The notes under the pieces were generated by a model that saw nothing but the letters and a program-made list of their open reading frames with translations, was not told the origin of the DNA and ran no database searches. From NCBI GenBank assembly GCA_030750865.1, contig JASMHE010000008.1, positions 682,001 through 746,000 on the forward strand: 64,000 bases of DNA, given 5' to 3'. Made by a program: the position numbers and the translations under genes. Shown here piece by piece: positions 1 through 64,000 of the stretch (position 1 is the stretch's first letter; each line of letters begins with the position of its first letter). Source of the DNA: Alphaproteobacteria bacterium (GTDB lineage: Bacteria; Pseudomonadota; Alphaproteobacteria; Micavibrionales; Micavibrionaceae).

Positions 1-283
1 ATATCAACAGACACATCTATATCCTTTCATATGCGCTTCATTTTCTTCGTTGTGCAGGCGACACCATCATCATAAGACACTGGCATCATAAGACACTGGC
101 ATTCCGCACAATTCACGTTTGGCACGACATCGCCGCGCCGGACACAATCAAGGATAGCGGAGTTCAAAAACGGACCAAACTCATTTTTCAAAGGGAATTC
201 AGGTGTAACCACCATCAGGAAAATAGGCAACGCGCATAGAGGCCGATCGAGATCGGATTAGCGTGAGAGGTTAACGTGAAAAA
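1..283. other. Stretch downstream of motE, no convincing gene
   Basis: This left edge lies beyond the stop of the motE-like gene and holds nothing I can call with confidence. A 16-bp unit is tandemly duplicated at 68-83 and 84-99. A short leftward frame (215 back to 27) would encode about 60 residues with a CxxCxC cluster. It lacks a Shine-Dalgarno sequence and part of it is made of the duplicated unit, so it is not listed as a gene. Confidence 0.4.
68..102. repeat. Tandem 16-bp direct duplication
   Basis: Two perfect adjacent copies of CATCATAAGACACTGG (68-83 and 84-99), followed by the first three bases of a third copy. A recent replication-slippage duplication is the simplest explanation. 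It falls in non-coding sequence or in a doubtful small frame. Confidence 0.8.
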
Positions 284-994
284 TTAGCGTGAAAGGGCTG
301 GCATCTGTTTTTCTTGCGCAAGCATCAACGTCACGGTACGCGCACGATCCGCATTCATCGCCGCGATAATCGGGGCCGATTTCCGTTCGGACATATTCAT
401 CAACACATCCACCAGAATATCCAGATCAAGCGTGTTAAAGATACGTGCCGCATCTTTTGCTTTCATGCCTTCATATATTTTCACAAGGCTTTGCATGCGC
501 CGTTCATTTTCGGCATCCTGCTTATCAAGCATCTTTTCAATTTCGCCTTGCACGGCTGTCAGCTCACGCATTTTCTGCTCAAGCTCTCTTTCAGCCGCTT
601 CAAGAAGTGCTTCACGCATCAGCAATTCCTGCTCGCGTTGCTCGATCACTTCGCGCCGCTCGGCCAGATCTTTGTAAAGCTGTACCTGAACGTCCGAAAA
701 TTCAATGTCATCATTCACCGGATCAACCCAATCCGTCAGCGGGTTATCCTCATCCATAATATCCTGTTCGGATTCCATGCCTTGAAATTCGTCTTCATCA
801 CCCAGAATGATCACGCCACCGGATTCATCGGCATTGTCGGCCGCCGCATCACCTTCTGCGGCGCTCTCCTCCTGCTGCGCAAGCGCATCACCAACACCCT
901 GAACACCAACAAGAAAGTCACCAATTCGTATCGAAAAAGAAAGCAGCGACACAAGAATAAGGACCGACAGAAAATTCGGACGAACCAAACGCAT
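284..994 (-). CDS. motE: MotE-like flagellar motor protein with MgtE N-terminal-type domain
   Basis: A 236-residue protein. A signal-like hydrophobic stretch (about residues 7-38, ending near ALA-QQ) is followed by an acidic linker, a glutamate/arginine-rich coiled coil (about 105-165) and a C-terminal helical segment (about 167-230). The C-terminal part has the MgtE N-domain pattern KDAARIFNTLD...VLMNMSERKSAPIIAAM. In rhizobia, MotE of this build acts as a periplasmic chaperone of the motor protein MotC. It is the last gene of the leftward fliL-fliM-DUF6468 operon, two bases after the preceding stop, so a flagellar-motor role is well supported by context. The exact partner is inferred. Confidence 0.75.
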   Translation of the reverse strand: MRLVRPNFLSVLILVSLLSFSIRIGDFLVGVQGVGDALAQQEESAAEGDAAADNADESGGVIILGDEDEFQGMESEQDIMDEDNPLTDWVDPVNDDIEFSDVQVQLYKDLAERREVIEQREQELLMREALLEAAERELEQKMRELTAVQGEIEKMLDKQDAENERRMQSLVKIYEGMKAKDAARIFNTLDLDILVDVLMNMSERKSAPIIAAMNADRARTVTLMLAQEKQMPALSR

Positions 995-996
995 TT

Positions 997-1659
997 TTAC
1001 GCCCCACTTCCCTTCTTGGCCTTACTCTGCACCAACGCTTCGTAAAGATCGCGCTCTGCTTCAGAATAAAAATCTTCATCACCCGGGAAGTCTTCTTCCT
1101 CATCATCAAGATCATCAAGCGCCGCGCCATCTGCATCAAATTCAGGGTCACGGATGACAAAGGCAGGAAAGTTTTCTTCGATCACGTCTTTGGTTGTATT
1201 CAAACGTTGGCGCGGTTTGTCCTTGCCATCATCAAAATGCGCGATATGGCCTTCGTCAGAATCTTCGCCATTGCTGTCTTCGTCATGGTCGCTATCCGCC
1301 GGTTGTGCGGTAATACCGCCACGACGGCCTTTTGATGAATGATCGATCGACTGTTCAAGACGACCGGCCAGACGATCTGCCGTATCGTTCATAAGCGATA
1401 ATTCATCGCGAAACGCCACAGCATCATCAATCAGTTCCTGCAAATCACGGCCGGCATCCTTTGACGCCTGTCTCATATTGCCGATCACATTTTCCGCATG
1501 CGTAATCTGTGTCGATAATTCCTGAATCAGTTTTTCAATCCCCGTACGGTTTTCTTTAAACGCACGCAGTGCCTTCGACAATTTTATTGCAAAAAAGATC
1601 GTGCCCGCCAGAAACAGCAGAATTAAACCGTCCATAATGACCGATACGAGTTCGTTCAT
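997..1659 (-). CDS. DUF6468 family flagellar-operon membrane protein
   Basis: A 220-residue protein with one N-terminal transmembrane helix (about 5-26) and then a long heptad-rich helical region (about 30-105). The C-terminal half is very acidic with runs of Asp and Glu. This matches the alphaproteobacterial DUF6468 proteins encoded between fliM and motE; their biochemical role is unknown. Its start codon overlaps the fliM stop by four bases, indicating translational coupling. The single-helix plus coiled-coil layout suggests a motor- or switch-associated scaffold anchored in the inner membrane, which is inference from context only. Confidence 0.7.
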   Translation of the reverse strand: MNELVSVIMDGLILLFLAGTIFFAIKLSKALRAFKENRTGIEKLIQELSTQITHAENVIGNMRQASKDAGRDLQELIDDAVAFRDELSLMNDTADRLAGRLEQSIDHSSKGRRGGITAQPADSDHDEDSNGEDSDEGHIAHFDDGKDKPRQRLNTTKDVIEENFPAFVIRDPEFDADGAALDDLDDEEEDFPGDEDFYSEAERDLYEALVQSKAKKGSGA

Positions 1660-2786
1660 TGATTATCATCCTCCTCTGCCGGTGGAATGTAGCGTTCAAT
1701 CCGGACAGATGCATGCCCCTGACGCTGGCCAACCGGCCCCCTGAACATCGGGAAGTTACCACAGCGCAGTTCAAGCTCGTCATCAATCGTCGTATTGAAC
1801 ATAATCTGCGTACCGACTTCCCAGTTCAGCATATCGTTCAACGAGACCGTTTTTTCACCGAGAATGGCCTGCAACTTCACATCCGTTTTATACAGCTCTT
1901 GCGTCAAGTGCGTTTCCCAGATCGAATCGCGACCAAATTTTTCACCCATGAACATCTGCAGCAGCAATTCACGGATCGGTTCCAATGTCGCGTATGGAAT
2001 TAAAACTTCAATACGGCCGCCACGGTCGCCCATATCAACACGGAACCGTGCCAGAACACTGGCATTACCACTTTGTGTAATTGTCGCAAAGCGCGGGTTT
2101 GTTTCCATCCGGTCCAATGAAAAACTCACAGGTGACAACGGATCAAACGCCGATGATAAATCATTCAACGTCACATTCACCATGCGTTCCACCAGCTTGG
2201 TTTCGATTGTTGTATAAGGACGCCCTTCAACGCGAACCGCGGGCGTGCCCTTGCGACCGCCCAGAAGCACATCGACGATCGAATAAATCAGCGCGCTATC
2301 GGTCACCATCAGACCGTGGTTATCCCATTCCTCTGCCTTGAAGACCGACAACATTGCCGGCAACGGGATCGAATTCATATAATCACCGAAACGGACCGTT
2401 GAAACCTGATCAAGGCTGACTTCTACGTTGTCGGATGTCAGATTGCGCAAAGATGTTGACATCAACCGGACCAAACGGTCGAAAACGATATCGAGCATCG
2501 GCAAACGTTCATAGTTCACCATCGCGGAATTAATCAGCGCCATCACACCGGATGATGCGCCGCTGGCTTCCAGATCTTCATCAAAACCAAGCAGACTGTC
2601 GATTTCATCCTGATTCAGAATCCGTGCACCGGTTTCATCTTCAAGATCGTCGGCGTCATCGGCGGCAACCGTGCCGTCGTCGGCCACGTCAGAATCACCG
2701 CCTTCGTCAGCCATGCCTTCCCATTCTTCCATCATGGCCTTTTCTTCGTCGGTCATTTCTTCTTTTTCTTCGACTTCGTCTGACAT
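1656..2786 (-). CDS. fliM: Flagellar motor switch protein FliM
   Basis: A 376-residue FliM, the C-ring protein that binds phospho-CheY and sets rotation direction. The hallmark LNQDEIDSLLGF segment lies near residue 57. Here it is preceded by an unusually long, acidic leader of roughly 50 residues rich in Glu, Asp and Ala, whereas in many FliM proteins the equivalent motif is within the first 20 residues. The middle domain and the C-terminal SpoA-type domain (about 300-370) are intact. The gene is second in the fliL operon; the start has GGAAAG just upstream. The leader may alter CheY docking, which is inference. Confidence 0.95.
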   Translation of the reverse strand: MSDEVEEKEEMTDEEKAMMEEWEGMADEGGDSDVADDGTVAADDADDLEDETGARILNQDEIDSLLGFDEDLEASGASSGVMALINSAMVNYERLPMLDIVFDRLVRLMSTSLRNLTSDNVEVSLDQVSTVRFGDYMNSIPLPAMLSVFKAEEWDNHGLMVTDSALIYSIVDVLLGGRKGTPAVRVEGRPYTTIETKLVERMVNVTLNDLSSAFDPLSPVSFSLDRMETNPRFATITQSGNASVLARFRVDMGDRGGRIEVLIPYATLEPIRELLLQMFMGEKFGRDSIWETHLTQELYKTDVKLQAILGEKTVSLNDMLNWEVGTQIMFNTTIDDELELRCGNFPMFRGPVGQRQGHASVRIERYIPPAEEDDNQ

Positions 2787-2834
2787 TGTCTTTCCGTCTT
2801 GTTCCTACCTAATATTTATTCCGCACGCACTGCG

Positions 2835-3425
2835 TTACTGGATCAAAATTTCCTGAAACAGAACATCCTGCACTTCAACCGGATACGCCGCCGCATTCAC
2901 GCGGGCCAGAAGTTCCATTTGCAATCTGTATATGCCTTGCGAGCCACGCAAATCCCGCACGCGCAGTTCCCGTAAATATGTCTGGAACTGATCCACCACG
3001 CGCGGCAACACGGCCGCAACTGTTTCCTTATCACTTTCTGTTTTCAACTCGAGCTGAACACTCAAACGCAAATAGCGTGTGCTCCCGTCTTCCGAACTCA
3101 GATTCACAATCATATTCGGAATCTCGAGAAAATATGCATCTTTATAGCTGACAGATTCGCCGTGCCCGTCATCATGCCCGCCTTTTTTAGACTCTTTCTT
3201 GGCATGTCCGTCATCACCATGCTCTGCTGTCTCGGCAGATTTCTCTCCGCCGCCAATAATGCCGCTGAAATATAAGCCACCACCGGCACCGGCCAGCAAG
3301 AATATCGGAATAACCACAAAGAGCAGCACTTTCTTTGCGTTCAGGCCGCCTTTTTTGCCATCTTCGGCATCGCCATCAACGCCGTCGGCACCGTCCAGAT
3401 TTTCATTGACTTCATTGTCAGCCAT
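2835..3425 (-). CDS. fliL: Flagellar basal body-associated protein FliL
   Basis: A 196-residue single-pass inner-membrane protein that supports the stator at the flagellar motor. An acidic cytoplasmic N-terminus is followed by a transmembrane helix (about 32-56), a His/Lys/Asp-rich linker (about 60-88) and the conserved periplasmic FliL domain (about 92-196). That domain contains the typical YLEIPNMIVNLSS and RYLRLSVQLEL segments. It is the first gene of the operon with an AGGAG site ten bases upstream. It is preceded by a clear leftward sigma-54 site, so it is predicted to be a class III-type flagellar gene. Confidence 0.93.
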   Translation of the reverse strand: MADNEVNENLDGADGVDGDAEDGKKGGLNAKKVLLFVVIPIFLLAGAGGGLYFSGIIGGGEKSAETAEHGDDGHAKKESKKGGHDDGHGESVSYKDAYFLEIPNMIVNLSSEDGSTRYLRLSVQLELKTESDKETVAAVLPRVVDQFQTYLRELRVRDLRGSQGIYRLQMELLARVNAAAYPVEVQDVLFQEILIQ

Positions 3426-3454
3426 AAAACTCTCCTATTATTCCAAAATAAATA

Positions 3455-3475
3455 CTAGCACATATTGTGCCAAAA
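3455..3475 (-). promoter_or_regulatory. Sigma-54 promoter for fliL operon
   Basis: Read on the minus strand, the site has TTGGCAC followed by five bases and GTGC. The -24 GG (3471-3470) and the -12 GC (3459-3458) are separated by exactly ten bases, matching the RpoN consensus. The predicted start is near 3446, giving a leader of about 20 bases before the fliL ATG. Confidence 0.8.
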
Positions 3476-3584
3476 GCCGTTAATTTTATAAACAATATTA
3501 GCAAAATACAGCTTTTAAGCCAGTCGCACCAGTACAAACCCCACAGGCCATACACAGGGAATATTTTTCCACCCTGCAAAAAAA

Positions 3585-3607
3585 TCCGGCATCAATCGCC
3601 TGCCGGA
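3585..3607. promoter_or_regulatory. Candidate FlbD (ftr-like) enhancer palindrome
   Basis: A perfect 7-bp inverted repeat, TCCGGCA (3585-3591) and TGCCGGA (3601-3607), with a nine-base spacer. Its centre is about 98 bases upstream of the predicted flgF start and about 150 upstream of the fliL start, where a sigma-54 activator would bind. In Caulobacter, FlbD binds GC-rich palindromic ftr elements at such distances. The identity of the regulator here is inference. Confidence 0.5.
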
Positions 3608-3665
3608 CAAACATCACCGCCACACCAAAAACATCATAACACATTGATAATAAACAAAAATACAT

Positions 3666-3684
3666 CTTGGCACGATATGTGCAA
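3666..3684 (+). promoter_or_regulatory. Sigma-54 promoter for flgF operon
   Basis: The sequence CTTGGCACGATATGTGCAA has GG at 3669-3670 and GC at 3681-3682 with ten bases between them, a near-perfect RpoN -24/-12 site. Transcription should start near 3694, about 73 bases before the flgF ATG. Confidence 0.85.
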
Positions 3685-3766
3685 TTCATCAGGGCGAGAG
3701 AAAATCTCGTTTAACAATAACAAGGCGCACATAAAAATAGCGTCATATCGGGTAAGGACAAAAACG

Positions 3767-4507
3767 ATGGAAAATACATTTATAACAGGTTTATCCGGCC
3801 AAATGGCTCTTCATCAGCAAATGGACATTGTTGCAAACAACATTGCCAACATGTCGACACCCGGCTTTAAAGCGCAAAATGCTGTCTTCAGCGAATATAT
3901 GCAAAAACCGGGCCCGTCGATAGAAACGGATACAGACGATCCGACAAGTCTGGTCATGACCTACGGCCAATTCCAGAATGACGCGCAAGGCCCTATTAAG
4001 AAGACAGGCAACCCGCTTGATGTCGCCCTTGAAGGACCGGGCTATTTCGGCGTCAACACACCGGATGGCGTTATGTACACCCGCGCCGGTAACTTTTCCG
4101 TCAGCGCAGAAGGCGAACTTGTCACATCAAGCGGCATGAAAGTCGCAGGCGAAGGTGGCGGCCCCATCAGTATCCCCGCAGATGCCCGTGAAATCAAAAT
4201 CGGCCATGATGGCACAATCGCAACAGATCAGGGCGCCGCAGGTAAACTGATGATTGTCGAGTTTGAATCATCGCAAGCATTAGAAGCCAGAGGCAACGGG
4301 CTGTATTTCTCGGACACGGAAGGTGTGCCGACAGAAGGCAAAACACGCGCACTGCAAGGAACACTTGAAGGGTCCAACGTACAACCCGTGCTTGAAATGA
4401 CACGCATGATTGATATTTCACGCAGCTACCAGCGCACACAGCAAATGCTGCAAAGTGAACATGAAAGACAGCGTTCCATGATCCAGCGCTTATCAAAACC
4501 ACGTTAA
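3767..4507 (+). CDS. flgF: Flagellar basal-body rod protein FlgF
   Basis: A 246-residue proximal rod protein. It has the N-terminal rod signature (QQMDIVANNIANMSTPGFKAQNAVF, about 18-42) and the C-terminal flagellar domain ending in EMTRMIDISRSYQRTQQML. The central domain carries the FlgF/FlgG-type DVALEGPGYFGVNTPDG motif. The ATG at 3767 is chosen because AAGGA lies eight bases upstream and the sigma-54 promoter precedes it. A longer in-frame start at 3467 would lie upstream of the promoter. First gene of flgF-flgG-flgA-flgH. Confidence 0.93.
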   Translation: MENTFITGLSGQMALHQQMDIVANNIANMSTPGFKAQNAVFSEYMQKPGPSIETDTDDPTSLVMTYGQFQNDAQGPIKKTGNPLDVALEGPGYFGVNTPDGVMYTRAGNFSVSAEGELVTSSGMKVAGEGGGPISIPADAREIKIGHDGTIATDQGAAGKLMIVEFESSQALEARGNGLYFSDTEGVPTEGKTRALQGTLEGSNVQPVLEMTRMIDISRSYQRTQQMLQSEHERQRSMIQRLSKPR

Positions 4508-4601
4508 TGAGCTGAAATAACAAACAAAAACACAACTAAAGACAGACACATAAATTAGAGAATAGCGGCACAAGCCGGAAAAGAAAGAAAAGGAGAGAAA
4601 A

Positions 4602-5387
4602 ATGCGTTCATTAGATATCGGTGCAACAGGCATGCTCGCACAGCAGATGAATGTGGACATTATTTCCAACAACATCGCCAACATGACAACGTCAGGCTTT
4701 AAACGCCAGCGCATCGACTTTAAGGATATGGTCTATCAGAACATCGACCGTCCGGGCGCGCAATCATCCGACATTGGCACAACATTGCCATCCGGTCTGC
4801 AGATCGGTCTGGGTGTACAGGTCGGCGCCGCATACCGCATCCACGAACAAGGTGCTGTGCAGATCACAGAAAACCCGCTTGATATGGCCGTGACAGGCGA
4901 TGGGTTCTTCCAGATCCAAATGCCGAACGGTGATACAGCGTACACACGGTCCGGTGTGTTCCAGATCAATGAAAATGGTGAAATCGTGACAACGAAAGGG
5001 TTTCTGATGGAACCAAATCTGGTTGTACCGGAAGATGCCATTTCCGTTGAAATCAACCAGAACGGCGAAGTCTTTGTTGAACAAAGCGGTCAGGCCAACC
5101 TGAGTAATATCGGACAAATCGAGCTGGCAACATTTGTGAACCCGGCCGGTCTGGAAGCCATCGGTGACAATTTGTTCATGGAAACAGAAGGCTCCGGCAC
5201 ACCGACAACAGGAACGCCGGGCGATACGAATTTCGGCACAGTCCGTCAGGGCAGCGTTGAACAATCAAACGTGAACGTCGTCGAAGAAATCACAAGCCTG
5301 ATCACGGCACAACGTGCGTATGAAATGAATTCAACTGTTATCCGCACAAGTGACGAAATGCTGCAAAGCGTTGCACAGCTTCGATAA
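4602..5387 (+). CDS. flgG: Flagellar basal-body rod protein FlgG
   Basis: A 261-residue distal rod protein of standard length. The N-terminus MRSLDIGATGMLAQQMNVD leads into NIANMTTSGFKRQRIDF. The central region has ENPLDMAVTGDGFFQIQMPNG, and the C-terminus carries GSVEQSNVNVVEEITSLITAQRAYEMNS, all FlgG hallmarks. A strong AAAGGAGAG site lies just upstream of the ATG. It follows flgF after a 94-base spacer in the same operon. The distal rod couples the motor drive to the hook through the outer-membrane bushing. Confidence 0.97.
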   Translation: MRSLDIGATGMLAQQMNVDIISNNIANMTTSGFKRQRIDFKDMVYQNIDRPGAQSSDIGTTLPSGLQIGLGVQVGAAYRIHEQGAVQITENPLDMAVTGDGFFQIQMPNGDTAYTRSGVFQINENGEIVTTKGFLMEPNLVVPEDAISVEINQNGEVFVEQSGQANLSNIGQIELATFVNPAGLEAIGDNLFMETEGSGTPTTGTPGDTNFGTVRQGSVEQSNVNVVEEITSLITAQRAYEMNSTVIRTSDEMLQSVAQLR

Positions 5388-5448
5388 CAGGTAATGAACC
5401 ATAAAATAAAAAAATACAAAGAACACAAAAAGAAAGAAGGGTAAGACA

Positions 5449-6420
5449 ATGGATATCACAGTTTTAAATTTAAAGATCGCATTTCGCTTTGTTGTGCTGA
5501 TTTTGATCGTGACCATTGGGACATTCTTCTTGTTCGCCGGTACACAATCAGCATTGGCCGCAACGTTAAAATCATCAAGTCTGGTCAAATCGAACGAACT
5601 GACCGTCGGTGATCTGTTTGACGGCGTGCCGAAAGAAAAGGCCGAGTACGTTCTGGGACCATCCCCCTATCCCGGCCGCGATATGACACTGAACGCCCGC
5701 ACATTATTGCGCGTTGCCATGACAATGGATTTGCCCTGGCGCCCGTCTTCCAGTGCGGACCAGATCGTTGTACGCCGCGCGGCAACAAAGATCGACAGCC
5801 AGATGATAACCGACAAGCTGATCACCGAACTGATGGATGAAGGCATTGAAGACGAGTTTGATATCACATTTCATTCCGAAAACCCTGAAATGATCCTGCC
5901 ATCAGACTTGCCGGCGTCGTTCGATCTCAGCGATTTTCGTTACGACCGCACACGCGGCATTTTCGAAACAACATTACGCGCCCCGTCAAACGACCGCGCC
6001 CTGACAGAATTATTCGTCAGCGGCACAGTCCACCGCGTGATCAAAGTGCCTGTGCTGAAGGAAACAGCGCGCCAGAATAAGATCATCCGCAGTAACGATA
6101 TTTTCTGGGTCAAAATGCATGACGAAAATGTACAGCACGACATCCTGCTCAAGGAAGAAGATCTGGTCGGCATGACCCCGCGCCGCATGATCTCTGCCGG
6201 CAAGCCAATTCGTGCCAACGAACTGACACAGCCGCAAATTGTGAAACGCGGTGAAAACGTAACAATCATGTACCAGTACGGTTCAATCACACTCACAGCA
6301 GAAGGAAAAGCACTGGAAAATGGTGCAAGAGACGATTTGATCCGTGTTGTAAACACATCAAGCAGTAGACCGATTGATGTCTTCGTTTCAGGCGAAGGTC
6401 TTGTAACCGTCAGCAACTAA
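5449..6420 (+). CDS. flgA: Flagellar P-ring assembly chaperone FlgA
   Basis: A 323-residue exported protein that helps FlgI polymerise into the periplasmic P ring. A hydrophobic export signal spans about residues 12-35 (FRFVVLILIVTIGTFFLF), ending near ALAA. The C-terminal half holds the SAF-type domain with ARQNKIIRSNDIFWVK and ending MYQYGSITLTAEGKAL...IDVFVSGEGLVTV. The N-terminal extra domain (about 40-190) makes it longer than enterobacterial FlgA but typical of alphaproteobacterial forms. It sits between flgG and the L-ring gene flgH, the usual order. Confidence 0.9.
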   Translation: MDITVLNLKIAFRFVVLILIVTIGTFFLFAGTQSALAATLKSSSLVKSNELTVGDLFDGVPKEKAEYVLGPSPYPGRDMTLNARTLLRVAMTMDLPWRPSSSADQIVVRRAATKIDSQMITDKLITELMDEGIEDEFDITFHSENPEMILPSDLPASFDLSDFRYDRTRGIFETTLRAPSNDRALTELFVSGTVHRVIKVPVLKETARQNKIIRSNDIFWVKMHDENVQHDILLKEEDLVGMTPRRMISAGKPIRANELTQPQIVKRGENVTIMYQYGSITLTAEGKALENGARDDLIRVVNTSSSRPIDVFVSGEGLVTVSN

Positions 6421-6455
6421 AAAACAAAAAAAGAAAGTGGGAAAGGAGATTTGCA

Positions 6456-7229
6456 ATGACAAATCATAACACAAAAAACAACAGCAGAAAGATGCATAGG
6501 CTTTGCCTGTCTCTTTTGGTCGGCATGAGCCTCAGCGCCTGCAATACAATCGACCGGCTCTCTAACGTGGGCAATCCGCCACCGATGAGCAAGATTGAAA
6601 ACCCGCAGCTTGAGGCCGATTACCGCCCTGTCAGCATGCCAATGCCCGCCCCGCGCGTGCAAATCAAACAGGCAAATTCGCTCTGGGCCTCCGACAGAAA
6701 GAACTTCTTTCAAGATCAACGCGCCAGCGATGTCGGCGATATTCTGACAGTCATGATTGACATTCAGGACGAAGCCGCCCTTGAAAATGAAACAACAAAA
6801 TCACGCACGAACGGCGAAGAAGCAGGCGTTGATGCCATGCTCGGCATTGAAAGCAGCCTTGACCGCGTTCTGCCCGAAGCCATCGTGCCGGGATCACTGG
6901 CAGACTTTGATTCCAGCTCTAACCACACAGGCACGGGCGAAATTGAACGTGAAGAAGAAATCACCGTACAGCTTGCAGCCCTGATTACACAAATTCTGCC
7001 AAACGGCAATTTTGTAATCCACGGCAAACAGGAAGTGATGGTGAACTTCGAAAAACGAATTCTTCAGATTGACGGTGTTATCCGCCCCGAAGATATTTCG
7101 ACCGATAACACGATTTCACATCAACAAATTGCAGAAGCGCGCATTGTTTACGGCGGCGAAGGTGCCCTGTCCGACATGCAACAGCCGCGCTACGGCACAC
7201 AAATTTACGACATTCTATTCCCGTTCTAA
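6456..7229 (+). CDS. flgH: Flagellar L-ring lipoprotein FlgH
   Basis: A 257-residue outer-membrane lipoprotein forming the L ring around the rod. A signal peptide ends in a lipobox LSAC with the lipidated Cys at residue 29. The conserved core includes SLWASDRKNFFQDQRASDVGDILTV and ends with RYGTQIYDILFPF, the diagnostic FlgH C-terminus. AAAGGAGA lies a few bases upstream of the ATG. It is the last gene of the operon, followed by a hairpin and a strong terminator. An outer membrane with LPS-type L ring is therefore present. Confidence 0.96.
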   Translation: MTNHNTKNNSRKMHRLCLSLLVGMSLSACNTIDRLSNVGNPPPMSKIENPQLEADYRPVSMPMPAPRVQIKQANSLWASDRKNFFQDQRASDVGDILTVMIDIQDEAALENETTKSRTNGEEAGVDAMLGIESSLDRVLPEAIVPGSLADFDSSSNHTGTGEIEREEEITVQLAALITQILPNGNFVIHGKQEVMVNFEKRILQIDGVIRPEDISTDNTISHQQIAEARIVYGGEGALSDMQQPRYGTQIYDILFPF

Positions 7230-7255
7230 GGAACAAGAATGCGTTAACCAGTTGT

Positions 7256-7287
7256 CATAGGCTGTATGCCACACATCACAGCCTATG
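7256..7287 (+). other. Ten-base-pair hairpin after flgH
   Basis: CATAGGCTGT (7256-7265) and ACAGCCTATG (7278-7287) form a perfect stem with a 12-base loop, 27 bases after the flgH stop and 30 before the terminator. It has no U tract, so it is not itself a terminator. A 3'-end stabilising structure is one possibility. Confidence 0.5.
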
Positions 7288-7316
7288 CCTTACCCACCCA
7301 CTTTCAACTATGCCCC

Positions 7317-7347
7317 AAGCCTCCCCCGGCCCGGGGCTTTTTTTTTT
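7317..7347 (+). terminator. Rho-independent terminator of flgFGAH operon
   Basis: A GC-rich stem built from AAGCCTC and GGGGCTT, with an alternative inner pairing of CCCCG and CGGGG, runs directly into ten T residues. It ends the rightward flagellar operon before the oppositely oriented dksA. Confidence 0.85.
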
Positions 7348-7484
7348 GCATGAAATACGACACGACTTACCACGCGAAACAAAACATACAGAACACGAGA
7401 AACAGGGAACGGAAAAGGGCATCAAAAAGAAGACGCTCTATCAAAGACAGCACGATCAAAGACACAGGCTGGAACACACACCAT

Positions 7485-7514
7485 AAAAAAAGCCCCGCAA
7501 TATGCGGAGCTTTC
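7485..7514 (-). terminator. Rho-independent terminator of dksA
   Basis: Read leftward, GCTCCGCA and TGCGGGGC pair around a three-base loop (one G-U pair) and are followed by seven T residues. It lies 24 bases past the dksA stop. Between this and the flgH terminator (7348-7484) I see nothing coding. Confidence 0.88.
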
Positions 7515-7538
7515 CGAATAGAGATAGACCGGACCGGC

Positions 7539-7976
7539 TTATTCTTCGTCGCGGTGTGTTTTTTCCAAACGCTCGTGACGTTCCTGTGCTTCAAGGCTCA
7601 GCGTCGCAATCGGACGTGCATCAAGACGCGCAACAGAAATCGGCTCGCCGGTTTCTTCGCAATAGCCGTATTCATCTTCATCAATACGTGTAATCGCTTT
7701 GTTGATTTTGTTAATCAGCTTGCGTTCGCGATCACGTGTGCGCAATTCCAGCGCGTGATCCGTTTCGGCAGAGGCGCGGTCGGCAAGATCGGGTTTCTGC
7801 AATTCCGTTCCTTGCAATGTATTCTGAATTGTTTCAGATGATTCTCTGATCAGATCCTGACGCCATGCAATAAGCTTCTGGCGGAAATATTCCTTCATGA
7901 CAGGATTCATAAATTCGTCTTTATCTTTTTTCGGATCGTAATCCGGCGGCAACAACACGCTATCTACAGCTCCCAT
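7539..7976 (-). CDS. dksA: RNA polymerase-binding transcription factor DksA
   Basis: A 145-residue DksA-family protein. It enters the RNA polymerase secondary channel and works with ppGpp, especially on ribosomal and stress promoters. An N-terminal segment KDKDEFMNPVMKEYFRQKLIAWR is followed by a coiled-coil hairpin and a C-terminal globular part with YGYCEETGEPISVARLDARP. Only one of the four zinc-ligand cysteines of the E. coli protein remains (YGYC), as is usual for alphaproteobacterial DksA. The gene sits between flgH and fliX, a placement conserved in alphaproteobacteria, and has its own terminator. Confidence 0.92.
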   Translation of the reverse strand: MGAVDSVLLPPDYDPKKDKDEFMNPVMKEYFRQKLIAWRQDLIRESSETIQNTLQGTELQKPDLADRASAETDHALELRTRDRERKLINKINKAITRIDEDEYGYCEETGEPISVARLDARPIATLSLEAQERHERLEKTHRDEE

Positions 7977-8132
7977 AATGTCTCACTCTTCCTTCTTCAT
8001 CGTATGTTTAAGACGCCAGAGACTATATTACGCTCCTGACGCCCTCGCAAGATATAATCGTTTATTTGTTCTATTTTACCCTTCTTTTTTAACGTGATTA
8101 AACGGCTCACGTCAAAAAACCAATCTGGCGGA

Positions 8133-8564
8133 TTAACGCGCCAGCGCCGCACTGACCTTCGCGATTTCGACTTGCGCCCGCAAATCAATTTCGTCAAGCA
8201 AGGACGTTAATTGCGGATCGACCACTTTTTCACGGTGCGATGCCACAACATCGGCAACATTGATAATATCACCAACGGTTAACGTACCGGTTAAAAGCCC
8301 CATGCGAATGGATTCCAATTCATCAAGAATGCTTGACGCGCGCTGTTGCATGCGCTTGCGCGCCGCTTTTTGTGTCGGATCTTCGGCGGCCTGCACCGCC
8401 AGCAACGCATCAACATTATAAATCGACTGAGATTCCGACGTGCCGGATGTCTCCGACGCGCCGCCGGACACCATATCACTAAACGTCTTATCGCCGGTCG
8501 AGACTTTCTTTTTCTCGTCCGTCTTTCCCGTTTTTCCGGTCGATGATGTTTTATCAATTTTCAT
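8133..8564 (-). CDS. fliX: Flagellar assembly regulator FliX
   Basis: A 143-residue protein with a Lys/Ser/Thr-rich N-terminus. Its helical C-terminal half carries the FliX pattern SILDELESIRMGLLTGTL and LTSLLDEIDLRAQVEIAK. In Caulobacter, FliX couples early basal-body assembly to the activity of the sigma-54 activator FlbD. It is encoded divergently from flgI, the same arrangement as here. The presence of three sigma-54 sites in this window fits that role. No FlbD gene is visible. A sigma-70-type promoter is visible upstream, as expected for an early flagellar gene. Confidence 0.88.
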   Translation of the reverse strand: MKIDKTSSTGKTGKTDEKKKVSTGDKTFSDMVSGGASETSGTSESQSIYNVDALLAVQAAEDPTQKAARKRMQQRASSILDELESIRMGLLTGTLTVGDIINVADVVASHREKVVDPQLTSLLDEIDLRAQVEIAKVSAALAR

Positions 8565-8589
8565 AGATCAGTTTCCTTCCCATCCGTTC

Positions 8590-8618
8590 ATTATTGTAAC
8601 ACATCTTTCTATCGTCAA
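8590..8618 (-). promoter_or_regulatory. Candidate sigma-70 promoter of fliX
   Basis: On the minus strand TTGACG (8618-8613) and AATAAT (8595-8590) are separated by 17 bases, each one mismatch from the -35 and -10 consensus. Transcription would begin near 8583, about 20 bases before the fliX ATG. Confidence 0.5.
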
Positions 8619-8821
8619 GACAGTGATAATTGACAGACATCCCCGCAAGACTCCCAAAGCACCCCACGCGGTATTGAAGGCGATATCAAGGGGCATTTTT
8701 TTCCGTGCGCGGCGGCATCGTACTGAAAATTCTGCCGAAGAATAATGTCAGAAACATGACTGCGTCCAATCGCAAACAACACTAAGACATTGAAAACAAA
8801 TGATTTTACCGCAAAACAAAA

Positions 8822-8840
8822 CTTGGCACGGTCTTCGCAT
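8822..8840 (+). promoter_or_regulatory. Sigma-54 promoter of flgI operon
   Basis: CTTGGCACGGTCTTCGCAT has the -24 GG at 8825-8826 and the -12 GC at 8837-8838, ten bases apart. Predicted start is near 8850, 39 bases before the flgI ATG at 8889. The site lies inside the longest flgI open frame and so fixes the true start downstream of it. Confidence 0.83.
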
Positions 8841-8888
8841 AGTAAAGGACAGGAAAATTATAAAAAGCGCATCAAACAAGGTGAAAAA

Positions 8889-10052
8889 ATGACTTTGAAG
8901 AACGCACATAAAAATAAATTAACGAAAGTGGGACGCATCCTGATGCTAACTCTTGCAATTTCCATGCTATGGATTGCGGCAGGACCATCAAATGATGCCA
9001 ATGCAAAAACAACGCGTATCAAAGATATCGTGGACATTGAAGGTGTCCGTGAAAATATGTTGATCGGGTACGGTCTAGTTGTCGGTTTGAACGGCACAGG
9101 CGACAGCATCAACAATTCACCTTTTACACAACAAAGTCTGGTTGCCATGCTTGAACGGCTTGGCGTCAGCGTCAAAGGACAAAACCTGAACACCGGAAAC
9201 GTTGCAGCCGTGATGGTTACAGCCACCCTGCCCCCCTTTAAAAACCAGGGTTCACGCATTGACGTTTCGGTATCCGCACTGGGTGACGCAGAAAGTTTGA
9301 ACGGCGGTACGTTGCTGGTCACGCCTCTCCTCGCAGCCGACGGCGAAGTTTACGCTGTCGCGCAGGGTGCGGTAAATATTTCGGGTTTTTCGGCCGAGGG
9401 CGAGTCTGCGACATTTATTCGCAACATCCCGACAGCCGGTTTAATCCCGTCAGGGGCGATTGTCGAACGCGAAATTGATTTCGATCTGGATACATTCAAA
9501 TCCGTGCGTTTGTCACTCAAGAACCCTGATTTCACGACATCACGTCGGATTGAACGCGCCATTAACGGCTTCCTGTCGAACAGCATGGCCGAAGCAGAAA
9601 ACAACGCCAGCGTGCGTCTGAATCTGCCAAAGGATTATGACGGCTCGATTGTTGACCTGATTACAGATATCGAACAACTGCCGATCCAGCCGGATCAACC
9701 CGCCCGTGTTGTGATTGATGAACGGTCCGGCGTGATTGTGATGGGTGCAGACGTTCGCATCAGCACCGTCGCCATCGCACAGGGCAACCTGACGATCAGC
9801 ATCACGGAAGCGCCACAAGTATCACAGGCCAATCCTTTCTCCCCTCTGGGTGAAACGGAAGTTGTCCAGCGCACAGAGATCAATGTATCCAGCGGCGAAG
9901 ATATGGAGATCGGCATTCTTGAAACAGGTGTCACACTGCAAGACCTGGTCACCGGTATGAACCGCATGGGTGTATCACCGCGCGACACGATCACAATCTT
10001 ACAGGCAATCAAGGCCGCCGGTGCCCTGCAAGCCTCGATCGAAACACTTTAA
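8889..10052 (+). CDS. flgI: Flagellar P-ring protein FlgI
   Basis: A 387-residue exported protein that forms the periplasmic P ring. A Sec signal spans about residues 15-38 and ends at NDANA. The mature start KTTRIKDIVDIEGVRENMLIGYGLVVGLNGTGD is diagnostic, as is the C-terminal SLQDLV-like stretch TLQDLVTGMNRMGVSPRDTITILQAIKAAGAL. The ATG at 8889 is preferred over an in-frame start at 8790 because the sigma-54 promoter lies between them and AAGGTG precedes it. First gene of a long rightward run through flgE. Confidence 0.95.
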   Translation: MTLKNAHKNKLTKVGRILMLTLAISMLWIAAGPSNDANAKTTRIKDIVDIEGVRENMLIGYGLVVGLNGTGDSINNSPFTQQSLVAMLERLGVSVKGQNLNTGNVAAVMVTATLPPFKNQGSRIDVSVSALGDAESLNGGTLLVTPLLAADGEVYAVAQGAVNISGFSAEGESATFIRNIPTAGLIPSGAIVEREIDFDLDTFKSVRLSLKNPDFTTSRRIERAINGFLSNSMAEAENNASVRLNLPKDYDGSIVDLITDIEQLPIQPDQPARVVIDERSGVIVMGADVRISTVAIAQGNLTISITEAPQVSQANPFSPLGETEVVQRTEINVSSGEDMEIGILETGVTLQDLVTGMNRMGVSPRDTITILQAIKAAGALQASIETL

Positions 10053-10109
10053 TTGTAACAACAGATAACGAACCAGAACCGAAACACAGGACTTAACAGG
10101 ACAGAAACA

Positions 10110-10475
10110 ATGACAGAACCACTGACAAAATCATTATTTCAGCAAGATCCGGGCTTTGCATTGAATCGTCAGGCCGAACTGCACTCACGTGTGATCGACC
10201 ACAAGCTTAAAAACGCCAATGCAGGTGCTGTTCGCAATCTGGAACAAATTGAAAAAGCCGCAGAAGACTTCGAAGCTGTTTTCACATCGGAAATGTTAAA
10301 GCCCATGTTCGAAGAAGTGAAAGTTGACCCGATGTTCGGCGGCGGAAAATCCGAAGAGGTTTTCAAAGACATGATGATTCAGGAATACGGCAAGCTGATC
10401 TCGGAACGCGGCGGCATCGGTATGAAAGACCAAGTGATGGCCGAGATGATCAGAATCCAGGAAGGAGCACAATAA
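10110..10475 (+). CDS. flgJ: FlgJ-type rod-binding protein (no muramidase domain)
   Basis: A 121-residue protein equal to the N-terminal rod-binding half of FlgJ. The core AAEDFEAVFTSEMLKPMFEEV leads into DPMFGGGKSEEVFKDMMIQEYGKLISERGGIGM. The peptidoglycan hydrolase half of enterobacterial FlgJ is missing, as is normal in alphaproteobacteria, where a separate enzyme opens the wall for the rod. It follows flgI by 57 bases and its stop is one base before the next gene. It likely caps or scaffolds rod polymerisation in the periplasm. Confidence 0.88.
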   Translation: MTEPLTKSLFQQDPGFALNRQAELHSRVIDHKLKNANAGAVRNLEQIEKAAEDFEAVFTSEMLKPMFEEVKVDPMFGGGKSEEVFKDMMIQEYGKLISERGGIGMKDQVMAEMIRIQEGAQ

Positions 10476-10476
10476 A

Positions 10477-11007
10477 ATGACAACGGAACAATACACAACA
10501 CACAACGCGAGCAACGCGCACGGTGCACCATCACCACAGAATACGGCAGACAAACCGGAAGCACTTGTTCTGGCCCGCGACCCGAAAAAAGCCATGAAAC
10601 AAATGCTGGAAACAATCGGCAACCTCAGCGCGCTGTATGAAGAAGAAAATGACGCACTGGCAAAGGCCAACACGCAGAAATTCTTAAGTCTGCAAGACGA
10701 GAAAATCAAAATCGCACGCAACTATCAAAACGGCATGCGCCAAATTCTGGACCGCAAAGACGAGTTCAAGGATTTCTCGGAAGAATTCAAAGCCAAGCTG
10801 ATCGCAAAGCAAAAAGCCTTTGACGAGATCGCACGGCAAAATCTGACCGCAATTGAACGGACCCAGAAATCCGTCACGCGCCTGAATGAACGCATCATGG
10901 AAACAGCGCGCGAAAAGGCGTCAAAAAAGAACGTAAATTACAAGGATAACGGCCGCCTCGGCAGAAACGAGCGCCCTGTTTCGATGGGACTGAGCGAATC
11001 CGTATAA
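10477..11007 (+). CDS. FlgN-like flagellar export chaperone (putative)
   Basis: A 176-residue, almost entirely helical, charged protein. After a disordered N-terminus (about 1-30) comes an extended coiled-coil region (about 38-150) with MLETIGNLSALYEEENDALAKAN, resembling the FlgN chaperone family that escorts hook-filament junction proteins to the export gate. The match is by size, helical pattern and position after the rod-binding gene, not by a sharp motif, so the call is moderate. The AGGAGC at the end of the preceding gene supplies its ribosome site, implying coupled translation. Confidence 0.55.
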   Translation: MTTEQYTTHNASNAHGAPSPQNTADKPEALVLARDPKKAMKQMLETIGNLSALYEEENDALAKANTQKFLSLQDEKIKIARNYQNGMRQILDRKDEFKDFSEEFKAKLIAKQKAFDEIARQNLTAIERTQKSVTRLNERIMETAREKASKKNVNYKDNGRLGRNERPVSMGLSESV

Positions 11008-11079
11008 CAACGTGATAACAGCAAGACACAGAGACACAGGCTCACGCAATAACGCCACAGGCAATTAAAGGACGACACA

Positions 11080-13164
11080 ATGGACATGAACACAACATAT
11101 GCAGGAATAAACGCCCAGCAAGAAACCGGTAAGAGCACTTATCAGGGCAATACGGGTGTGTTCGCCTTTGCGCCGGGCGAAAGCTTTATGGACCTGCTGA
11201 ACACTGTCTCGTCAAAAGACGATTACTACAAACCGCAAACAGACCCTTACAAGAACACCGACGATAACATTCCGGCGGACGACACAACACGCGCCGAAGA
11301 CATCAGCACGTCATTGAATGAGTTTATGGACGACAATGATCTCGACAGCGAAAAGCTGGCGAATGACCTGCAGGATTATCTGGATGAAAACGAAGATATC
11401 CCGTCTGATTTACGTGAAAAAATCAAAACAATCATCAGTAAGCTTGAAGAGTATAACGCCGAAGATGTCGGCGATGTACAGACCCGCAATGCCGGACTGA
11501 TCGCCGCACTCGAGATGATCAAGAAACTGGATACGGATACCGTAGAAAGCATCCCTGCCCTGAAAAAGGCAGACGCTGCGATCGACAAGGCCGCACAAGC
11601 CAATGTCCTGCAAATTCACAAAGACGGCGCGATCACAATCAAGCCATCCGTGTCAGGACAAACCGAGATTGCACAAGATGCTACTCACAATGGAACCGAG
11701 ACAGGCAAAACAACAGCTGACGGCAGTGAGAAAACAGCCGGACGCCTGCCTACCGAAGAAGAATTGGCCGCCTTTCAGGATTTTCTGAACCACCTTCTGC
11801 GCGGCATTCCGCAAGAACAGCGTCCCGAAGTCATTGAACTGCCGCGACACCTTCTCGGCAAAGCGCTGCATAAACTGAACGCATCCGCAGACGGTACTGA
11901 CGGCACGCCGGAACTGATCGCCACGGAATTGACACCGGAAACACTGGATAAGCTGGTGCAGGATATTATGGATCAATCACAGCAAAATGACGCCGTCATT
12001 GTCGGTTTCGTCAAGATGAGCCCGCCCGCGACGAACGAAGCGCCGGTGATCATCCCCCATGCGCTAATGATTCAAACACCAAAAGATTTAAAACTGAATA
12101 CACCACAGCAAAATGCGGGCGCACAAAACGGGCAAATCACCGGAAAACTGAATGCTCTGACAGCACCGCAACAGCAGGCGCAAGCCGCGGCCGCCGCAAC
12201 AAGCGGTAACGCACAACAACAAGGCGTACCGCAACAGACAACCGAAAACGGCACGCCGCAGTCCCTGCCAAAAGGCGGAGAACAGGCGACAACCGAAGCG
12301 AACGCAAATGCAACAAAAACAGGCATCAACGGCAATACCACAGCCAAAGAAAGCGCCGGATTTGACCGTATTCTGCAAATGATGCAGGACGCACAGAAAC
12401 CGCAACGGGCCGCCAATACAATCGGCACCAAGTTCGAACGTCTGGACGCGACTGCACAATCTGTCGGCCAAAACACGCAACAAAGCACCGCCGATATACA
12501 AAATGCGGCAACGAAAGCGGCCGCAAAAGCATCTGGTTTGAATATCACAGCGCCGGCCAGCGGCAGTTTGACGGCAAACCCCGCCAGTCTGCAAGGCTAT
12601 TTACCCGACGGCATGCTGTCCTCTTACGGACAAATGGGCGGCGGCGCGACTGTGACGCAAACATTGGGGTCGACCGCACAACTGGCCAGCCCGATTACAC
12701 AAGCACAACATGCCACGCACCCGCACCCGAGCGCACAAAATTTGGCTGTTAAAATATCGAAAGCCGCAGCGCCTGGTGAAAACAAGAATATTTCGATCCG
12801 CATGGACCCACCGGATCTTGGCAAAGTGAATGTTGAAATCGAAGTCAGCAAAGATTCCAGCCGCGTGAAAGCGCATCTGGTTGTCGAAAAGCCGGAAACA
12901 TTGGCCATGCTGCAACGTGATGCCCACACACTGGAAAAGGCATTACAGGATAGCGGCCTGGACAGTAGCGGTGCCGACCTCAGCTTTGAACTTGCCCAAG
13001 ACGGCAATTCCGGTGAAGGCCGCAACGAAAAAGACCATAACTTTGGTCAAGGTAACAAAAAAGGTGCCAGCGGCGATGCTGAAGATGAAGAGATTACAGA
13101 AACAACCATTGAATGGCGCACAGACCCGCAAACCGGCCTGACCCGCTATGACATTCTGGTTTAA
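11080..13164 (+). CDS. fliK: Flagellar hook-length control protein FliK
   Basis: A 694-residue FliK, a secreted molecular ruler that also switches export specificity when the hook is complete. The first 540 residues are low-complexity, rich in Gln, Ala, Thr and Asn, as expected for the flexible ruler. The conserved C-terminal Flg_hook domain lies at about 565-650 with IRMDPPDLGKVNVEIEVSKD and TLAMLQRDAHTLEKALQDSG. It is longer than the 400-residue enterobacterial protein. AAGGA lies seven bases before the ATG. Position between the rod and hook genes fits. Confidence 0.9.
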   Translation: MDMNTTYAGINAQQETGKSTYQGNTGVFAFAPGESFMDLLNTVSSKDDYYKPQTDPYKNTDDNIPADDTTRAEDISTSLNEFMDDNDLDSEKLANDLQDYLDENEDIPSDLREKIKTIISKLEEYNAEDVGDVQTRNAGLIAALEMIKKLDTDTVESIPALKKADAAIDKAAQANVLQIHKDGAITIKPSVSGQTEIAQDATHNGTETGKTTADGSEKTAGRLPTEEELAAFQDFLNHLLRGIPQEQRPEVIELPRHLLGKALHKLNASADGTDGTPELIATELTPETLDKLVQDIMDQSQQNDAVIVGFVKMSPPATNEAPVIIPHALMIQTPKDLKLNTPQQNAGAQNGQITGKLNALTAPQQQAQAAAAATSGNAQQQGVPQQTTENGTPQSLPKGGEQATTEANANATKTGINGNTTAKESAGFDRILQMMQDAQKPQRAANTIGTKFERLDATAQSVGQNTQQSTADIQNAATKAAAKASGLNITAPASGSLTANPASLQGYLPDGMLSSYGQMGGGATVTQTLGSTAQLASPITQAQHATHPHPSAQNLAVKISKAAAPGENKNISIRMDPPDLGKVNVEIEVSKDSSRVKAHLVVEKPETLAMLQRDAHTLEKALQDSGLDSSGADLSFELAQDGNSGEGRNEKDHNFGQGNKKGASGDAEDEEITETTIEWRTDPQTGLTRYDILV

Positions 13165-13229
13165 CCGCACACCAAGCGAACCAAACCAGCGCAAAAACGA
13201 CAAAGGATAAAGAAAGAAGGATATAAATC

Positions 13230-13997
13230 ATGAGTTCAGATGCAGTCACAAACCAAGCCGTTACGGCCGCAGACGTCGCGAACCTGAAAAACAATACGTT
13301 GTCATCCGGCGCGTCATTGGCCAGTGATTTTGATAACTTTCTGGTTCTGCTGACCACCCAGTTACAAAATCAGGACCCGATGAACCCGACGGACTCAACC
13401 GAGTTCACAAACCAACTGGTACAGTTCAGTCAGGTAGAACAGGCGATTAACACAAACCAGAAACTCGACTCGCTCGTACAGCAGCAATTTAACAATGCGC
13501 TGGGGCAAGCCGTTGGCTTTGTTGGTCTGGATGCAACATACCCGAGCGCAGAAATGCCGTTTGATGGCGAAACACCCGTCGATATCTCTTACTACATGCC
13601 CGAAGATGCGCATAAAGCGACCATCTATATCTATGACGATGAAGGCAATGTCGTAAACAAACAGGATGTCAGCCGCCGCTCCGGCACGAATAAATTCACC
13701 TGGGACGGTACGGATGATGAAGGTTTTGTACGGGATGCCGGCACATACGGCTTTGCGATCGAAGCCTCGGATGCAAGCGGCGATAGCATCAAAAATATTC
13801 AAACCATCGTAACAGGCAATGTGGACGGCGTTGAAAGTCAGGGCGGATCAATCTTCCTGCTCGTCGGTGAACGTGCCGTACCACTTGAAAATGTTATTAA
13901 CGCACAACAACCCAAAAGCGTCTCTTCCGGTTCCGGATCAGATTCTAGCGACCAAGAAGACGACACAACCACAGAAGATGAAGGAGAGACAGCATGA
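13230..13997 (+). CDS. flgD: Flagellar hook capping protein FlgD
   Basis: A 255-residue scaffold that caps the growing hook and is discarded at completion. The conserved N-terminal block DFDNFLVLLTTQLQNQDPMNPTDSTEF continues into TNQLVQFSQVEQAINTNQ (about 35-78). A Tudor/FnIII-like part follows with YYMPEDAHKATIYIYDDEGN and FTWDGTDDEGF. The C-terminal 30 residues form an acidic Ser/Asp/Glu tail beyond the folded part. It lies between fliK and flgE, its substrate. Confidence 0.95.
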   Translation: MSSDAVTNQAVTAADVANLKNNTLSSGASLASDFDNFLVLLTTQLQNQDPMNPTDSTEFTNQLVQFSQVEQAINTNQKLDSLVQQQFNNALGQAVGFVGLDATYPSAEMPFDGETPVDISYYMPEDAHKATIYIYDDEGNVVNKQDVSRRSGTNKFTWDGTDDEGFVRDAGTYGFAIEASDASGDSIKNIQTIVTGNVDGVESQGGSIFLLVGERAVPLENVINAQQPKSVSSGSGSDSSDQEDDTTTEDEGETA

Positions 13998-14131
13998 TGA
14001 ATATTTTTTCAACCCTGCACGCGTATTTTAACCAGCGCGCGCTTACAACAACCCAAAACGCATAACGCAACAACCATAACAACAACGAAACGATCAACTA
14101 TAAGCAACTTGATTAGAAAAGGAGACTAACT

Positions 14132-15910
14132 ATGGGACTTTTTGGATCACTCTTTACCGGCGTATCGGGCCTGAATGCGGAATCGCAAGCAACAGCCATG
14201 ATTGCCAACAATATTTCAAACACAAACACGATCGGCTTTAAACGCTCCGAAGCATCGTTCTCATCATTGGTGACAACGCAGAGCCGCTCTTCTGAATTCT
14301 CGCCCGGTACGGTGTCTGTGACCCGCCTCCAGCGTGTGGATCAGCAAGGCGCATTGCAACAAACATCATCATCAACAGATGTGGCGATCTCCGGTAACGG
14401 TTTCTTCCCGGTCAAACAGGACGCACTGGAAGATCAGGAATTCCTGTACACACGCAGTGGCTCGTTCAGTGAAGACTCACAAGGCCTTCTGCGGAACACA
14501 GCCGGTTTCGTTCTGTACGGATGGCCGATCAACCAGAACGGCGAACTGCCTGCCGATCAGGGCGACTTGTCATCACTGCAGCCACTTGATGTTGCCTTCC
14601 TGGGTGGTTTGACACGCCCGACGACAGAAGCCGAACTGGCCATCAACCTTGATGAATCAGAAGCCCAATATAACACGGTCAACATCGCCGGGGCGGAAGG
14701 TGCAGGCGGCATCAGCTTGCCAACCGATGATATCGAGGCGCACTTCACACGTGGTCTGACGGTTTATGACTCTGTCGGGTCTGCCCAGACAATGACAATG
14801 GAATTCCGCAAAGTAACGGGGCCGATGGCCAACATCACATCCCGTAACGGCGTTTCCCTCGAAGGTGACGATAACATCATCGGTACACTGACAGGCATCG
14901 ACGATGGTGACGCAATTGACATCACAATGGGCGGCGACACGCTGACAATCGAATTTGTCGATGAATCAGGCGACACACCGACAATCGGTGGCGCGACAGG
15001 CGTTGCAACCGTTCAGGAAATGCTGGACGCCATCAACGGCGCGACATTCGGCACAACTGCCGGTATGGAAGCCCGCCTGAACAGCAGCGGACAGCTTGTT
15101 GTCAAAGCCGCATCGCCGGATGAGTCATTCGATATTGCCGATAACACGACCACAAACGGTACATCCGATGCGGTCAGTGGCGGCGGTGATACGTTCGACT
15201 TTGGTGACGATACAACAATTACCGTTGATTACACCGATTACGAAACAACCTATGGCGATCAGACATCCGTCTTCCCTGACCTGTCAAACACATCAACACC
15301 AAACACACAAGGCTGGTGGGAGATGCGCGTGAAGCTGCCAAACGGCTCAACGCTGACAGAAGGTTTGCTGAACTTTAATGGTGACGGCTCTCTGAACGCC
15401 GCATCGGACGCCGATGGTAATATTGATCTCGAATTGGACAATATTGACTGGGGCAATGGTTCGGAACTGCAAGACGTCAATATCGACATTGAACGTTTCA
15501 GCCAGTTCGCAGGGAACTACGACGTGATCTTCTCTGACCAGAACGGTGCCGAGCTAGGCTTGCGTACAGGTGTCGAGATCGACAGCGACGGGATTGTGTC
15601 CGCCCGCTTCTCGAACGGTGCAACCACAGCGCTGTACAAAATTCCGCTGGTAACCTTTGCGAACGCAAACGGCCTGAACGAGAAATCAGGTACAGCTTAC
15701 AGCGAGAACAGCACATCAGGTGAGGAGAACCTGCGCGAGGCCGGATCAGGCGGCGCCGGCTTCCTTGAGCCATCAACACTGGAAGGGTCTAACGTTGACC
15801 TTGCAGACGAATTTGCGAAGCTGATTATTTCGCAGCGCACATTCTCCGCGAACTCCAGATTGGTGAGTACGGTTGACGAAATGACACAGGAACTGCTGCG
15901 TCTGCGTTAA
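14132..15910 (+). CDS. flgE: Flagellar hook protein FlgE
   Basis: A 592-residue hook subunit. The N-terminal D0 segment has SGLNAESQATAMIANNISN and the C-terminal D0 has TLEGSNVDLADEFAKLIISQ and ends STVDEMTQELLRLR. The middle is expanded relative to 400-residue enterobacterial hooks. Residues about 248-335 look like a Flagellin_IN-type beta module (repeated DTLTIEF...TVQEMLDAIN...LVVKAASP pattern). AAAGGAGA lies eight bases upstream. Last gene of the flgI run; no T-rich terminator follows, but a structured element does. Confidence 0.94.
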   Translation: MGLFGSLFTGVSGLNAESQATAMIANNISNTNTIGFKRSEASFSSLVTTQSRSSEFSPGTVSVTRLQRVDQQGALQQTSSSTDVAISGNGFFPVKQDALEDQEFLYTRSGSFSEDSQGLLRNTAGFVLYGWPINQNGELPADQGDLSSLQPLDVAFLGGLTRPTTEAELAINLDESEAQYNTVNIAGAEGAGGISLPTDDIEAHFTRGLTVYDSVGSAQTMTMEFRKVTGPMANITSRNGVSLEGDDNIIGTLTGIDDGDAIDITMGGDTLTIEFVDESGDTPTIGGATGVATVQEMLDAINGATFGTTAGMEARLNSSGQLVVKAASPDESFDIADNTTTNGTSDAVSGGGDTFDFGDDTTITVDYTDYETTYGDQTSVFPDLSNTSTPNTQGWWEMRVKLPNGSTLTEGLLNFNGDGSLNAASDADGNIDLELDNIDWGNGSELQDVNIDIERFSQFAGNYDVIFSDQNGAELGLRTGVEIDSDGIVSARFSNGATTALYKIPLVTFANANGLNEKSGTAYSENSTSGEENLREAGSGGAGFLEPSTLEGSNVDLADEFAKLIISQRTFSANSRLVSTVDEMTQELLRLR

Positions 15911-15930
15911 TCGCTAACCTAACGACTTCC

Positions 15931-16040
15931 CCCGGCCGGCAGAAGCCGCCGGGAAAGGGCGTCCCAACATCACAGGCAGAAGGCCTGCGATAGAAGGATC
16001 AAGAACCGGTCCTTCCAGTGGACGCCCTTCCCTTCGGGGA
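15931..16040 (+). other. Multi-stem structured RNA-like element after flgE
   Basis: The 183-base gap downstream of flgE can fold extensively. Hairpin 1 pairs 15931-15940 with 15945-15953. A closing helix pairs 15951-15964 with 16020-16032 (13 pairs, one bulged A), enclosing two hairpins, 15973-15987 and 15993-16015. The 3' arm of the closing helix also begins a hairpin with a UUCG loop (16029-16040), so the two are mutually exclusive. No T tract follows. I do not recognise the class. It could be a 3' structure of the flgE message, a leader of the next gene or a small RNA. Confidence 0.5.
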
Positions 16041-16093
16041 CAATTAATGTCATCCTATAGTTGGCATAAATTAATCAGGGAAATATTTCAATC

Positions 16094-17167
16094 ATGCAAA
16101 CATCCACGAACATTCAGACACAATCGGCAGATACAATTGGTTATTGCACATCACTTGCCCGTTCACTCAAAGAGAACAAAACCAATCACGCCGCCCGCAA
16201 AATTTCGATGGCACAGGCCCTAAGACGTAATTTTGTAAAATATCTGACAAGCACATTATTCCTTGATGATTCCAAAATCACAGATTACTGCAAAAAATTC
16301 TCGGCCCTGACCGGACAAGAGTTCAGCACATGGGAACAAACACTGGACTATGCACCGGATCTTCCGGTTACCTCCCGTAAAATCGACATCAAACAACGCG
16401 ATAACAGCGATTTATGCCCGCCAGCGAAAACACTGTCAGATTTATGCACCGACCTTGATTTCGACGGCTATACCGCCATCGTACACGGCAGTCTGGCCGA
16501 CGGCAAATACACGCATTACAGCGATGTCGATATTTCTGTGTTCATTGAAAAAGACGCGCTGACCGACACAAAAAAACGCTCTACCCTGCTGCATGAAATC
16601 ACAACCATAAACCAGGCAATTGAACGGATTGACCCTGTCGGACACCACGGCTGTTTTATCAATCTTGCACAAGATTTAGACTGCTATCCCGAAGCGCACA
16701 TGCCGCTTGATGTACTCAATGGCGGCTTTTCCTTGAACGGCAAAGCATTTTCCCGCGACATCATGGTGCGCGACAGTCTTGATTACGCCTTTTTGACCTT
16801 GATTGATCTATGCGGCTTTTTCATCAATTTGCCACAACAGAACATGCCTACGGATGCGGCCACCATCAAAAATATTATCAGCCGCTTTTTCATTATCAAT
16901 CTGTTGCATTACGAACTTTTTCATCAGGATTTTGCGGAAAAACGCGCCATCCTGACCGGCGGCCTGCAAGATATAGCGACGCCAACGCAACAGGACACGC
17001 TGGATATGTTGACCGAGATCCGTGACATATGGCCGGAAACAACAGAAAACAAAGCCTATGCCATTTCAAGACCGCTGATACAGCACTGCGCCGATACCGC
17101 CGCCGACATTCTGGATCATCTCGTCGAGAACGGGAAGATCGCGGCAATCGAGAGCGCATGGACCTAA
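16094..17167 (+). CDS. Nucleotidyltransferase-fold protein
   Basis: A 357-residue protein of unknown specific role. The segment AIVHGSLADGKYTHYSDVDISVFI (about 128-151) contains the polymerase-beta-type nucleotidyltransferase signature, with Gly-Ser at 132-133 and the metal-binding Asp pair at 144 and 146. The helical C-terminal part (about 230-350) could be a substrate domain. It is nineteen bases from the next gene, which has a related motif. Placed between hook and flagellin genes beside two glycosyltransferases, it may activate or attach a nucleotide-linked group for flagellin modification. An antitoxin-like MNT role is less likely because no HEPN partner is seen. Confidence 0.6.
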   Translation: MQTSTNIQTQSADTIGYCTSLARSLKENKTNHAARKISMAQALRRNFVKYLTSTLFLDDSKITDYCKKFSALTGQEFSTWEQTLDYAPDLPVTSRKIDIKQRDNSDLCPPAKTLSDLCTDLDFDGYTAIVHGSLADGKYTHYSDVDISVFIEKDALTDTKKRSTLLHEITTINQAIERIDPVGHHGCFINLAQDLDCYPEAHMPLDVLNGGFSLNGKAFSRDIMVRDSLDYAFLTLIDLCGFFINLPQQNMPTDAATIKNIISRFFIINLLHYELFHQDFAEKRAILTGGLQDIATPTQQDTLDMLTEIRDIWPETTENKAYAISRPLIQHCADTAADILDHLVENGKIAAIESAWT

Positions 17168-17186
17168 ACATCAAAGGACACGCATC

Positions 17187-18269
17187 ATGACAAAAAGACT
17201 GACAAAAGCAGATTACACCAATGCCTGCAAAACCCTTGCAAGCGCATTTGAAGACTGCCCCGACACGATAAAACCGGTCACGATTATACAGAACGGCAAA
17301 GTCGGCACGCCCGGCGTGTCCGATATCGATCTGATCTTTGTGTTCCCCGCAGATTTCACAGCGGGAGATGAATTCAAAACCTATTACGAGAATGTCATTA
17401 ACAACATTCCGCACAAAGAAACTTTCTTTATCCATTCCCCGATTGTCATTGATGAACATAACGTCAAAGACCTGCCGCTTTACACCATGAATCCGGCCCG
17501 TAACATGAAAATTATCTTCGGCAAGAAACCGGATTTCAGCGCGCAAGATACATCACGCATGCAATCGGCGTTAATCAGCATGGAATTTATACAATTCCGT
17601 CTCATCCAGCTGATGAGCATGCTGGTCAACAACCATTATGACCTCAACAGTATTTTGCTGCGTGGACATACACTGGCCCATTCCATTTCACTGGCCAAAC
17701 GCGCAAAGATACAAGTCGATGACAAAATGTTCAAAGGGCTTGGCTATGTTGAAGAGTTCCGCGATCAGATGGCAAAAGGACAAGCGGTGCAAATCAGTGA
17801 CGCCGACACCAAAAAGCTTTTCATGCGTGTTGTGAAGGAATTTTATATCCTTTACCTGCAATTCTGTAACCTGATGGAAGAGCATATTCATTTTTATGCC
17901 CCCGAAGACGGCCATTACGAATATACACAGAATGTCTTTCTGGCCGGCGTTCTAACCCGCAGCGAAGAATTCAAAGCCCATACCGCCGAAGGAAAAACCG
18001 TTTATCAAGGCCTGCACTGGACCAATATGGCGCTCCGTGATCTCTATTTCGGTCTTGACCAAAAAAACAGCAAAATTCTAGTCACAGAGGAATTGCGTGC
18101 GGAGTGTGAAAAACGGCGAGATTTTATGAAGAACGTGTGGGCATGGAACGTCAAAGCCTTTGGCAACATGAATGCGGGCCTTAGCCATAAACCATGCGTG
18201 GACGGCACTGTCACAGAAACACTGGCCGCACAGCATCTCGACCTGAAAACGTACGCAGACGCCGCTTAA
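17187..18269 (+). CDS. Protein with nucleotidyltransferase-like motif, unknown function
   Basis: A 360-residue protein I cannot name. Near the N-terminus NGKVGTPGVSDIDLIFVF (about 36-53) resembles the Gly-x-Ser...Asp-x-Asp motif of nucleotidyltransferases, with Asp46 and Asp48 as potential metal ligands. The usual Gly-Ser is replaced by a Gly-Thr-Pro-Gly turn. The remainder is mostly helical. AAAGGA precedes the ATG, and the spacing to the upstream nucleotidyltransferase gene implies one transcript. The pair may act together; linkage to flagellin glycosylation is inferred from position only. Confidence 0.45.
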   Translation: MTKRLTKADYTNACKTLASAFEDCPDTIKPVTIIQNGKVGTPGVSDIDLIFVFPADFTAGDEFKTYYENVINNIPHKETFFIHSPIVIDEHNVKDLPLYTMNPARNMKIIFGKKPDFSAQDTSRMQSALISMEFIQFRLIQLMSMLVNNHYDLNSILLRGHTLAHSISLAKRAKIQVDDKMFKGLGYVEEFRDQMAKGQAVQISDADTKKLFMRVVKEFYILYLQFCNLMEEHIHFYAPEDGHYEYTQNVFLAGVLTRSEEFKAHTAEGKTVYQGLHWTNMALRDLYFGLDQKNSKILVTEELRAECEKRRDFMKNVWAWNVKAFGNMNAGLSHKPCVDGTVTETLAAQHLDLKTYADAA

Positions 18270-18311
18270 AAGCGTCAGAACACCGTTGTCCAACACAGCA
18301 TAGCCCCCTTA

Positions 18312-19247
18312 TTACGCCGCACGGGCATATTGCCCGATAACAGCATCTAATTCCTGCAGTTTGTCAGCAATGCCAAAATGTGTGACGGCATAATCCCGCC
18401 ATTGATGCAGCTCCGCATCCGCAATCATTTCCGCCGCACGGTCAACAGACGCAAAACGGATGTCATCGGGCCAAAATTCATCCGCACCGATATAATCATA
18501 CACAGCCGGGAATGCCCCGACGGCCATCCCTTCTGCGATATTATAGCCGAAGCTTTCATGCACGGACGTTGACAAAACAATGCCTTTATCCGCGTAAAAG
18601 GCGGGCATGTCCTCGATCCAGTTATTGAAGAATGCATTCTTCTGCAATCCCAGCCGTTCTACAATATGCTTCATATGTGGCCCGATAATACGTGGTTCGA
18701 AACCACCGGCAAAATGCATTTCATAACGTTCATCCACCGTCACAAGTTTATGCAAGATTTGCAGTGCCATCATCGGGTTCTTGCGAATAATCGGTTTGGC
18801 GACCCACGCGATCTTGAAACGGTCCAGCGCATCAGATTCCGCATAACGGTCAAAATCAAGGCCGTTACCCACAACAGAAACACGTGTTTTCTGTTCCAGA
18901 TCAGGCACTTTTTCAAGCATTACACGTTTCATATCATTTGAAACCAAAATCAGATCATCCACGCATGTCCAATCAACCTTGTTCGGATACGGCATATCGG
19001 TGATTTCGTAACGGTGCCAACGGCAAATCACCCGCTTGCCGAAATTTGAAAGATTTTTATTAATGGCCTGAATAAAAAGATTGTCACAAAACTCGAACCA
19101 GATCACATCGCCCCAGATAATGGCCTTTTCCAGATCAGACACCGTATCAACGCGAAAAACCTGCACATCGAATTGTTCGGACAAATGTTCACGGATATCA
19201 CCGATAAACGTGTCTATTTTCAAAACAATGGCAATTTTCGTTTTCAT
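18312..19247 (-). CDS. GT4-like glycosyltransferase
   Basis: A 311-residue glycosyltransferase with the GT-B C-terminal pattern. FKIAWVAKPIIRKNPMMALQILHKL is the acceptor-to-donor linker, and VHESFGYNIAEGMAVGAFPAVYDYIGADEFW is the sugar-nucleotide site with the EX7E-like glutamate. The ATG at 19247 is chosen over a longer frame that would begin inside the upstream gene; AGGGAG lies upstream of it. It follows the O-GlcNAc-transferase-type gene by 16 bases, so the two are one operon. It likely extends or initiates a glycan, possibly on flagellin. Confidence 0.7.
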   Translation of the reverse strand: MKTKIAIVLKIDTFIGDIREHLSEQFDVQVFRVDTVSDLEKAIIWGDVIWFEFCDNLFIQAINKNLSNFGKRVICRWHRYEITDMPYPNKVDWTCVDDLILVSNDMKRVMLEKVPDLEQKTRVSVVGNGLDFDRYAESDALDRFKIAWVAKPIIRKNPMMALQILHKLVTVDERYEMHFAGGFEPRIIGPHMKHIVERLGLQKNAFFNNWIEDMPAFYADKGIVLSTSVHESFGYNIAEGMAVGAFPAVYDYIGADEFWPDDIRFASVDRAAEMIADAELHQWRDYAVTHFGIADKLQELDAVIGQYARAA

Positions 19248-19263
19248 GCGTGCGCTCCCTGCC

Positions 19264-21372
19264 TCAGTCTTTTTGTTCGAGCCAATCTTTCCACATAAAG
19301 CGGAAGGCCTCTTCGATATGTCCGGCAAAGCGTTTGCCGTCAACCAAAGGCGATGCAGCGACCTTATCACGCATACCCGCACGCAGCGCCGCCAGCCCCT
19401 CCAGATCATCGGCCCATTTCACGGCACAATCAATATAATCCTGCCGCGAGTCCATAATCCATTCCGGATAGCCCGCATTATGCAGGTGTGTTGCCGCATG
19501 CCGCCCTGCGAAAGTCGGGCCAGGCAACGCCAGCACAGGCACACCGAGCCACAGCGCTTCGCATGTGGTCAGGCCGCCTGAATACGGATACGGGTCAAGG
19601 GCAATATCAATGCGGTTATATGTTTTGATGAAATCCTTATGCGGCGCGCCACTTTCAATGATCAGGCGCTCTTCGCCGATCCCGTTCTTTTTGAATGCGC
19701 TCAGAACACGTTCTCGCAGTTCCGGCGATGTCAGCGCAGCACTACTGAACAACATCTTGCTGTCAGGCACAGCCTTTAACACATCCGCCCATAATTTTAG
19801 TGAATATTCATTGGTTTTTGCCGGACTGTTTAAATTCCCGAATGTGATATAGCCGTTTTCCAGCGCAGGCAATGGCGCCACGTCAGGGGCGTAGTGCGGC
19901 GGTTCGTAACAGATATAATCATCCGGCATGCGGTACACACGTTCGGTGTACCATTCATCGTCCCCTTCAGGAATTTCGATATGGTCCCCGATAATCCAGT
20001 CCATCTCGGACAGTCCCGATGTATCAAACAGACCGCCGATCCATTCGATCTGCACAGGGGCGGCGCGCTTGGCAAAGACGCGCAAACGGCCGCCACCTTC
20101 GGCATGTCCCGTCAAATCCATCAACAAATCAATTTCATCTTCGCGGATTTGTGCGATCAACTCGTCATCTGTCATACCCGCCGTATCGTGCCAAATCTCA
20201 CAATTTCCGCGAATACGGTCTGTGAAATCATCCGTCTTATCTTTGCGTAAATCGGAATAGCCCACATAAGACACCTTTGTCTTATCGTGGTGATCAAGAC
20301 CGGGTAGGATCATATAGCCGACCGGATGGCGCTTCAGGTTTGCCGACACCATCCCGACGCGCAGGGGTTTATCGGCTGAACGGTTATTTTCGAACGCAAC
20401 CGGCTCTTCCGGTTTTAATGGCAGACAATAACGGCGGTCATATTCTTTATGCGCGGCAAAAATTTCTTCGCGCTCGATTTTATCCATATAATGGATACAC
20501 ATCAGATAGTTACTGTAGATATTCGACCGTTGCGGTGCCAGTTCGAGCGATTTTTTAAACAGCTTCACCGCTTCTTCAAAATATCCCAAGCGACGTAATA
20601 CACCGGCCTTATTACCCGTTGCATGCGGGTCTTTCGGATTGAGCTGCAACGCTTTATCAAGATATTCCAGCGCCTTTGTCGTTTCCGATGTGTAGTGATA
20701 GCAGACACCCAAATTGCCGTATGCCGATGCAAAGCTTGGATCAGCCTCCACCGCCTTAATCAGCCAGGGCTTGGCGTCCTCATACCGTTCGTAAACCATA
20801 TATAATGCACCGACATGATTTAACGCCTTTGCACTTGATGGATCAAGACGCACCGCCTGCACATAAGACTGCATTGCATCTTCATACCGTGCAACCGCCT
20901 CCAGACAGCTTCCCTTATGCATGTGTCCTTCGGCCAGATTGGGATTAATCTGCAAAGCCTTGTCGATACACGCCATTGCGTCTGCATATTTCTGTATGGT
21001 TGTCAGATACCGTCCTTTTAAACTCCATAATTCGGCCACGTTCGGATTGCGCGCCAATCCCGTATCCAGAATTTTAATAGCCTCGTCATTTTGATCAAGC
21101 GCGTTATACGCATTGGCCATATGGTAATAGACTTCCTTATTTTCCGGCGCTTCCTGTAATACAGAGTCGAAATATTTCAGTGCCTCTTTTGTTTTTCCGG
21201 CCTGATTCAGCGCAATACCGTAAAAAAGACGTCCGGCACGGTTGGCCGGATCAGCTTTCAGAACGAGCTTATAACGCTTCAAAGCACCCTGCACATCGCC
21301 TGATTGGTGCATCTGGATTGTTTTGACAAGTTCCTGCTGTATCTTTTGCGGTGTATTGAGTTTTGGCGCCAT
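19264..21372 (-). CDS. TPR repeat / O-GlcNAc transferase-type (GT41) glycosyltransferase
   Basis: A 702-residue protein with about eight TPR repeats (residues 10-310) joined to a SPINDLY/OGT-like catalytic region (about 335-700). Diagnostic stretches are LMDLTGHAEGGGRLRVFAKR, VQIEWIGG, ITFGNLNSPAK and DPYPYSGGLTTCEALWLGVPVLALPG, followed by AGRHAATHLHNAGYPEW. Eukaryotic OGT transfers GlcNAc to Ser/Thr of proteins; bacterial relatives beside flagellin genes are thought to glycosylate flagellin. The gene is divergent from the flagellin gene, 173 bases away. Substrate and sugar are inferred. Confidence 0.8.
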   Translation of the reverse strand: MAPKLNTPQKIQQELVKTIQMHQSGDVQGALKRYKLVLKADPANRAGRLFYGIALNQAGKTKEALKYFDSVLQEAPENKEVYYHMANAYNALDQNDEAIKILDTGLARNPNVAELWSLKGRYLTTIQKYADAMACIDKALQINPNLAEGHMHKGSCLEAVARYEDAMQSYVQAVRLDPSSAKALNHVGALYMVYERYEDAKPWLIKAVEADPSFASAYGNLGVCYHYTSETTKALEYLDKALQLNPKDPHATGNKAGVLRRLGYFEEAVKLFKKSLELAPQRSNIYSNYLMCIHYMDKIEREEIFAAHKEYDRRYCLPLKPEEPVAFENNRSADKPLRVGMVSANLKRHPVGYMILPGLDHHDKTKVSYVGYSDLRKDKTDDFTDRIRGNCEIWHDTAGMTDDELIAQIREDEIDLLMDLTGHAEGGGRLRVFAKRAAPVQIEWIGGLFDTSGLSEMDWIIGDHIEIPEGDDEWYTERVYRMPDDYICYEPPHYAPDVAPLPALENGYITFGNLNSPAKTNEYSLKLWADVLKAVPDSKMLFSSAALTSPELRERVLSAFKKNGIGEERLIIESGAPHKDFIKTYNRIDIALDPYPYSGGLTTCEALWLGVPVLALPGPTFAGRHAATHLHNAGYPEWIMDSRQDYIDCAVKWADDLEGLAALRAGMRDKVAASPLVDGKRFAGHIEEAFRFMWKDWLEQKD

Positions 21373-21446
21373 ATCCTGTCCTTATGATCGAAATGATCCC
21401 GATTTTGTCTTATGATAACGCAATAATAACATGTTTTCATTACATC

Positions 21447-21476
21447 TTTACATTTTGTTAAGAACTGTTGTATTAT
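21447..21476 (+). promoter_or_regulatory. Candidate sigma-70-type promoter of flagellin gene
   Basis: TTTACA (21447-21452) and TATTAT (21471-21476) are each one base from consensus with an 18-base spacer. Predicted start is near 21483. I find no sigma-54 or sigma-28 motif in the 173-base gap, which is unusual for a flagellin gene. Confidence 0.45.
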
Positions 21477-21486
21477 CATTAAACAT

Positions 21487-21507
21487 GAACCGAGAGGATT
21501 TCGGTTC
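21487..21507 (+). promoter_or_regulatory. 5' leader hairpin of flagellin mRNA
   Basis: GAACCGA (21487-21493) and TCGGTTC (21501-21507) form a perfect 7-bp stem with a seven-base loop. It begins only a few bases after the predicted transcription start and 38 bases before the flagellin ATG. Such 5'-terminal hairpins stabilise messages, and the flagellin leader is where FlbT acts in Caulobacter. The ribosome site AAAGGAG lies beyond the hairpin. Confidence 0.6.
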
Positions 21508-21545
21508 TTACATATGCAACAAAACCCTAGGAAAGGAGATTCACT

Positions 21546-23123
21546 ATGTCTAGTGATGTTGTTCTATCGTCAGCCCTTAGAAGTAACCTTCTAACGCTGC
21601 AAAACACTCAAAACCAAATTGACAGAACGCAGTTCCGCCTTGCGACAGGTAAGAAAGTTAACTCTGCGCTTGATAACCCGCAGAACTTCTTTACAGCCCA
21701 GTCTATTGGCAACCGCGCGAATGACCTTAGCCGCCTTCTGGACGGTATCGGTCAGTCAATCCGTGCAATCGAAGCAGCTGATAACGGCGTTTCCGCTTTG
21801 ACTGGTTTGCTTGAACAGGCAGATTCTATTGCCACACAAGCACAATCACAGTTGAACAGCGCAAGCAGCTCTGCTGTTGCCGCATCCGATTCATCCGAAC
21901 TGGACGGCACAAACGCAAGCAAAGCGTTGCAGGCTGAAACAACCGTTTCAACAAACGATGCTTTCTCAATCGCTGTTGGTGAGGAAACTGCTGAAACATT
22001 CACAATTTCCGACACAACAACATTGAACTCCCTTGTTTCAGAAATTAATGACCGTGCGTCTGCAGAAGATAAAAGCTTCCGCGCCTCGATCACTTCTGAA
22101 GGTCAGCTTCAGATTTCATCAACAAATGGTGAACGTCTGACACTTGACGACACCACAGGGACAGCACTGAACGACCTCGGTGTTATTGAAAGTGCGTCAG
22201 CTGCGGAAACGTTCCTTCCTGGCGGGTCTCTCGAGATCTCGTTGTCAGGCACAGGTACGATTGACGAAAACACCGACCTGTCTTCATTGACAGAATTTAC
22301 CGGTTTCGACACAACGTCTGATACACTGACAATCAGTGTGGACGGTGCCGGCACCACGACAATTCTGATTGGTGACTCAGGAACAGGCCCACAAACAATT
22401 GATGACTTGATCGATGCGATCAACGAAGCAGGCGTTGACGGTGGTAACCTGGAAGGTCTGACAGCTTCATTTGATGACTCAAACGACTCGATCACAATCA
22501 CCGCAGACAGCGCTGAGATCGACACATTTGAACTGACATCAAACGATGGTAGTGCTGTTGATCTTGGTGAAGGTCAAAACACAAGCGGTACGGCGACGAT
22601 CTTCAGATCAGGTTCCGGTGCGAGTGCAAACGATACACTGACCGATCTGGCTTCGGACTTTAACGAGATCCGTTCACAGATCAACTCGATCGTTGATGAC
22701 GCGAATTATCGCGGGACCAACCTTCTGTCCGGTGACGACTTGATTACAACCTTTAACGAGGACGGATCAAGCACACTGACAACTGAAGGCGTCACGTTTA
22801 CAGCGTCAGGTCTTGGTGTATCAGAAGCTGACTTCACAAGCGCATCAACAATTCAAGCAAGTGTTGATGACATTGAATCAGCTCTGTCTACAGTCCGTCG
22901 TTTCGGTAATACAATTGCCAACGACCTGTCTATCATTCAGACACGTCAGGACTTCACACAGCAGTCAATCAATACGCTGGAAGCTGGCCGCGACGACCTT
23001 ATCGTTGCCGACCAGAACGAAGAAGGCGCGAACTTGCTGGCACTTCAGACCAGACAACAACTTGGTGTTACATCGTTGTCTCTGGCTGCTCAGTCACAGC
23101 AAGCGGTTCTTCGTCTATTCTAA
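21546..23123 (+). CDS. Flagellin, filament subunit
   Basis: A 525-residue flagellin, about twice the length of Caulobacter flagellins. The N-terminal D0/D1 region (1-100) has LTLQNTQNQIDRTQFRLATG and ALDNPQNFFTAQSI; the C-terminal region (about 430-525) ends AAQSQQAVLRLF. The surface-exposed middle is expanded, Ser/Thr/Asp-rich, with two Flagellin_IN-like modules (about 138-200 and 258-322). The many Ser and Thr residues would suit O-glycosylation by the neighbouring OGT-type enzyme. GAAAGGAGA precedes the ATG. It is followed by its own terminator and by flbT and flaF. Confidence 0.96.
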   Translation: MSSDVVLSSALRSNLLTLQNTQNQIDRTQFRLATGKKVNSALDNPQNFFTAQSIGNRANDLSRLLDGIGQSIRAIEAADNGVSALTGLLEQADSIATQAQSQLNSASSSAVAASDSSELDGTNASKALQAETTVSTNDAFSIAVGEETAETFTISDTTTLNSLVSEINDRASAEDKSFRASITSEGQLQISSTNGERLTLDDTTGTALNDLGVIESASAAETFLPGGSLEISLSGTGTIDENTDLSSLTEFTGFDTTSDTLTISVDGAGTTTILIGDSGTGPQTIDDLIDAINEAGVDGGNLEGLTASFDDSNDSITITADSAEIDTFELTSNDGSAVDLGEGQNTSGTATIFRSGSGASANDTLTDLASDFNEIRSQINSIVDDANYRGTNLLSGDDLITTFNEDGSSTLTTEGVTFTASGLGVSEADFTSASTIQASVDDIESALSTVRRFGNTIANDLSIIQTRQDFTQQSINTLEAGRDDLIVADQNEEGANLLALQTRQQLGVTSLSLAAQSQQAVLRLF

Positions 23124-23152
23124 TCGTAGACACGACGCTAAAAATTATAAAG

Positions 23153-23182
23153 AGAACCGGCCGTTTGGTCGGTTCTTTTTTT
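23153..23182 (+). terminator. Rho-independent terminator of flagellin gene
   Basis: AGAACCGGCC and GGTCGGTTCT pair over ten positions (one G-U) around a GTTT loop, followed by seven T residues. The stem core GAACCG/CGGTTC is the same as that of the 5' leader hairpin of this gene. Confidence 0.93.
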
Positions 23183-23195
23183 ACAGAGAATCCGC

Positions 23196-23224
23196 TTACT
23201 CTTTTTTAATGAAAATGTTATACT
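23196..23224 (+). promoter_or_regulatory. Candidate promoter of flbT-flaF
   Basis: TATACT (23219-23224) is a good -10 element; the -35 region TTACTC (23196-23201), 17 bases upstream, is poor. Because a terminator separates flbT from the flagellin gene, a separate promoter here is expected. Confidence 0.35.
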
Positions 23225-23270
23225 ATAAAGTGTGCTGAAAGAATTTCGGTAACGGAAAGGAAGAAGTCCG

Positions 23271-23654
23271 ATGGCGCTTATTATTGATCTCAAACCAGGT
23301 GAAAAATTTCTCGTTGGCGATGCTGTCATTACAAATGACGATCAGCGAACAAGGTTGCATATTGCCGGGGACTCCCCCATCATGCGGGAAAAGGACATCC
23401 TGAAAGAAGAGAACGCCGACACACCGTGCAAGCGCGTCTATTTCCTTGTGCAGTGTATGTATCTGTCCCGCACACCGCAGGACTATCACGAGGCATATTT
23501 CAAGCTTATCAATGAAATCCAGAAGGCTTCGCCCCATTCCAGCTTTTACTTCATGACCATCAACGACAAGATTATGGACGGTCATTACTATAAAGCCCTG
23601 AAAGCAGCAAAAGAACTCATCAAATTTGAAGAGGAGCTAACAACCAATGTCTAA
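23271..23654 (+). CDS. flbT: Flagellin synthesis post-transcriptional regulator FlbT
   Basis: A 127-residue FlbT with the family features IIDLKPGEKFLVGDAVITND, the PIMREKDIL segment and KRVYFLVQCMYLSRTPQDYHEAY. In Caulobacter, FlbT binds the 5' leader of flagellin mRNA and promotes its decay until the hook is complete. The flagellin leader in this window carries a suitable hairpin. AAGGAAG lies before the ATG. The C-terminus overlaps the start of flaF by eight bases, coupling the two antagonistic regulators. Confidence 0.93.
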   Translation: MALIIDLKPGEKFLVGDAVITNDDQRTRLHIAGDSPIMREKDILKEENADTPCKRVYFLVQCMYLSRTPQDYHEAYFKLINEIQKASPHSSFYFMTINDKIMDGHYYKALKAAKELIKFEEELTTNV

Positions 23655-24126
23655 GAACTCGACAGAAAACCCATACGCACAGGCTGCTGGAACCTATGGC
23701 GCTCACGCCCAGAAACACACGCCGGACCAGAGAGAGCTCGAGGCGCGCATTTTGCTTAAATCCGCAAAGATGCTCAAAGACCTGCAAAAAGACTGGGACG
23801 CTGCAAACTCAGAGATTCTCGCCGAAACACTGAAATATAACAGACAAATATGGATGATGTTCTATGATACGGCTCTGGAGAATCCGGAAGAAAACCGCCC
23901 GAACGACCTACGCAGTAACATTATTAATCTCGCGAACTTCATCTTTAAACGCGAACTGGAAGTTCTGAACCAACCGGCAAGCGAAAAGCTTGATATCCTG
24001 ATCAGTATTAATCAGGACATCGCAGCCGGCTTACTCGCGAAACCGGATCCAGACGCTATGAAAGATGATAAAAAGCAGGATGAGACCAACGGTCATGCAA
24101 ATCGTCAAACCGATTCGCATGCGTAA
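23647..24126 (+). CDS. flaF: Flagellar biosynthesis regulator FlaF
   Basis: A 159-residue FlaF. The conserved region runs from NPYAQAAGTYGAHAQKH through ELEARILLKSAKMLKDLQKDW, QIWMMFYDTAL and NIINLANFIFKRELEVL. FlaF is needed for flagellin translation and secretion and opposes FlbT. The last 35 residues form a polar Lys/Asp/Gln tail beyond the usual family length. It overlaps flbT and ends 36 bases from a converging FlaG-like gene. Confidence 0.93.
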   Translation: MSKNSTENPYAQAAGTYGAHAQKHTPDQRELEARILLKSAKMLKDLQKDWDAANSEILAETLKYNRQIWMMFYDTALENPEENRPNDLRSNIINLANFIFKRELEVLNQPASEKLDILISINQDIAAGLLAKPDPDAMKDDKKQDETNGHANRQTDSHA

Positions 24127-24162
24127 CTGCGCAACAAATACACTTTCAATCAAGAAAGCATA

Positions 24163-24648
24163 TTAGGCAAATAGTGATATACTACCTGCGTTCGAGTTAC
24201 CTGAGCGTGCTGCATTCTCAAAAGCGGTAATTTGTTGAACCGCTGTTTGGGAGACACCTCCACTCTGTGGTGCAGAACTGTCAACAGATCCAGTTGCTGC
24301 CCGTACATCCTGTACGAAAGCCTGTGCACTCGTCGCTTGGCTTGGCGAAATATCCTGTATCGCCTTCTCACTGCTAGCTTCCCGACGGGCTTGCTCGCGC
24401 AGTTGAGCCTCCAAGCGAGGATCAGACGGTATTTGTTCAACAACATCACCTGTGGCCCGATTACGAATCTCGAGCACAGCTGTGTCATATTCAACATTGA
24501 CCGCTACAACAGGGCTAATAAAGGGTGCACGTACGATTTCACGCGGTGCCTCTTGCGCTTTCTGAGCTGCAGCCTGAACGGCCGCTCCCTGCGCATTTGC
24601 TTGCGTTAAAGGCGTACTCTGAACGACTGAATTTACTGATTCAATCAT
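24163..24648 (-). CDS. FlaG-like flagellar protein (putative)
   Basis: A 161-residue protein with a Gln/Ala-rich N-terminus. The core VAVNVEYDTAVLEIRNRATGDVVEQIPSDPRLEAQ (about 48-82) matches the FlaG C-terminal pattern (a beta hairpin, then Asp/Asn-x-x-Thr-Gly-x-Val-x-x-Gln-Ile-Pro). FlaG influences filament length in other bacteria. It converges on flaF and has AGGGA upstream of the ATG. The rest is low-complexity, so the call rests on one motif plus the flagellar context. Confidence 0.55.
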   Translation of the reverse strand: MIESVNSVVQSTPLTQANAQGAAVQAAAQKAQEAPREIVRAPFISPVVAVNVEYDTAVLEIRNRATGDVVEQIPSDPRLEAQLREQARREASSEKAIQDISPSQATSAQAFVQDVRAATGSVDSSAPQSGGVSQTAVQQITAFENAARSGNSNAGSISLFA

Positions 24649-25049
24649 GGTTTCCCTAACCGTTTTTAGTTTCCCTAAAAAGCATATCTATAACATATAC
24701 ATTATATAGACATACTACCCTATTATCATGTTAACTTAAAACAGCACAAAAGTCAAGAAAATCAGCAAAATAAATGTGAGAATCCGCCCGCACCACCAAT
24801 CACAGCCTTTGCTTCATACAATCCGGTTATGCATAAAAAAAATACCGCCCACTGGACGGTATTTTTATTTGCCCCGACTTCCCCTTAGCCTTTTTGCTTG
24901 CCTCACACTTACAAAAAACTACTCAATATCCGCAGAGACAGAAGTCGTATAATGTTTTTGATTCTTTTATGCTTCTAAACTTAACTTATATTTTTATTTT
25001 ATCTAAAATTTTATGTAAATACAAGAGGTTTTTTATACAAAACGCTAAT
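24649..25049. other. AT-rich intergenic region between flaG-like gene and rluD
   Basis: This 401-base gap is clearly more AT-rich than its surroundings. It carries the upstream region of the FlaG-like gene (two copies of TTTCCCTAA about 22 bases apart near 24650-24680) and the terminator described below. I see no open frame worth calling and no RNA gene. Confidence 0.5.
24835..24866. terminator. Bidirectional terminator
   Basis: AAATACCG and CGGTATTT pair around a nine-base interior, with an A run on the left and a T run on the right, so it could end transcription in either direction. It lies about 185 bases past the end of the leftward rluD gene. Confidence 0.7.
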
Positions 25050-26036
25050 CTATTGATTTAAAACGGAAATAATCCCATCTAAATCAGACGGCATTGGCGC
25101 AGAAAATTGCATTTCCTCTCCGGAAACAGGATGAATAAAGCGAATATGCGCAGAATGCAGAGCCTGACGCGGGAAAGACTGCAGCAACGTAATAATATCC
25201 TCATCATATCCAGCACGGCGCAACAAAGAACCTAATTTTGTCGCCTCTACCCGATATAGCGGATCACCCAATAACGGGAAACCGATATGATCCATATGCA
25301 CGCGAATCTGATGTGTGCGTCCCGTATCAAGCTTACAGGAGACCAGCGACAGAGCGCGCTTATACCCTTTCAGCAATTTATAATGCGTGACAGCATGCCG
25401 CCCACCACGCACATTTGCGGCCATTTTCGTCCGGTGCGTCGCATGACGACCGATAGACACATCAACCTTACCGGTACCAGGTGGCACTTCTCCTACCACG
25501 AGCGCCAAATATTCACGCGATAGCGACCGGTCGGCCAACTGGCGCGCCAGCCCCTTATGCGCCTTATCGTTCTTCGCAACCAACATCACACCGCTTGTAT
25601 CCTTATCCAGACGATGCACAATGCCGGGGCGGCGCACACCGCCAATACCGGACAAACTGTCTCCGCAATGATACAAAAGCGCATTCACAAGCGTACCGTC
25701 ATGATTTCCGGCACCAGGATGCACCACAAGTCCGGCCTGCTTATTAATCACAAGCAACGCATCATCTTCATAAAGAATATCAAGCGGAATATCCTGCGCT
25801 TGGGGCAATGCCTCTTCCGGCGCCGGAATTTCAACACGCAACTGCTGATCTGCCACAATTTTATACGATGGCGATGTCTGCACGCTACCATCCACACACA
25901 CGCACCCATCTTTGATCAAAGCCTGTATCCGCGCGCGCGACAAATCATCCAGAAGGCCGGCCAGATAACTATCAAGGCGCTGCTTCTGAGGCGCATCAAG
26001 CTGCACCGTTATTTCTTCAACTGAAAGCGTGTCCAT
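25050..26036 (-). CDS. rluD: Ribosomal large subunit pseudouridine synthase D
   Basis: A 328-residue RluA/RluD-family enzyme that isomerises specific uridines in helix 69 of 23S rRNA. An N-terminal S4-like RNA-binding domain (about 17-70, with RLDSYLAGLLDDLSRARIQALI) is followed by the catalytic domain with HRLDKDTSGVMLVAKND, where Asp144 is the nucleophile. GRTHQIRVHMDHIGFPLLGDPLY is also conserved. Having the S4 domain favours RluD over RluA. It follows the secreted repeat protein by 18 bases in the same direction. Confidence 0.93.
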   Translation of the reverse strand: MDTLSVEEITVQLDAPQKQRLDSYLAGLLDDLSRARIQALIKDGCVCVDGSVQTSPSYKIVADQQLRVEIPAPEEALPQAQDIPLDILYEDDALLVINKQAGLVVHPGAGNHDGTLVNALLYHCGDSLSGIGGVRRPGIVHRLDKDTSGVMLVAKNDKAHKGLARQLADRSLSREYLALVVGEVPPGTGKVDVSIGRHATHRTKMAANVRGGRHAVTHYKLLKGYKRALSLVSCKLDTGRTHQIRVHMDHIGFPLLGDPLYRVEATKLGSLLRRAGYDEDIITLLQSFPRQALHSAHIRFIHPVSGEEMQFSAPMPSDLDGIISVLNQ

Positions 26037-26054
26037 AAAATTCCTGTCTGTGTA

Positions 26055-27731
26055 TTACTGCGCCTGCTGCGGCACACAAGGATTCTCATAAGGGTCCAGC
26101 GCTGTACCAACCAACACCCACCCTTCATAATTCATTGTTTCGGGCGGCGCGCCCCCCTCTTTAGATGCTTTGCGACCAAAATTCATACCGAGCAACGCCG
26201 ACACACGATCATTCAGCGATTGTGGCTTTTCATCTTCTTCACCAATACCGATGACCTGAATCGCATTTTTATCCCGCCCTCTCGATGACGTATCAACATA
26301 AGCCGTACCAAAGACAACACGTTCGCCACGCCACCCTAAAATCGCATCATGTATCGTTGCACCATCACCGGATAAGTACGATTCATCCTGCATTAACAAT
26401 CCGTTCGGCGACAGAACCAGCATACGCACATGATCGTATCCCGTTTTGCCTCCGGCATAGTCCGCGCGACCAAACAAAACGATACGGCCGTCATCGTATC
26501 TATTTATTCGCAGTCCCGACAAGGCATAAGACGGTACGCGGAAGTAACGCTCCCACTCCGGATCGCCAAGCGAGCTGACCGCGACAACCCAGTTTGCGCG
26601 CGCACTCTTGTCCGTCGGATCAACAACGCCCGTTAAAACAAAATGCGGGAACACGGCACCCGGCGGACTATAATCAACAATGTCATTAAACGATCCGTAC
26701 AGCCCCTTACGATATGTTCGTTGCCACAGAATACTGCCTTTTGCAGACACTTTCATGACCCAGCCCGCCTTCATACCGGCATCCGTTTCAATTTGCCCCG
26801 CCGCGACGATGTTTCCTTTTGTCGTTTCCTGAACAGCGTTAATTTTATTCGGAATACCAACGCGATACGCCCGGCGCCATTCCTCTTTTGCGTCCGCATC
26901 AAGACTCATCAGGACCGTATGATTTTCATCGGCCTGTTCTTTGGAATGCGCTTGCAACGCCACAACGAAACCACCATCTGCGCGCTGGACAATATCCTGC
27001 GCGGTATAATGAAAATCATCGTGAGACAGATTCACCTCATCGACAATGCCGCCATCGTCGTCAAACCAATGCAGCATCGCATACCGGTCCACGGGCTTGA
27101 CCGGCGGCGTGCCGGATTCTTCGTTTTCAGCGGCGGATTGACGGCTTTTGGAATCGTTCTTTTTATCGCCATACTCCACGTTGCCATGATTTGTGATCCC
27201 GAGAAAATGCCCATCCTGTAACTTTATAAATTTGACCGGCACAGCATCATCCGGCGCATCATACTTATATTCATCCAGAACACGGCCACGCCTGTTCAGA
27301 CGCGCCAAAACAAGTTCCCGCTGCGCTGAAACGCCCTCATCATGCCCGGCAACCGTCTTTTCACCATCCGCGTCCGCGCTTGCCGCACCATCGCTTTTTT
27401 CTGCGGCGATATCTTCTTCAGCCTCATCTACGGCCGCGGCCTCATCCTCTTGATCCGTTTTTTCGACAGGCTGATATTCCTGAACGCCGTATCCCAATAC
27501 AACGCCGGGCTCTAACGTAACACCCGAATGAAATGCAACACGGTAATCCGGCCTGGCATAATTTCCTGTCCAGACGGATGGCACACCATAAGATGGCGGG
27601 CGCAATGTGGTAATCAATTCGCGATACACCGTACACGCGGCAGAACGCTGCGCCGACGCTTGCGGCAATAACGGCAGACCGATCATGACCATCAGCGCGA
27701 CCAGCAGAATTGTTCTCTGTATAAAATTCAT
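26055..27731 (-). CDS. Secreted repeat protein, probable beta-propeller, unknown function
   Basis: A 558-residue exported protein I cannot name. A signal peptide (about residues 4-27) ends at ASAQ. Acidic low-complexity sequence occupies about 85-130. The rest holds repeated blades of the type GWVMKVSAKGSILWQRTYRKG and ANWVVAVSSLGDPEWERYF, alternating glycine-aspartate turns with Trp, typical of beta-propeller repeats. The ATG at 27731 is preferred because it begins directly at the signal peptide; an upstream in-frame ATG at 27758 adds nine residues. It lies just ahead of rluD. Confidence 0.5.
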   Translation of the reverse strand: MNFIQRTILLVALMVMIGLPLLPQASAQRSAACTVYRELITTLRPPSYGVPSVWTGNYARPDYRVAFHSGVTLEPGVVLGYGVQEYQPVEKTDQEDEAAAVDEAEEDIAAEKSDGAASADADGEKTVAGHDEGVSAQRELVLARLNRRGRVLDEYKYDAPDDAVPVKFIKLQDGHFLGITNHGNVEYGDKKNDSKSRQSAAENEESGTPPVKPVDRYAMLHWFDDDGGIVDEVNLSHDDFHYTAQDIVQRADGGFVVALQAHSKEQADENHTVLMSLDADAKEEWRRAYRVGIPNKINAVQETTKGNIVAAGQIETDAGMKAGWVMKVSAKGSILWQRTYRKGLYGSFNDIVDYSPPGAVFPHFVLTGVVDPTDKSARANWVVAVSSLGDPEWERYFRVPSYALSGLRINRYDDGRIVLFGRADYAGGKTGYDHVRMLVLSPNGLLMQDESYLSGDGATIHDAILGWRGERVVFGTAYVDTSSRGRDKNAIQVIGIGEEDEKPQSLNDRVSALLGMNFGRKASKEGGAPPETMNYEGWVLVGTALDPYENPCVPQQAQ

Positions 27732-27833
27732 TTCACTTGCTCTAAAATATCTTCTCATCTGATTTTAAATTTGTTTTACTGACATGTCTATCAATCACTT
27801 CATTTTAATATTGCAACGGGTGCGGCCTCTTAC

Positions 27834-28907
27834 ATGAAAATTCTGATTATAAGCGATGCATGGAAACCGCAATTAAACGGCGTTGTTCGCACTTATGAAT
27901 ACCTCATGACCCACCTGCAAGAACAGGGCCATGACGTCAAAATCATCGGGCCAGATGCCTTCCCCGCCCGCTTCAAACTGCCCGGCTATGCTGAAATCGA
28001 ACTGGCCGTCATGCCGTACAGACGACTGGCAGCCATGATTGATGCCTATCGACCTGATACAATCCACATCGCCACAGAAGCGCCGCTGGGCCGGGCTGCC
28101 AGACGATATTGCCTCAAACACGGCCTGCATTATACATCGTGTTATCACACGCACTTTCCCGACTATATCGCAAAACGCTTATCCAAATATCTGCCTTTTC
28201 TATATAATCCGGTCAGAAATATGGCGATTTCATCTTTGCGTAAATTTCATAACACATCATCATGCCTGATGGTCGCAACCCAAAGTCTGGAAGACGATTT
28301 AAAGTCATGGCATTTCACCGCCCCCATGCATCGTGTAACGCGCGGTGTCTTAACACATATCTTCAAACCCGCAGAGAAAACACGCTTTACCTCCCTCAAA
28401 ACACCGGTCGCCCTGTATGTCGGCCGTGTTGCGATAGAGAAAAACATCCACGCCTTTGCCGATATGGTATGGGACGGCAGCAAAGTCATTGTCGGTGACG
28501 GACCATCCTTGTCATCACTCAAACAGCGCTACCCCGATATTCATTTCGCAGGCCGCCAAATGGGGGATGATCTGGCCGCCCATTATAACAGCGCCGATAT
28601 TTTTGTATTCCCGTCAAAAACAGACACGTTCGGCATGGTGCTGGTCGAAGCATTGGCCTGTGGCCTGCCGATTGCGGCCTATGACGTTACCGGCCCCAAA
28701 GATATCGTCACAGAACCATTTCTAGGCGCGTTAACGCACGACAATCTGGCAGAAGCCGCGACACAAGCGCTGGCACGCAAGGAAGACAGCGATAAAAGAA
28801 TCGCGCATGTTCACACCCATTTCACATGGGAAACGGCGACACAGCAATTTCTGGATGGCTGTATTCCGGTCCGCACAGACGATAAAGCGCCATCGCCATC
28901 CTCATAA
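27834..28907 (+). CDS. GT4 glycosyltransferase, alpha-mannosyltransferase-like
   Basis: A 357-residue GT-B-fold enzyme. The N-terminus ISDAWKPQLNGVVRTYEYLM and HTHFPDYI are typical of GDP-mannose-dependent mannosyltransferases of the MgtA/PimB type. The donor site is VALYVGRVAIEKNIHAF followed by FPSKTDTFGMVLVEALACGLP, containing the EX7E pattern. It probably adds a hexose to a lipid or polysaccharide at the inner membrane face. It is divergent from the secreted repeat gene and converges on glucokinase. The sugar donor is inferred. Confidence 0.8.
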   Translation: MKILIISDAWKPQLNGVVRTYEYLMTHLQEQGHDVKIIGPDAFPARFKLPGYAEIELAVMPYRRLAAMIDAYRPDTIHIATEAPLGRAARRYCLKHGLHYTSCYHTHFPDYIAKRLSKYLPFLYNPVRNMAISSLRKFHNTSSCLMVATQSLEDDLKSWHFTAPMHRVTRGVLTHIFKPAEKTRFTSLKTPVALYVGRVAIEKNIHAFADMVWDGSKVIVGDGPSLSSLKQRYPDIHFAGRQMGDDLAAHYNSADIFVFPSKTDTFGMVLVEALACGLPIAAYDVTGPKDIVTEPFLGALTHDNLAEAATQALARKEDSDKRIAHVHTHFTWETATQQFLDGCIPVRTDDKAPSPSS

Positions 28908-28928
28908 CATCACCGGAACGCGCAGCGC

Positions 28929-29903
28929 TTATTCCTGCGCCGACGACATGCGCGCAATATCGTCCTGAAGCCCCAAGAAAGCCGTAAACGGGTCGTTAAT
29001 CACAAATGTCGGAATATCGGACAAATAGTTTTCAAGTCTGCCCTTAGCCAGAAAGCTTTGACGGAAGCGGGATTTCTCGAATGAATCACCCAGCTGCATG
29101 ATAATGCCGCCCGCAATATAAATGCCGCCGTGCGCACCCAACGTCAGCGCCAGATTACCGGCAACAATACCAAGAAAATCCATCATCATATCAAGCGCTT
29201 CCACACAAACCGGACAGCTATCGGCCAGCGCTTTTTCGCTGATTTCCTCAGGCGTTAACACTGGCAAATCCCTACAATCATCAAGCGTTTTCAACGCATT
29301 ATAGATGTTTACAAGCCCCTTGCCGGAACACACACGCTCGGCAGAGACATGACGATATTTATGACGCAGCACTGTAAACACGTCATATTCACGCTGGGTT
29401 TTCGCCGGCATTGTGACATGCCCGCCCTCACCGGAAACAGGAATATAGCGCTCTCCGTTCCAGACAAGCGACCCGACACCCAGCCCCGTGCCCGGACCGA
29501 TAATACCGATCGGCTCACCGGAAACAGCACGTCCGCCGCCGATTTGCGTCACATCTTTTGACTTCAAATGCGGCACGCCCATTGCCATCGCCTTAAAATC
29601 GTTCATCACCTCGAGCGCGCGCAAATTTAAGTGAAGTTTGGTCGATTCAATTGAAAAACTCCACGGATGATTCGTCATTTCAAAATGATCCCCGCGCACC
29701 GGACCAGCAACGGAAAACGCGCCGACAGTAGGCTTGTCCGTTACACCGATTTGCTCAAGATAATGCTTCGCCGCGCCGACAATACCGCTATAATCATCGC
29801 ATTTCAGAACCTCTATATGGCGAATTTCGCCGCCCTCCGATAATGCAAACCGTGCATTGGTCGCCCCGATATCCGCCATCAATCCAAGAGTATTACCTGC
29901 CAT
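28929..29903 (-). CDS. glk: Glucokinase
   Basis: A 324-residue ROK-unrelated (Glk-type) glucokinase that phosphorylates glucose with ATP. The N-terminal phosphate loop MADIGATNARFALSEGG, the glucose-binding region MTNHPWSFSIE and the GIIGPGTGLGVGSLVWNG motif with conserved SGEGGHVTMP are all present, as is the C-terminal GGIYIAGGI. Length matches the family. It is separated by only 21 bases from the converging glycosyltransferase; no terminator is visible between them. Confidence 0.93.
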   Translation of the reverse strand: MAGNTLGLMADIGATNARFALSEGGEIRHIEVLKCDDYSGIVGAAKHYLEQIGVTDKPTVGAFSVAGPVRGDHFEMTNHPWSFSIESTKLHLNLRALEVMNDFKAMAMGVPHLKSKDVTQIGGGRAVSGEPIGIIGPGTGLGVGSLVWNGERYIPVSGEGGHVTMPAKTQREYDVFTVLRHKYRHVSAERVCSGKGLVNIYNALKTLDDCRDLPVLTPEEISEKALADSCPVCVEALDMMMDFLGIVAGNLALTLGAHGGIYIAGGIIMQLGDSFEKSRFRQSFLAKGRLENYLSDIPTFVINDPFTAFLGLQDDIARMSSAQE

Positions 29904-30061
29904 CCTTCATTCCTTTGCCGTAGAATACAAACCCGATATGCGCTCACACGCCCTTTTTAAACGGTATCGCCGGATGTGGACAAGATCAAGGAAACTATTG
30001 CGAACATCCCCCATTTCTCATTGAATGAACCCAGAATGAACCGGCAAATTAAGGGGTGCTT

Positions 30062-30448
30062 ATGGCCAAAATCCTCCTCGCGGAAGATAATTCTTCAATG
30101 CGCCAATTCCTTGAAATGGCCCTACGCAACGCAGGACACGACGTTGCCGCCACAGAAGACGGACTGAAGGCCTATGAAGCTTTTACTGCTGATAACAGCT
30201 ATGACTTATTGCTTGCCGATATCGTCATGCCCGGCATGGATGGCATTGAACTTTCACAGAAGATTACAAAACAGCGCCCCGAAACAAAAGTGATGTTCAT
30301 TACCGGATTTGCGGCTGTCGCGATGGACACGGATACAAATGACACCGACGCATCCGGCGCACAGGAACGCCCGCCGGTGCTTTCAAAACCCTTTCACCTG
30401 AATGATTTGATCCGTCGCGTGGACGAATTACTGATGGCCGATGCATAA
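30062..30448 (+). CDS. cpdR: CpdR-type response regulator
   Basis: A 128-residue single-domain receiver. LLAEDNSSMRQFLEMALRNAGH has the acidic pocket, LLLADIVMPGMDG carries the phospho-acceptor Asp53, and LSKPFHLNDLIRRVDELL has the conserved Lys. This matches CpdR, whose dephosphorylated form directs the ClpXP protease to cell-cycle substrates in Caulobacter; the CckA-ChpT phosphorelay controls it. The ATG at 30062 has AAGGGG five bases upstream and is preferred over an adjacent GTG. It is a lone gene followed by tRNA-Val. No CckA or ChpT gene is in the window. Confidence 0.85.
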   Translation: MAKILLAEDNSSMRQFLEMALRNAGHDVAATEDGLKAYEAFTADNSYDLLLADIVMPGMDGIELSQKITKQRPETKVMFITGFAAVAMDTDTNDTDASGAQERPPVLSKPFHLNDLIRRVDELLMADA

Positions 30449-30528
30449 GCCGTGCACATCACGCGACATTTTGCTTGAAAAAGAAAAATGACAGTGCTAA
30501 AACCCCTCTTGCTTATCGCTTGCGGTAA

Positions 30529-30603
30529 GGGCACGTAGCTCAGTGGGAGAGCACTACGTTGACATCGTAGGGGTCGCAAGTTCAATCCTTGCCGTGCCCA
30601 CCA
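30529..30603 (+). tRNA. tRNA-Val (GAC)
   Basis: The cloverleaf folds completely: acceptor GGGCACG with CGTGCCC, D arm GCTC/GAGC, anticodon stem CTACG/CGTAG with loop TTGACAT giving anticodon GAC, variable GGGTC, and T arm GCAAG-TTCAATC-CTTGC. A discriminator and encoded CCA close it at 30600-30603. It reads valine codons GUC and GUU. No integrase or repeat flanks it. Confidence 0.97.
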
Positions 30604-30741
30604 TTTATTCCGGTTCCCCTCATAACAAGACTGTTATTTCCCCATATTCACCGTGAATTGCGTGATGAAGGCAAACGCGGCCTTTTCACAGGCTGAATTC
30701 TAGCGTAATATGGAGCCAAATAAACAAAACCAGTGATTATA

Positions 30742-31290
30742 ATGCTTTTTCGTATCTTATTTTTATGTCTTCTCGCGATCTCTGCCGGCCTTGCGCCGCT
30801 TGCCGGTGCCTCAGCACAGGATTTACCTGCGCCAAAGGTGATAAAGCGCGATATCCCCACAATGGAATATCAGGCACCGCAATCTTTGATCGAAACAGAT
30901 TCCCCGCTTTATCTGACACCGGATAAATCAGAAATCATTGATCTGGACACAGATGTCGGCAGTGTCATCATCGGCAATGACCAGCACGTGAATGTTCTGG
31001 TTGATTCTGCACGTCGCCTGATTTTCGTACCGCGCCAGCCCGGCGCATCACACGTCACTATTCTGGGGGCAAACGGACACGTCATCATGCAGCGTCACGT
31101 TATTGTTTCCGGTCCGAAAGAAAGCTATATCCGCATTCGCAAGACCTGCGCACTGAGCGGGGAAAGCGACTGTCAGGAAGTCGAAACATATTACTGTCCC
31201 GACGGATGCCACCGCATCAATAATCCACCGGAAGAACAAGCCGCAGAGCAGGAAACGCTGGACGAAAACCCCGGAAACTCTCCATTTTAA
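30742..31290 (+). CDS. Small exported protein with pilus secretin N-terminal domain
   Basis: A 182-residue exported protein. A signal peptide (about 1-24) ends at ASAQ. The core is a pilus-assembly N-domain as at the start of CpaC (LYLTPDKSEIIDLDTDVGSVIIGND, then NVLVDSARRLIFVPRQPGASHVTILG). The C-terminal 65 residues carry four cysteines in KTCALSGESDCQEVETYYC and PDGCH, suggesting disulfides. It lacks the secretin pore. A GTG nine bases upstream is an alternative start. It precedes tadD, 35 bases away, and likely acts in Tad pilus assembly at the outer membrane. Confidence 0.75.
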   Translation: MLFRILFLCLLAISAGLAPLAGASAQDLPAPKVIKRDIPTMEYQAPQSLIETDSPLYLTPDKSEIIDLDTDVGSVIIGNDQHVNVLVDSARRLIFVPRQPGASHVTILGANGHVIMQRHVIVSGPKESYIRIRKTCALSGESDCQEVETYYCPDGCHRINNPPEEQAAEQETLDENPGNSPF

Positions 31291-31325
31291 GACACATCAT
31301 ATAAGAGTGAAGCGATCATCAAAAA

Positions 31326-32255
31326 ATGAAAAACAACACATATAAAAAACCGTTCCGTCTTGTCTTGCTTACAGCGTCCGTGCTGGCGATTACCGCCTGT
31401 CAGACGACAAACACCAATTATGATTCCAATATGAACAAGGTCGATAAAGTGTTGGAACGCGCCACCTATGACGCGGCCAGCAGCGGCCAGCTGAATGAAT
31501 CTCTCGCCTTGCTTGAACGCCTTTACAAACGCAACAGCGGCGATATCGGGGTATCTTTACGTTATGCACGTGCATTGCGTTACACCAAAAACTATCAAAA
31601 AGCGTCTTTGGTGCTCTCCCCTTTCATCAAAGGCAATCAATATAACAGCGACGCTGTTGCAGAATACGCCTATCTGCAAGCCGCAATGGGCAACTATGTC
31701 ATGGCCGAAGATTACGCCCGCAAGGCCGTACTCGATAAACCGGAAGCCGGACAAAACTATCACATTCTTGGGGTCGCCCTTGACGCACAGGGCTATCACA
31801 AACAGGCTGAAACAGCCTTTCGCCGCGCCCTTGACCACTGGGAAGGTGACCCGACACCTGTATTGAATAATCTGGGCCTCAATCTGGCCGCACAGGGCTT
31901 CCTGGACGAGGCGCTTGAAATCCTGCGCCGCGCCCACCAGACATCACCAAACCGCCGTGAAATCGAACGCAACCTGCGGATCGTTTCCGCCCTTGCAAGC
32001 CGTCCTTACGAAGGCTATGTCGAAGATAAACATATCCCTGTACCGCCAACAAAACCGGGCGTAACAAAGGAATCTTCGAGCAAAAAAGAAGCGGCAAGCC
32101 CCCAGACCAAAGCAGAGCCAAAGCAACCTGTGGAAGATGTCAAAAGCGAGCCGCTTGACGATCAGACGGAAAAGAGCACTTCAAAAGATGACGCAGCCAC
32201 AGACGACGTTGCTGCGGACAAGCCCGCTCCTGTTTTCCGCTCATTGAATAATTAA
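31326..32255 (+). CDS. tadD: Tad pilus assembly lipoprotein TadD
   Basis: A 309-residue TPR lipoprotein. The lipobox AITAC places the lipidated Cys at residue 25. Several TPR units (about 40-235) follow, including NYVMAEDYARKAVLDKP and QNYHILGVALDAQGYHKQAETAFRRALDHWEG. TadD is the pilotin-like factor for the Tad secretin. The C-terminal 75 residues are a Lys/Glu/Pro-rich disordered tail beyond the usual length. It runs opposite to the rest of the pilus operon and converges on tadC. Confidence 0.85.
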   Translation: MKNNTYKKPFRLVLLTASVLAITACQTTNTNYDSNMNKVDKVLERATYDAASSGQLNESLALLERLYKRNSGDIGVSLRYARALRYTKNYQKASLVLSPFIKGNQYNSDAVAEYAYLQAAMGNYVMAEDYARKAVLDKPEAGQNYHILGVALDAQGYHKQAETAFRRALDHWEGDPTPVLNNLGLNLAAQGFLDEALEILRRAHQTSPNRREIERNLRIVSALASRPYEGYVEDKHIPVPPTKPGVTKESSSKKEAASPQTKAEPKQPVEDVKSEPLDDQTEKSTSKDDAATDDVAADKPAPVFRSLNN

Positions 32256-32307
32256 TCAATCCGCATAGGCCGCCACCATATGCCCCGCTTTTACGATCGC
32301 ATTGATC

Positions 32308-33255
32308 TTACAGCGTTTCCATCGCCTGCATGACCGCAGGGCCGAGAATGACAAGAAATAGAACCGGTAGGAAAAATAAAATCATCGGAATCGTCAGTTT
32401 CGGCGGCAAGGCTGCCGCTTTTTGTTCTGCCGCCGCCATACGCAAATCACGCAGCTCATCCGACATCACGCGCATCGCCTGCGTGACTGATGTGCCGTAT
32501 TGTTCGGCCTGAATAAGCGCTGTCGCAAATGATTTGGCTGCACCGCCACCAACACGCCGCGCAAAATCCTGCAGCGCCGTGCGACGATCATTCAACATCG
32601 CCATTTCCGCACTTAAAATTCCCAGCTCTTCGGCCAGTGTCGGTGAATGTTCGGCGATTTCATCGGCGATACGGGATACAGTTTGCTCCAGACCAATACC
32701 ACCCTGCACACAAATCAACATCATATCGAGCGCATCGGGAAACGCCAGATTGATCTCCTCGGACCGTTTCAATATCTGGTTTTTAATCAAAATCGCGGGG
32801 AGCTTATACCCCAAAAACGCCGCCGCAAGCTGAATCAGCAAGGTCACAGATCCCGACAAATCCTTATCGCTCGAGGAAATAAAGAACATCGCAATTCCCA
32901 TGAACAAAAAAGGCAGTAAGGCGCGCGCAATCATGAATTTAATCGGTGCGGACGGATCACGAATACCGGCTTGCAACATCTGGTTTCGCACCTGATCGCC
33001 CACTTCACCCAGCAATTTTTGGGCCTTAAAGAACATCGCCATCGAATCACCAGCGCTGACTTCTTTTATCACTTTCGGCGCTGTATAGGCATCACGTGTC
33101 TTTTCAAACAAATCCTTACGGGTTTTGGATATCACCGATTTATAACGCGCACTCTTTTCCCCGCGCTTTAACAGCGGTAACGAGAAGGCAACAAAAGAGA
33201 TTGCCGCCGCAAGCGCGCTCAGCAAAACAATAACAATATCGCCGGATTCACCCAT
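32308..33255 (-). CDS. tadC: Tad pilus inner-membrane platform protein TadC
   Basis: A 315-residue T2SSF-family protein with an N-terminal transmembrane helix, two central ones (about 110-160) and a C-terminal one (about 285-312). The domain core reads FPDALDMMLICVQGGIGLEQTVSRIADEI and SFATALIQAEQYGTSVTQAMRVMSDELR. With TadB it forms the membrane platform on which the ATPase acts to extrude Flp pilin. It is the last gene of the long leftward pilus operon, 15 bases after tadB. Confidence 0.93.
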   Translation of the reverse strand: MGESGDIVIVLLSALAAAISFVAFSLPLLKRGEKSARYKSVISKTRKDLFEKTRDAYTAPKVIKEVSAGDSMAMFFKAQKLLGEVGDQVRNQMLQAGIRDPSAPIKFMIARALLPFLFMGIAMFFISSSDKDLSGSVTLLIQLAAAFLGYKLPAILIKNQILKRSEEINLAFPDALDMMLICVQGGIGLEQTVSRIADEIAEHSPTLAEELGILSAEMAMLNDRRTALQDFARRVGGGAAKSFATALIQAEQYGTSVTQAMRVMSDELRDLRMAAAEQKAAALPPKLTIPMILFFLPVLFLVILGPAVMQAMETL

Positions 33256-33270
33256 TCATTGCCTCCTTTC

Positions 33271-34254
33271 CTATATCTTGAAGTTAATCATAATTTTCAT
33301 GACAAAAATGCCACATGCCATCCAAAACGCCCCCAATAACAGCAGCAACCGCCCCGCCATCGTGTTCAGCATAATATCCATATATTCAGGGTTCACGGCA
33401 AACAGGCCGCCACCGACCAGAAACGGCAAAGCGCCAATGATCGCAGCCGACGATTTTGCCTCTTGTGACAAGGCCTGAATTTTCCGCTTCAGGCGAAACC
33501 GCGCCCGAATAACGCCCGACAAATTCATTAAGACCTCAGACAGGCTCGCACCGGTTTGTGCCTGAATAGAAACGCCGGTTGCAAACATCTGCATTTCTGT
33601 CAGCGGCATACGGCGACACGCATCACGCGCGGCTTCGGGCAATGTCACCCCGATTTTCTGCGCATCGTAAATACGGTTCATTTCTTCGCCGACCGGACCG
33701 GTAAATTCTTTGCCCGCCATTGCAATCGCTTCGGATACGGGCATCCCTGATCTCAACAAACGCACCATTGCCTCAAGCGCATCGGAAAACTCTTCCAGAA
33801 ACTTCTTCTGCCGCTTTTTTATTTTGCGTTTCACAAACCATTTCGGCAGCCCGAGGAAACCGGTAATAAAGACCATCAGCAACACAAACCCCGATTGCCC
33901 CAGCATTTTCGCAACCAGCGTTATGCCCACAGCGAACAAAAACGAAAACAGAAAATATTGTTTCACACTGATATCCATACCGGCCTGCATCAGCAAATCG
34001 GATAAGCGGGCCTTTTTCTCTTCATCATCCTCTTCCGACGATGTTTCTTTTAGCTTGCGGGCTATTTCGTCCCGCCGCTTATTCTGGGCATCTTTTTTAG
34101 TCTTTTCACCTTTCGGGACGGCATTTTTACCCATAATAACCGCCATCTGACGGTCCTTAATCGCTTTACGGTTACTGATAACAAGCGCGGCCACCATGCC
34201 GACAACAACCACAGCGATTAACACGGAAAATATAATCAGGACGAGCGGGTTCAT
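33271..34254 (-). CDS. tadB: Tad pilus inner-membrane platform protein TadB
   Basis: A 327-residue T2SSF-family protein. An N-terminal transmembrane helix (about 3-27) is followed by a charged cytoplasmic stretch, two helices (about 100-140), the core FSDALEAMVRLLRSGMPVSEAIAMAGKEF and TGASLSEVLMNLSGVIRARFRLKRKI, and two more C-terminal helices. Its start overlaps the cpaF stop by four bases, so translation is coupled with the ATPase that acts on it. Confidence 0.93.
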   Translation of the reverse strand: MNPLVLIIFSVLIAVVVVGMVAALVISNRKAIKDRQMAVIMGKNAVPKGEKTKKDAQNKRRDEIARKLKETSSEEDDEEKKARLSDLLMQAGMDISVKQYFLFSFLFAVGITLVAKMLGQSGFVLLMVFITGFLGLPKWFVKRKIKKRQKKFLEEFSDALEAMVRLLRSGMPVSEAIAMAGKEFTGPVGEEMNRIYDAQKIGVTLPEAARDACRRMPLTEMQMFATGVSIQAQTGASLSEVLMNLSGVIRARFRLKRKIQALSQEAKSSAAIIGALPFLVGGGLFAVNPEYMDIMLNTMAGRLLLLLGAFWMACGIFVMKIMINFKI

Positions 34255-35930
34255 TCGTCAAATGCCTCTTCCATTGCATCCAGCACCAGCTTATCCACGC
34301 CATATTGTCTGGCCTTATCAAAGAATTTGGGGCGCATGCCTGTGGACCGCTGTTTTGTGATGAGATTCCCGTCATCATCTTCGCCTTCAATATCAAGGAC
34401 AAACAGATCCTGCATCGTCACGACATCACCTTCCATCCCTGTGATCTCGGTGACATGCGTTGTCTTGCGTGACCCGTCCCGCAGGCGTTGCACCTGAATA
34501 ATCACATTCACCGCAGATGCGATCTGCTCACGCACCGCAATGGTCGGCAGATTGAGCCCACCCATCGCAATCATGTTCTCCATACGGGAAACGGCTTCAC
34601 GCGGATTATTGGCGTGCACGGTGCCCATAGACCCGTCATGCCCCGTATTCATAGCCTGCAACAAATCAAACGCTTCGGGGCCACGCACCTCGCCCACGAT
34701 GATCCGTTCGGGACGCATCCGCAGACAGTTTTTCACCAGATCACGCATCGTCACCTCGCCAACCCCTTCCAGATTCGGCGGCCGTGTTTCCAGCCGGACG
34801 ACATGCGGCTGTTGTAATTGCAACTCGCACGCATCTTCACAGGTAATAATACGCTCACCCGGTTCAATATAGCGCGTCAGACAGTTCAGCATCGTTGTTT
34901 TACCCGACCCTGTACCACCGGACACCAACACATTGACGCGGCAACGGCCGACTGCCATCACAAGCTTGGCACAGGATGGCGTCATCGACCCGAAATCAAC
35001 CAGCTTTTCCAATGTCAGCTTTTCTTTTGTAAATTTACGAATGGTCATGCACGACCCGTCCACAGCCAGCGGCGGAATAATCACATTCACACGTGAGCCG
35101 TCCGGCAGGCGTGCATCACAGATCGGCGAAGATTCATCGACCCGTCGCCCGATCGCCCCCACAATACGCTGGCATATTGTTGTTAAGTGCTGGTTATCAC
35201 GAAAACGAATACCGCTTTTTTTGATTTTACCATCTTTTTCGATATAGACCGTATCCGGACCGTTAATCATGATATCTGCAATACCGTCTTCTTCGAGAAG
35301 CGTTTCGAGCGGTCCGTACCCAAGCATGTCATTGGCACATTCACGTGCAATCAGGTCCAGTTCGGATGGCGTGATATCAAGATTACGAAAGCGTGCAATT
35401 TCCTGAATAGCCGAATTCACCTCTTCGCGCGCCGCCTTTGAATCCATTCGCGCCAATGCCTTCAAATCGATACCATCGCGCAAATCCAGCCAGATGCGAT
35501 TTCGGGCGCGCTGTAACCGCAAATTCGACATGCTATCATCGGCCGAAAGCTCTTCTTCCTCGTCTTCATCATAAAGGTCGAATACATCTTCAGACAGGCT
35601 TGCGCCCTGCCCCGCAGGACGTTCTTTTTTCTTCTGCGGCGGCGTTTTCTTTTTCGGTGTGTCCGCGAACGTATCCTTTTCGGCAGCAATGACAGGCGTT
35701 TCTTCAACCACGTCATCAATCACTTCACCGCGTTCACTGGCCAGCGCTTGCAACTGCGCCACTTCCTCGACATCAAGCGTGCGGTCTTCGGGAACAGGTG
35801 CAGACGATGTCTCCACAGACGAATCCTGCGCCTTTTCATCATCAGAAGACGGTGCAGGTTTTTTCTTCGGCTTCGCATCCGAAGGCGTTTTCTTAGCTAT
35901 ATTGGAGTCATCAGACTTTTTCCCGAACAT
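34251..35930 (-). CDS. cpaF: Tad pilus ATPase CpaF (TadA)
   Basis: A 559-residue type II/IV secretion ATPase powering pilus assembly. The Walker A motif GGTGSGKTT lies near residue 340. The Asp and His boxes appear in ITCEDACELQLQQPHVVRLETRPPN and MNTGHDGSMGTVHANNPREA. The first 145 residues are a Lys/Ser/Glu-rich, low-complexity extension, so the protein is some 80 residues longer than a typical CpaF. The catalytic core is intact. It is in the middle of the operon and coupled to tadB. Confidence 0.96.
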   Translation of the reverse strand: MFGKKSDDSNIAKKTPSDAKPKKKPAPSSDDEKAQDSSVETSSAPVPEDRTLDVEEVAQLQALASERGEVIDDVVEETPVIAAEKDTFADTPKKKTPPQKKKERPAGQGASLSEDVFDLYDEDEEEELSADDSMSNLRLQRARNRIWLDLRDGIDLKALARMDSKAAREEVNSAIQEIARFRNLDITPSELDLIARECANDMLGYGPLETLLEEDGIADIMINGPDTVYIEKDGKIKKSGIRFRDNQHLTTICQRIVGAIGRRVDESSPICDARLPDGSRVNVIIPPLAVDGSCMTIRKFTKEKLTLEKLVDFGSMTPSCAKLVMAVGRCRVNVLVSGGTGSGKTTMLNCLTRYIEPGERIITCEDACELQLQQPHVVRLETRPPNLEGVGEVTMRDLVKNCLRMRPERIIVGEVRGPEAFDLLQAMNTGHDGSMGTVHANNPREAVSRMENMIAMGGLNLPTIAVREQIASAVNVIIQVQRLRDGSRKTTHVTEITGMEGDVVTMQDLFVLDIEGEDDDGNLITKQRSTGMRPKFFDKARQYGVDKLVLDAMEEAFDE

Positions 35931-35954
35931 GGATATCTTTCTCTCCCACAGACA

Positions 35955-37211
35955 TTAGTTCTTTTTTAAACCGCTCAGCACAGCGCCGAGAAGCGGCTTT
36001 TTCCCATCAGCGCCTTTGTCGGCACTCTCTTTTTTCAGCGTGCGGTCACCGATCAGATCAACCACCAGATTTTCAAGTTTCTGCAACGTATTTTTGGCCG
36101 CTTTCATATGCGTAATCAGCGCGCCCTGTGCTTCTGCCTGCGGAAACAAAGACGGCTCGAACGGAACAACATCCGTCAACGCCTTTTCAAGACCTTCTTC
36201 GATTTGCGCTTTCGGTACTTCGGTTTTTCCGGCCATGCCCTGCATATTCAACAAAATCCGGACATCTTCGTCACTGTCACCGCGCAAGCGTTTGACTTCC
36301 TGCAATAATGTGCGCGTCGCGCGCACCGATGTCAGCGCCGCTGTGGTTACCAACAGAACGCTATTGGCACGCGCCAGAACAGCTTTTTTAATCTCAGGTG
36401 TGCAGGCTGACAAATCAACAACAACCACCGGATAGGTCACCATTAGCTGTTCAAGCAATGTTTCATATCCGTCTGCATCAATATCATTTTCAAGCATCGG
36501 ATCACCCGCACTGCTCAGCACCGATAACTTATCCGTTTTTTCCAAAATCATGCGTGAAAAACTGTCCTGCTTTTCATCAACGGCCGCCTGTACGGCTTCC
36601 TGCATTGTTGTGGACGGCTCGAAATCCATGCCCACACTTAACGTGGACCATCCCGCCGCCGCATCCAGCAAGAATGTCTTTTGTCCCAATGTTTCAGCGC
36701 TGATCGTTGCCGCAGCTTGCGCCATCGACGATACGCCGACACCACCTTTTGCACCGACACAGGCGATCAAACGGCTGCCGCTTTCACCAAGCTTTTCAAG
36801 CAGCGTGCCTGCGATATCATTGGCAAAGACCTCTTTATCCAGCGGCCGGACAAGATAATCACTGACCCCCATGCCGACCAACTGGCGGTATAAATTCACA
36901 TCGTTCACAGGACCGATGACAATCGCCGCCGTTCCCTCACGGCAATTTGTGGCTAAGTCCTCCAGCAAGGCCGGAAAGTGATCATCAATATTATCAGTCT
37001 GGACAATGATCAAATCCGGCGATTCATATTCCGCATAAAAGCGGATTGCATCATTCACATCGCCATCCTGCGCATCCATTTTCACACGTGCAAAACGCCA
37101 ATCATCCGCGATGGATTCAAACGTCCCCCGCGTTGTATCGTCTTGTGTAAATAATGTGATCCGCGCCTGCGGCAATAATGTTGATATATGTGCTTTTTTC
37201 TCAGCGCCCAT
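35955..37211 (-). CDS. cpaE: Pilus assembly ATPase-like localisation protein CpaE (TadZ)
   Basis: A 418-residue MinD/ParA-related protein. An N-terminal receiver-like domain (about 8-125) precedes an ATPase domain with the atypical Walker A CVGAKGGVGVSSMAQAA, lacking the second Lys of KGGxGK, as known for TadZ proteins. CpaE/TadZ places the pilus machine at the cell pole. A C-terminal tail is Lys-rich. The ATG at 37211 is preferred over a TTG twelve bases upstream, as it has GGA upstream at normal spacing. Confidence 0.88.
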   Translation of the reverse strand: MGAEKKAHISTLLPQARITLFTQDDTTRGTFESIADDWRFARVKMDAQDGDVNDAIRFYAEYESPDLIIVQTDNIDDHFPALLEDLATNCREGTAAIVIGPVNDVNLYRQLVGMGVSDYLVRPLDKEVFANDIAGTLLEKLGESGSRLIACVGAKGGVGVSSMAQAAATISAETLGQKTFLLDAAAGWSTLSVGMDFEPSTTMQEAVQAAVDEKQDSFSRMILEKTDKLSVLSSAGDPMLENDIDADGYETLLEQLMVTYPVVVVDLSACTPEIKKAVLARANSVLLVTTAALTSVRATRTLLQEVKRLRGDSDEDVRILLNMQGMAGKTEVPKAQIEEGLEKALTDVVPFEPSLFPQAEAQGALITHMKAAKNTLQKLENLVVDLIGDRTLKKESADKGADGKKPLLGAVLSGLKKN

Positions 37212-37319
37212 GCTTATTTCCAACCCGTCCTTATCAAAGCGTTTTGTACGATTGCACCAAAATAGATAATAGACTGATTTTATTACGATATTTTTAAGAT
37301 TAGATGTCTTTTTATCTAT

Positions 37320-37970
37320 TTATTCTTCGGAAAGAGACTCACCGGACAGATCATCATTCTGTTCACCGGAACGGTAACGGTCAATGATAGCCGATTGTCG
37401 TCTAGAATCCGCAGGGTCCAGCTCTTCGCGCCCCATCAGGTCTGCCGAACGCGACACTTGCTTGGCCAAAATCCCATCCATCGAGCACCCGATTTTATAC
37501 TCACTGTTCGGATACGGATTATTGCTTTCCAGTCCCGGCAGTTGATGTTCACAATCCGGCCCTCTGGCATGGGCGGTTTTATAGGAAATCAACACACGTG
37601 CATGCGGCACATCACGGTCCTGCACGGGCATGATATCCCCCGATATATCGCGCACGCCTTCTTTGCGCAGCATTGCCGTAATACGGGCCAATTCAACAGA
37701 CGCATCCATCGATGCATTATTTTGATTGTTCGGATTATAGGCAACCGTCAGATGCACCGGGCTGTTGCCATAGCGGCGATAATGATTCCAGATATCATAC
37801 GCATAGGACTCATCAAACGCCGACGTTTTCATCGTGCGTGAAAACGTATCCTGTTCGACGACAATACGTTCCTGATTAAAGCTTGTCGGCTCGCTCATAT
37901 CCATACACGCGCTCATCAACCCCATAGAGGCTGAAAGTAAAGCTGTCAGAAAAATGTGTTGTCGTCTCAT
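37320..37970 (-). CDS. cpaD: Pilus assembly lipoprotein CpaD
   Basis: A 216-residue outer-membrane-associated lipoprotein. The lipobox LMSAC puts the lipidated Cys at residue 22. The CpaD core has VHLTVAYNPNNQN, the VARITAMLRKEGV-like stretch and the CEHQLPG...NNPYPNSEYKIGCSMDGILAKQV cysteine pair. It works with the secretin CpaC. The ATG at 37970 is chosen because GGGGA precedes it and the signal peptide begins there; an in-frame ATG at 37988 is possible. It follows cpaC almost without a gap. Confidence 0.88.
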   Translation of the reverse strand: MRRQHIFLTALLSASMGLMSACMDMSEPTSFNQERIVVEQDTFSRTMKTSAFDESYAYDIWNHYRRYGNSPVHLTVAYNPNNQNNASMDASVELARITAMLRKEGVRDISGDIMPVQDRDVPHARVLISYKTAHARGPDCEHQLPGLESNNPYPNSEYKIGCSMDGILAKQVSRSADLMGREELDPADSRRQSAIIDRYRSGEQNDDLSGESLSEE

Positions 37971-37992
37971 TATTGTCGTCCCCATCATTCAT

Positions 37993-39471
37993 CTATTCCA
38001 GCAAATAGCCGTACATCGCATCTTCGTTCAACAGCTCGTCTGCTACATCACCGTATGTTCTGCGGATTGTTGCCGCAAAGGCGTCTGCCAGTGGATAATT
38101 TTTATGTTCCGGTTCTTTTTCCGCATAAGACTGGTCGGCAAACGGCTCTACCAGATACGCCGTCACAATGACCAATACTTCGGATTCATTCCGTCTGAAC
38201 TGTTTTGATTTCACAAGATCGCCAAAAATCGGAATATCCAGAATACCCGGCACGCCGGATACGCCATCAACCGTTTGCGAGTCGATTAATCCCGCGATCA
38301 TCAGACTGCTGCCGCTGCCCATTTCGACCGTCGTCGAGGCACGGCTAACATCAAAAGCAGGCAACTCGGTACTGCCGACCTGCGCGTCATCGGCTTCGTT
38401 TCGCTGTGACACTTCTGTGTTCAGTTGCAGCGAAATGCGATCACTGCTCATGACGACAGGACTAAAATTCAACGCGACACCGAACGGACGATAGGTAAAG
38501 ACCGTATTACCGGAATCATCAACCCCGCTCGGAACAGGAAACTCACCACCGGCCAGGAAACTGGCCTGCTCGCCGGACACGGCCGTTAAGTTCGGTTCAG
38601 CCAGCGTATTCAGCATATTTTCTTCTTCCAGTGCACGTAACAACACTTCGATTGTGCCCAGGCCACTGACCCCCGTATCGCGGAATAAACGCGATGCAAT
38701 CGCAGGCGTACCGGATATCGATCCATTTGATATCATTTGCCCCGTCAACTCCGTACCCAGATTAATATCTTCCGGTTGCACCAAATCGAAAATCGGGTTG
38801 CTTGTCGCGGAATCCACCGGATCATTCAGACTGGTCTGGATACCAAGTTCCTTAATCAACGTGCGGGACATTTCAACAATCTTGACGCGCAGCGTCACTT
38901 GCTGTTCGCCACGCACATCCATCATATTGACAAAATCGGCATCAGAATCATCGACAAAAAAGCGCGCCGCCAGATCATTAATTTTATTGGCTGTCAGCGC
39001 ATTTGACACCGTTCCCGTCAGGATTAACTGGTTGCCAATGGATTTGACCGACACATCTTCTTGCGGGAACAACGTTTCCATTGCTTCTTGTAGTGTCTGC
39101 GCGTCCATACGCACATGCACGTTCAAGCGTTTGACGATATTACCGTAAGCATCCAGTGCAATCAGGTTCGTATCGCCGATTTCACGCCCGACGATATATA
39201 AACGGTTTGATTTCAAAACAGATACTTCCAGCACGGACGGATCGGCGATCATCACATCGGCCACGGGGCCGTCCAGATCAATGGTTTCGGCTTTCCCGCG
39301 CGAAATCAACAGCGTCGGATCACGGCGCTGCGCATCAGTCGCATCAATCACCAGACCTGCACGCGCGGCCAGCGCCGATATCTGCGGCACAAACAGCACC
39401 GCAGCCAAAGCAAACATTAAAGCCCCTACATAACAATATGTAGACAACCTGTTATTCATATTCATCATCAT
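37993..39471 (-). CDS. cpaC: Pilus outer-membrane secretin CpaC (RcpA)
   Basis: A 492-residue secretin. After a signal peptide (about 1-36) come the pilus N-domain (DLDGPVADVMIADPSVLEVSVLKSNRLYIVGREIGDTNL, about 65-103) and a BON-like domain. The secretin domain follows (about 270-440), with LAEPNLTAVSGEQASFLAGGEFPVP and VPGILDIPIFGDLVKSKQFRRNESEVLVIVT. It forms the outer-membrane pore for the Flp pilus. The start could be any of four clustered ATGs, so the first few residues are uncertain. Confidence 0.95.
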   Translation of the reverse strand: MMMNMNNRLSTYCYVGALMFALAAVLFVPQISALAARAGLVIDATDAQRRDPTLLISRGKAETIDLDGPVADVMIADPSVLEVSVLKSNRLYIVGREIGDTNLIALDAYGNIVKRLNVHVRMDAQTLQEAMETLFPQEDVSVKSIGNQLILTGTVSNALTANKINDLAARFFVDDSDADFVNMMDVRGEQQVTLRVKIVEMSRTLIKELGIQTSLNDPVDSATSNPIFDLVQPEDINLGTELTGQMISNGSISGTPAIASRLFRDTGVSGLGTIEVLLRALEEENMLNTLAEPNLTAVSGEQASFLAGGEFPVPSGVDDSGNTVFTYRPFGVALNFSPVVMSSDRISLQLNTEVSQRNEADDAQVGSTELPAFDVSRASTTVEMGSGSSLMIAGLIDSQTVDGVSGVPGILDIPIFGDLVKSKQFRRNESEVLVIVTAYLVEPFADQSYAEKEPEHKNYPLADAFAATIRRTYGDVADELLNEDAMYGYLLE

Positions 39472-39535
39472 CCAAAACCGATTTTTACGGTTTTACGGTT
39501 CGTTGTGAAAATTAAAGCCTCGGACGAGAACTTCA

Positions 39536-40468
39536 TTAATGAGATGGGAGGGACTGTACTTTTTCCCCTCTATAGACTCTCACAAAATCATTCTTTTGGC
39601 CAGTATTAAAATGCGCGGGCATTTCATATGCCGGTGCACCGACTGCATCCATGCGCTTCAAACGCTTCATCACCTCTTCGTAAGCACTGGTCACAAGCGT
39701 ATCCGACACCCAATCATAATCTCGTTTGGCGACCGTATCATCACCCATACGGCGTAGCGCAAGGCGCATCTCGCCCATTTCACTACCCAGCGCCAGCACC
39801 TCGGCACCACGCATATCAACCTCCAGCGTGACCGTGCGGCCAAGCTTTGCGCCGTCTTTTTCACGCGCAGGTGCTTGATCGACGGCCAAAACCTTAATGT
39901 TCTGCAACACGGTCTCTGAGGCGGAGCGGCTGATTGTCTGGTTGATTGTATTTTCAACATCAGGACTATCTTCGCCCTCATAATCAATCGACATTTTATA
40001 GGTCAGAATGACATCGACATGATCGCCCGGACCGATAAAACCAGCAACCATCGACGCCGCATCAACATCAATCGACACCGCGCGCATGCCTTCGGATAAC
40101 AGAGCAGACATGACGCTTTTCTCGTCTTTATTCACGACATCCGCCAACGTGACGGGCTGTCCGTCTGCAATTTCGCGCTTCAATGTCCCTTGTAAAAGTT
40201 CTTTCGGGATTTTGTCATTCTCTTTGCGGACCAACGCACCGTCAAACACAGCCCCTTCCGGCCATGCCTGCCATTTCACATCCTTTTCGCCCAGCTTCAC
40301 GCCCACAGGCAATTTTTTGGCCGCGACAATGATCTGCACCTTTGGCTCTTCTTTCACAACGACCGGCTGTTCAGACTGGTCACCACTCAACAAAATCTGC
40401 ACCATCAGCGCAACCAGCACGGCAATTAAAAAACCGCCAGCCATCACAATTACAAGATTTCTATTCAT
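39536..40468 (-). CDS. cpaB: Pilus assembly protein CpaB (RcpC)
   Basis: A 310-residue protein with an N-terminal transmembrane anchor (about 5-28). A SAF domain follows (VAAKKLPVGVKLGEKDVKWQAWPE, about 48-115), then the RcpC/CpaB domain with MRAVSIDVDAASMVAGFIGPGDHVDVILT. CpaB is thought to stabilise the secretin, perhaps by contact with peptidoglycan. The C-terminal 30 residues are variable. It is 64 bases upstream of cpaC and 137 bases after the prepilin peptidase gene. Confidence 0.93.
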   Translation of the reverse strand: MNRNLVIVMAGGFLIAVLVALMVQILLSGDQSEQPVVVKEEPKVQIIVAAKKLPVGVKLGEKDVKWQAWPEGAVFDGALVRKENDKIPKELLQGTLKREIADGQPVTLADVVNKDEKSVMSALLSEGMRAVSIDVDAASMVAGFIGPGDHVDVILTYKMSIDYEGEDSPDVENTINQTISRSASETVLQNIKVLAVDQAPAREKDGAKLGRTVTLEVDMRGAEVLALGSEMGEMRLALRRMGDDTVAKRDYDWVSDTLVTSAYEEVMKRLKRMDAVGAPAYEMPAHFNTGQKNDFVRVYRGEKVQSLPSH

Positions 40469-40605
40469 TCCCGGTCCTTTCCCGTGTCACTGTCCTGCCC
40501 CTTATGGCGCGAGAAACAGTTGAATTCTATTCTATCGTAACGGTACAACCTTAACAGTGCCTAAACAGACTATGTCAAAGCTGCCCCCTGCAAACAAACG
40601 GCCCT

Positions 40606-41160
40606 TCAAGACATCGTCAGAAATTGCAGTAACGTGTCTTTCGCCAGATATCCTTCACCAATGAAAGATACAATCATACCCGCCGCAATTGCGATCCCGT
40701 ATGCAACGCGCCCTTCGCCTTTTTGCAATCGGTCAATCCAGCTGCCATCCAGCGGTTTTTTAAATGGCTTTTTCTTTGTGACGATCAAGGCGAAAATACC
40801 AAGCAACGCTCCAAATACGGCCGTATAAAATAAAAATGTGATCATGCCGGATAAGCCCATCCACAATGCATAAGCCGCAATCAACTTGGCATCACCACCA
40901 CCAAAAACGCGCAAGATAAACATGACGAACGTGATGGCAAGCATCACACCACCAGCGGCAAGGTGTTTCAAAAAACTATCCATAACGGTAACATCGGCCA
41001 AAAAGACAACACCCGATACAAGGACAAATGCCCCCGCCACCAACAGCACGACGCTATTGGGGATCTGCATTATCTTTGCATCGCTATAGGCCGCATACAG
41101 ACCGCCACCGATCGCCACAAAAACGCAAAACAAATATAATGACAGATAAATCAATCCCAT
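40606..41160 (-). CDS. cpaA: Prepilin peptidase CpaA (TadV)
   Basis: A 184-residue A24-family aspartic peptidase with several transmembrane helices. The catalytic aspartates lie in YSDAKIMQIPN and in the GxGD-type motif FGGGDAKLIAAYALW. It cleaves the short leader of Flp pilin and of TadE-type pseudopilins at the inner membrane. The gene directly follows flp, with a strong terminator between them, so it may be expressed at a lower level by read-through. Confidence 0.93.
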   Translation of the reverse strand: MGLIYLSLYLFCVFVAIGGGLYAAYSDAKIMQIPNSVVLLVAGAFVLVSGVVFLADVTVMDSFLKHLAAGGVMLAITFVMFILRVFGGGDAKLIAAYALWMGLSGMITFLFYTAVFGALLGIFALIVTKKKPFKKPLDGSWIDRLQKGEGRVAYGIAIAAGMIVSFIGEGYLAKDTLLQFLTMS

Positions 41161-41178
41161 CTACGCAGGCACTCCCAT

Positions 41179-41217
41179 AAAAAAGCCCGCCAGACGAATG
41201 TACGGCGGGCTCTTTTG
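41179..41217 (-). terminator. Rho-independent terminator after flp
   Basis: Read leftward, GAGCCCGCCG and TGGCGGGCTT pair around an 11-base loop and are followed by a T run. It lies between the flp stop and the cpaA start, so it should attenuate transcription into the assembly genes. Confidence 0.88.
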
Positions 41218-41232
41218 TATCATGTTCTTATT

Positions 41233-41451
41233 TTACTGGATTCCCTCAGCATCAGTTCTTACGCCTTCTGAAGCGCTATCCATAGCTGTGCCAAGATCAG
41301 AGAACAGTGTATCCAGACTGTCACCAAACGCAAACACACCTGCCACAATCGCAAGCGAGATGCCGCCGGCAATCAAACCATATTCAATGGCTGTCGCGCC
41401 GTCTTTATCCGCAGCAAAAGCCTGAATTTTTGCAATAATATCATTCACCAT
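41233..41451 (-). CDS. flp: Flp family type IVb pilin
   Basis: A 72-residue major pilin precursor. The charged leader ends at Gly18, followed by ATAIEYGLIAGGISLAIV with the Glu at position 5 of the mature pilin and the Tyr of the Flp motif. The hydrophobic helix spans about 22-42. The leader fits cleavage by CpaA. The mature tail is polar with several Asp and Ser residues. GAGGAGAC precedes the ATG. Flp pili mediate surface attachment. Confidence 0.96.
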   Translation of the reverse strand: MVNDIIAKIQAFAADKDGATAIEYGLIAGGISLAIVAGVFAFGDSLDTLFSDLGTAMDSASEGVRTDAEGIQ

Positions 41452-41669
41452 AATGAAGTCTCCTCGTTTGTATTAAGTTAAGTTTATTCAGCATATTTTG
41501 GTCCCCAACTTCCGTGTTTATCTTTATAAGGAAGCCCAAACCATATTCTTAATCATACTATGCAAGCCATTAAAAAGAAATTAATTTTATCTTGTATTGC
41601 ATTGATTTTACAGAATAATTTCGATTGGATACATATAAAATTTTATCTATCTACGAACATAAAAATACA

Positions 41670-41702
41670 AAAAGTGCGGTGACACTGGATCACCGCACTT
41701 TT
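41670..41702 (-). terminator. Terminator of TadE/TadG operon
   Basis: A perfect 13-base stem, AAAAGTGCGGTGA (41670-41682) and TCACCGCACTTTT (41690-41702), with a seven-base loop, lies 22 bases beyond the stop of the vWA gene. The flanking A and T runs mean it can act in both directions. Confidence 0.88.
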
Positions 41703-41723
41703 CGCTGCAACAAATAGAGGAGG

Positions 41724-43247
41724 TTAATTTGTGATATGAATAATGCTTAATTCCTTGCTGATTTTTTCGAAGGCCGCAATCAAATCATCCTGACTGGGGG
41801 CAAGGTAATAATTTGTCGGTCTGGTTGCGCAATTTTGAAAATCTTCGCGCAGATCGGCATAGCCTGATTGCGCCAACTTACTGCCAAATACAATCGTGTA
41901 AATCTGGATATCGTCTTCCTTCATCGCCGCACAGGTCTCCATGAAGCGGTCCTGCATAATATCCTCCGCATCGGATTTACTCGATCCGACAGGGGTGCTC
42001 GGCCCGAACGGATGGTATGATTTTGCAAAATAACCATAGGCAGAAAAGTCGGAATCTTTACCGCTATGCTGCGTGCCCTTGTCGAAGAACTGGTTTTCAC
42101 CATCTGTCATCATAATGGCGACTTTTTGCCATTTTTCATCGTCAAAATCCGCCCCCTCTTCGAACGGGTAACCAGGCGATAAAACACGATACCCCCACGT
42201 CATACCGACATTCCCCAGCGTGCCGCCGCGACACCAATATTGCAAACGCTCTGTCGCTGTAATCAGCGCCTGCTTGTCTGACGTCAGCGGGATAATCGGG
42301 TTGGCCTCGGGGCAGCCCAAATTCGGCGTACGGCGATTATCGCATTTGGAATATTCATGCACAATCTTCCCGGCGTTACCGTAATAATCATCATAATCGC
42401 TGTCCCAATGGTTATCCGTATTATCAAACGGCGTTGACGGCGCCCAATATGGCGTCCAGTACCCGCCATCATCCATGGATTCATCCAGTGTATCGGCAGG
42501 ATAATCCCGCGCCATCACACAGCCATGCCATTCCACATTCGAATTCAGATCATCCGCGTCATCCAGATATTGATACGGCACCTTTACCCCGCGGTAAAGC
42601 GGCCGGTTATCGTTCACCAGGTCGGGCGCAATATCGCCGACATTCACGGCAATCGAATATGGCACGATGCCGATTTTTACAAACTCATCATCACTGGTGC
42701 GGTCATAAATAATATTGATAAAGTTCTTGCTCGCCGTCCGCAGCGCTTCGATACTCGTCCCCCGCATAGAGCCCGTCACATCAAGAATAAGCGCAACCTC
42801 AAGGCCGCGCACATCACGCTTCACCGTTGTATCACACGATACATTCATGGTCGGAAACCCGACAGCGTGAACAAAAGAGGTCTTATAAACACCAAAGGCT
42901 TTGGCATTTACATTATCATCCGTCACACTGACTTCGGTATCAGTCATTTCACCGATGCCGCCTTCGCGGAAATTTTCTTTGATGACCGTTTCCAGCCGCA
43001 TTGTAATGTCATCTTGCGTCGTGTATGTCGCCGCCGCAGAGACAGCCGCCAGATCAAGCGCACCGCACAAACGTTCACGCATATGATAAGCCTGCGCAAT
43101 ATCAAGTGCCATGCCCGCCGCGCCCATAATAATCGGCAACATCACGGCAAACACAATCGCGATATTCGCGGCCCGATCCTTTAAATAAGACATGATCATC
43201 ATCACACAATACTTTCTCAATACGCTTTTATACAGTTTCCGCTTCAT
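41724..43247 (-). CDS. tadG: TadG-like pilus protein with von Willebrand A domain
   Basis: A 507-residue protein. After a short positively charged leader, a hydrophobic helix (NIAIVFAVMLPIIMGAAGMALDIAQAYHMR, about 28-57) fits a Tad-type N-terminal anchor. A vWA domain begins about residue 150 with the MIDAS DVTGSMRGTS; the second MIDAS aspartate is in MMTDGENQFFDKG. A cysteine-bearing insert (about 235-320) lies inside it. The ATG at 43247 gives a four-base ATGA overlap with the upstream gene and has AGGCGG at good spacing, so it is preferred. It may serve as a pilus-tip adhesin or pseudopilin. Confidence 0.85.
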   Translation of the reverse strand: MKRKLYKSVLRKYCVMMIMSYLKDRAANIAIVFAVMLPIIMGAAGMALDIAQAYHMRERLCGALDLAAVSAAATYTTQDDITMRLETVIKENFREGGIGEMTDTEVSVTDDNVNAKAFGVYKTSFVHAVGFPTMNVSCDTTVKRDVRGLEVALILDVTGSMRGTSIEALRTASKNFINIIYDRTSDDEFVKIGIVPYSIAVNVGDIAPDLVNDNRPLYRGVKVPYQYLDDADDLNSNVEWHGCVMARDYPADTLDESMDDGGYWTPYWAPSTPFDNTDNHWDSDYDDYYGNAGKIVHEYSKCDNRRTPNLGCPEANPIIPLTSDKQALITATERLQYWCRGGTLGNVGMTWGYRVLSPGYPFEEGADFDDEKWQKVAIMMTDGENQFFDKGTQHSGKDSDFSAYGYFAKSYHPFGPSTPVGSSKSDAEDIMQDRFMETCAAMKEDDIQIYTIVFGSKLAQSGYADLREDFQNCATRPTNYYLAPSQDDLIAAFEKISKELSIIHITN

Positions 43248-43801
43248 TCCCATTCCGCCTGAATAACCGCCGTCTTACGGCCACGGGCAAACGCCGTTTC
43301 TTTCATCTCCAGCCGGTCGATAATAAAACTCCCGAATGTCGGTTCGTAATCATACGTCACCCGAACGGCTACAACACCTTCATAGGGAATAGCCAGTGGT
43401 TCGATTTTATCATATAAATCCTGCTTCACAGGCGCGTCATCTGTTGTTTTCTGCCACGTCGTTTCAGGATCATCGTCAATATTCCCTTCATCATCAAACC
43501 CGACACTCAAGACCTCCAGATAAAAACGGTCTTCTGTCGGAAATGGTGACATCACCAATTCACCCGCCAGCATCGCTTGCGTCACCTCATCCTCGCTGAC
43601 ACGTAATTGACGGGCCACCAAATCCGCCACCGTATGCGAAGCCGCAATCGCCTTTTGATTCACCCACAGCGCATGACCAACATCCCATACCCCCAACATC
43701 ATCGTCAGCAACAGTGGGAAGATCAGCGCGAACTCAATAAAGGCCAAACCGTCTTCGCGGTTATAAAAGGCGTGCAATGTCTGTTTTGTTTTTTGTATCA
43801 T
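43244..43801 (-). CDS. TadE-like pseudopilin
   Basis: A 185-residue protein with the TadE N-terminus NREDGLAFIEFALIFPLLLTMMLGVWDVGHALW, containing the leader Gly, the mature Glu5 and the hydrophobic helix. It is likely processed by CpaA and acts as a minor component of the pilus. The ATG at 43801 has ACAGG seven bases upstream. An upstream TTG, which would overlap the previous gene, is less likely. It is coupled by overlap with the vWA gene. Confidence 0.82.
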   Translation of the reverse strand: MIQKTKQTLHAFYNREDGLAFIEFALIFPLLLTMMLGVWDVGHALWVNQKAIAASHTVADLVARQLRVSEDEVTQAMLAGELVMSPFPTEDRFYLEVLSVGFDDEGNIDDDPETTWQKTTDDAPVKQDLYDKIEPLAIPYEGVVAVRVTYDYEPTFGSFIIDRLEMKETAFARGRKTAVIQAEWE

Positions 43802-43812
43802 ACGCGTGCCTG

Positions 43813-44367
43813 TCAACTAATCTCGCAATTGGCCGAGGCATTAAAATCATACGGCTCTGTTTTTACAACCGAAGTCGCCATAATAAGACGCTTCTCATCC
43901 GGATAATTGCTCCACAGCTCCGCGAAAAACGGAGTCATAAAACGATAACCGTAAACCAGTCGTACCATCACAACACATCCGGCCGTCACCTGATCCATTT
44001 CAAATGCGGGACTATCCAACTGCCCTTCACTTGTAATATTAACGCTGGCATCAGATGCGAATGAATCCAGCTTACGCACCTCATATTCAATATCGCCACA
44101 GCGTGCGATATATCCGGCATGATCGCAGACCTCCTCTACAAAGCGGTCCTCCATCGCTTGCAAGCTGGCCTCTTCCTGAATATCTCCGGTGCGAATAGAA
44201 CGCACCACATCTACCAGCGCACCTTCCATCACTGTTGCCGTTGCGAAATAAAGCGACAATTCAATCAGGGCAATCACCAACAACATAAACGGAAAAATCA
44301 GCAGACTGAATTCAACAGCCGTGCTGGCATCATCCTGACGACAAAAAGCCCTTATTTTTGTGTGCAT
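43813..44367 (-). CDS. TadE-like pseudopilin (second copy)
   Basis: A 184-residue protein with the TadE motif CRQDDASTAVEFSLLIFPFMLLVIALIELSLYF at about 9-41, including the Glu5-type residue. The rest is a soluble domain with several cysteines (in FVEEVCDHAGYIARCGDIEY and near the C-terminus), perhaps disulfide bonded. It begins the TadE-TadE-TadG set and ends 11 bases before the next ATG. A 198-base gap separates it from the membrane protein upstream. Confidence 0.82.
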   Translation of the reverse strand: MHTKIRAFCRQDDASTAVEFSLLIFPFMLLVIALIELSLYFATATVMEGALVDVVRSIRTGDIQEEASLQAMEDRFVEEVCDHAGYIARCGDIEYEVRKLDSFASDASVNITSEGQLDSPAFEMDQVTAGCVVMVRLVYGYRFMTPFFAELWSNYPDEKRLIMATSVVKTEPYDFNASANCEIS

Positions 44368-44565
44368 CTAATTCACCAAACCCTCGACCAAACTCTCGAC
44401 TAAACCCTCAAAATGCGTAAAAAACCGACGAGAGTCGGCATAATATCCTGATGCCCAGTGTGACAGAGAAAGTTTAAGAACAGACTTATTTTCGATCAAA
44501 TTTGAAACGTATTTATCTATATTTTTCAGTGATGTACCGCACACACAATGCCTTCGGCGCGTATA

Positions 44566-45072
44566 TTATTCACTCTGTCCGTCTTTAACGGCAAAGCCAT
44601 ACATATCAAGCCGCACCTCGCCTGTGACCTCTTCGCCCCATACATCGACCAGTTCTTTTTTGCGCCGTTTAATTTCTTTCAAACGCATCTGCCCCTGACG
44701 CGTCATGATCGATTCAACAACGCCGGATACCCCCCAGTTCAACAAATAGCCCATTGCCGCAGATGCATAAATCACCGCCAGCGCTTTCGGGTCGGCGATT
44801 GTATCAAGCGCCAGCTCGAGCGTATGCCCCTTGAGCCATAAATTAAACATGAACGGGCTGCATCCTGCCAAGTTCATCGCGCCGACCGTGATCACCAACG
44901 TGCCGCGCCCCGTTCTATCAACCAGACTGGACACAGCCGTTGGCAACATGCTGACCGCAAACAGCAATGTCGTCTGCATAAAAACCACCGCCATCAGCAC
45001 ACTGAACACAAGAATTGTCTGACCACGCCGTCCCATTTTCTTTTTTTTGACTTTTTTACCTTCTTCCGACAT
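44566..45072 (-). CDS. Membrane protein of unknown function next to pseudokinase
   Basis: A 168-residue protein with a strongly basic N-terminus (KKVKKKKMGRRGQ) and hydrophobic stretches at about 22-45 and 64-110, then a charged C-terminal region with RLKEIKRRKKELVDVWGEEV. I do not recognise a family. Its start overlaps the end of the pseudokinase gene and an in-frame GTG 12 bases upstream is possible. It precedes the TadE/TadG genes in the same direction, so a role at the pilus or cell envelope is possible, but this is inference. Confidence 0.5.
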   Translation of the reverse strand: MSEEGKKVKKKKMGRRGQTILVFSVLMAVVFMQTTLLFAVSMLPTAVSSLVDRTGRGTLVITVGAMNLAGCSPFMFNLWLKGHTLELALDTIADPKALAVIYASAAMGYLLNWGVSGVVESIMTRQGQMRLKEIKRRKKELVDVWGEEVTGEVRLDMYGFAVKDGQSE

Positions 45073-45077
45073 ATCAA

Positions 45078-47159
45078 TCACCACAATGTTGCATTGTTCA
45101 GCAGTTGCATAAACGCAAACGCAATAATAATCAGTCCGCTGATCACACCAGCTACAATCGCAGACACCTCTTGTCCCATACCACGGCTATAGCGCGCAGG
45201 ATCCAGCAAATCATGTTCTAACTTCTCGGCTTCGGCCTTGATACGCTTGTATTCCTGCCGCGCCGCTTCAAAACCGTTATAGTCCTGATTCCAGACTTCC
45301 GGACTATCAATCAAGCCGACCATGTCGCTCAAATCCCCTTTGGAGGCAAGACCGGAAACCTTCTTGGTCAACTCGTTCTTGATTTTCTTGTTATGCAGAC
45401 GTTTTGTCACATGCTCCAGATTTTCAAGCAGCCACTGACACAAAGCAGGCATCGGCGGCAAGCGCCCGCGTTTTTGAATGGTCGCCAATGTTTTAAAGTT
45501 TCCTAACACCTTACGCGATTCATCTTTTGCCCCTAGCTCAGATAGAAAACTGTTTATCGCTTGCGGGTTTTTCACGGATATAAACGCAGCAATATGCCGG
45601 TCCAACGGCAGACCTGGCTTGTCTGCACCACGCTCCGCTGCGACATTTTCCAGCGCCATCACCACATCTTCTGCCGTAACGGCATAATGGCCACGCAGCA
45701 GCGGACTCATACACGGCGCGCCGGCACAGCTTGCGTATAAACAGCGCTCTATCCCGTATCCAAGCCCCGTCTGCCGCAGAAATTTTTTGGCTTCGGAAAA
45801 TTGCGCCAGAATGCGGGATACATCCAGCCCCACCAGCGAAGGCTGATTATCGATCCAGTGTTTCACCAAATCGGCATTCACCAATTCGACATAGGCATGC
45901 GGATCATCGCCATGTGCGATGATTTTTGCCAGCGCATATGGTATGCCTTCCGGCCGCCAACTATGCCCCTTATACCGTATCGGACTTTCCGGTGACATCG
46001 CCATTGATGCCACAGCAAGAATGCGGTCATCAGCATGACTACCTGCCGCCTGCATCCCCGGCGCATTCATCAGCTTATCAAAACGCGCCGTCATTTTTTT
46101 ATCTTCAAGAGAGCGCGAAATCCACAACTTCAAATCACCATCGCGAATCAACTGAATGGCCTCTTTCGGAGACTGCGTCAGTTCCTGCGCAATATAAATC
46201 GGACGATTATATTGATGGCCGTTAATTTCTAGCGGACGGGCTGCCTTTTTCGGCCGCACGACCTGACGCGGGCTATGACGCTGCCCGTCTAACCACGACA
46301 TCAATTCTTCCACTGTCCAGCGCTGCGATGCAGAATCGTATAAAAGGCCGCGCAATAATTCCAGAATGGGACCACTGAACCGTTCCCCGCTTGTCATCAA
46401 CGCAAAACTGCCCGTTTCGATTTTTTGCTGAATAATGTCTCTGTCACTCATCTTCGCAAACGGGCTTTTATGCCGCATCAACATGGCAACCGTCACACCA
46501 AAAGCATATAAATCATCATCCGTACTGCCAATGCCGCGCCCGATCGGATCGGCCATTGCGCGTTCAACCGGATGATATAACGATGGTAATAAATAAGATG
46601 GCGGCGTTGACAGACATTCTCCCAAAAACACATGCGAGGCATCCTGTTCGATATCCTGACAAAAGATATTATCCGGCGATATCGCACCGTGGAAAATGTC
46701 TTTATCCCTGAAATTCAGCAACAGCTTTGCAAAAGGCTCGATCACATGGTGCAACATGGCATCATATTTCCAGCCGAGCATCCCCTTGTTCTCAAGCGCA
46801 CCCGATAATGGCGTGCCGAGCGGGTCTTCGTAAACATAGACATAACGCTCTTCGCGCGCAGGTGGCCAATATGTTACGCCTGATGCCACCAGACGCACCG
46901 CAGACGGCTCATCAACATTCATGAATTTTCTGGAGGCAGCCAAACGCGGCACCAGATCATTTTGACAAATCAGCGCGAAATGAGGCGTTTCCGCGTTACC
47001 CTTGTAACGCGCGGAAAAAGCCTGCACCGGACCGCGATCCAACCGTTCAATACGCTGTGTCGGAAATATCTGAATGGAATCGCTAAACGAGACCGCATGC
47101 GCAGATGCCGCGCCCGGTTCTTCCACGAAACTTCCTTTTTGATTATTCTCTTCGGCCAT
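45078..47159 (-). CDS. Membrane-anchored pseudokinase
   Basis: A 693-residue protein with a Ser/Thr-kinase-like fold in its first half. The catalytic-loop position reads HGAISPDNIF (157-166) in place of HRDLKPEN, the DFG position reads LGE (179-181), and no VAIK-type lysine is visible. The structural DDLYAFG of the F helix (216-222) is kept. Catalysis is therefore unlikely. The middle (about 320-620) has no recognised domain. A hydrophobic C-terminal helix (about 667-688) anchors it. It is beside the Tad genes and overlaps the next membrane-protein gene, suggesting a joint scaffold role. Confidence 0.65.
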   Translation of the reverse strand: MAEENNQKGSFVEEPGAASAHAVSFSDSIQIFPTQRIERLDRGPVQAFSARYKGNAETPHFALICQNDLVPRLAASRKFMNVDEPSAVRLVASGVTYWPPAREERYVYVYEDPLGTPLSGALENKGMLGWKYDAMLHHVIEPFAKLLLNFRDKDIFHGAISPDNIFCQDIEQDASHVFLGECLSTPPSYLLPSLYHPVERAMADPIGRGIGSTDDDLYAFGVTVAMLMRHKSPFAKMSDRDIIQQKIETGSFALMTSGERFSGPILELLRGLLYDSASQRWTVEELMSWLDGQRHSPRQVVRPKKAARPLEINGHQYNRPIYIAQELTQSPKEAIQLIRDGDLKLWISRSLEDKKMTARFDKLMNAPGMQAAGSHADDRILAVASMAMSPESPIRYKGHSWRPEGIPYALAKIIAHGDDPHAYVELVNADLVKHWIDNQPSLVGLDVSRILAQFSEAKKFLRQTGLGYGIERCLYASCAGAPCMSPLLRGHYAVTAEDVVMALENVAAERGADKPGLPLDRHIAAFISVKNPQAINSFLSELGAKDESRKVLGNFKTLATIQKRGRLPPMPALCQWLLENLEHVTKRLHNKKIKNELTKKVSGLASKGDLSDMVGLIDSPEVWNQDYNGFEAARQEYKRIKAEAEKLEHDLLDPARYSRGMGQEVSAIVAGVISGLIIIAFAFMQLLNNATLW

Positions 47160-47274
47160 TTCAATATTTCACAACGAGAGGTTACAAACACACAGCATTT
47201 ATAATACTTGCGTTTCACACAGATGTAAAACACTCGTTGAACATATTGAAAATAATGATTTTTATGTGGTTACG

Positions 47275-48579
47275 CTACACAACCTGCGAGAAGAACGGAT
47301 CTTTCACCAAAATTGTATCGTCACGCTCCGGACTTGTTGACAGCAACGTGACCTGCGTTTCGATCAATTCTTCGATACGACGCACATACTTGATCGCAGC
47401 CGCCGGTAAATCACCCCAGCTACGCGCCCCGTATGTTGTTTCGCTCCACCCTTCTATGGTCTCATAGACCGGCTTGATCTCTGCCTGATGCTTTTGGTGC
47501 GCGGGATAGTAATCATATTTTTCGCCATTCAACTCGTACCCGACACAAATCTTGATTTCATCAAGGCCATCCAGCACATCAAGTTTTGTCAGCGCAATCC
47601 CGTCAATACCGGCAACTTTCACAGCCTGACGCACCAACACAGCATCAAACCAGCCACAGCGACGCTTGCGTCCTGTTGTTGTGCCGAACTCGTGGCCTTT
47701 TTGACCAATTTGTTCGCCGATTTCATCATGCAGTTCTGTGGGGAAAGGCCCTGTGCCCACGCGCGTTGTATAGGCCTTTGTAATCCCCAGAACATAGCCG
47801 ACGGATTTCGGACCGACACCGGCGCCGGACGCAGCCTGCGCCGCGATTGTATTGGATGATGTCACAAACGGATATGTCCCGTGATCAACATCAAGCATGA
47901 CGCCTTGCGCCCCTTCAAACAGGACTTTCTTATTCGACAAGCGCGCTTCTTCCAGCACCTTCCACGGCACACCGGAAAACGGCAAAATCTGTTCGCGGAT
48001 TTCCATGAGCTTTGTATAAATATCATCAACGCCGACCTCATCCGCACCAAGACCACGCAGGAATGCATTGTGATGGAACATCAGCTTATCCAGCTTTTCC
48101 TTCAGGAATTCCGGCTCTTCCAGATCACACAGACGAATACCGCGCCGTGCAACTTTATCTTCATACGCAGGACCGATACCACGCCCCGTCGTCCCGATCT
48201 TGCCGGACGGATCGCGCGCCGCCTCCAGCGCTTTATCCAGAATAGGATGGATCGGTAAAATCAGATTTGCATTTTCGGCAATAATCAAATTATCCGGCGT
48301 AATACTAACGCCCTGTGCGCGCACAGTTTCGATTTCTTTCATCAAGGCCCACGGATCAACAACAACACCATTGCCGATAATCGACAATTTCTCGCCACGC
48401 ACGACACCTGACGGCAACAAATGAAGCTTATAGGTCACACCGTCAATCACCAATGTATGACCGGCATTATGCCCACCCTGAAAGCGCACAACAACGTCCG
48501 CACGGCTGGAAAGCCAGTCCACAATCTTGCCCTTGCCTTCATCACCCCACTGGGAACCGATCACCGCAACATTCAACAT
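47275..48579 (-). CDS. purA: Adenylosuccinate synthetase
   Basis: A 434-residue enzyme that converts IMP, aspartate and GTP to adenylosuccinate, the first committed step to AMP. The N-terminal [16 protein letters not shown] has catalytic Asp13 and the P loop. [23 protein letters not shown] and the C-terminal [20 protein letters not shown] with [13 protein letters not shown] are standard. Length is typical. The gene lies 57 bases after glmM's stop, on the far side from the Tad block. Confidence 0.97.
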
Positions 48580-48635
48580 TTTTACTCTCTCTATCGTTCA
48601 ACAGATTATCGAAACAGGTTCACGCACTTCTGTGC

Positions 48636-50006
48636 TTAAACGGCTTTGCCGCATTTTTCTATGGTCTGGCATAAATCATTCACAACAGATTCCACCAGAC
48701 CGTTATCGTCACCTTCGGCCATCACGCGAATAACAGGCTCGGTCCCTGATGGCCGCACCAATAAACGTCCGTCATTCGCCAAACGCGCTTGCGCCTTGTC
48801 AATCGCCGCCAGCACATCCTGATTTTCAAGGATATTGACCGTGCGGTCATATGTCACATTTTTCAAAAGCTGTGGCACGGTATCAAACATTTTCAAACAC
48901 ACGCTGGCCGGTGTGCCGTGTTCTTTCATTGTCAGCAGAACCTGTAACGCGGCCAAAAGCCCGTCACCGGTCCGCGCATAATCACTCAGAATGATATGAC
49001 CGGATTGCTCGCCGCCCAAATTAAAATCACCGGCACGCATGGCTTCCATCACATAGCGGTCGCCAACCCCTGTGCGAATCAAATCAATATCCATATCATC
49101 AAGAAAACGTTCCAGCCCCAGATTAGACATGACCGTCGCAACAACACAATCCTGCGACAGCAGCCCTTGTTCCTGAAGCGATACGGCCAGCGATGCCAGC
49201 AGCTGATCTCCGTCAACCACGTGCCCGGCCTCATCCACCATAATCAAGCGGTCCGCATCCCCATCCAGCGCAACACCGATATCCGCGCCATGCTCGACAA
49301 CAGCGTCCTGCAAGGCTTTCGTATCTGTTGCCCCAAAACCGGCATTAATATTCGTACCGTTTGGCTGCGCGCCGATTGCGATGACATCGGCTTCGAGTTC
49401 CCACAAGACTTTCGGCGCGACTTTGTACGCCGCGCCATGTGCGCAATCCACAACAACCTTCAAACCGCTCAGGGTCTGTCGGTTCGGAATACTGGCTTTG
49501 ACAAATTCGATATAACGGCCCTGCGCGTCATCCAGACGGCTTGCCTTGCCCATATCCGACGGTCCGGCCAGATGATCGTCCAGATTTTGATCGATCAGCT
49601 CCTCGATATTCACTTCCAGATCATCCGACAATTTGTAACCATCCGCACCAAACAACTTAATGCCGTTATCTTCATACGGATTATGGGACGCGGAAATCAT
49701 CACACCGATATCCGCCCGCAAAGAGCGTGTTAACATCGACACGGCCGGTGTCGGCAACGGGCCGAGGAAAATAACATCAATCCCCATAGAGATGAATCCG
49801 GCCGCCATTGCCTGCTCGATCATATAGCCGGACAAACGTGTATCTTTGCCGATAATCACGCGCTTTTGACTCTCCGCGCCATTATGTTCACGGAGGGTAA
49901 CCGCCGTTGCCATCGCCATCTTCATGGCCATCTTTGCTGTCATCGGGAATTTATTGGCCCGGCCACGCATACCATCGGTGCCGAAAAATTTCTTTGATTT
50001 CGTCAT
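48636..50006 (-). CDS. glmM: Phosphoglucosamine mutase
   Basis: A 456-residue enzyme that interconverts glucosamine-6-phosphate and glucosamine-1-phosphate for peptidoglycan and LPS precursors. The active-site phosphoserine lies in MISASHNPYEDNGIKLFG (near residue 101). The metal-binding DGDADR and the sugar-binding GGEQSGHIILSD motifs are present, and LVRPSGTEPVIRVMAEG forms the phosphate site. It lies directly downstream of ftsH, the common alphaproteobacterial order. Confidence 0.97.
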   Translation of the reverse strand: MTKSKKFFGTDGMRGRANKFPMTAKMAMKMAMATAVTLREHNGAESQKRVIIGKDTRLSGYMIEQAMAAGFISMGIDVIFLGPLPTPAVSMLTRSLRADIGVMISASHNPYEDNGIKLFGADGYKLSDDLEVNIEELIDQNLDDHLAGPSDMGKASRLDDAQGRYIEFVKASIPNRQTLSGLKVVVDCAHGAAYKVAPKVLWELEADVIAIGAQPNGTNINAGFGATDTKALQDAVVEHGADIGVALDGDADRLIMVDEAGHVVDGDQLLASLAVSLQEQGLLSQDCVVATVMSNLGLERFLDDMDIDLIRTGVGDRYVMEAMRAGDFNLGGEQSGHIILSDYARTGDGLLAALQVLLTMKEHGTPASVCLKMFDTVPQLLKNVTYDRTVNILENQDVLAAIDKAQARLANDGRLLVRPSGTEPVIRVMAEGDDNGLVESVVNDLCQTIEKCGKAV

Positions 50007-50095
50007 ATTTTTCTAAAAACAATCTTATTCTACGCCGCCTTTAAACCATATAAAGCGCGAAAAAGAAAGATTTATTTACCCCTGCAATCGTAACG

Positions 50096-52045
50096 CTATG
50101 CCCCTTGCGGCAACGAGCCATCATCGGAAACATCATCCTGATCATCCTTCTCGTCACTGCCCAGATCAGAACTGGACGGCACAGATGAACGCGGCTTGCC
50201 GATATCGTCGTCATCACCGGTATCCCGTACGATTTTCTCGCCGCGCAATACCTTGCGGATTTCATCGCCCGTCAGCATTTCATACTCCAGCAGCGCCTCG
50301 GCCAATCGATGCAATTCATCATTATTGTCCTTCAGGGTTTTCTCTGCATGATTATATGCGTCCTGCACGATACGTTTGATTTCTTCGTCCACGATAGCCG
50401 CCGTTTCGTCAGAGACATTCTTGCTCTGCGCCACAGAATGGCCGAGGAAGACCTCTTCCTGATCCGAACCGTAATGAAGCGGCCCAAGCTTGTCAGACAT
50501 GCCCCATTCCGTCACCATACGGCGCGCAATATCGGTCGCCTGCTTGATATCGCTGGACGCACCTGTTGTGACCTTTTCTTTCCCGAAGATCATTTCTTCG
50601 GCAATCCGGCCCCCCATTGCAACGGCAAGATCGGCCTTCAACTTGGCCAGAGACATCGAGATACGATCCCGTTCAGGCAGGCGCATCACAAGACCGAGCG
50701 CCCGTCCGCGCGGGATAATCGTTGCCTTGTGAATCGGATCGCTTTCCGGTTCATGTAACGCCACAATAGCGTGCCCGGCTTCGTGATAGGCCGTCAGTTT
50801 CTTTTCTTCGTCCGACATCACCATCGATTTACGCTCGGAGCCCATCATAACCTTGTCTTTGGCATCTTCGAATTCTTCCATCGCAACAACGCGTTTGCCG
50901 CGCCGCGCGGCCAGAAGAGCGGCCTCGTTCACAAGGTTCGCCAGATCGGCACCGGAAAATCCGGGCGTACCACGCGCCAACACAGCTGCGTCAACAGATT
51001 TCGCCAGCGGAACTTTTTTCATATGCACTTTCAGAATTTTTTCACGGCCGACAACATCCGGCAGCGGAATAACAACCTGACGGTCAAAACGTCCCGGTCG
51101 CATCAATGCCGGATCAAGAACATCAGGGCGGTTTGTCGCCGCAAGGATAATCACACCTTCACTGGCTTCGAAACCGTCCATTTCAACCAGCAACTGGTTC
51201 AATGTCTGTTCGCGTTCATCATTCCCGCCGCCAAGACCGGCGCCACGATGGCGACCGACCGCATCAATCTCGTCAATAAAGATGATACATGGTGCATTCT
51301 TTTTTGCCTGTTCAAACATATCGCGCACACGGGATGCACCGACACCGACAAACATTTCAACGAAATCGGACCCCGAGATCGTAAAGAAAGGCACGCCGGC
51401 TTCACCGGCCACAGCACGCGCAACAAGTGTTTTACCTGTGCCGGGCGGACCAACCAAAAGCGCCCCTTTTGGAATTTTACCACCAAGACGCTGGAATTTA
51501 TGCGGGTCTTTCAAAAATTCGACCACTTCCTGTAGATCACTTTTGGCTTCGTCAATACCGGCAACGTCATCAAAAACCACTTTGCCTTGCTGTTCTGTCA
51601 GCATCCGTGCTTTGGATTTACCAAAGCCCATTGCACCGCCGCCGCCTTTTGACTGCATTTGACGCATAAAGAAAATCCAGACACCGATCAACAGCAGCAT
51701 CGGGAACCATGACAACAAAACGCCAAGCGCGCTGATTTGCTCGCCTTCTTCTTTTTGTGCCGTAATCCGCACACCTGTGCCCTGCAAACGCTCTACAACA
51801 TTTTCATTTTCAGGGACAAGCGTTGAAAATTCATCGCCGCTTGAATAATGGCCTGTAATTTCCTGCCCCTTGATAGACACATCGGAAATGCGGCCGCTCG
51901 TTGCCTCGGACATAAAATCGCTATAGGCCAGCGTACTCTGCTCCGAATCCATTCCGTTTTGCGACCCTTGAAAAACATTAAACAAGAAAGCCAGCAAAAG
52001 CGCGATTGCAAGCCACATCACAAGGTTACGACTAAAATTATTCAT
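50096..52045 (-). CDS. ftsH: ATP-dependent zinc metalloprotease FtsH
   Basis: A 649-residue membrane AAA protease that degrades misfolded membrane proteins and short-lived regulators. Two transmembrane helices (about 8-24 and 110-130) flank a periplasmic domain. The AAA module has Walker A GPPGTGKT near 197 and [17 protein letters not shown] as Walker B. The zinc site is HEAGH near residue 420. A charged tail follows. The ATG at 52045 has AAGGGTGG at seven bases; an upstream TTG is not needed. It is between tilS and glmM. Confidence 0.97.
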
Positions 52046-52144
52046 GGCCAAGCCACCCTTTCATTAATTCGCCCCCATCATAGTCAGTTTTACGCCATGA
52101 TGGAATAGAAGAAGCGTAAAATAGTTCTATAAATATCTAGCCCG

Positions 52145-53143
52145 TTATAGCTGCGGCTCAATAGACAAGTACTGCTTTTTTGTATCAACTGAGAATTTCG
52201 ATCCGCCCAACGTCGCGCCTGGAAAATCACCGTCTTCAAAAATGCGGCGCACCAAATCTTCAACACGTTCCATGCGCGGCCCGTAAACGGACGCCTGATC
52301 CCCTGCGTTAATATCCATCGCCTTCATCAAAATCCGTTTCTGGATTTCGAAAGGGTAACCGCACATCATCTGGTAGTCAAAGGCAACGCCACGGCCATGC
52401 CCGCCATCATCATGATTTTCAATAACAGCCTGATCAAACAATGTATTTGTGCATGTGTCCAGCGCCTCTTTCGCATCACGCATACGGCGCGCTGTCACAG
52501 CAATACGTTTTCCCGTCAACCCTTCTTCTTCCAGCGCGTCGCGCACCGCCCGCAGACGCGGACGCGCATATTTCGGATCGGCGTTCGACGGATCGCGGAC
52601 ATAGTTGATTTTATAATCATCACAATAACGGATCAGTTTGTCTTTGGGGACATCAAGGAACGGCCTGCATAGCAGAATACCGTGATCCCGCACGCTTTGT
52701 TCTTCCATACAGGCAAGGCCATCAAGACCGCTGCCTTTGGCCAAACGGAACAAAAATGTTTCAAGCTGGTCATCCTGATGATGCCCGACGAACAAATGGG
52801 TAATCATGTTGTCGTGACAATATTGGAACAGCAACGCATAGCGGTCATGCCGTGCATTTTCCTGAATACGCGCCTCTTCTGCAAAGCCTGCCGGACGGTT
52901 TAAAATATACGCCTGAACGCAAGGCCACTGCGCGACAACATCACGAACGGCAGCCGCTTCGTCGGCTGATTCCGCGCGCAAACCGTGATCAATAATCAAC
53001 GCATGAACCTGACAGTCCACGCTTTCCTGATTTAAAAATGTCGAAATGTCATGCAACAAGGCCATACTGTCACAGCCGCCGGACAAAGCGACGGCGATAG
53101 CATCTTGTTCACGTAGAATCTGTTGAAAATTGCCTTTAATCAT
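52145..53143 (-). CDS. tilS: tRNA(Ile)-lysidine synthetase
   Basis: A 332-residue PP-loop enzyme that attaches lysine to the wobble cytidine of tRNA-Ile(CAU). The ATP pyrophosphatase loop SGGCDS is at residues 21-26, and FVGHHQDDQLETFLFRLAKGSGLDGLACM is the tRNA-related motif. It lacks the long C-terminal domains of the E. coli enzyme, which is common in alphaproteobacteria. It is followed downstream by ftsH. An inserted gene separates it from cpoB. Confidence 0.95.
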   Translation of the reverse strand: MIKGNFQQILREQDAIAVALSGGCDSMALLHDISTFLNQESVDCQVHALIIDHGLRAESADEAAAVRDVVAQWPCVQAYILNRPAGFAEEARIQENARHDRYALLFQYCHDNMITHLFVGHHQDDQLETFLFRLAKGSGLDGLACMEEQSVRDHGILLCRPFLDVPKDKLIRYCDDYKINYVRDPSNADPKYARPRLRAVRDALEEEGLTGKRIAVTARRMRDAKEALDTCTNTLFDQAVIENHDDGGHGRGVAFDYQMMCGYPFEIQKRILMKAMDINAGDQASVYGPRMERVEDLVRRIFEDGDFPGATLGGSKFSVDTKKQYLSIEPQL

Positions 53144-53163
53144 ACTGGCATTATTATGAGATT

Positions 53164-53187
53164 AAGGGGGATTGCAATCCCCCTTTT
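53164..53187 (-). terminator. Palindromic terminator between inserted gene and tilS
   Basis: AAGGGGGATTG and CAATCCCCCTT (53164-53185) form a perfect 22-bp palindrome. It sits 18 bases past the stop of the leftward inserted gene and just before the tilS ATG. The T run on the leftward side is short, so termination may be partial. Confidence 0.65.
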
Positions 53188-53202
53188 CCATCTTTTGAAA
53201 GA

Positions 53203-54435
53203 TTATGAAAGATCGACCCCTGGTACAGAGACTCGGGTCTCGTCGAGCAGTGGCGGCTGTACCTGAGCCAGTTCCGGCTGTTGTGTTGATGGTACAACAC
53301 CATGCGCTGCAGCTGAAAAATCTGATATCCACTGGCTTTGTTCCGGCAATTGATATGGCGCATTAACGAACGACGCACCGTCTTCTACAGATGCCGCAAC
53401 ATCTATCGTGTTTTGCAATGCTTCGTTCCGCAATTCTTCAGACGCCACCAGTTCGGCAACATCATATTTCTGCGGATCGACGCGAATTAACTGGTCTTCA
53501 CCATCGCGCACCCATAATTCACGCGCCATGATGTCACTATCCAACGGGATTTGAACATCAGCACTGACGGCAAGCGACGTGTCCGTATCAACGCTCATGC
53601 CATCCATCATATAAGATGGTGCATTTGCTGCATATTGCGAATACACGCCATTTCCGTGATCGATGACAAAGAAGCTGCTATCGGCAACATCCGTATATGT
53701 CGCGTCCACATGCTCGCCCGCACGCTGGATATAAGCAATTGTGCCAGCGGCTTCGGGTGTCAGTCCGTCTTCGTATGAAAAATCTGATATTTCTGCGGCC
53801 TGAAACTCACCTGATGGCAAGAAACCAAAATCTGTTTCAACTTCGTCCACAACGGGCTCTTCAACTGCCAATGCGGGATCACTGCCATCTACAGCACCTG
53901 CCGCACCATCGTCCAGCGCCGCATCTTCGTCCACGCCAGCCGGATCAGTACCTGCTGCCGCCGGGTCTGTTGTAGCTGGGTCTGTTGCTTCGGGGTCTGT
54001 CGCAGCCGGATCAGTTGCCTCAGATGCATCTGCACCCGGGATCCAACTTACCATATCACTGGCTGTTTGGCTGAATGCATCAACAAAACTGCCGCCATTT
54101 TTGGCCCATGTCGCCAATGTACCACCAGCCAAAAGACCGCCAATAACGACTGTTCCTGTTTTCAAAAGACCGCCAATAAACGGACTATCCGGCATAATCA
54201 TATTGATCATGCGCGGTGCCATAATCGCAACACTCATAAAACCGAGCGCAAAGCCGCCATATTTTACAATTGGATCGTCATGTCCTGAAACCGCATCTGT
54301 GAATTCAGACGCAAGTGAACGCACGCCGTCAACAACGCCGGAGACCATCGGGCTGAAATCATCAGCCAAAAAGCTCTCGCGATCAGCGCCTGCTGATGGA
54401 AAACTCTCCGAATTATAAGTGACGTCCGCTGTCAT
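53203..54435 (-). CDS. Membrane protein with degenerate M23-like segment, unknown function
   Basis: A 410-residue protein of unknown function. Two hydrophobic segments lie at about 58-82 and 85-110. Residues about 139-165 are a repeat-like Thr/Asp/Pro/Ala stretch in which the TDP unit recurs. From about 232 to 290, TIAYIQRAG, then SFFVIDHGNGVYSQYA, resembles LytM/M23 endopeptidases (VIDHGNG-YAH), but the zinc histidines are missing, so it is probably not a peptidase. It is inserted between cpoB and tilS. Its ATG follows a short gap containing a GA microsatellite. Confidence 0.5.
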   Translation of the reverse strand: MTADVTYNSESFPSAGADRESFLADDFSPMVSGVVDGVRSLASEFTDAVSGHDDPIVKYGGFALGFMSVAIMAPRMINMIMPDSPFIGGLLKTGTVVIGGLLAGGTLATWAKNGGSFVDAFSQTASDMVSWIPGADASEATDPAATDPEATDPATTDPAAAGTDPAGVDEDAALDDGAAGAVDGSDPALAVEEPVVDEVETDFGFLPSGEFQAAEISDFSYEDGLTPEAAGTIAYIQRAGEHVDATYTDVADSSFFVIDHGNGVYSQYAANAPSYMMDGMSVDTDTSLAVSADVQIPLDSDIMARELWVRDGEDQLIRVDPQKYDVAELVASEELRNEALQNTIDVAASVEDGASFVNAPYQLPEQSQWISDFSAAAHGVVPSTQQPELAQVQPPLLDETRVSVPGVDLS

Positions 54436-54683
54436 AAATAAATTCCCTTTAATTCATGCAACCTGCCCGCTTGAAAACCCATTCAAAATACAGCGCTGCA
54501 CATTTACATATATTTAAACGGAAAAGTATGAACAATTCGTTAAAGTTTATTAAAAAACGATATTTCTGAGACGGAAAGGTCATAAAACCGGCAAAAAGCG
54601 CGGGAATACGCAAAAAATAAAGCCGCAGACCAGCGAAAGCGCGGAAAAAAGGCTTTCCGGCACATTGTCTTTCGAGGAGATTT

Positions 54684-54702
54684 AGAGAGAGAGAGAGAGA
54701 GA
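54684..54702. repeat. AG dinucleotide microsatellite
   Basis: Nine and a half tandem AG units lie between cpoB (ending at 54734) and the start of the inserted membrane-protein gene at 54435, about 250 bases upstream of it. Such tracts are prone to slippage and could change expression, but no effect can be shown here. Confidence 0.85.
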
Positions 54703-54733
54703 AATGATATCGTAACGCATATTTGCAGAACGA

Positions 54734-55783
54734 TTAAGGACAGCCAAGAATTTCCATCTCGCGGTTTGCGCGGCTGATAATCGATGGTGCAGCCGACTCA
54801 TATTGTCTTTTCAACTGGGAAAAGGCAATGCAGGCATCTTCTTTCTTCTTCAAACCGGCCAAAGACATACCAAGCTTCAGCAAATTATCCGGCCCCTTCG
54901 TGCCATCAGGATATTTCTGATACGCCTCGGCAAAGATGCGCGCCGCACGTTCATAGTCATTACGCACATAATATGTCTCGCCGAGCCAATATTGCGCATT
55001 TGATGCCAGTTCATGATCCGGATATTCCGTAATCAGTTTCTGAAAATAGCTTGCGGCGTTCTCGTAATCTTTCTGACGCAGGTAAGAAAAGGCCATATCA
55101 TAATATTCATTGGCCGTTGCATTTTGCGGCAATGTTCCGGCGGACACATCACCACCATTGACGGCATTGCGATCCGCACCAGTCTGATCACCGCCCTGCT
55201 GGCCCTGATGGTCTTGTTGCATTTGCGGTGCATCCAGTTCCGTTTCAATCACGCGAAGGTCGGCTGCACTACGCGCTGATCCGCCGGATGCTGTCGCATC
55301 ACCACTCGGGTCAGCGTGCATCAATACATCATTACCACGAGACACAGATGACGGCGCAAAATCACGCGAAGATGCACCAACACGCGCTTCGGTATCAGCG
55401 ATCCGCATTTCAAGATCAGCCAGACGTTTTTCAACCAGCTGTTCCAGCTTTTTGATATTAAAATTATTTTGCTCTAATTGACCTGTCAGGCTCCGCAGTT
55501 CCATTTCAAGCTGCGAAACGCGCAATTCCAGATTGGCAGGCAAATCAGCATTGCCGGACGAATTTGCAGCTTGCTGCCCTTCTGCCGCACGCGGCACAGG
55601 ATACTCGCCTTTAAACACCGCTTCGCTTAAGGTCTGTATCTCGTTTTCAAGACGGCGGACCTTATTTGAGAGTTCATAGTTGGATTGCGCAAGCGCCTGA
55701 GTCGAACAAGAGAAAGCAACGACACCCATAAAAATGGCGCAAAAGCCAAGAAGATTTGTTTTTGCAAAACACGTCGTTTTCAT
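54734..55783 (-). CDS. cpoB: Cell division coordinator CpoB (YbgF), Tol-Pal system
   Basis: A 349-residue periplasmic protein. A signal peptide ends at QALA-QS (about residue 32). A coiled-coil trimerisation region (about 35-130) and a Gln/Asn/Ser-rich linker lead to C-terminal TPRs (about 225-345) with ANEYYDMAFSYLRQKDYENAASYFQKLITEYPDHELASNAQYWLGETYY. CpoB ties peptidoglycan synthesis to outer-membrane constriction. It follows pal by 72 bases. Confidence 0.92.
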   Translation of the reverse strand: MKTTCFAKTNLLGFCAIFMGVVAFSCSTQALAQSNYELSNKVRRLENEIQTLSEAVFKGEYPVPRAAEGQQAANSSGNADLPANLELRVSQLEMELRSLTGQLEQNNFNIKKLEQLVEKRLADLEMRIADTEARVGASSRDFAPSSVSRGNDVLMHADPSGDATASGGSARSAADLRVIETELDAPQMQQDHQGQQGGDQTGADRNAVNGGDVSAGTLPQNATANEYYDMAFSYLRQKDYENAASYFQKLITEYPDHELASNAQYWLGETYYVRNDYERAARIFAEAYQKYPDGTKGPDNLLKLGMSLAGLKKKEDACIAFSQLKRQYESAAPSIISRANREMEILGCP

Positions 55784-55855
55784 CGTCTCCCTCTTATTCG
55801 TCAGTCTTTATAGATAGGACATCATAGATATGACACCCACAATGTGGCGTTGTTA

Positions 55856-56386
55856 TTATTCAACCACAATCACAGAGCGTCTGTTTTGTGCCCATGCCGC
55901 TTCGTTTGATCCCAGCACAGCAGGACGTTCCTTGCCATAGCTGATGGTTGTCACACGGCTGCCATCAATGCCAAGCGCCACAAGATAGTTCTTCACTGAT
56001 GTGGCACGCTTGTCACCAAGTGCAAGGTTGTATTCACGCGTACCGCGTTCATCACAATGCCCTTCGACAATCACGTTCACATTCGGATAAATTTTCATCC
56101 ATTCAGCCTGACGTTCGATTGTCAGCTGTGCTTCGCGGCTCAAATCATAACGGTCAAAACCGAAGAAAACACGGTCACCGACATTGACGACCAAATCTTG
56201 CTGCGAGCCCGGAGCCGGACCTTCTTCAACCATGCGATCCTCAACAACAGTGCCGTCCAGCGGACCTGTTGTAATGTCTTCACGTTGTTCAACAGACATA
56301 TCACTGACCGTTGCTGTTTCTTCTGTTGTCGAACACGCAGACACACTCACCAGAATGGTTGCGACCAATAAAATACGACGGATCAT
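55856..56386 (-). CDS. pal: Peptidoglycan-associated lipoprotein Pal
   Basis: A 176-residue outer-membrane lipoprotein. The lipobox VSAC puts the lipidated Cys at residue 18. The OmpA-like domain (about 70-176) has the peptidoglycan-binding FGFDRYDLSREAQLTIERQAEWM, VIVEGHCDERGTREYNLALGDKRA and the final YGKERPAVLGSNEAAWAQNRRSVIVV. Pal joins the outer membrane to the cell wall within the Tol-Pal system. The gene upstream is not tolB. Confidence 0.97.
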   Translation of the reverse strand: MIRRILLVATILVSVSACSTTEETATVSDMSVEQREDITTGPLDGTVVEDRMVEEGPAPGSQQDLVVNVGDRVFFGFDRYDLSREAQLTIERQAEWMKIYPNVNVIVEGHCDERGTREYNLALGDKRATSVKNYLVALGIDGSRVTTISYGKERPAVLGSNEAAWAQNRRSVIVVE

Positions 56387-56533
56387 TTTTTTCTCCTGCG
56401 TTAAATTTTCTTCGGTTAATATCGAATCCCGATACCATTATTGTCAATCTGGCACCCTATGCAAGTATAGAGCAATGACAAAGTCAAATTATACATATAT
56501 TCCTTGCAAATCCGGCATTGTCATACACGCGCA

Positions 56534-57025
56534 TTAGACTTGGCAGGTTTCATTACGGCATTGCTCCGCCAGCACAATGAAGTAGTGCTTTTTATGGTCT
56601 TGCCAACCGGACAACGTCATCTCGCGAAACAGAATCAAAAACTCATTTTGCCGCGCCTGCTCCATCACCGGCTGAAACATATTCTGATCCGACATGTAAT
56701 AGCTGTGAATGCGGTATGTATTCTCTTCGGCCGTACGCTTTTCCTTGAATTTCAATTGATCACCAACCTGCAAAGCGAACAACGCTTTCGATAGCCCGCT
56801 ATCCGATGCATTGATAATTTTGGCCTGCCCTGAAAAATCACCGCGCATGCCGTAAGAAAACTGATTATCCGCCAAAACGAACTCTCTGTCATGGACATTG
56901 ATCTTCGATACGGGCTGCCAGAAACCTGATACAAAATCAGGCTTGTCCTGTGGCTTCAGGCCGGACCACAACAAAAAGGCCGACAAGGATAAACAAAACA
57001 AAAGAAAGACAGTCGCAAAACGCAT
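56534..57025 (-). CDS. Small exported or membrane protein, unknown function
   Basis: A 163-residue protein with an N-terminal hydrophobic helix (RFATVFLLFCLSLSAFLLW, about 2-20) that could be a signal anchor. The rest is soluble, with a WQPVSKINVHDREF stretch and two cysteines near the C-terminus (QCRNETC). I do not recognise a family. The ATG at 57025 is preferred over a start at 57091 as it begins at the helix and has AGGAG upstream. It occupies the place where tolB is usually found, next to pal. Confidence 0.45.
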   Translation of the reverse strand: MRFATVFLLFCLSLSAFLLWSGLKPQDKPDFVSGFWQPVSKINVHDREFVLADNQFSYGMRGDFSGQAKIINASDSGLSKALFALQVGDQLKFKEKRTAEENTYRIHSYYMSDQNMFQPVMEQARQNEFLILFREMTLSGWQDHKKHYFIVLAEQCRNETCQV

Positions 57026-57132
57026 GATATTGAAATCTCCTGAAAACGGATGACGGTACATATCTAATGCTTTAGGCGAAAAAAATGACAAGAATAAGGC
57101 AGATATGATTTTTTTGCCGATTAATTCATCAC

Positions 57133-57990
57133 TTAATTCATCATATGCTTGATTTCATGCAGCAATGCCTGCGCTTCGGCGCGCTCGGCCTGATCATCGA
57201 CTTGATCAATATAATCTTCCAGCAACGACACCGCTTGCTTATGCTGCCCTTCCCGTGCGTATAAAATACCGGCTTCAAATAATAATTTTTCTTCCTGCGG
57301 CGCGAATAAGCGGGTCATTTCGATAATGTCCAGCGCTTCGTCATACGCTTCCTGTTCAATCAAACGGAACTTATGATTATTCATCAAGCGCACCAACACA
57401 TCACGTTTGGAAACCGGCGCGTAATAGGCCGTTGACATTTCAGCCTGCGGCCCGATATGCGCCTTAATCAGACGGCGTAAATCAGCCGCATCAACCGTTT
57501 CAAATGCATTAAACGGATCAACAATCATCTGTTCGCCGCCCCGATCAATGCGGATCAGAAAATGCCCCGGCATATTCAGGCCATAAACATCACAATCAAG
57601 ACTGTCGGCAATATGCATTGCCAATATTGCCAGCGCAATCGGCATTCCCTTACGACGGTCGATCACCCGTACAATATCCGCATTTTGCAAATCATCATAT
57701 GTGTCCCGATCACCTTCATAGGAAAATTCATCGCAAAGCACCTCTTTCAGAATATTGGCTATAAAGCGCGCACCGTGATTGTCGGCCTGACCATGTCCTT
57801 TTTGAAACAGCGTGTGTGCCGAGATCACAAGTTTTTCGAGATGGGTATAATAACGATCCAAAGATAAACCGGGATGCAGCAGGCCTGAAATAATTATGGC
57901 CGTTTTTGCAACAGAAATATCGGCATCGTCCTGTGCGCCGCACTGCCGGAGTGCGTCTTTAAGGTCTTCTGCTTGTTCTGTTAGCTCCAT
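57133..57990 (-). CDS. SirB1-family transglutaminase-like/TPR protein
   Basis: A 285-residue member of the SirB1/transglutaminase-like family. The core is FSYEGDRDTYDDLQNADIVRVIDRRKGMPIALAILAMHIADSLDCDVYGLNMPGHFLIRID (about 95-155), with the conserved Gly-Met-Pro and Pro-Gly-His-Phe. A C-terminal TPR part follows (LLFEAGILYAREGQHKQAVSLLEDYID). The cysteine of true transglutaminases is not obvious at the usual place. Its role is unknown. It is six bases before the BON lipoprotein gene. Confidence 0.8.
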   Translation of the reverse strand: MELTEQAEDLKDALRQCGAQDDADISVAKTAIIISGLLHPGLSLDRYYTHLEKLVISAHTLFQKGHGQADNHGARFIANILKEVLCDEFSYEGDRDTYDDLQNADIVRVIDRRKGMPIALAILAMHIADSLDCDVYGLNMPGHFLIRIDRGGEQMIVDPFNAFETVDAADLRRLIKAHIGPQAEMSTAYYAPVSKRDVLVRLMNNHKFRLIEQEAYDEALDIIEMTRLFAPQEEKLLFEAGILYAREGQHKQAVSLLEDYIDQVDDQAERAEAQALLHEIKHMMN

Positions 57991-57996
57991 AAAACG

Positions 57997-58644
57997 CTAT
58001 TCCTGCAGGTTTTCCTCGTTCACAGGTTCAGACACAATACGGTTATCACCGGGACCGGCAATCTTCACGTAACTGACGACCTGTTTTACATTCGGAATGG
58101 TGCGGGCTTCTTCAATCGCGCGGTCAATCTCGATCTGGTTCTGCGCAACCCCCATCAGGTAAACCGTGCCATTAACCGTATCAATCGTGTAATTAATCGA
58201 TTGTACATCCTTGTTAAATGTTAGCGCCGTCCGCAGACGCGTCGTAATCCATTGATCCTTGATATAACCGGAAACACCTTCGCCTTCGGCAACGCGGATT
58301 TCATTGATGACCTGACGCACGCCGTCAACCTGCCATGCAAGACGCACAGCCTCGACACGGTCCGTTGAATTTTGCACAACCCCCGTCAGCAAGACGCGCC
58401 CCTGATTGACCGTGATGTTCAGCTTCGAAAACGTATTCAAATCATATTTGAACCATTTATCGTTAATCAGCGCCTTGATCTGCAAATCTTTGGCCGTACT
58501 GCGAATCCCGCCTTCACGTGCCGCACTTACGCCAACAGCAGCGCCCGTGCCGGCCGCCATGCCAACGGGCGTACATCCGGAGGTCAGCAACAAAGAAGAC
58601 AAGGCCAAAACAGCCACAACAGAAAAAGAAATCGTTTTCGACAT
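57997..58644 (-). CDS. BON-domain periplasmic lipoprotein
   Basis: A 215-residue lipoprotein with two BON domains. A lipobox LTSGC gives the lipidated Cys at residue 24. The first BON (about 57-117) has the NDKWFKYDLNTFSKLNITVNQGRVLLTGVVQN pattern; the second (about 135-195) has TRLRTALTFNKDVQSINYTIDTVNGTVYLMGVAQN. Similar dual-BON lipoproteins (DolP-like) support envelope integrity. The ATG at 58644 begins at the signal peptide; an upstream frame adds 31 unlikely residues. It is between the SirB1 gene and yraN. Confidence 0.85.
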   Translation of the reverse strand: MSKTISFSVVAVLALSSLLLTSGCTPVGMAAGTGAAVGVSAAREGGIRSTAKDLQIKALINDKWFKYDLNTFSKLNITVNQGRVLLTGVVQNSTDRVEAVRLAWQVDGVRQVINEIRVAEGEGVSGYIKDQWITTRLRTALTFNKDVQSINYTIDTVNGTVYLMGVAQNQIEIDRAIEEARTIPNVKQVVSYVKIAGPGDNRIVSEPVNEENLQE

Positions 58645-58740
58645 TTTTAAGACACCATTGAAATTAAGCGTTGGTAATAAGATGATATAACATTGATTAC
58701 TGTACGAATATACAGCAGCTTTGCGCATTTGGTACATATA

Positions 58741-59136
58741 TTATGTAGGCATCTGCCACACATTGTCCAGATACCGCCATTTCAAGACGGACGAGAATGC
58801 AAAGAAATCAAAACGCATTTCGTCATCCGCATATTCGGGATGACGCTGAATATATAACAAAGCCGCCCGCCCGATCCTGCTCTGCATCCGTTGATCCAGC
58901 GATTCCAAAGCTGTGGATAAATCACGCCGTGCTTTCACTTCAACAAAAACAATCGTTTTCCGGCGACGTGCGATAATATCGATTTCGCCACTGCGCGTTT
59001 TATAACGACGCGCCAAAATGCGATATCCTTTCAAACGCAGCACCAGCGCCGCAACAAACTCGGTCCATAAACCGTAACGATACGATCCGGTTTTTTGTTT
59101 GTCTGTCCGGCTGTTTTTGCTATCAGACGCCCCCAT
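58741..59136 (-). CDS. YraN family (UPF0102) endonuclease-like protein
   Basis: A 131-residue member of the YraN/UPF0102 family with an endonuclease-like fold. The core SGEIDIIARRRKTIVFVEVKARRD has the acidic and lysine residues of the fold. The N-terminal region ELWTEFVAALVLRLKGYRILARRYK is typical, with Tyr instead of the more usual Trp-N-x-R. Biochemical function is uncertain, possibly Holliday-junction-related. It lies four bases after rsmI, the usual neighbour. Confidence 0.9.
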   Translation of the reverse strand: MGASDSKNSRTDKQKTGSYRYGLWTEFVAALVLRLKGYRILARRYKTRSGEIDIIARRRKTIVFVEVKARRDLSTALESLDQRMQSRIGRAALLYIQRHPEYADDEMRFDFFAFSSVLKWRYLDNVWQMPT

Positions 59137-59139
59137 ATT

Positions 59140-60018
59140 CTAAGTCTTTCCGGCTTTGCTTAGGGCCAATGCGCGCGCATAAATTTCCTTTTTGGATAAA
59201 CCCGTCTGACCGGCGACCAGCGTTGCCGCATCTTTGACACGGTGCGCTTCCAGTGCCTGCGCAATCAACGCATCAACATCCTGCGCATCCGGTGCGGATT
59301 CCGTCGCCGGGCCGATTACCAATACAATTTCCCCCTTTGGCACGCCATGTTCCGCATAATAAGCCATTAAATCGGCGGCTGTGCCGCGCTGCACATCTTC
59401 GTACAGCTTTGTAATTTCACGCACGACCGCCACATCCCGCGCCCCGAGTGTTTCATCGATCGCCTGCAAGCTTGCACCAAGACGCGGCCCCGTTTCAAAA
59501 CAAATCAGTGTCATCGCCTGCCCGTTCCACGGCTCAAAAAAGTGGGTACGCGCTTGTTGTTTGGACGGCGCAAACCCTAAAAACACAAAACGGTCCGACG
59601 GCAATGCTGATAATTGCAAGGCCGCAAGCGGCGCGCTGGCGCCGGGAATGGTTGTCACATGAATATTTTCGGCCACACAGTCCCGCACAAGTTTATATCC
59701 CGGATCGGAAATCAGCGGCGTGCCCGCATCACTGACAAGCGCCACGGTCTTACCGTCTTTCAACATATCAATGATGGTGCGGCGTTTTGCCTCATCGCTG
59801 TGGTCATTATAAAAGAACAGCTTGGCGTCAATGTCGCACGCGCTGAGTAATTTTCCGGTCACGCGCGTATCCTCGCACACGACAATATCAGCCTCACGCA
59901 GAACATTCACCGCACGGAACGTCAGATCCTGTAAATTGCCGATCGGCGTGGCCACCAAATAAAGACCTGATGCAAAATGTTGCTTTTTGTTCAAAAAAGG
60001 GAAATTATAATCATTCAT
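59140..60018 (-). CDS. rsmI: 16S rRNA (cytidine-2'-O)-methyltransferase RsmI
   Basis: A 292-residue TP-methylase family enzyme that methylates the 2'-O of C1402 in 16S rRNA using S-adenosylmethionine. Motifs are GLYLVATPIGNLQDLTFRAVNVLREADIVVCEDTRVTGKLL, the SDAGTPLISDPGYKLV stretch and TIPGASAPLAALQLSALPSDRFVFLGF. A C-terminal helical segment ends with TGLSKKEIYARALALSK. It is first in the leftward rsmI-yraN-BON set and divergent from the LpoA-type gene. Confidence 0.96.
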   Translation of the reverse strand: MNDYNFPFLNKKQHFASGLYLVATPIGNLQDLTFRAVNVLREADIVVCEDTRVTGKLLSACDIDAKLFFYNDHSDEAKRRTIIDMLKDGKTVALVSDAGTPLISDPGYKLVRDCVAENIHVTTIPGASAPLAALQLSALPSDRFVFLGFAPSKQQARTHFFEPWNGQAMTLICFETGPRLGASLQAIDETLGARDVAVVREITKLYEDVQRGTAADLMAYYAEHGVPKGEIVLVIGPATESAPDAQDVDALIAQALEAHRVKDAATLVAGQTGLSKKEIYARALALSKAGKT

Positions 60019-60056
60019 ACTTTTTGGATAGGATGAAATGTGCTAACGATCAAGCC

Positions 60057-61754
60057 ATGAAAAAATATTTTGCCCCGCTATTATTGCTCTTTTTACTTGT
60101 AACACAGATCAGCTGCGTCCCGGGCGCATATCGCACGCCGTGGGATAGCCCGTCCGCACAAACCGGAAAAGCGGCCCAAGCCCCGCATGTCTTACTGAAT
60201 TCCGGCACATATGCCACCGTCGAGCCACAGCAGGATTCTTATCTGACCGAAGCGGCGGCACAAGCAAACACGGATCAGGGCAATACGCATATCGAAACCG
60301 CACAAGCCCCTGCCGCACAACAGGGAGCACAGGACACAACAGCCACAGCGCCCCAAGATCAGGGATCGGCCGACGATATTGTCGTCGCACAGAGCTATAG
60401 TGAAACCCTTTACGCAGAGCAAAACGCGGAACAAAACAAACAGGCCTACACACAAGGTCGCACATCAAACCGTTACGGACAGCAAAAACAAGATGCAATG
60501 GCTACATCGCCCTCTATTGCACCACCTGCCGGACGCAACACATCGATCACAATAGCACTTCTCGCCCCGCTGAGCGGTGAACAGAAAAATCTCGGACAAG
60601 GGCTGTTGCAATCTGCGCAGATGGCCATGTTCGAACTGGACGCACCGAACATCAATCTGTTGCCACGCGACACCAAAGGCACACAACAAGGCGCGGAACA
60701 AGCCGTTCAATCCGCGATTGATGCGGGCGCACATCTGATTATCGGGCCGCTTTTCTCACACAGCGTGCGGGCCGCAAAACCTTACGCAAGACGTGCGGAC
60801 GTGCCGATGGTTGCCTTCACAACCGACTGGACGCTGGCTGACAGAAACACCTTTATCATGAGCTTCCTGCCTTTCGCGCAGGTACAACGGATTGCCGAAT
60901 ACGCGCACCGTATGGGTTACGAGAATATCGGCATCCTCACGCCGAATACGGAATACGGCAATGCCGTCATCGCGGCATATAACTCTATGGCTTATCGTCT
61001 GGGCATGCCGACGGCACAGATCGTGCGTTTCAGCCCCGAAGAACGCGACATCTCCGGCGTTGTGAAAGAATTTGCGCATTACGACCAGCGCAAACTGGCA
61101 CTGGAAGAAAAAATTCTGGAAACGGAAGAATATCTGGCGACAACCCCGAATGATTTCGCTGCGCGGGCAGAACTTGCAAAACTCGAAGAAATGACACTTC
61201 TGGGTGAACCACCATACGACGCTGTACTCTTGCCCGTCGGCGGTGAACAGGCCCGCACGATCGGCAACCTGCTCAGCTTCTATGAAATGCCGCCATCCAC
61301 CGTCAAACGTCTTGGCACAGGTCTTTGGGATGAAGAAGGCCTTGCAACAGAACCCGGACTGGAAGGCAGCTGGTTTGCCGCGCCGCCACCGCAAAGCCGC
61401 GCAGAATTTGAACGCCGTTACAGAGATATATACGGCCAAGCTGCGCCGCGTCTTGCGACGTTATCTTACGACACAATGGCACTGGCTATTGCATTGTCAC
61501 GCTACAGCATGGCACATTACGCCCCATCATCCGACCACACGCCGTTTAAACGCGACACCATAATCAATCCGAATGGCTTTGCCGGTATCGACGGGATTTT
61601 CAGATTCAGAAATGACGGTCTGGTTGAACGCGGGATTGCCGTGATGGAATTTCAAGACGGCCAGATCAAAGTCATCGATCCGGCGCCGCGGACATTCCAA
61701 AAACAGCCCCAAGCATCAGATCAATCATCCGTGCATTCGGGCGTGACACGATAA
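60057..61754 (+). CDS. LpoA-type penicillin-binding protein activator lipoprotein
   Basis: A 565-residue outer-membrane lipoprotein. The lipobox ends at Cys20. A Gln/Ala/Thr-rich low-complexity linker (about 40-145) precedes a periplasmic-binding-protein-fold domain (about 150-560), with TIALLAPLSGEQKNLGQGLLQSAQMAMFELDAPNINLLPRDTKGTQQGA. LpoA stimulates PBP1A; in alphaproteobacteria the domain-only form is found beside rsmI and yraN as here. The ATG at 60057 begins the signal peptide; upstream starts would overlap rsmI. The enzyme partner is not in the window. Confidence 0.82.
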   Translation: MKKYFAPLLLLFLLVTQISCVPGAYRTPWDSPSAQTGKAAQAPHVLLNSGTYATVEPQQDSYLTEAAAQANTDQGNTHIETAQAPAAQQGAQDTTATAPQDQGSADDIVVAQSYSETLYAEQNAEQNKQAYTQGRTSNRYGQQKQDAMATSPSIAPPAGRNTSITIALLAPLSGEQKNLGQGLLQSAQMAMFELDAPNINLLPRDTKGTQQGAEQAVQSAIDAGAHLIIGPLFSHSVRAAKPYARRADVPMVAFTTDWTLADRNTFIMSFLPFAQVQRIAEYAHRMGYENIGILTPNTEYGNAVIAAYNSMAYRLGMPTAQIVRFSPEERDISGVVKEFAHYDQRKLALEEKILETEEYLATTPNDFAARAELAKLEEMTLLGEPPYDAVLLPVGGEQARTIGNLLSFYEMPPSTVKRLGTGLWDEEGLATEPGLEGSWFAAPPPQSRAEFERRYRDIYGQAAPRLATLSYDTMALAIALSRYSMAHYAPSSDHTPFKRDTIINPNGFAGIDGIFRFRNDGLVERGIAVMEFQDGQIKVIDPAPRTFQKQPQASDQSSVHSGVTR

Positions 61755-61900
61755 ACATCGTCATACCGACGCAAGCCTAAACTGACAGCGGCCTGAAACG
61801 CGTAACCCTGAAAACAAGTCACGATGTTTGCGGCGCGTAGCGCGTCGGCAGGCACGTTCTCATAATAATAGATGAAAGTAAAAACGATCCACGTAAAGGC

Positions 61901-62866
61901 TTAGTTGCCCAAGAAGGCCTGCAGTTCATCTTCCTCGGCAGGAATAATTTCACCATACTCGGCATTCATATTCCGGCGCATTGCCGCAAAGATTTTCTGC
62001 GGAATATTCACGTGCGAGGCCTGCTCCAGCCCCTTGAAGCCAGGAAATGTATTGGCTTCGCAAATTGTGTAACCCTCTTCGGTAAACAGCAAATCAATAC
62101 CGGCAACCTGAATATCCAGAATTTTTGCGGTCTGGATCGCAAGCTCCACAGCCCGATCATCCGGTTCAAAGGCCATGACCTGACCGCCTGTGCTGTAATT
62201 CGCCTTGAAACCACCATCTTTGGCGCGGCGCTCCATCGCGGCAACGACCTCGCCATCAACGACAAACAGGCGCAAATCGCGCCCCTTGCTGACGGACATG
62301 AATTTCTGGAAGATCATCTGGATATTCGGGTTTGTTTCACCGATCAATTCCATCAGATCGTGGAACGCACCGGTATCCTCAATCAGGAATACACCGCTGC
62401 CGTTTGATCCCAGAATGGTCTTTACGACAATCGGAAAACCGATTGTGCGCTCAATCAAATCAATATCGACAGGGAATTTCGCCAGCATCGTGACAGGCGT
62501 CGGAATGGCATTTTCGGCCAAAATCTGGTGCGTGTGCAATTTATCGGCAACGGTTTCGATGGTCGATGCTTTGTTAAAGACTTTTACACCCAAACGTTCC
62601 AATTGCCGGATAATCGAAAGCTGGAAATACCCACGGTCACCGTGGTGCAGATAAGGAAAACAATAATCAGGCAATGCTGTCGGGTTTCCATCAATCAAAA
62701 TGGAATCACGATCACCTTCTGTCACAAGAATATCGAATTGCGACGGGCTGTACACTTTCAGTGTTATCTCATCAAGCTTTGCAGCCTCGGCAACCAGTCG
62801 TCTGACTTCAAACGCCAGATCTTCGGTGGATTCAACATCACCACCATATATAACCCATACTTCCAT
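61901..62866 (-). CDS. RimK-type ATP-grasp ligase
   Basis: A 321-residue ATP-grasp protein, likely an amino-acid ligase of the RimK group. The central ATP-binding part runs from FPIVVKTILGSNGSGVFLIEDTGAF to LRLFVVDGEVVAAMERRAKDG. It then has the STGGQVMAFEPDDRAVELA stretch, and VAGIDLLFTEEGYTICEANTFPGFKGLE with the metal-binding Glu and Asn. The substrate cannot be read from the sequence; glutamate addition to a protein or small molecule is the family norm. The ATG at 62866 has AAGG seven bases upstream. It converges on the LpoA gene. Confidence 0.78.
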   Translation of the reverse strand: MEVWVIYGGDVESTEDLAFEVRRLVAEAAKLDEITLKVYSPSQFDILVTEGDRDSILIDGNPTALPDYCFPYLHHGDRGYFQLSIIRQLERLGVKVFNKASTIETVADKLHTHQILAENAIPTPVTMLAKFPVDIDLIERTIGFPIVVKTILGSNGSGVFLIEDTGAFHDLMELIGETNPNIQMIFQKFMSVSKGRDLRLFVVDGEVVAAMERRAKDGGFKANYSTGGQVMAFEPDDRAVELAIQTAKILDIQVAGIDLLFTEEGYTICEANTFPGFKGLEQASHVNIPQKIFAAMRRNMNAEYGEIIPAEEDELQAFLGN

Positions 62867-63335
62867 CGTTTTACCTTTTCGTCCCTGAGGCCTCTTTGCT
62901 GTTCTGCAAACAAGATGCAACCCGCCTCAATACGCTGTCTTTCATATCTCTTTTCACACCACACCTTAACGCAAAAAACAACAAAACTCAAAATCTGAAG
63001 TTATTATTTTTCCAAGATAGACTTGGCATAGCGCTAAAAATAAGAAAAGCATCATATAAGCCAATCTATTGTCTGTAAAGCAAACAATAGCATGCCCCCA
63101 CAAATTCAATAATATTCTTATTTATCATAGCGTTAAATACATTCACTCAAGAACAAAATTCCTTTTCATCCAAAAGACCGTATTAAAAGCTTCTATACTG
63201 AAAAAGTTTTTGCTATAACGCGCACAAATGGTTGCATTCCGGAAAAATATAGTTTAATACGAAACGGATCGTAGCTCATAATAAACGATAAATAACATAT
63301 TGAATAAACAGCAGATAACATACTGAGGTGAAACG
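62867..63335. other. AT-rich intergenic region upstream of TetR gene
   Basis: This 469-base divergent gap is notably AT-rich. It holds the upstream regions of the ATP-grasp gene and of the TetR gene. A 7-bp inverted repeat, CTATTGT (63066-63072) and ACAATAG (63084-63090), is the only clear symmetric element and could be an operator. I see no gene or RNA gene. Confidence 0.45.
63066..63090. promoter_or_regulatory. Inverted repeat, candidate operator
   Basis: CTATTGT and ACAATAG are perfectly symmetric around an 11-base spacer, in the gap shared by the RimK-type gene and the TetR gene. TetR-family proteins bind such palindromes and often their own upstream region. The link is inference. Confidence 0.3.
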
Positions 63336-63953
63336 GTGTCTTTAAAAACGGAACAAGCGCAGGACAATACAAGCAACAAAAAAGCCGGTCGTCCACGGTC
63401 GAAAGAATCGCGAAAAGCGATCCTGAACGCGACGAAAAGATTACTGACACACATGCCGCTGAGCGAACTGTCTATCGAAGCTATTGCAAAAAAAGCAGGC
63501 GTCGGCAAAACCACAATTTACAGATGGTGGCCAAACAAAGCGGCTATCGCAATGGAAACATTACTTGAACAGCCCGGCGTCCAGACGATTATCCCGACCA
63601 CTGCGACATCCGCACAATCCATCGCCAAACAGTTGGAAAGCCTGATCCGTCAACTCAAAGGGCAAAACGGGCGAATCATTGCGGGCATCATCGCCGAAAG
63701 TCAGGCCAGCGAAGATGTGCTTGAATTACTGTACACAGCTTTCCTGAAAGACCGCGTTGAACCATTGACGCAGTCCATTGAGGACGGAAAAGCAAACGGT
63801 GAGTTCCGCGCAGAACTGGATACAAGCATTGCTCTTGATATGCTACTCGGCCCTCTTTTCATGCGCGTTCTCAGCGGTGAACACGGCATTGACGATCATT
63901 TCGCGACCAATTTCCCAACCGAAGCGATCAAGGCATTATCCCGGGACTCATAG
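63336..63953 (+). CDS. TetR/AcrR family transcriptional regulator
   Basis: A 205-residue repressor-type regulator. The N-terminal helix-turn-helix region is SKESRKAILNATKRLLTHMPLSELSIEAIAKKAGVGKTTIYRWWPNKAAIAMETLLE (about 22-80), with the recognition helix at VGKTTIYRWW. The ligand-binding half is TetR_C-type. It starts at GTG with TGAGGTG upstream. Its target is unknown; the divergent ATP-grasp gene, or a gene beyond the right edge, is possible. Confidence 0.9.
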   Translation: MSLKTEQAQDNTSNKKAGRPRSKESRKAILNATKRLLTHMPLSELSIEAIAKKAGVGKTTIYRWWPNKAAIAMETLLEQPGVQTIIPTTATSAQSIAKQLESLIRQLKGQNGRIIAGIIAESQASEDVLELLYTAFLKDRVEPLTQSIEDGKANGEFRAELDTSIALDMLLGPLFMRVLSGEHGIDDHFATNFPTEAIKALSRDS

Positions 63954-64000
63954 CGTCATTTTTTACATACACCCCAGATACGCCTTTTAATTCAACTGGA

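Follow-up and report, generated by a model that had tools for sequence, protein, structure and literature searches.

A variable flgE-flagellin interval with a TPR-GT41 glycosyltransferase and two candidate nucleotidyltransferases in an alphaproteobacterial genome

The window, a stretch of 64,000 nucleotides (G000:C8:682001-746000) from a genome of 2.19 Mb (99.75% complete), was found to carry four genes between that of the hook protein FlgE (14132..15910, + strand; Pfam Flg_bbr_C, LlgE_F_G_D1 and FlgE_D2) and that of a flagellin of 525 aa (21546..23123, +; Pfam Flagellin_N and composition), with flbT and flaF (23271..24126, +; Pfam FlbT and FlaF) lying downstream; these last two genes point to an alphaproteobacterial genome. 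These assignments agree with a first-pass annotation, made from the sequence alone, that had placed the four genes between hook and flagellin genes. Next to flgE are the ORFs of NT1, a pol-beta-type nucleotidyltransferase of 357 aa (16094..17167, +), and NT2, a probable nucleotidyltransferase of 360 aa (17187..18269, +), separated by 19 nt. On the other strand lie a TPR-GT41 protein O-glycosyltransferase of 702 aa (OGT, P0004; 19264..21372, -) and, as the second gene of its operon, a GT4-like glycosyltransferase of 311 aa (GT4, P0003; 18312..19247, -), with 16 nt between the OGT stop and the preferred GT4 start at 19247. Since NT1-NT2 and OGT-GT4 converge, they do not make up one operon, and the single cassette proposed by the first-pass annotation is replaced by what would, by layout, be two convergent operons. 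All four genes were ordinary for the window in codon usage and GC3, and NT1 and NT2 therefore look like genuine, long-resident genes. Scans for sigma-54 and sigma-70 promoters gave nothing above chance. Strong RNA structure was predicted for the flgE-NT1 intergenic region (15911-16093, z -4.9), and the corresponding region of a sister genome, G001, is likewise structured (L034:225-415, z about -10 against mononucleotide shuffles).

Both glycosyltransferases named in that annotation were recovered with Pfam, the OGT through its TPRs and Glyco_transf_41 (156 bits) and GT4 through Glycos_transf_1 (35.7 bits, with a cut-off of 26.4) and Glyco_trans_1_4. The nearest PDB entries to the OGT were SPINDLY (E 3e-113) and OGTs, and alignment to these showed conservation of the positions of the active-site His (KRHPVG) and Lys (SPAKTNEY). 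At the sequence level, the OGT is thus confirmed as a TPR-GT41 enzyme and GT4 as a GT4-type transferase. The TPR-GT41 architecture and catalytic His and Lys positions are common to the O-GlcNAc transferase (GT41) and the SPINDLY O-fucosyltransferase; unlike these, the OGT of the window is encoded beside flagellin, its presumed substrate. No counterpart of GT4 was found in 57 relatives.

The claim of two adjacent nucleotidyltransferases held for NT1, which scored 24.0 bits against Pfam NTP_transf_2 (cut-off 21, E 5e-5) and could be aligned with nucleotidyltransferases of relatives, whereas for NT2 it held at the level of the motif and not of the family score. The motif of NT1, HGSLADGKYTHYSDVDI, comprises GS at residues 132-133, D144 and D146, with D196 as a candidate third acid; NT1 is confirmed, by sequence comparison, as a pol-beta-type nucleotidyltransferase. 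That of NT2, NGKVGTPGVSDIDL, contains D46 and D48, with D89/E90 as the candidate third acid. Full-length NT2 matched no Pfam or NCBIfam family; its residues 1-120 gave Pfam matches to GlnE (E 0.08) and NTP_transf_2 (E 0.21; 12.4 bits, under the 21-bit cut-off), both on GKVGTPGVSDIDL, and its best match among 299 genomes of the phylum was to the GlnE motif (E 5.6e-4). AlphaFold2 models built from single sequences had pLDDT values of 45 and 40 and gave no useful match with Foldseek or VIA-align, and statements on fold are restricted to the N-terminal topology of NT2, modelled as alpha-beta-beta-alpha-beta-beta at low confidence (pLDDT about 50-75). The C-terminal half of NT2 is helical and had no family match. 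From the motif-level evidence and the predicted N-terminal topology, NT2 is a probable nucleotidyltransferase and, as these two agree, may function as an NTP_transf_2 enzyme despite its score below the cut-off.

When each sequence was shuffled 20,000 times, the pattern G[SGK]..[ST]DxD turned up in 22 shuffled versions of NT2 and 51 of NT1; it was absent from the remaining 851 ORFs, those of the fetched loci included, that were compared with the window pair. No mutual similarity was detectable between NT1 and NT2, neither has the TPRs of most enzymes found in this interval among relatives, and scanning them whole and in pieces (Pfam, NCBIfam, PHROGs and PADLOC) gave no curated family at full length. 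The GS/GK...SDxD motif is common to them and to MntA, Lnu and GlnE of the pol-beta superfamily, from which they differ in their long extra helical regions and in the lack of a full-length curated family match.

Relatives of NT1 and NT2 were absent from 57 near relatives, and no match held up among 385 genomes of the class; for NT2, none was found among 142 genomes of the order or 299 of the phylum. Searches by peptide pattern, able to detect close relatives only, found neither protein in 84,980 species genomes (GTDB r220) or in viral contigs, and tblastn found neither in phages or plasmids. Weak matches to NT2 in G002, G713 and G564, and to NT1 in G258, were rejected as chance similarity to unrelated proteins. 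Within the sampled genomes and databases, both are thus orphans. NTP_transf_2 proteins as such were identified in 22 of 58 genomes, NT1 being the only one in its own genome and the only one of them between flgE and flagellin, with the others in contexts away from flagellin. Four of the latter (G031, G048, G004 and G038) are nucleotidyltransferases of 346-405 aa followed by an MBL-fold gene, and NT1 aligns with them in the motif region and not over the whole protein. This pairing of a nucleotidyltransferase with an MBL-fold-like gene recurs in other genera of the order (L117:4667-6539, L118:144-1960, L120:4429-6430 and L122:607-2623).

Comparison with the same-genus genome G001 showed the same order of flgE, OGT (55% identical), flagellin (63%), flbT and flaF. 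The OGT is the sole gene between flgE and flagellin there, with no NT1, NT2 or GT4 in the interval, and these three genes were therefore either gained in G000 or lost in G001. As the slot of the sister holds OGT only, they look like an addition to a pre-existing flagellin-OGT pair.

Flagellin regions were taken from about 40 genomes of the order and the flgE-to-flagellin interval was read, with flgE and flagellin lying on one piece in 25 genomes (window included). Enzymes occupied the interval in 12 of the 25; the other 13 (G005, G007, G008, G009, G010, G012, G016, G022, G028, G029, G035, G036 and G041) were empty or held flagellin paralogues and small ORFs only. Outside the window, 14 of 15 slot proteins carry a Pfam transferase domain, mostly TPR-linked: two TPR-GT41 proteins (G001, G025), six sulfotransferases (G030, G032, G011, G040 and two in G050, with Pfam TPRs in all except G032), four methyltransferases (G030, G011, G024 and G033, TPR-linked in G033) and two TPR-pyruvyltransferases (G043, G047). 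The slot of G025 also contains a protein of 357 aa with no Pfam match, whose VLELGSG and IIVDGP motifs are methyltransferase-like. In G011 and G024 the slot enzymes lie between two flagellin genes, and the same kinds of enzyme were found near flagellin on pieces of G026 and G055 that lack flgE. Several slot proteins initially labelled OGT through a TPR-only BLAST match are in fact sulfo-, methyl- or pyruvyltransferases. Across the order, these intervals hold only flagellin genes, small ORFs and candidate modification enzymes, and the nucleotidyltransferase motif occurs in no slot protein outside the window. The flgE-flagellin interval appears to be a swap-in slot for alternative protein-decorating enzymes across related bacteria.

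Cytoplasmic modification of flagellin is known for few sugars and few enzyme types. If the above reading of the slot is true, glycosyl-, sulfo-, methyl- and pyruvyltransferases that modify flagellin would be collected at a single genomic site as a ready-made natural catalogue, and slot swapping would help explain the diversification of surface flagellin, for which recognition by phages or predators may be one pressure. Sulfotransferases, mostly TPR-linked, adjoin flagellin at L070:8070-10007, L073:11144-12748, L077:10691-12376, L102:10037-11611 and L103:10283-13347; their position suggests sulfated flagellin in those relatives, and a search of the available literature found no paper tying TPR-sulfotransferases to flagellin.

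A TPR-GT41 gene adjoins flagellin in seven genomes from two families, namely in the window, where the two are divergent, and in six other genomes (G001, G025, G009, G044, G053 and G056), of which G044, G053 and G056 belong to another family and present a different setting. In G009 (G009:C18; L036, L037), four GT41-type genes and genes resembling those of nucleotide-sugar biosynthesis form a large glycosylation island near flagellin. The variable region of the window flagellin is 29% Ser+Thr, the highest of 45 compared, and GT41-adjacent flagellins were richer in Ser+Thr than others (one-sided p 0.026, uncorrected for kinship), a richness that would lend weak support to flagellin glycosylation. 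A precedent exists in FlmG of Caulobacter crescentus, a TPR-glycosyltransferase of 596 aa that binds and glycosylates flagellin with pseudaminic acid as donor, and whose transferase is described only as of the GT-B superfamily (PMC7591256). The OGT of the window resembles it in being an alphaproteobacterial protein with a cytoplasmic TPR N-terminus and a GT-B-type transferase encoded with flagellin, on which it is predicted to act, and differs in being a GT41 enzyme of 702 aa closest in the PDB to SPINDLY/OGT. Judging by position, recurrence and the FlmG precedent, flagellin is probably the substrate of both OGT and GT4.

The sugar used may not be that of FlmG. A single NeuB gene was identified in G000, beside a CMP-sugar cytidylyltransferase (CTP_transf_3) at about 302 kb of G000:C8; hundreds of kb separate the two genes from the slot, and they do not lie near flagellar genes. 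The tandem there comprises a short NeuB (290 aa), the cytidylyltransferase and a phosphatase-like gene (L058:9708-11866; G000:C8 about 301.7-303.9 kb). NeuB was found in G000 and G025 and not in the OGT-bearing sister G001 (87% complete); its presence does not correlate with that of OGT among the relatives, and the GT41 donor may therefore well be another sugar.

Taken as a whole, the locus is tentatively read as a species-specific version of the flagellin-modification slot, in which an OGT/GT4 glycan is joined by a group added by the nucleotidyltransferases, a scheme to which we give slightly less than even credence. In the cytoplasm, OGT would hold flagellin through its TPR domain and attach an initial sugar, through its GT41 domain, to Ser/Thr in the variable region, after which GT4, co-operonic with OGT, would lengthen the glycan. 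NT1, with NT2 as a partner or second enzyme, would then move an NMP from an NTP onto a hydroxyl of the glycan or flagellin, yielding a phospho-linked decoration. Pol-beta-type nucleotidyltransferases transfer NMP to hydroxyls, making this the likeliest chemistry for the pair, and since the slot swaps protein-decorating enzymes among related bacteria, the pair may add an unusual tag to the flagellum. That NT1 and NT2 place a nucleotide or phospho group on the flagellin decoration is nevertheless a plausible but rather doubtful proposition, suggested by position alone. We know of no nucleotidyltransferase chemistry on flagella; that the pair represents the first known case of pol-beta-type nucleotidyltransferases devoted to flagellin, with NMP on a GT41-made glycan or flagellin as one of several slot chemistries (sugar, sulfate, methyl, pyruvyl and nucleotide), is more speculative still and we consider it unlikely.

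Phospho-linked flagellin glycans requiring a nucleotide-activating gene have been described in Pseudomonas aeruginosa PAO1 and Clostridioides difficile (PMC11833859, PMC4441256). Like the window, the b-type (PA1088-PA1091) and type A (CD0240-CD0244) loci combine a glycosyltransferase with a nucleotide-activating gene at flagellin. Methyltransferase, kinase and phosphotransferase genes are present in both loci, whereas the slot has none of these, and their genes are unlike the pol-beta-type NT1 and NT2. A pathway of either type was rejected here, the slot genes being solely NT1, NT2, GT4 and OGT. That the precedent genes belong to other families counts against the proposed scheme, as do the convergent layout, by which NT1-NT2 are not co-transcribed with OGT-GT4, the absence elsewhere of a homologous NT1-NT2 pair that would show co-inheritance, the want of TPRs in both proteins, the motif-level basis for the fold of NT2, and the sister genome, in which flagellin and OGT are paired with neither nucleotidyltransferase.

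Alternatively, NT1 and NT2 may be an unrelated pair, whether toxin-antitoxin-like, conferring resistance to a small molecule or of another kind, that has lodged in an interval tolerant of new genes, leaving flagellin to be modified by OGT, and perhaps GT4, only. This is a serious possibility, if one we would not bet on. It accords with the convergent strand, with the sister genome lacking the pair, with the weak similarity of NT1 to MntA (22.6 bits), Lnu(F) and nucleotidyltransferase proteins of PADLOC, and with the scatter of NTP_transf_2 proteins among relatives. As the motif-region matches of NT1 are the nucleotidyltransferases beside MBL-fold genes, its nearest detectable kin are non-flagellar, which keeps this explanation alive. 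However, the PADLOC scores were weak only, and the other slot proteins of the order whose domains could be recognised are all modification enzymes. A type VII MntA/HepT toxin-antitoxin system in particular was rejected, the 22.6 bits of NT1 falling short of the 60-bit cut-off, no HEPN partner being recognised and NT2 fitting no family.

It is distinctly improbable that the pair nucleotidylylates a protein (flagellin, or a regulator such as FlbT or FlaF) independently of any glycan, as GlnE does glutamine synthetase; the motif of NT2 is closest to that of GlnE, but this likeness is confined to a short motif and no regulatory domain was found. That the pair supplies OGT or GT4 with an NDP- or CMP-sugar donor, close to the sugar activation raised in the first-pass annotation, is very improbable despite the neighbouring glycosyltransferases, given that sugar-1-phosphate nucleotidyltransferases have a different fold from the pol-beta superfamily, that NT1 and NT2 matched no sugar-nucleotidyltransferase family of Pfam or NCBIfam at E up to 1, and that the genome has its separate NeuB and CTP_transf_3 pair.

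Two further elements were observed around these flagellin genes. The motif CCCTAGGAAAGGA lies in the flagellin 5' leader directly ahead of the start codon in the window (21524-21537), in the sister (L034:2773-2785) and at other flagellin loci, and is conserved across the genera of the family; as a guess, it is a possible target of FlbT. Separately, a structured RNA candidate with no Rfam match was identified in the flgE-flagellin interval of seven related genera (L075:7628-7827, L077:15795-16030(-), L084:11242-11431(-), L068:6544-6722, L069:8420-8615, L071:8666-8892 and L067:10913-11094(-)). In its hairpin P1 the stem covaries and the loop, TGCTACCCGGCATNCCCTAACCCC, is constant; P2 and a long terminator-like stem, GGGCGCAYCGG...CCGGTGCGCCC, follow, and at least one double-sided change was seen in 14 of 36 predicted pairs (six sequences). 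The structured regions at 15911-16093 of the window and L034:225-415 of the sister do not match this candidate, and a covariance model built on the first part of the RNA found no copy in G000 or G001. Each of the six genomes used for training yielded a single copy, directly following flgE, and G036, which was outside the training set, yielded one more (E 1e-8).
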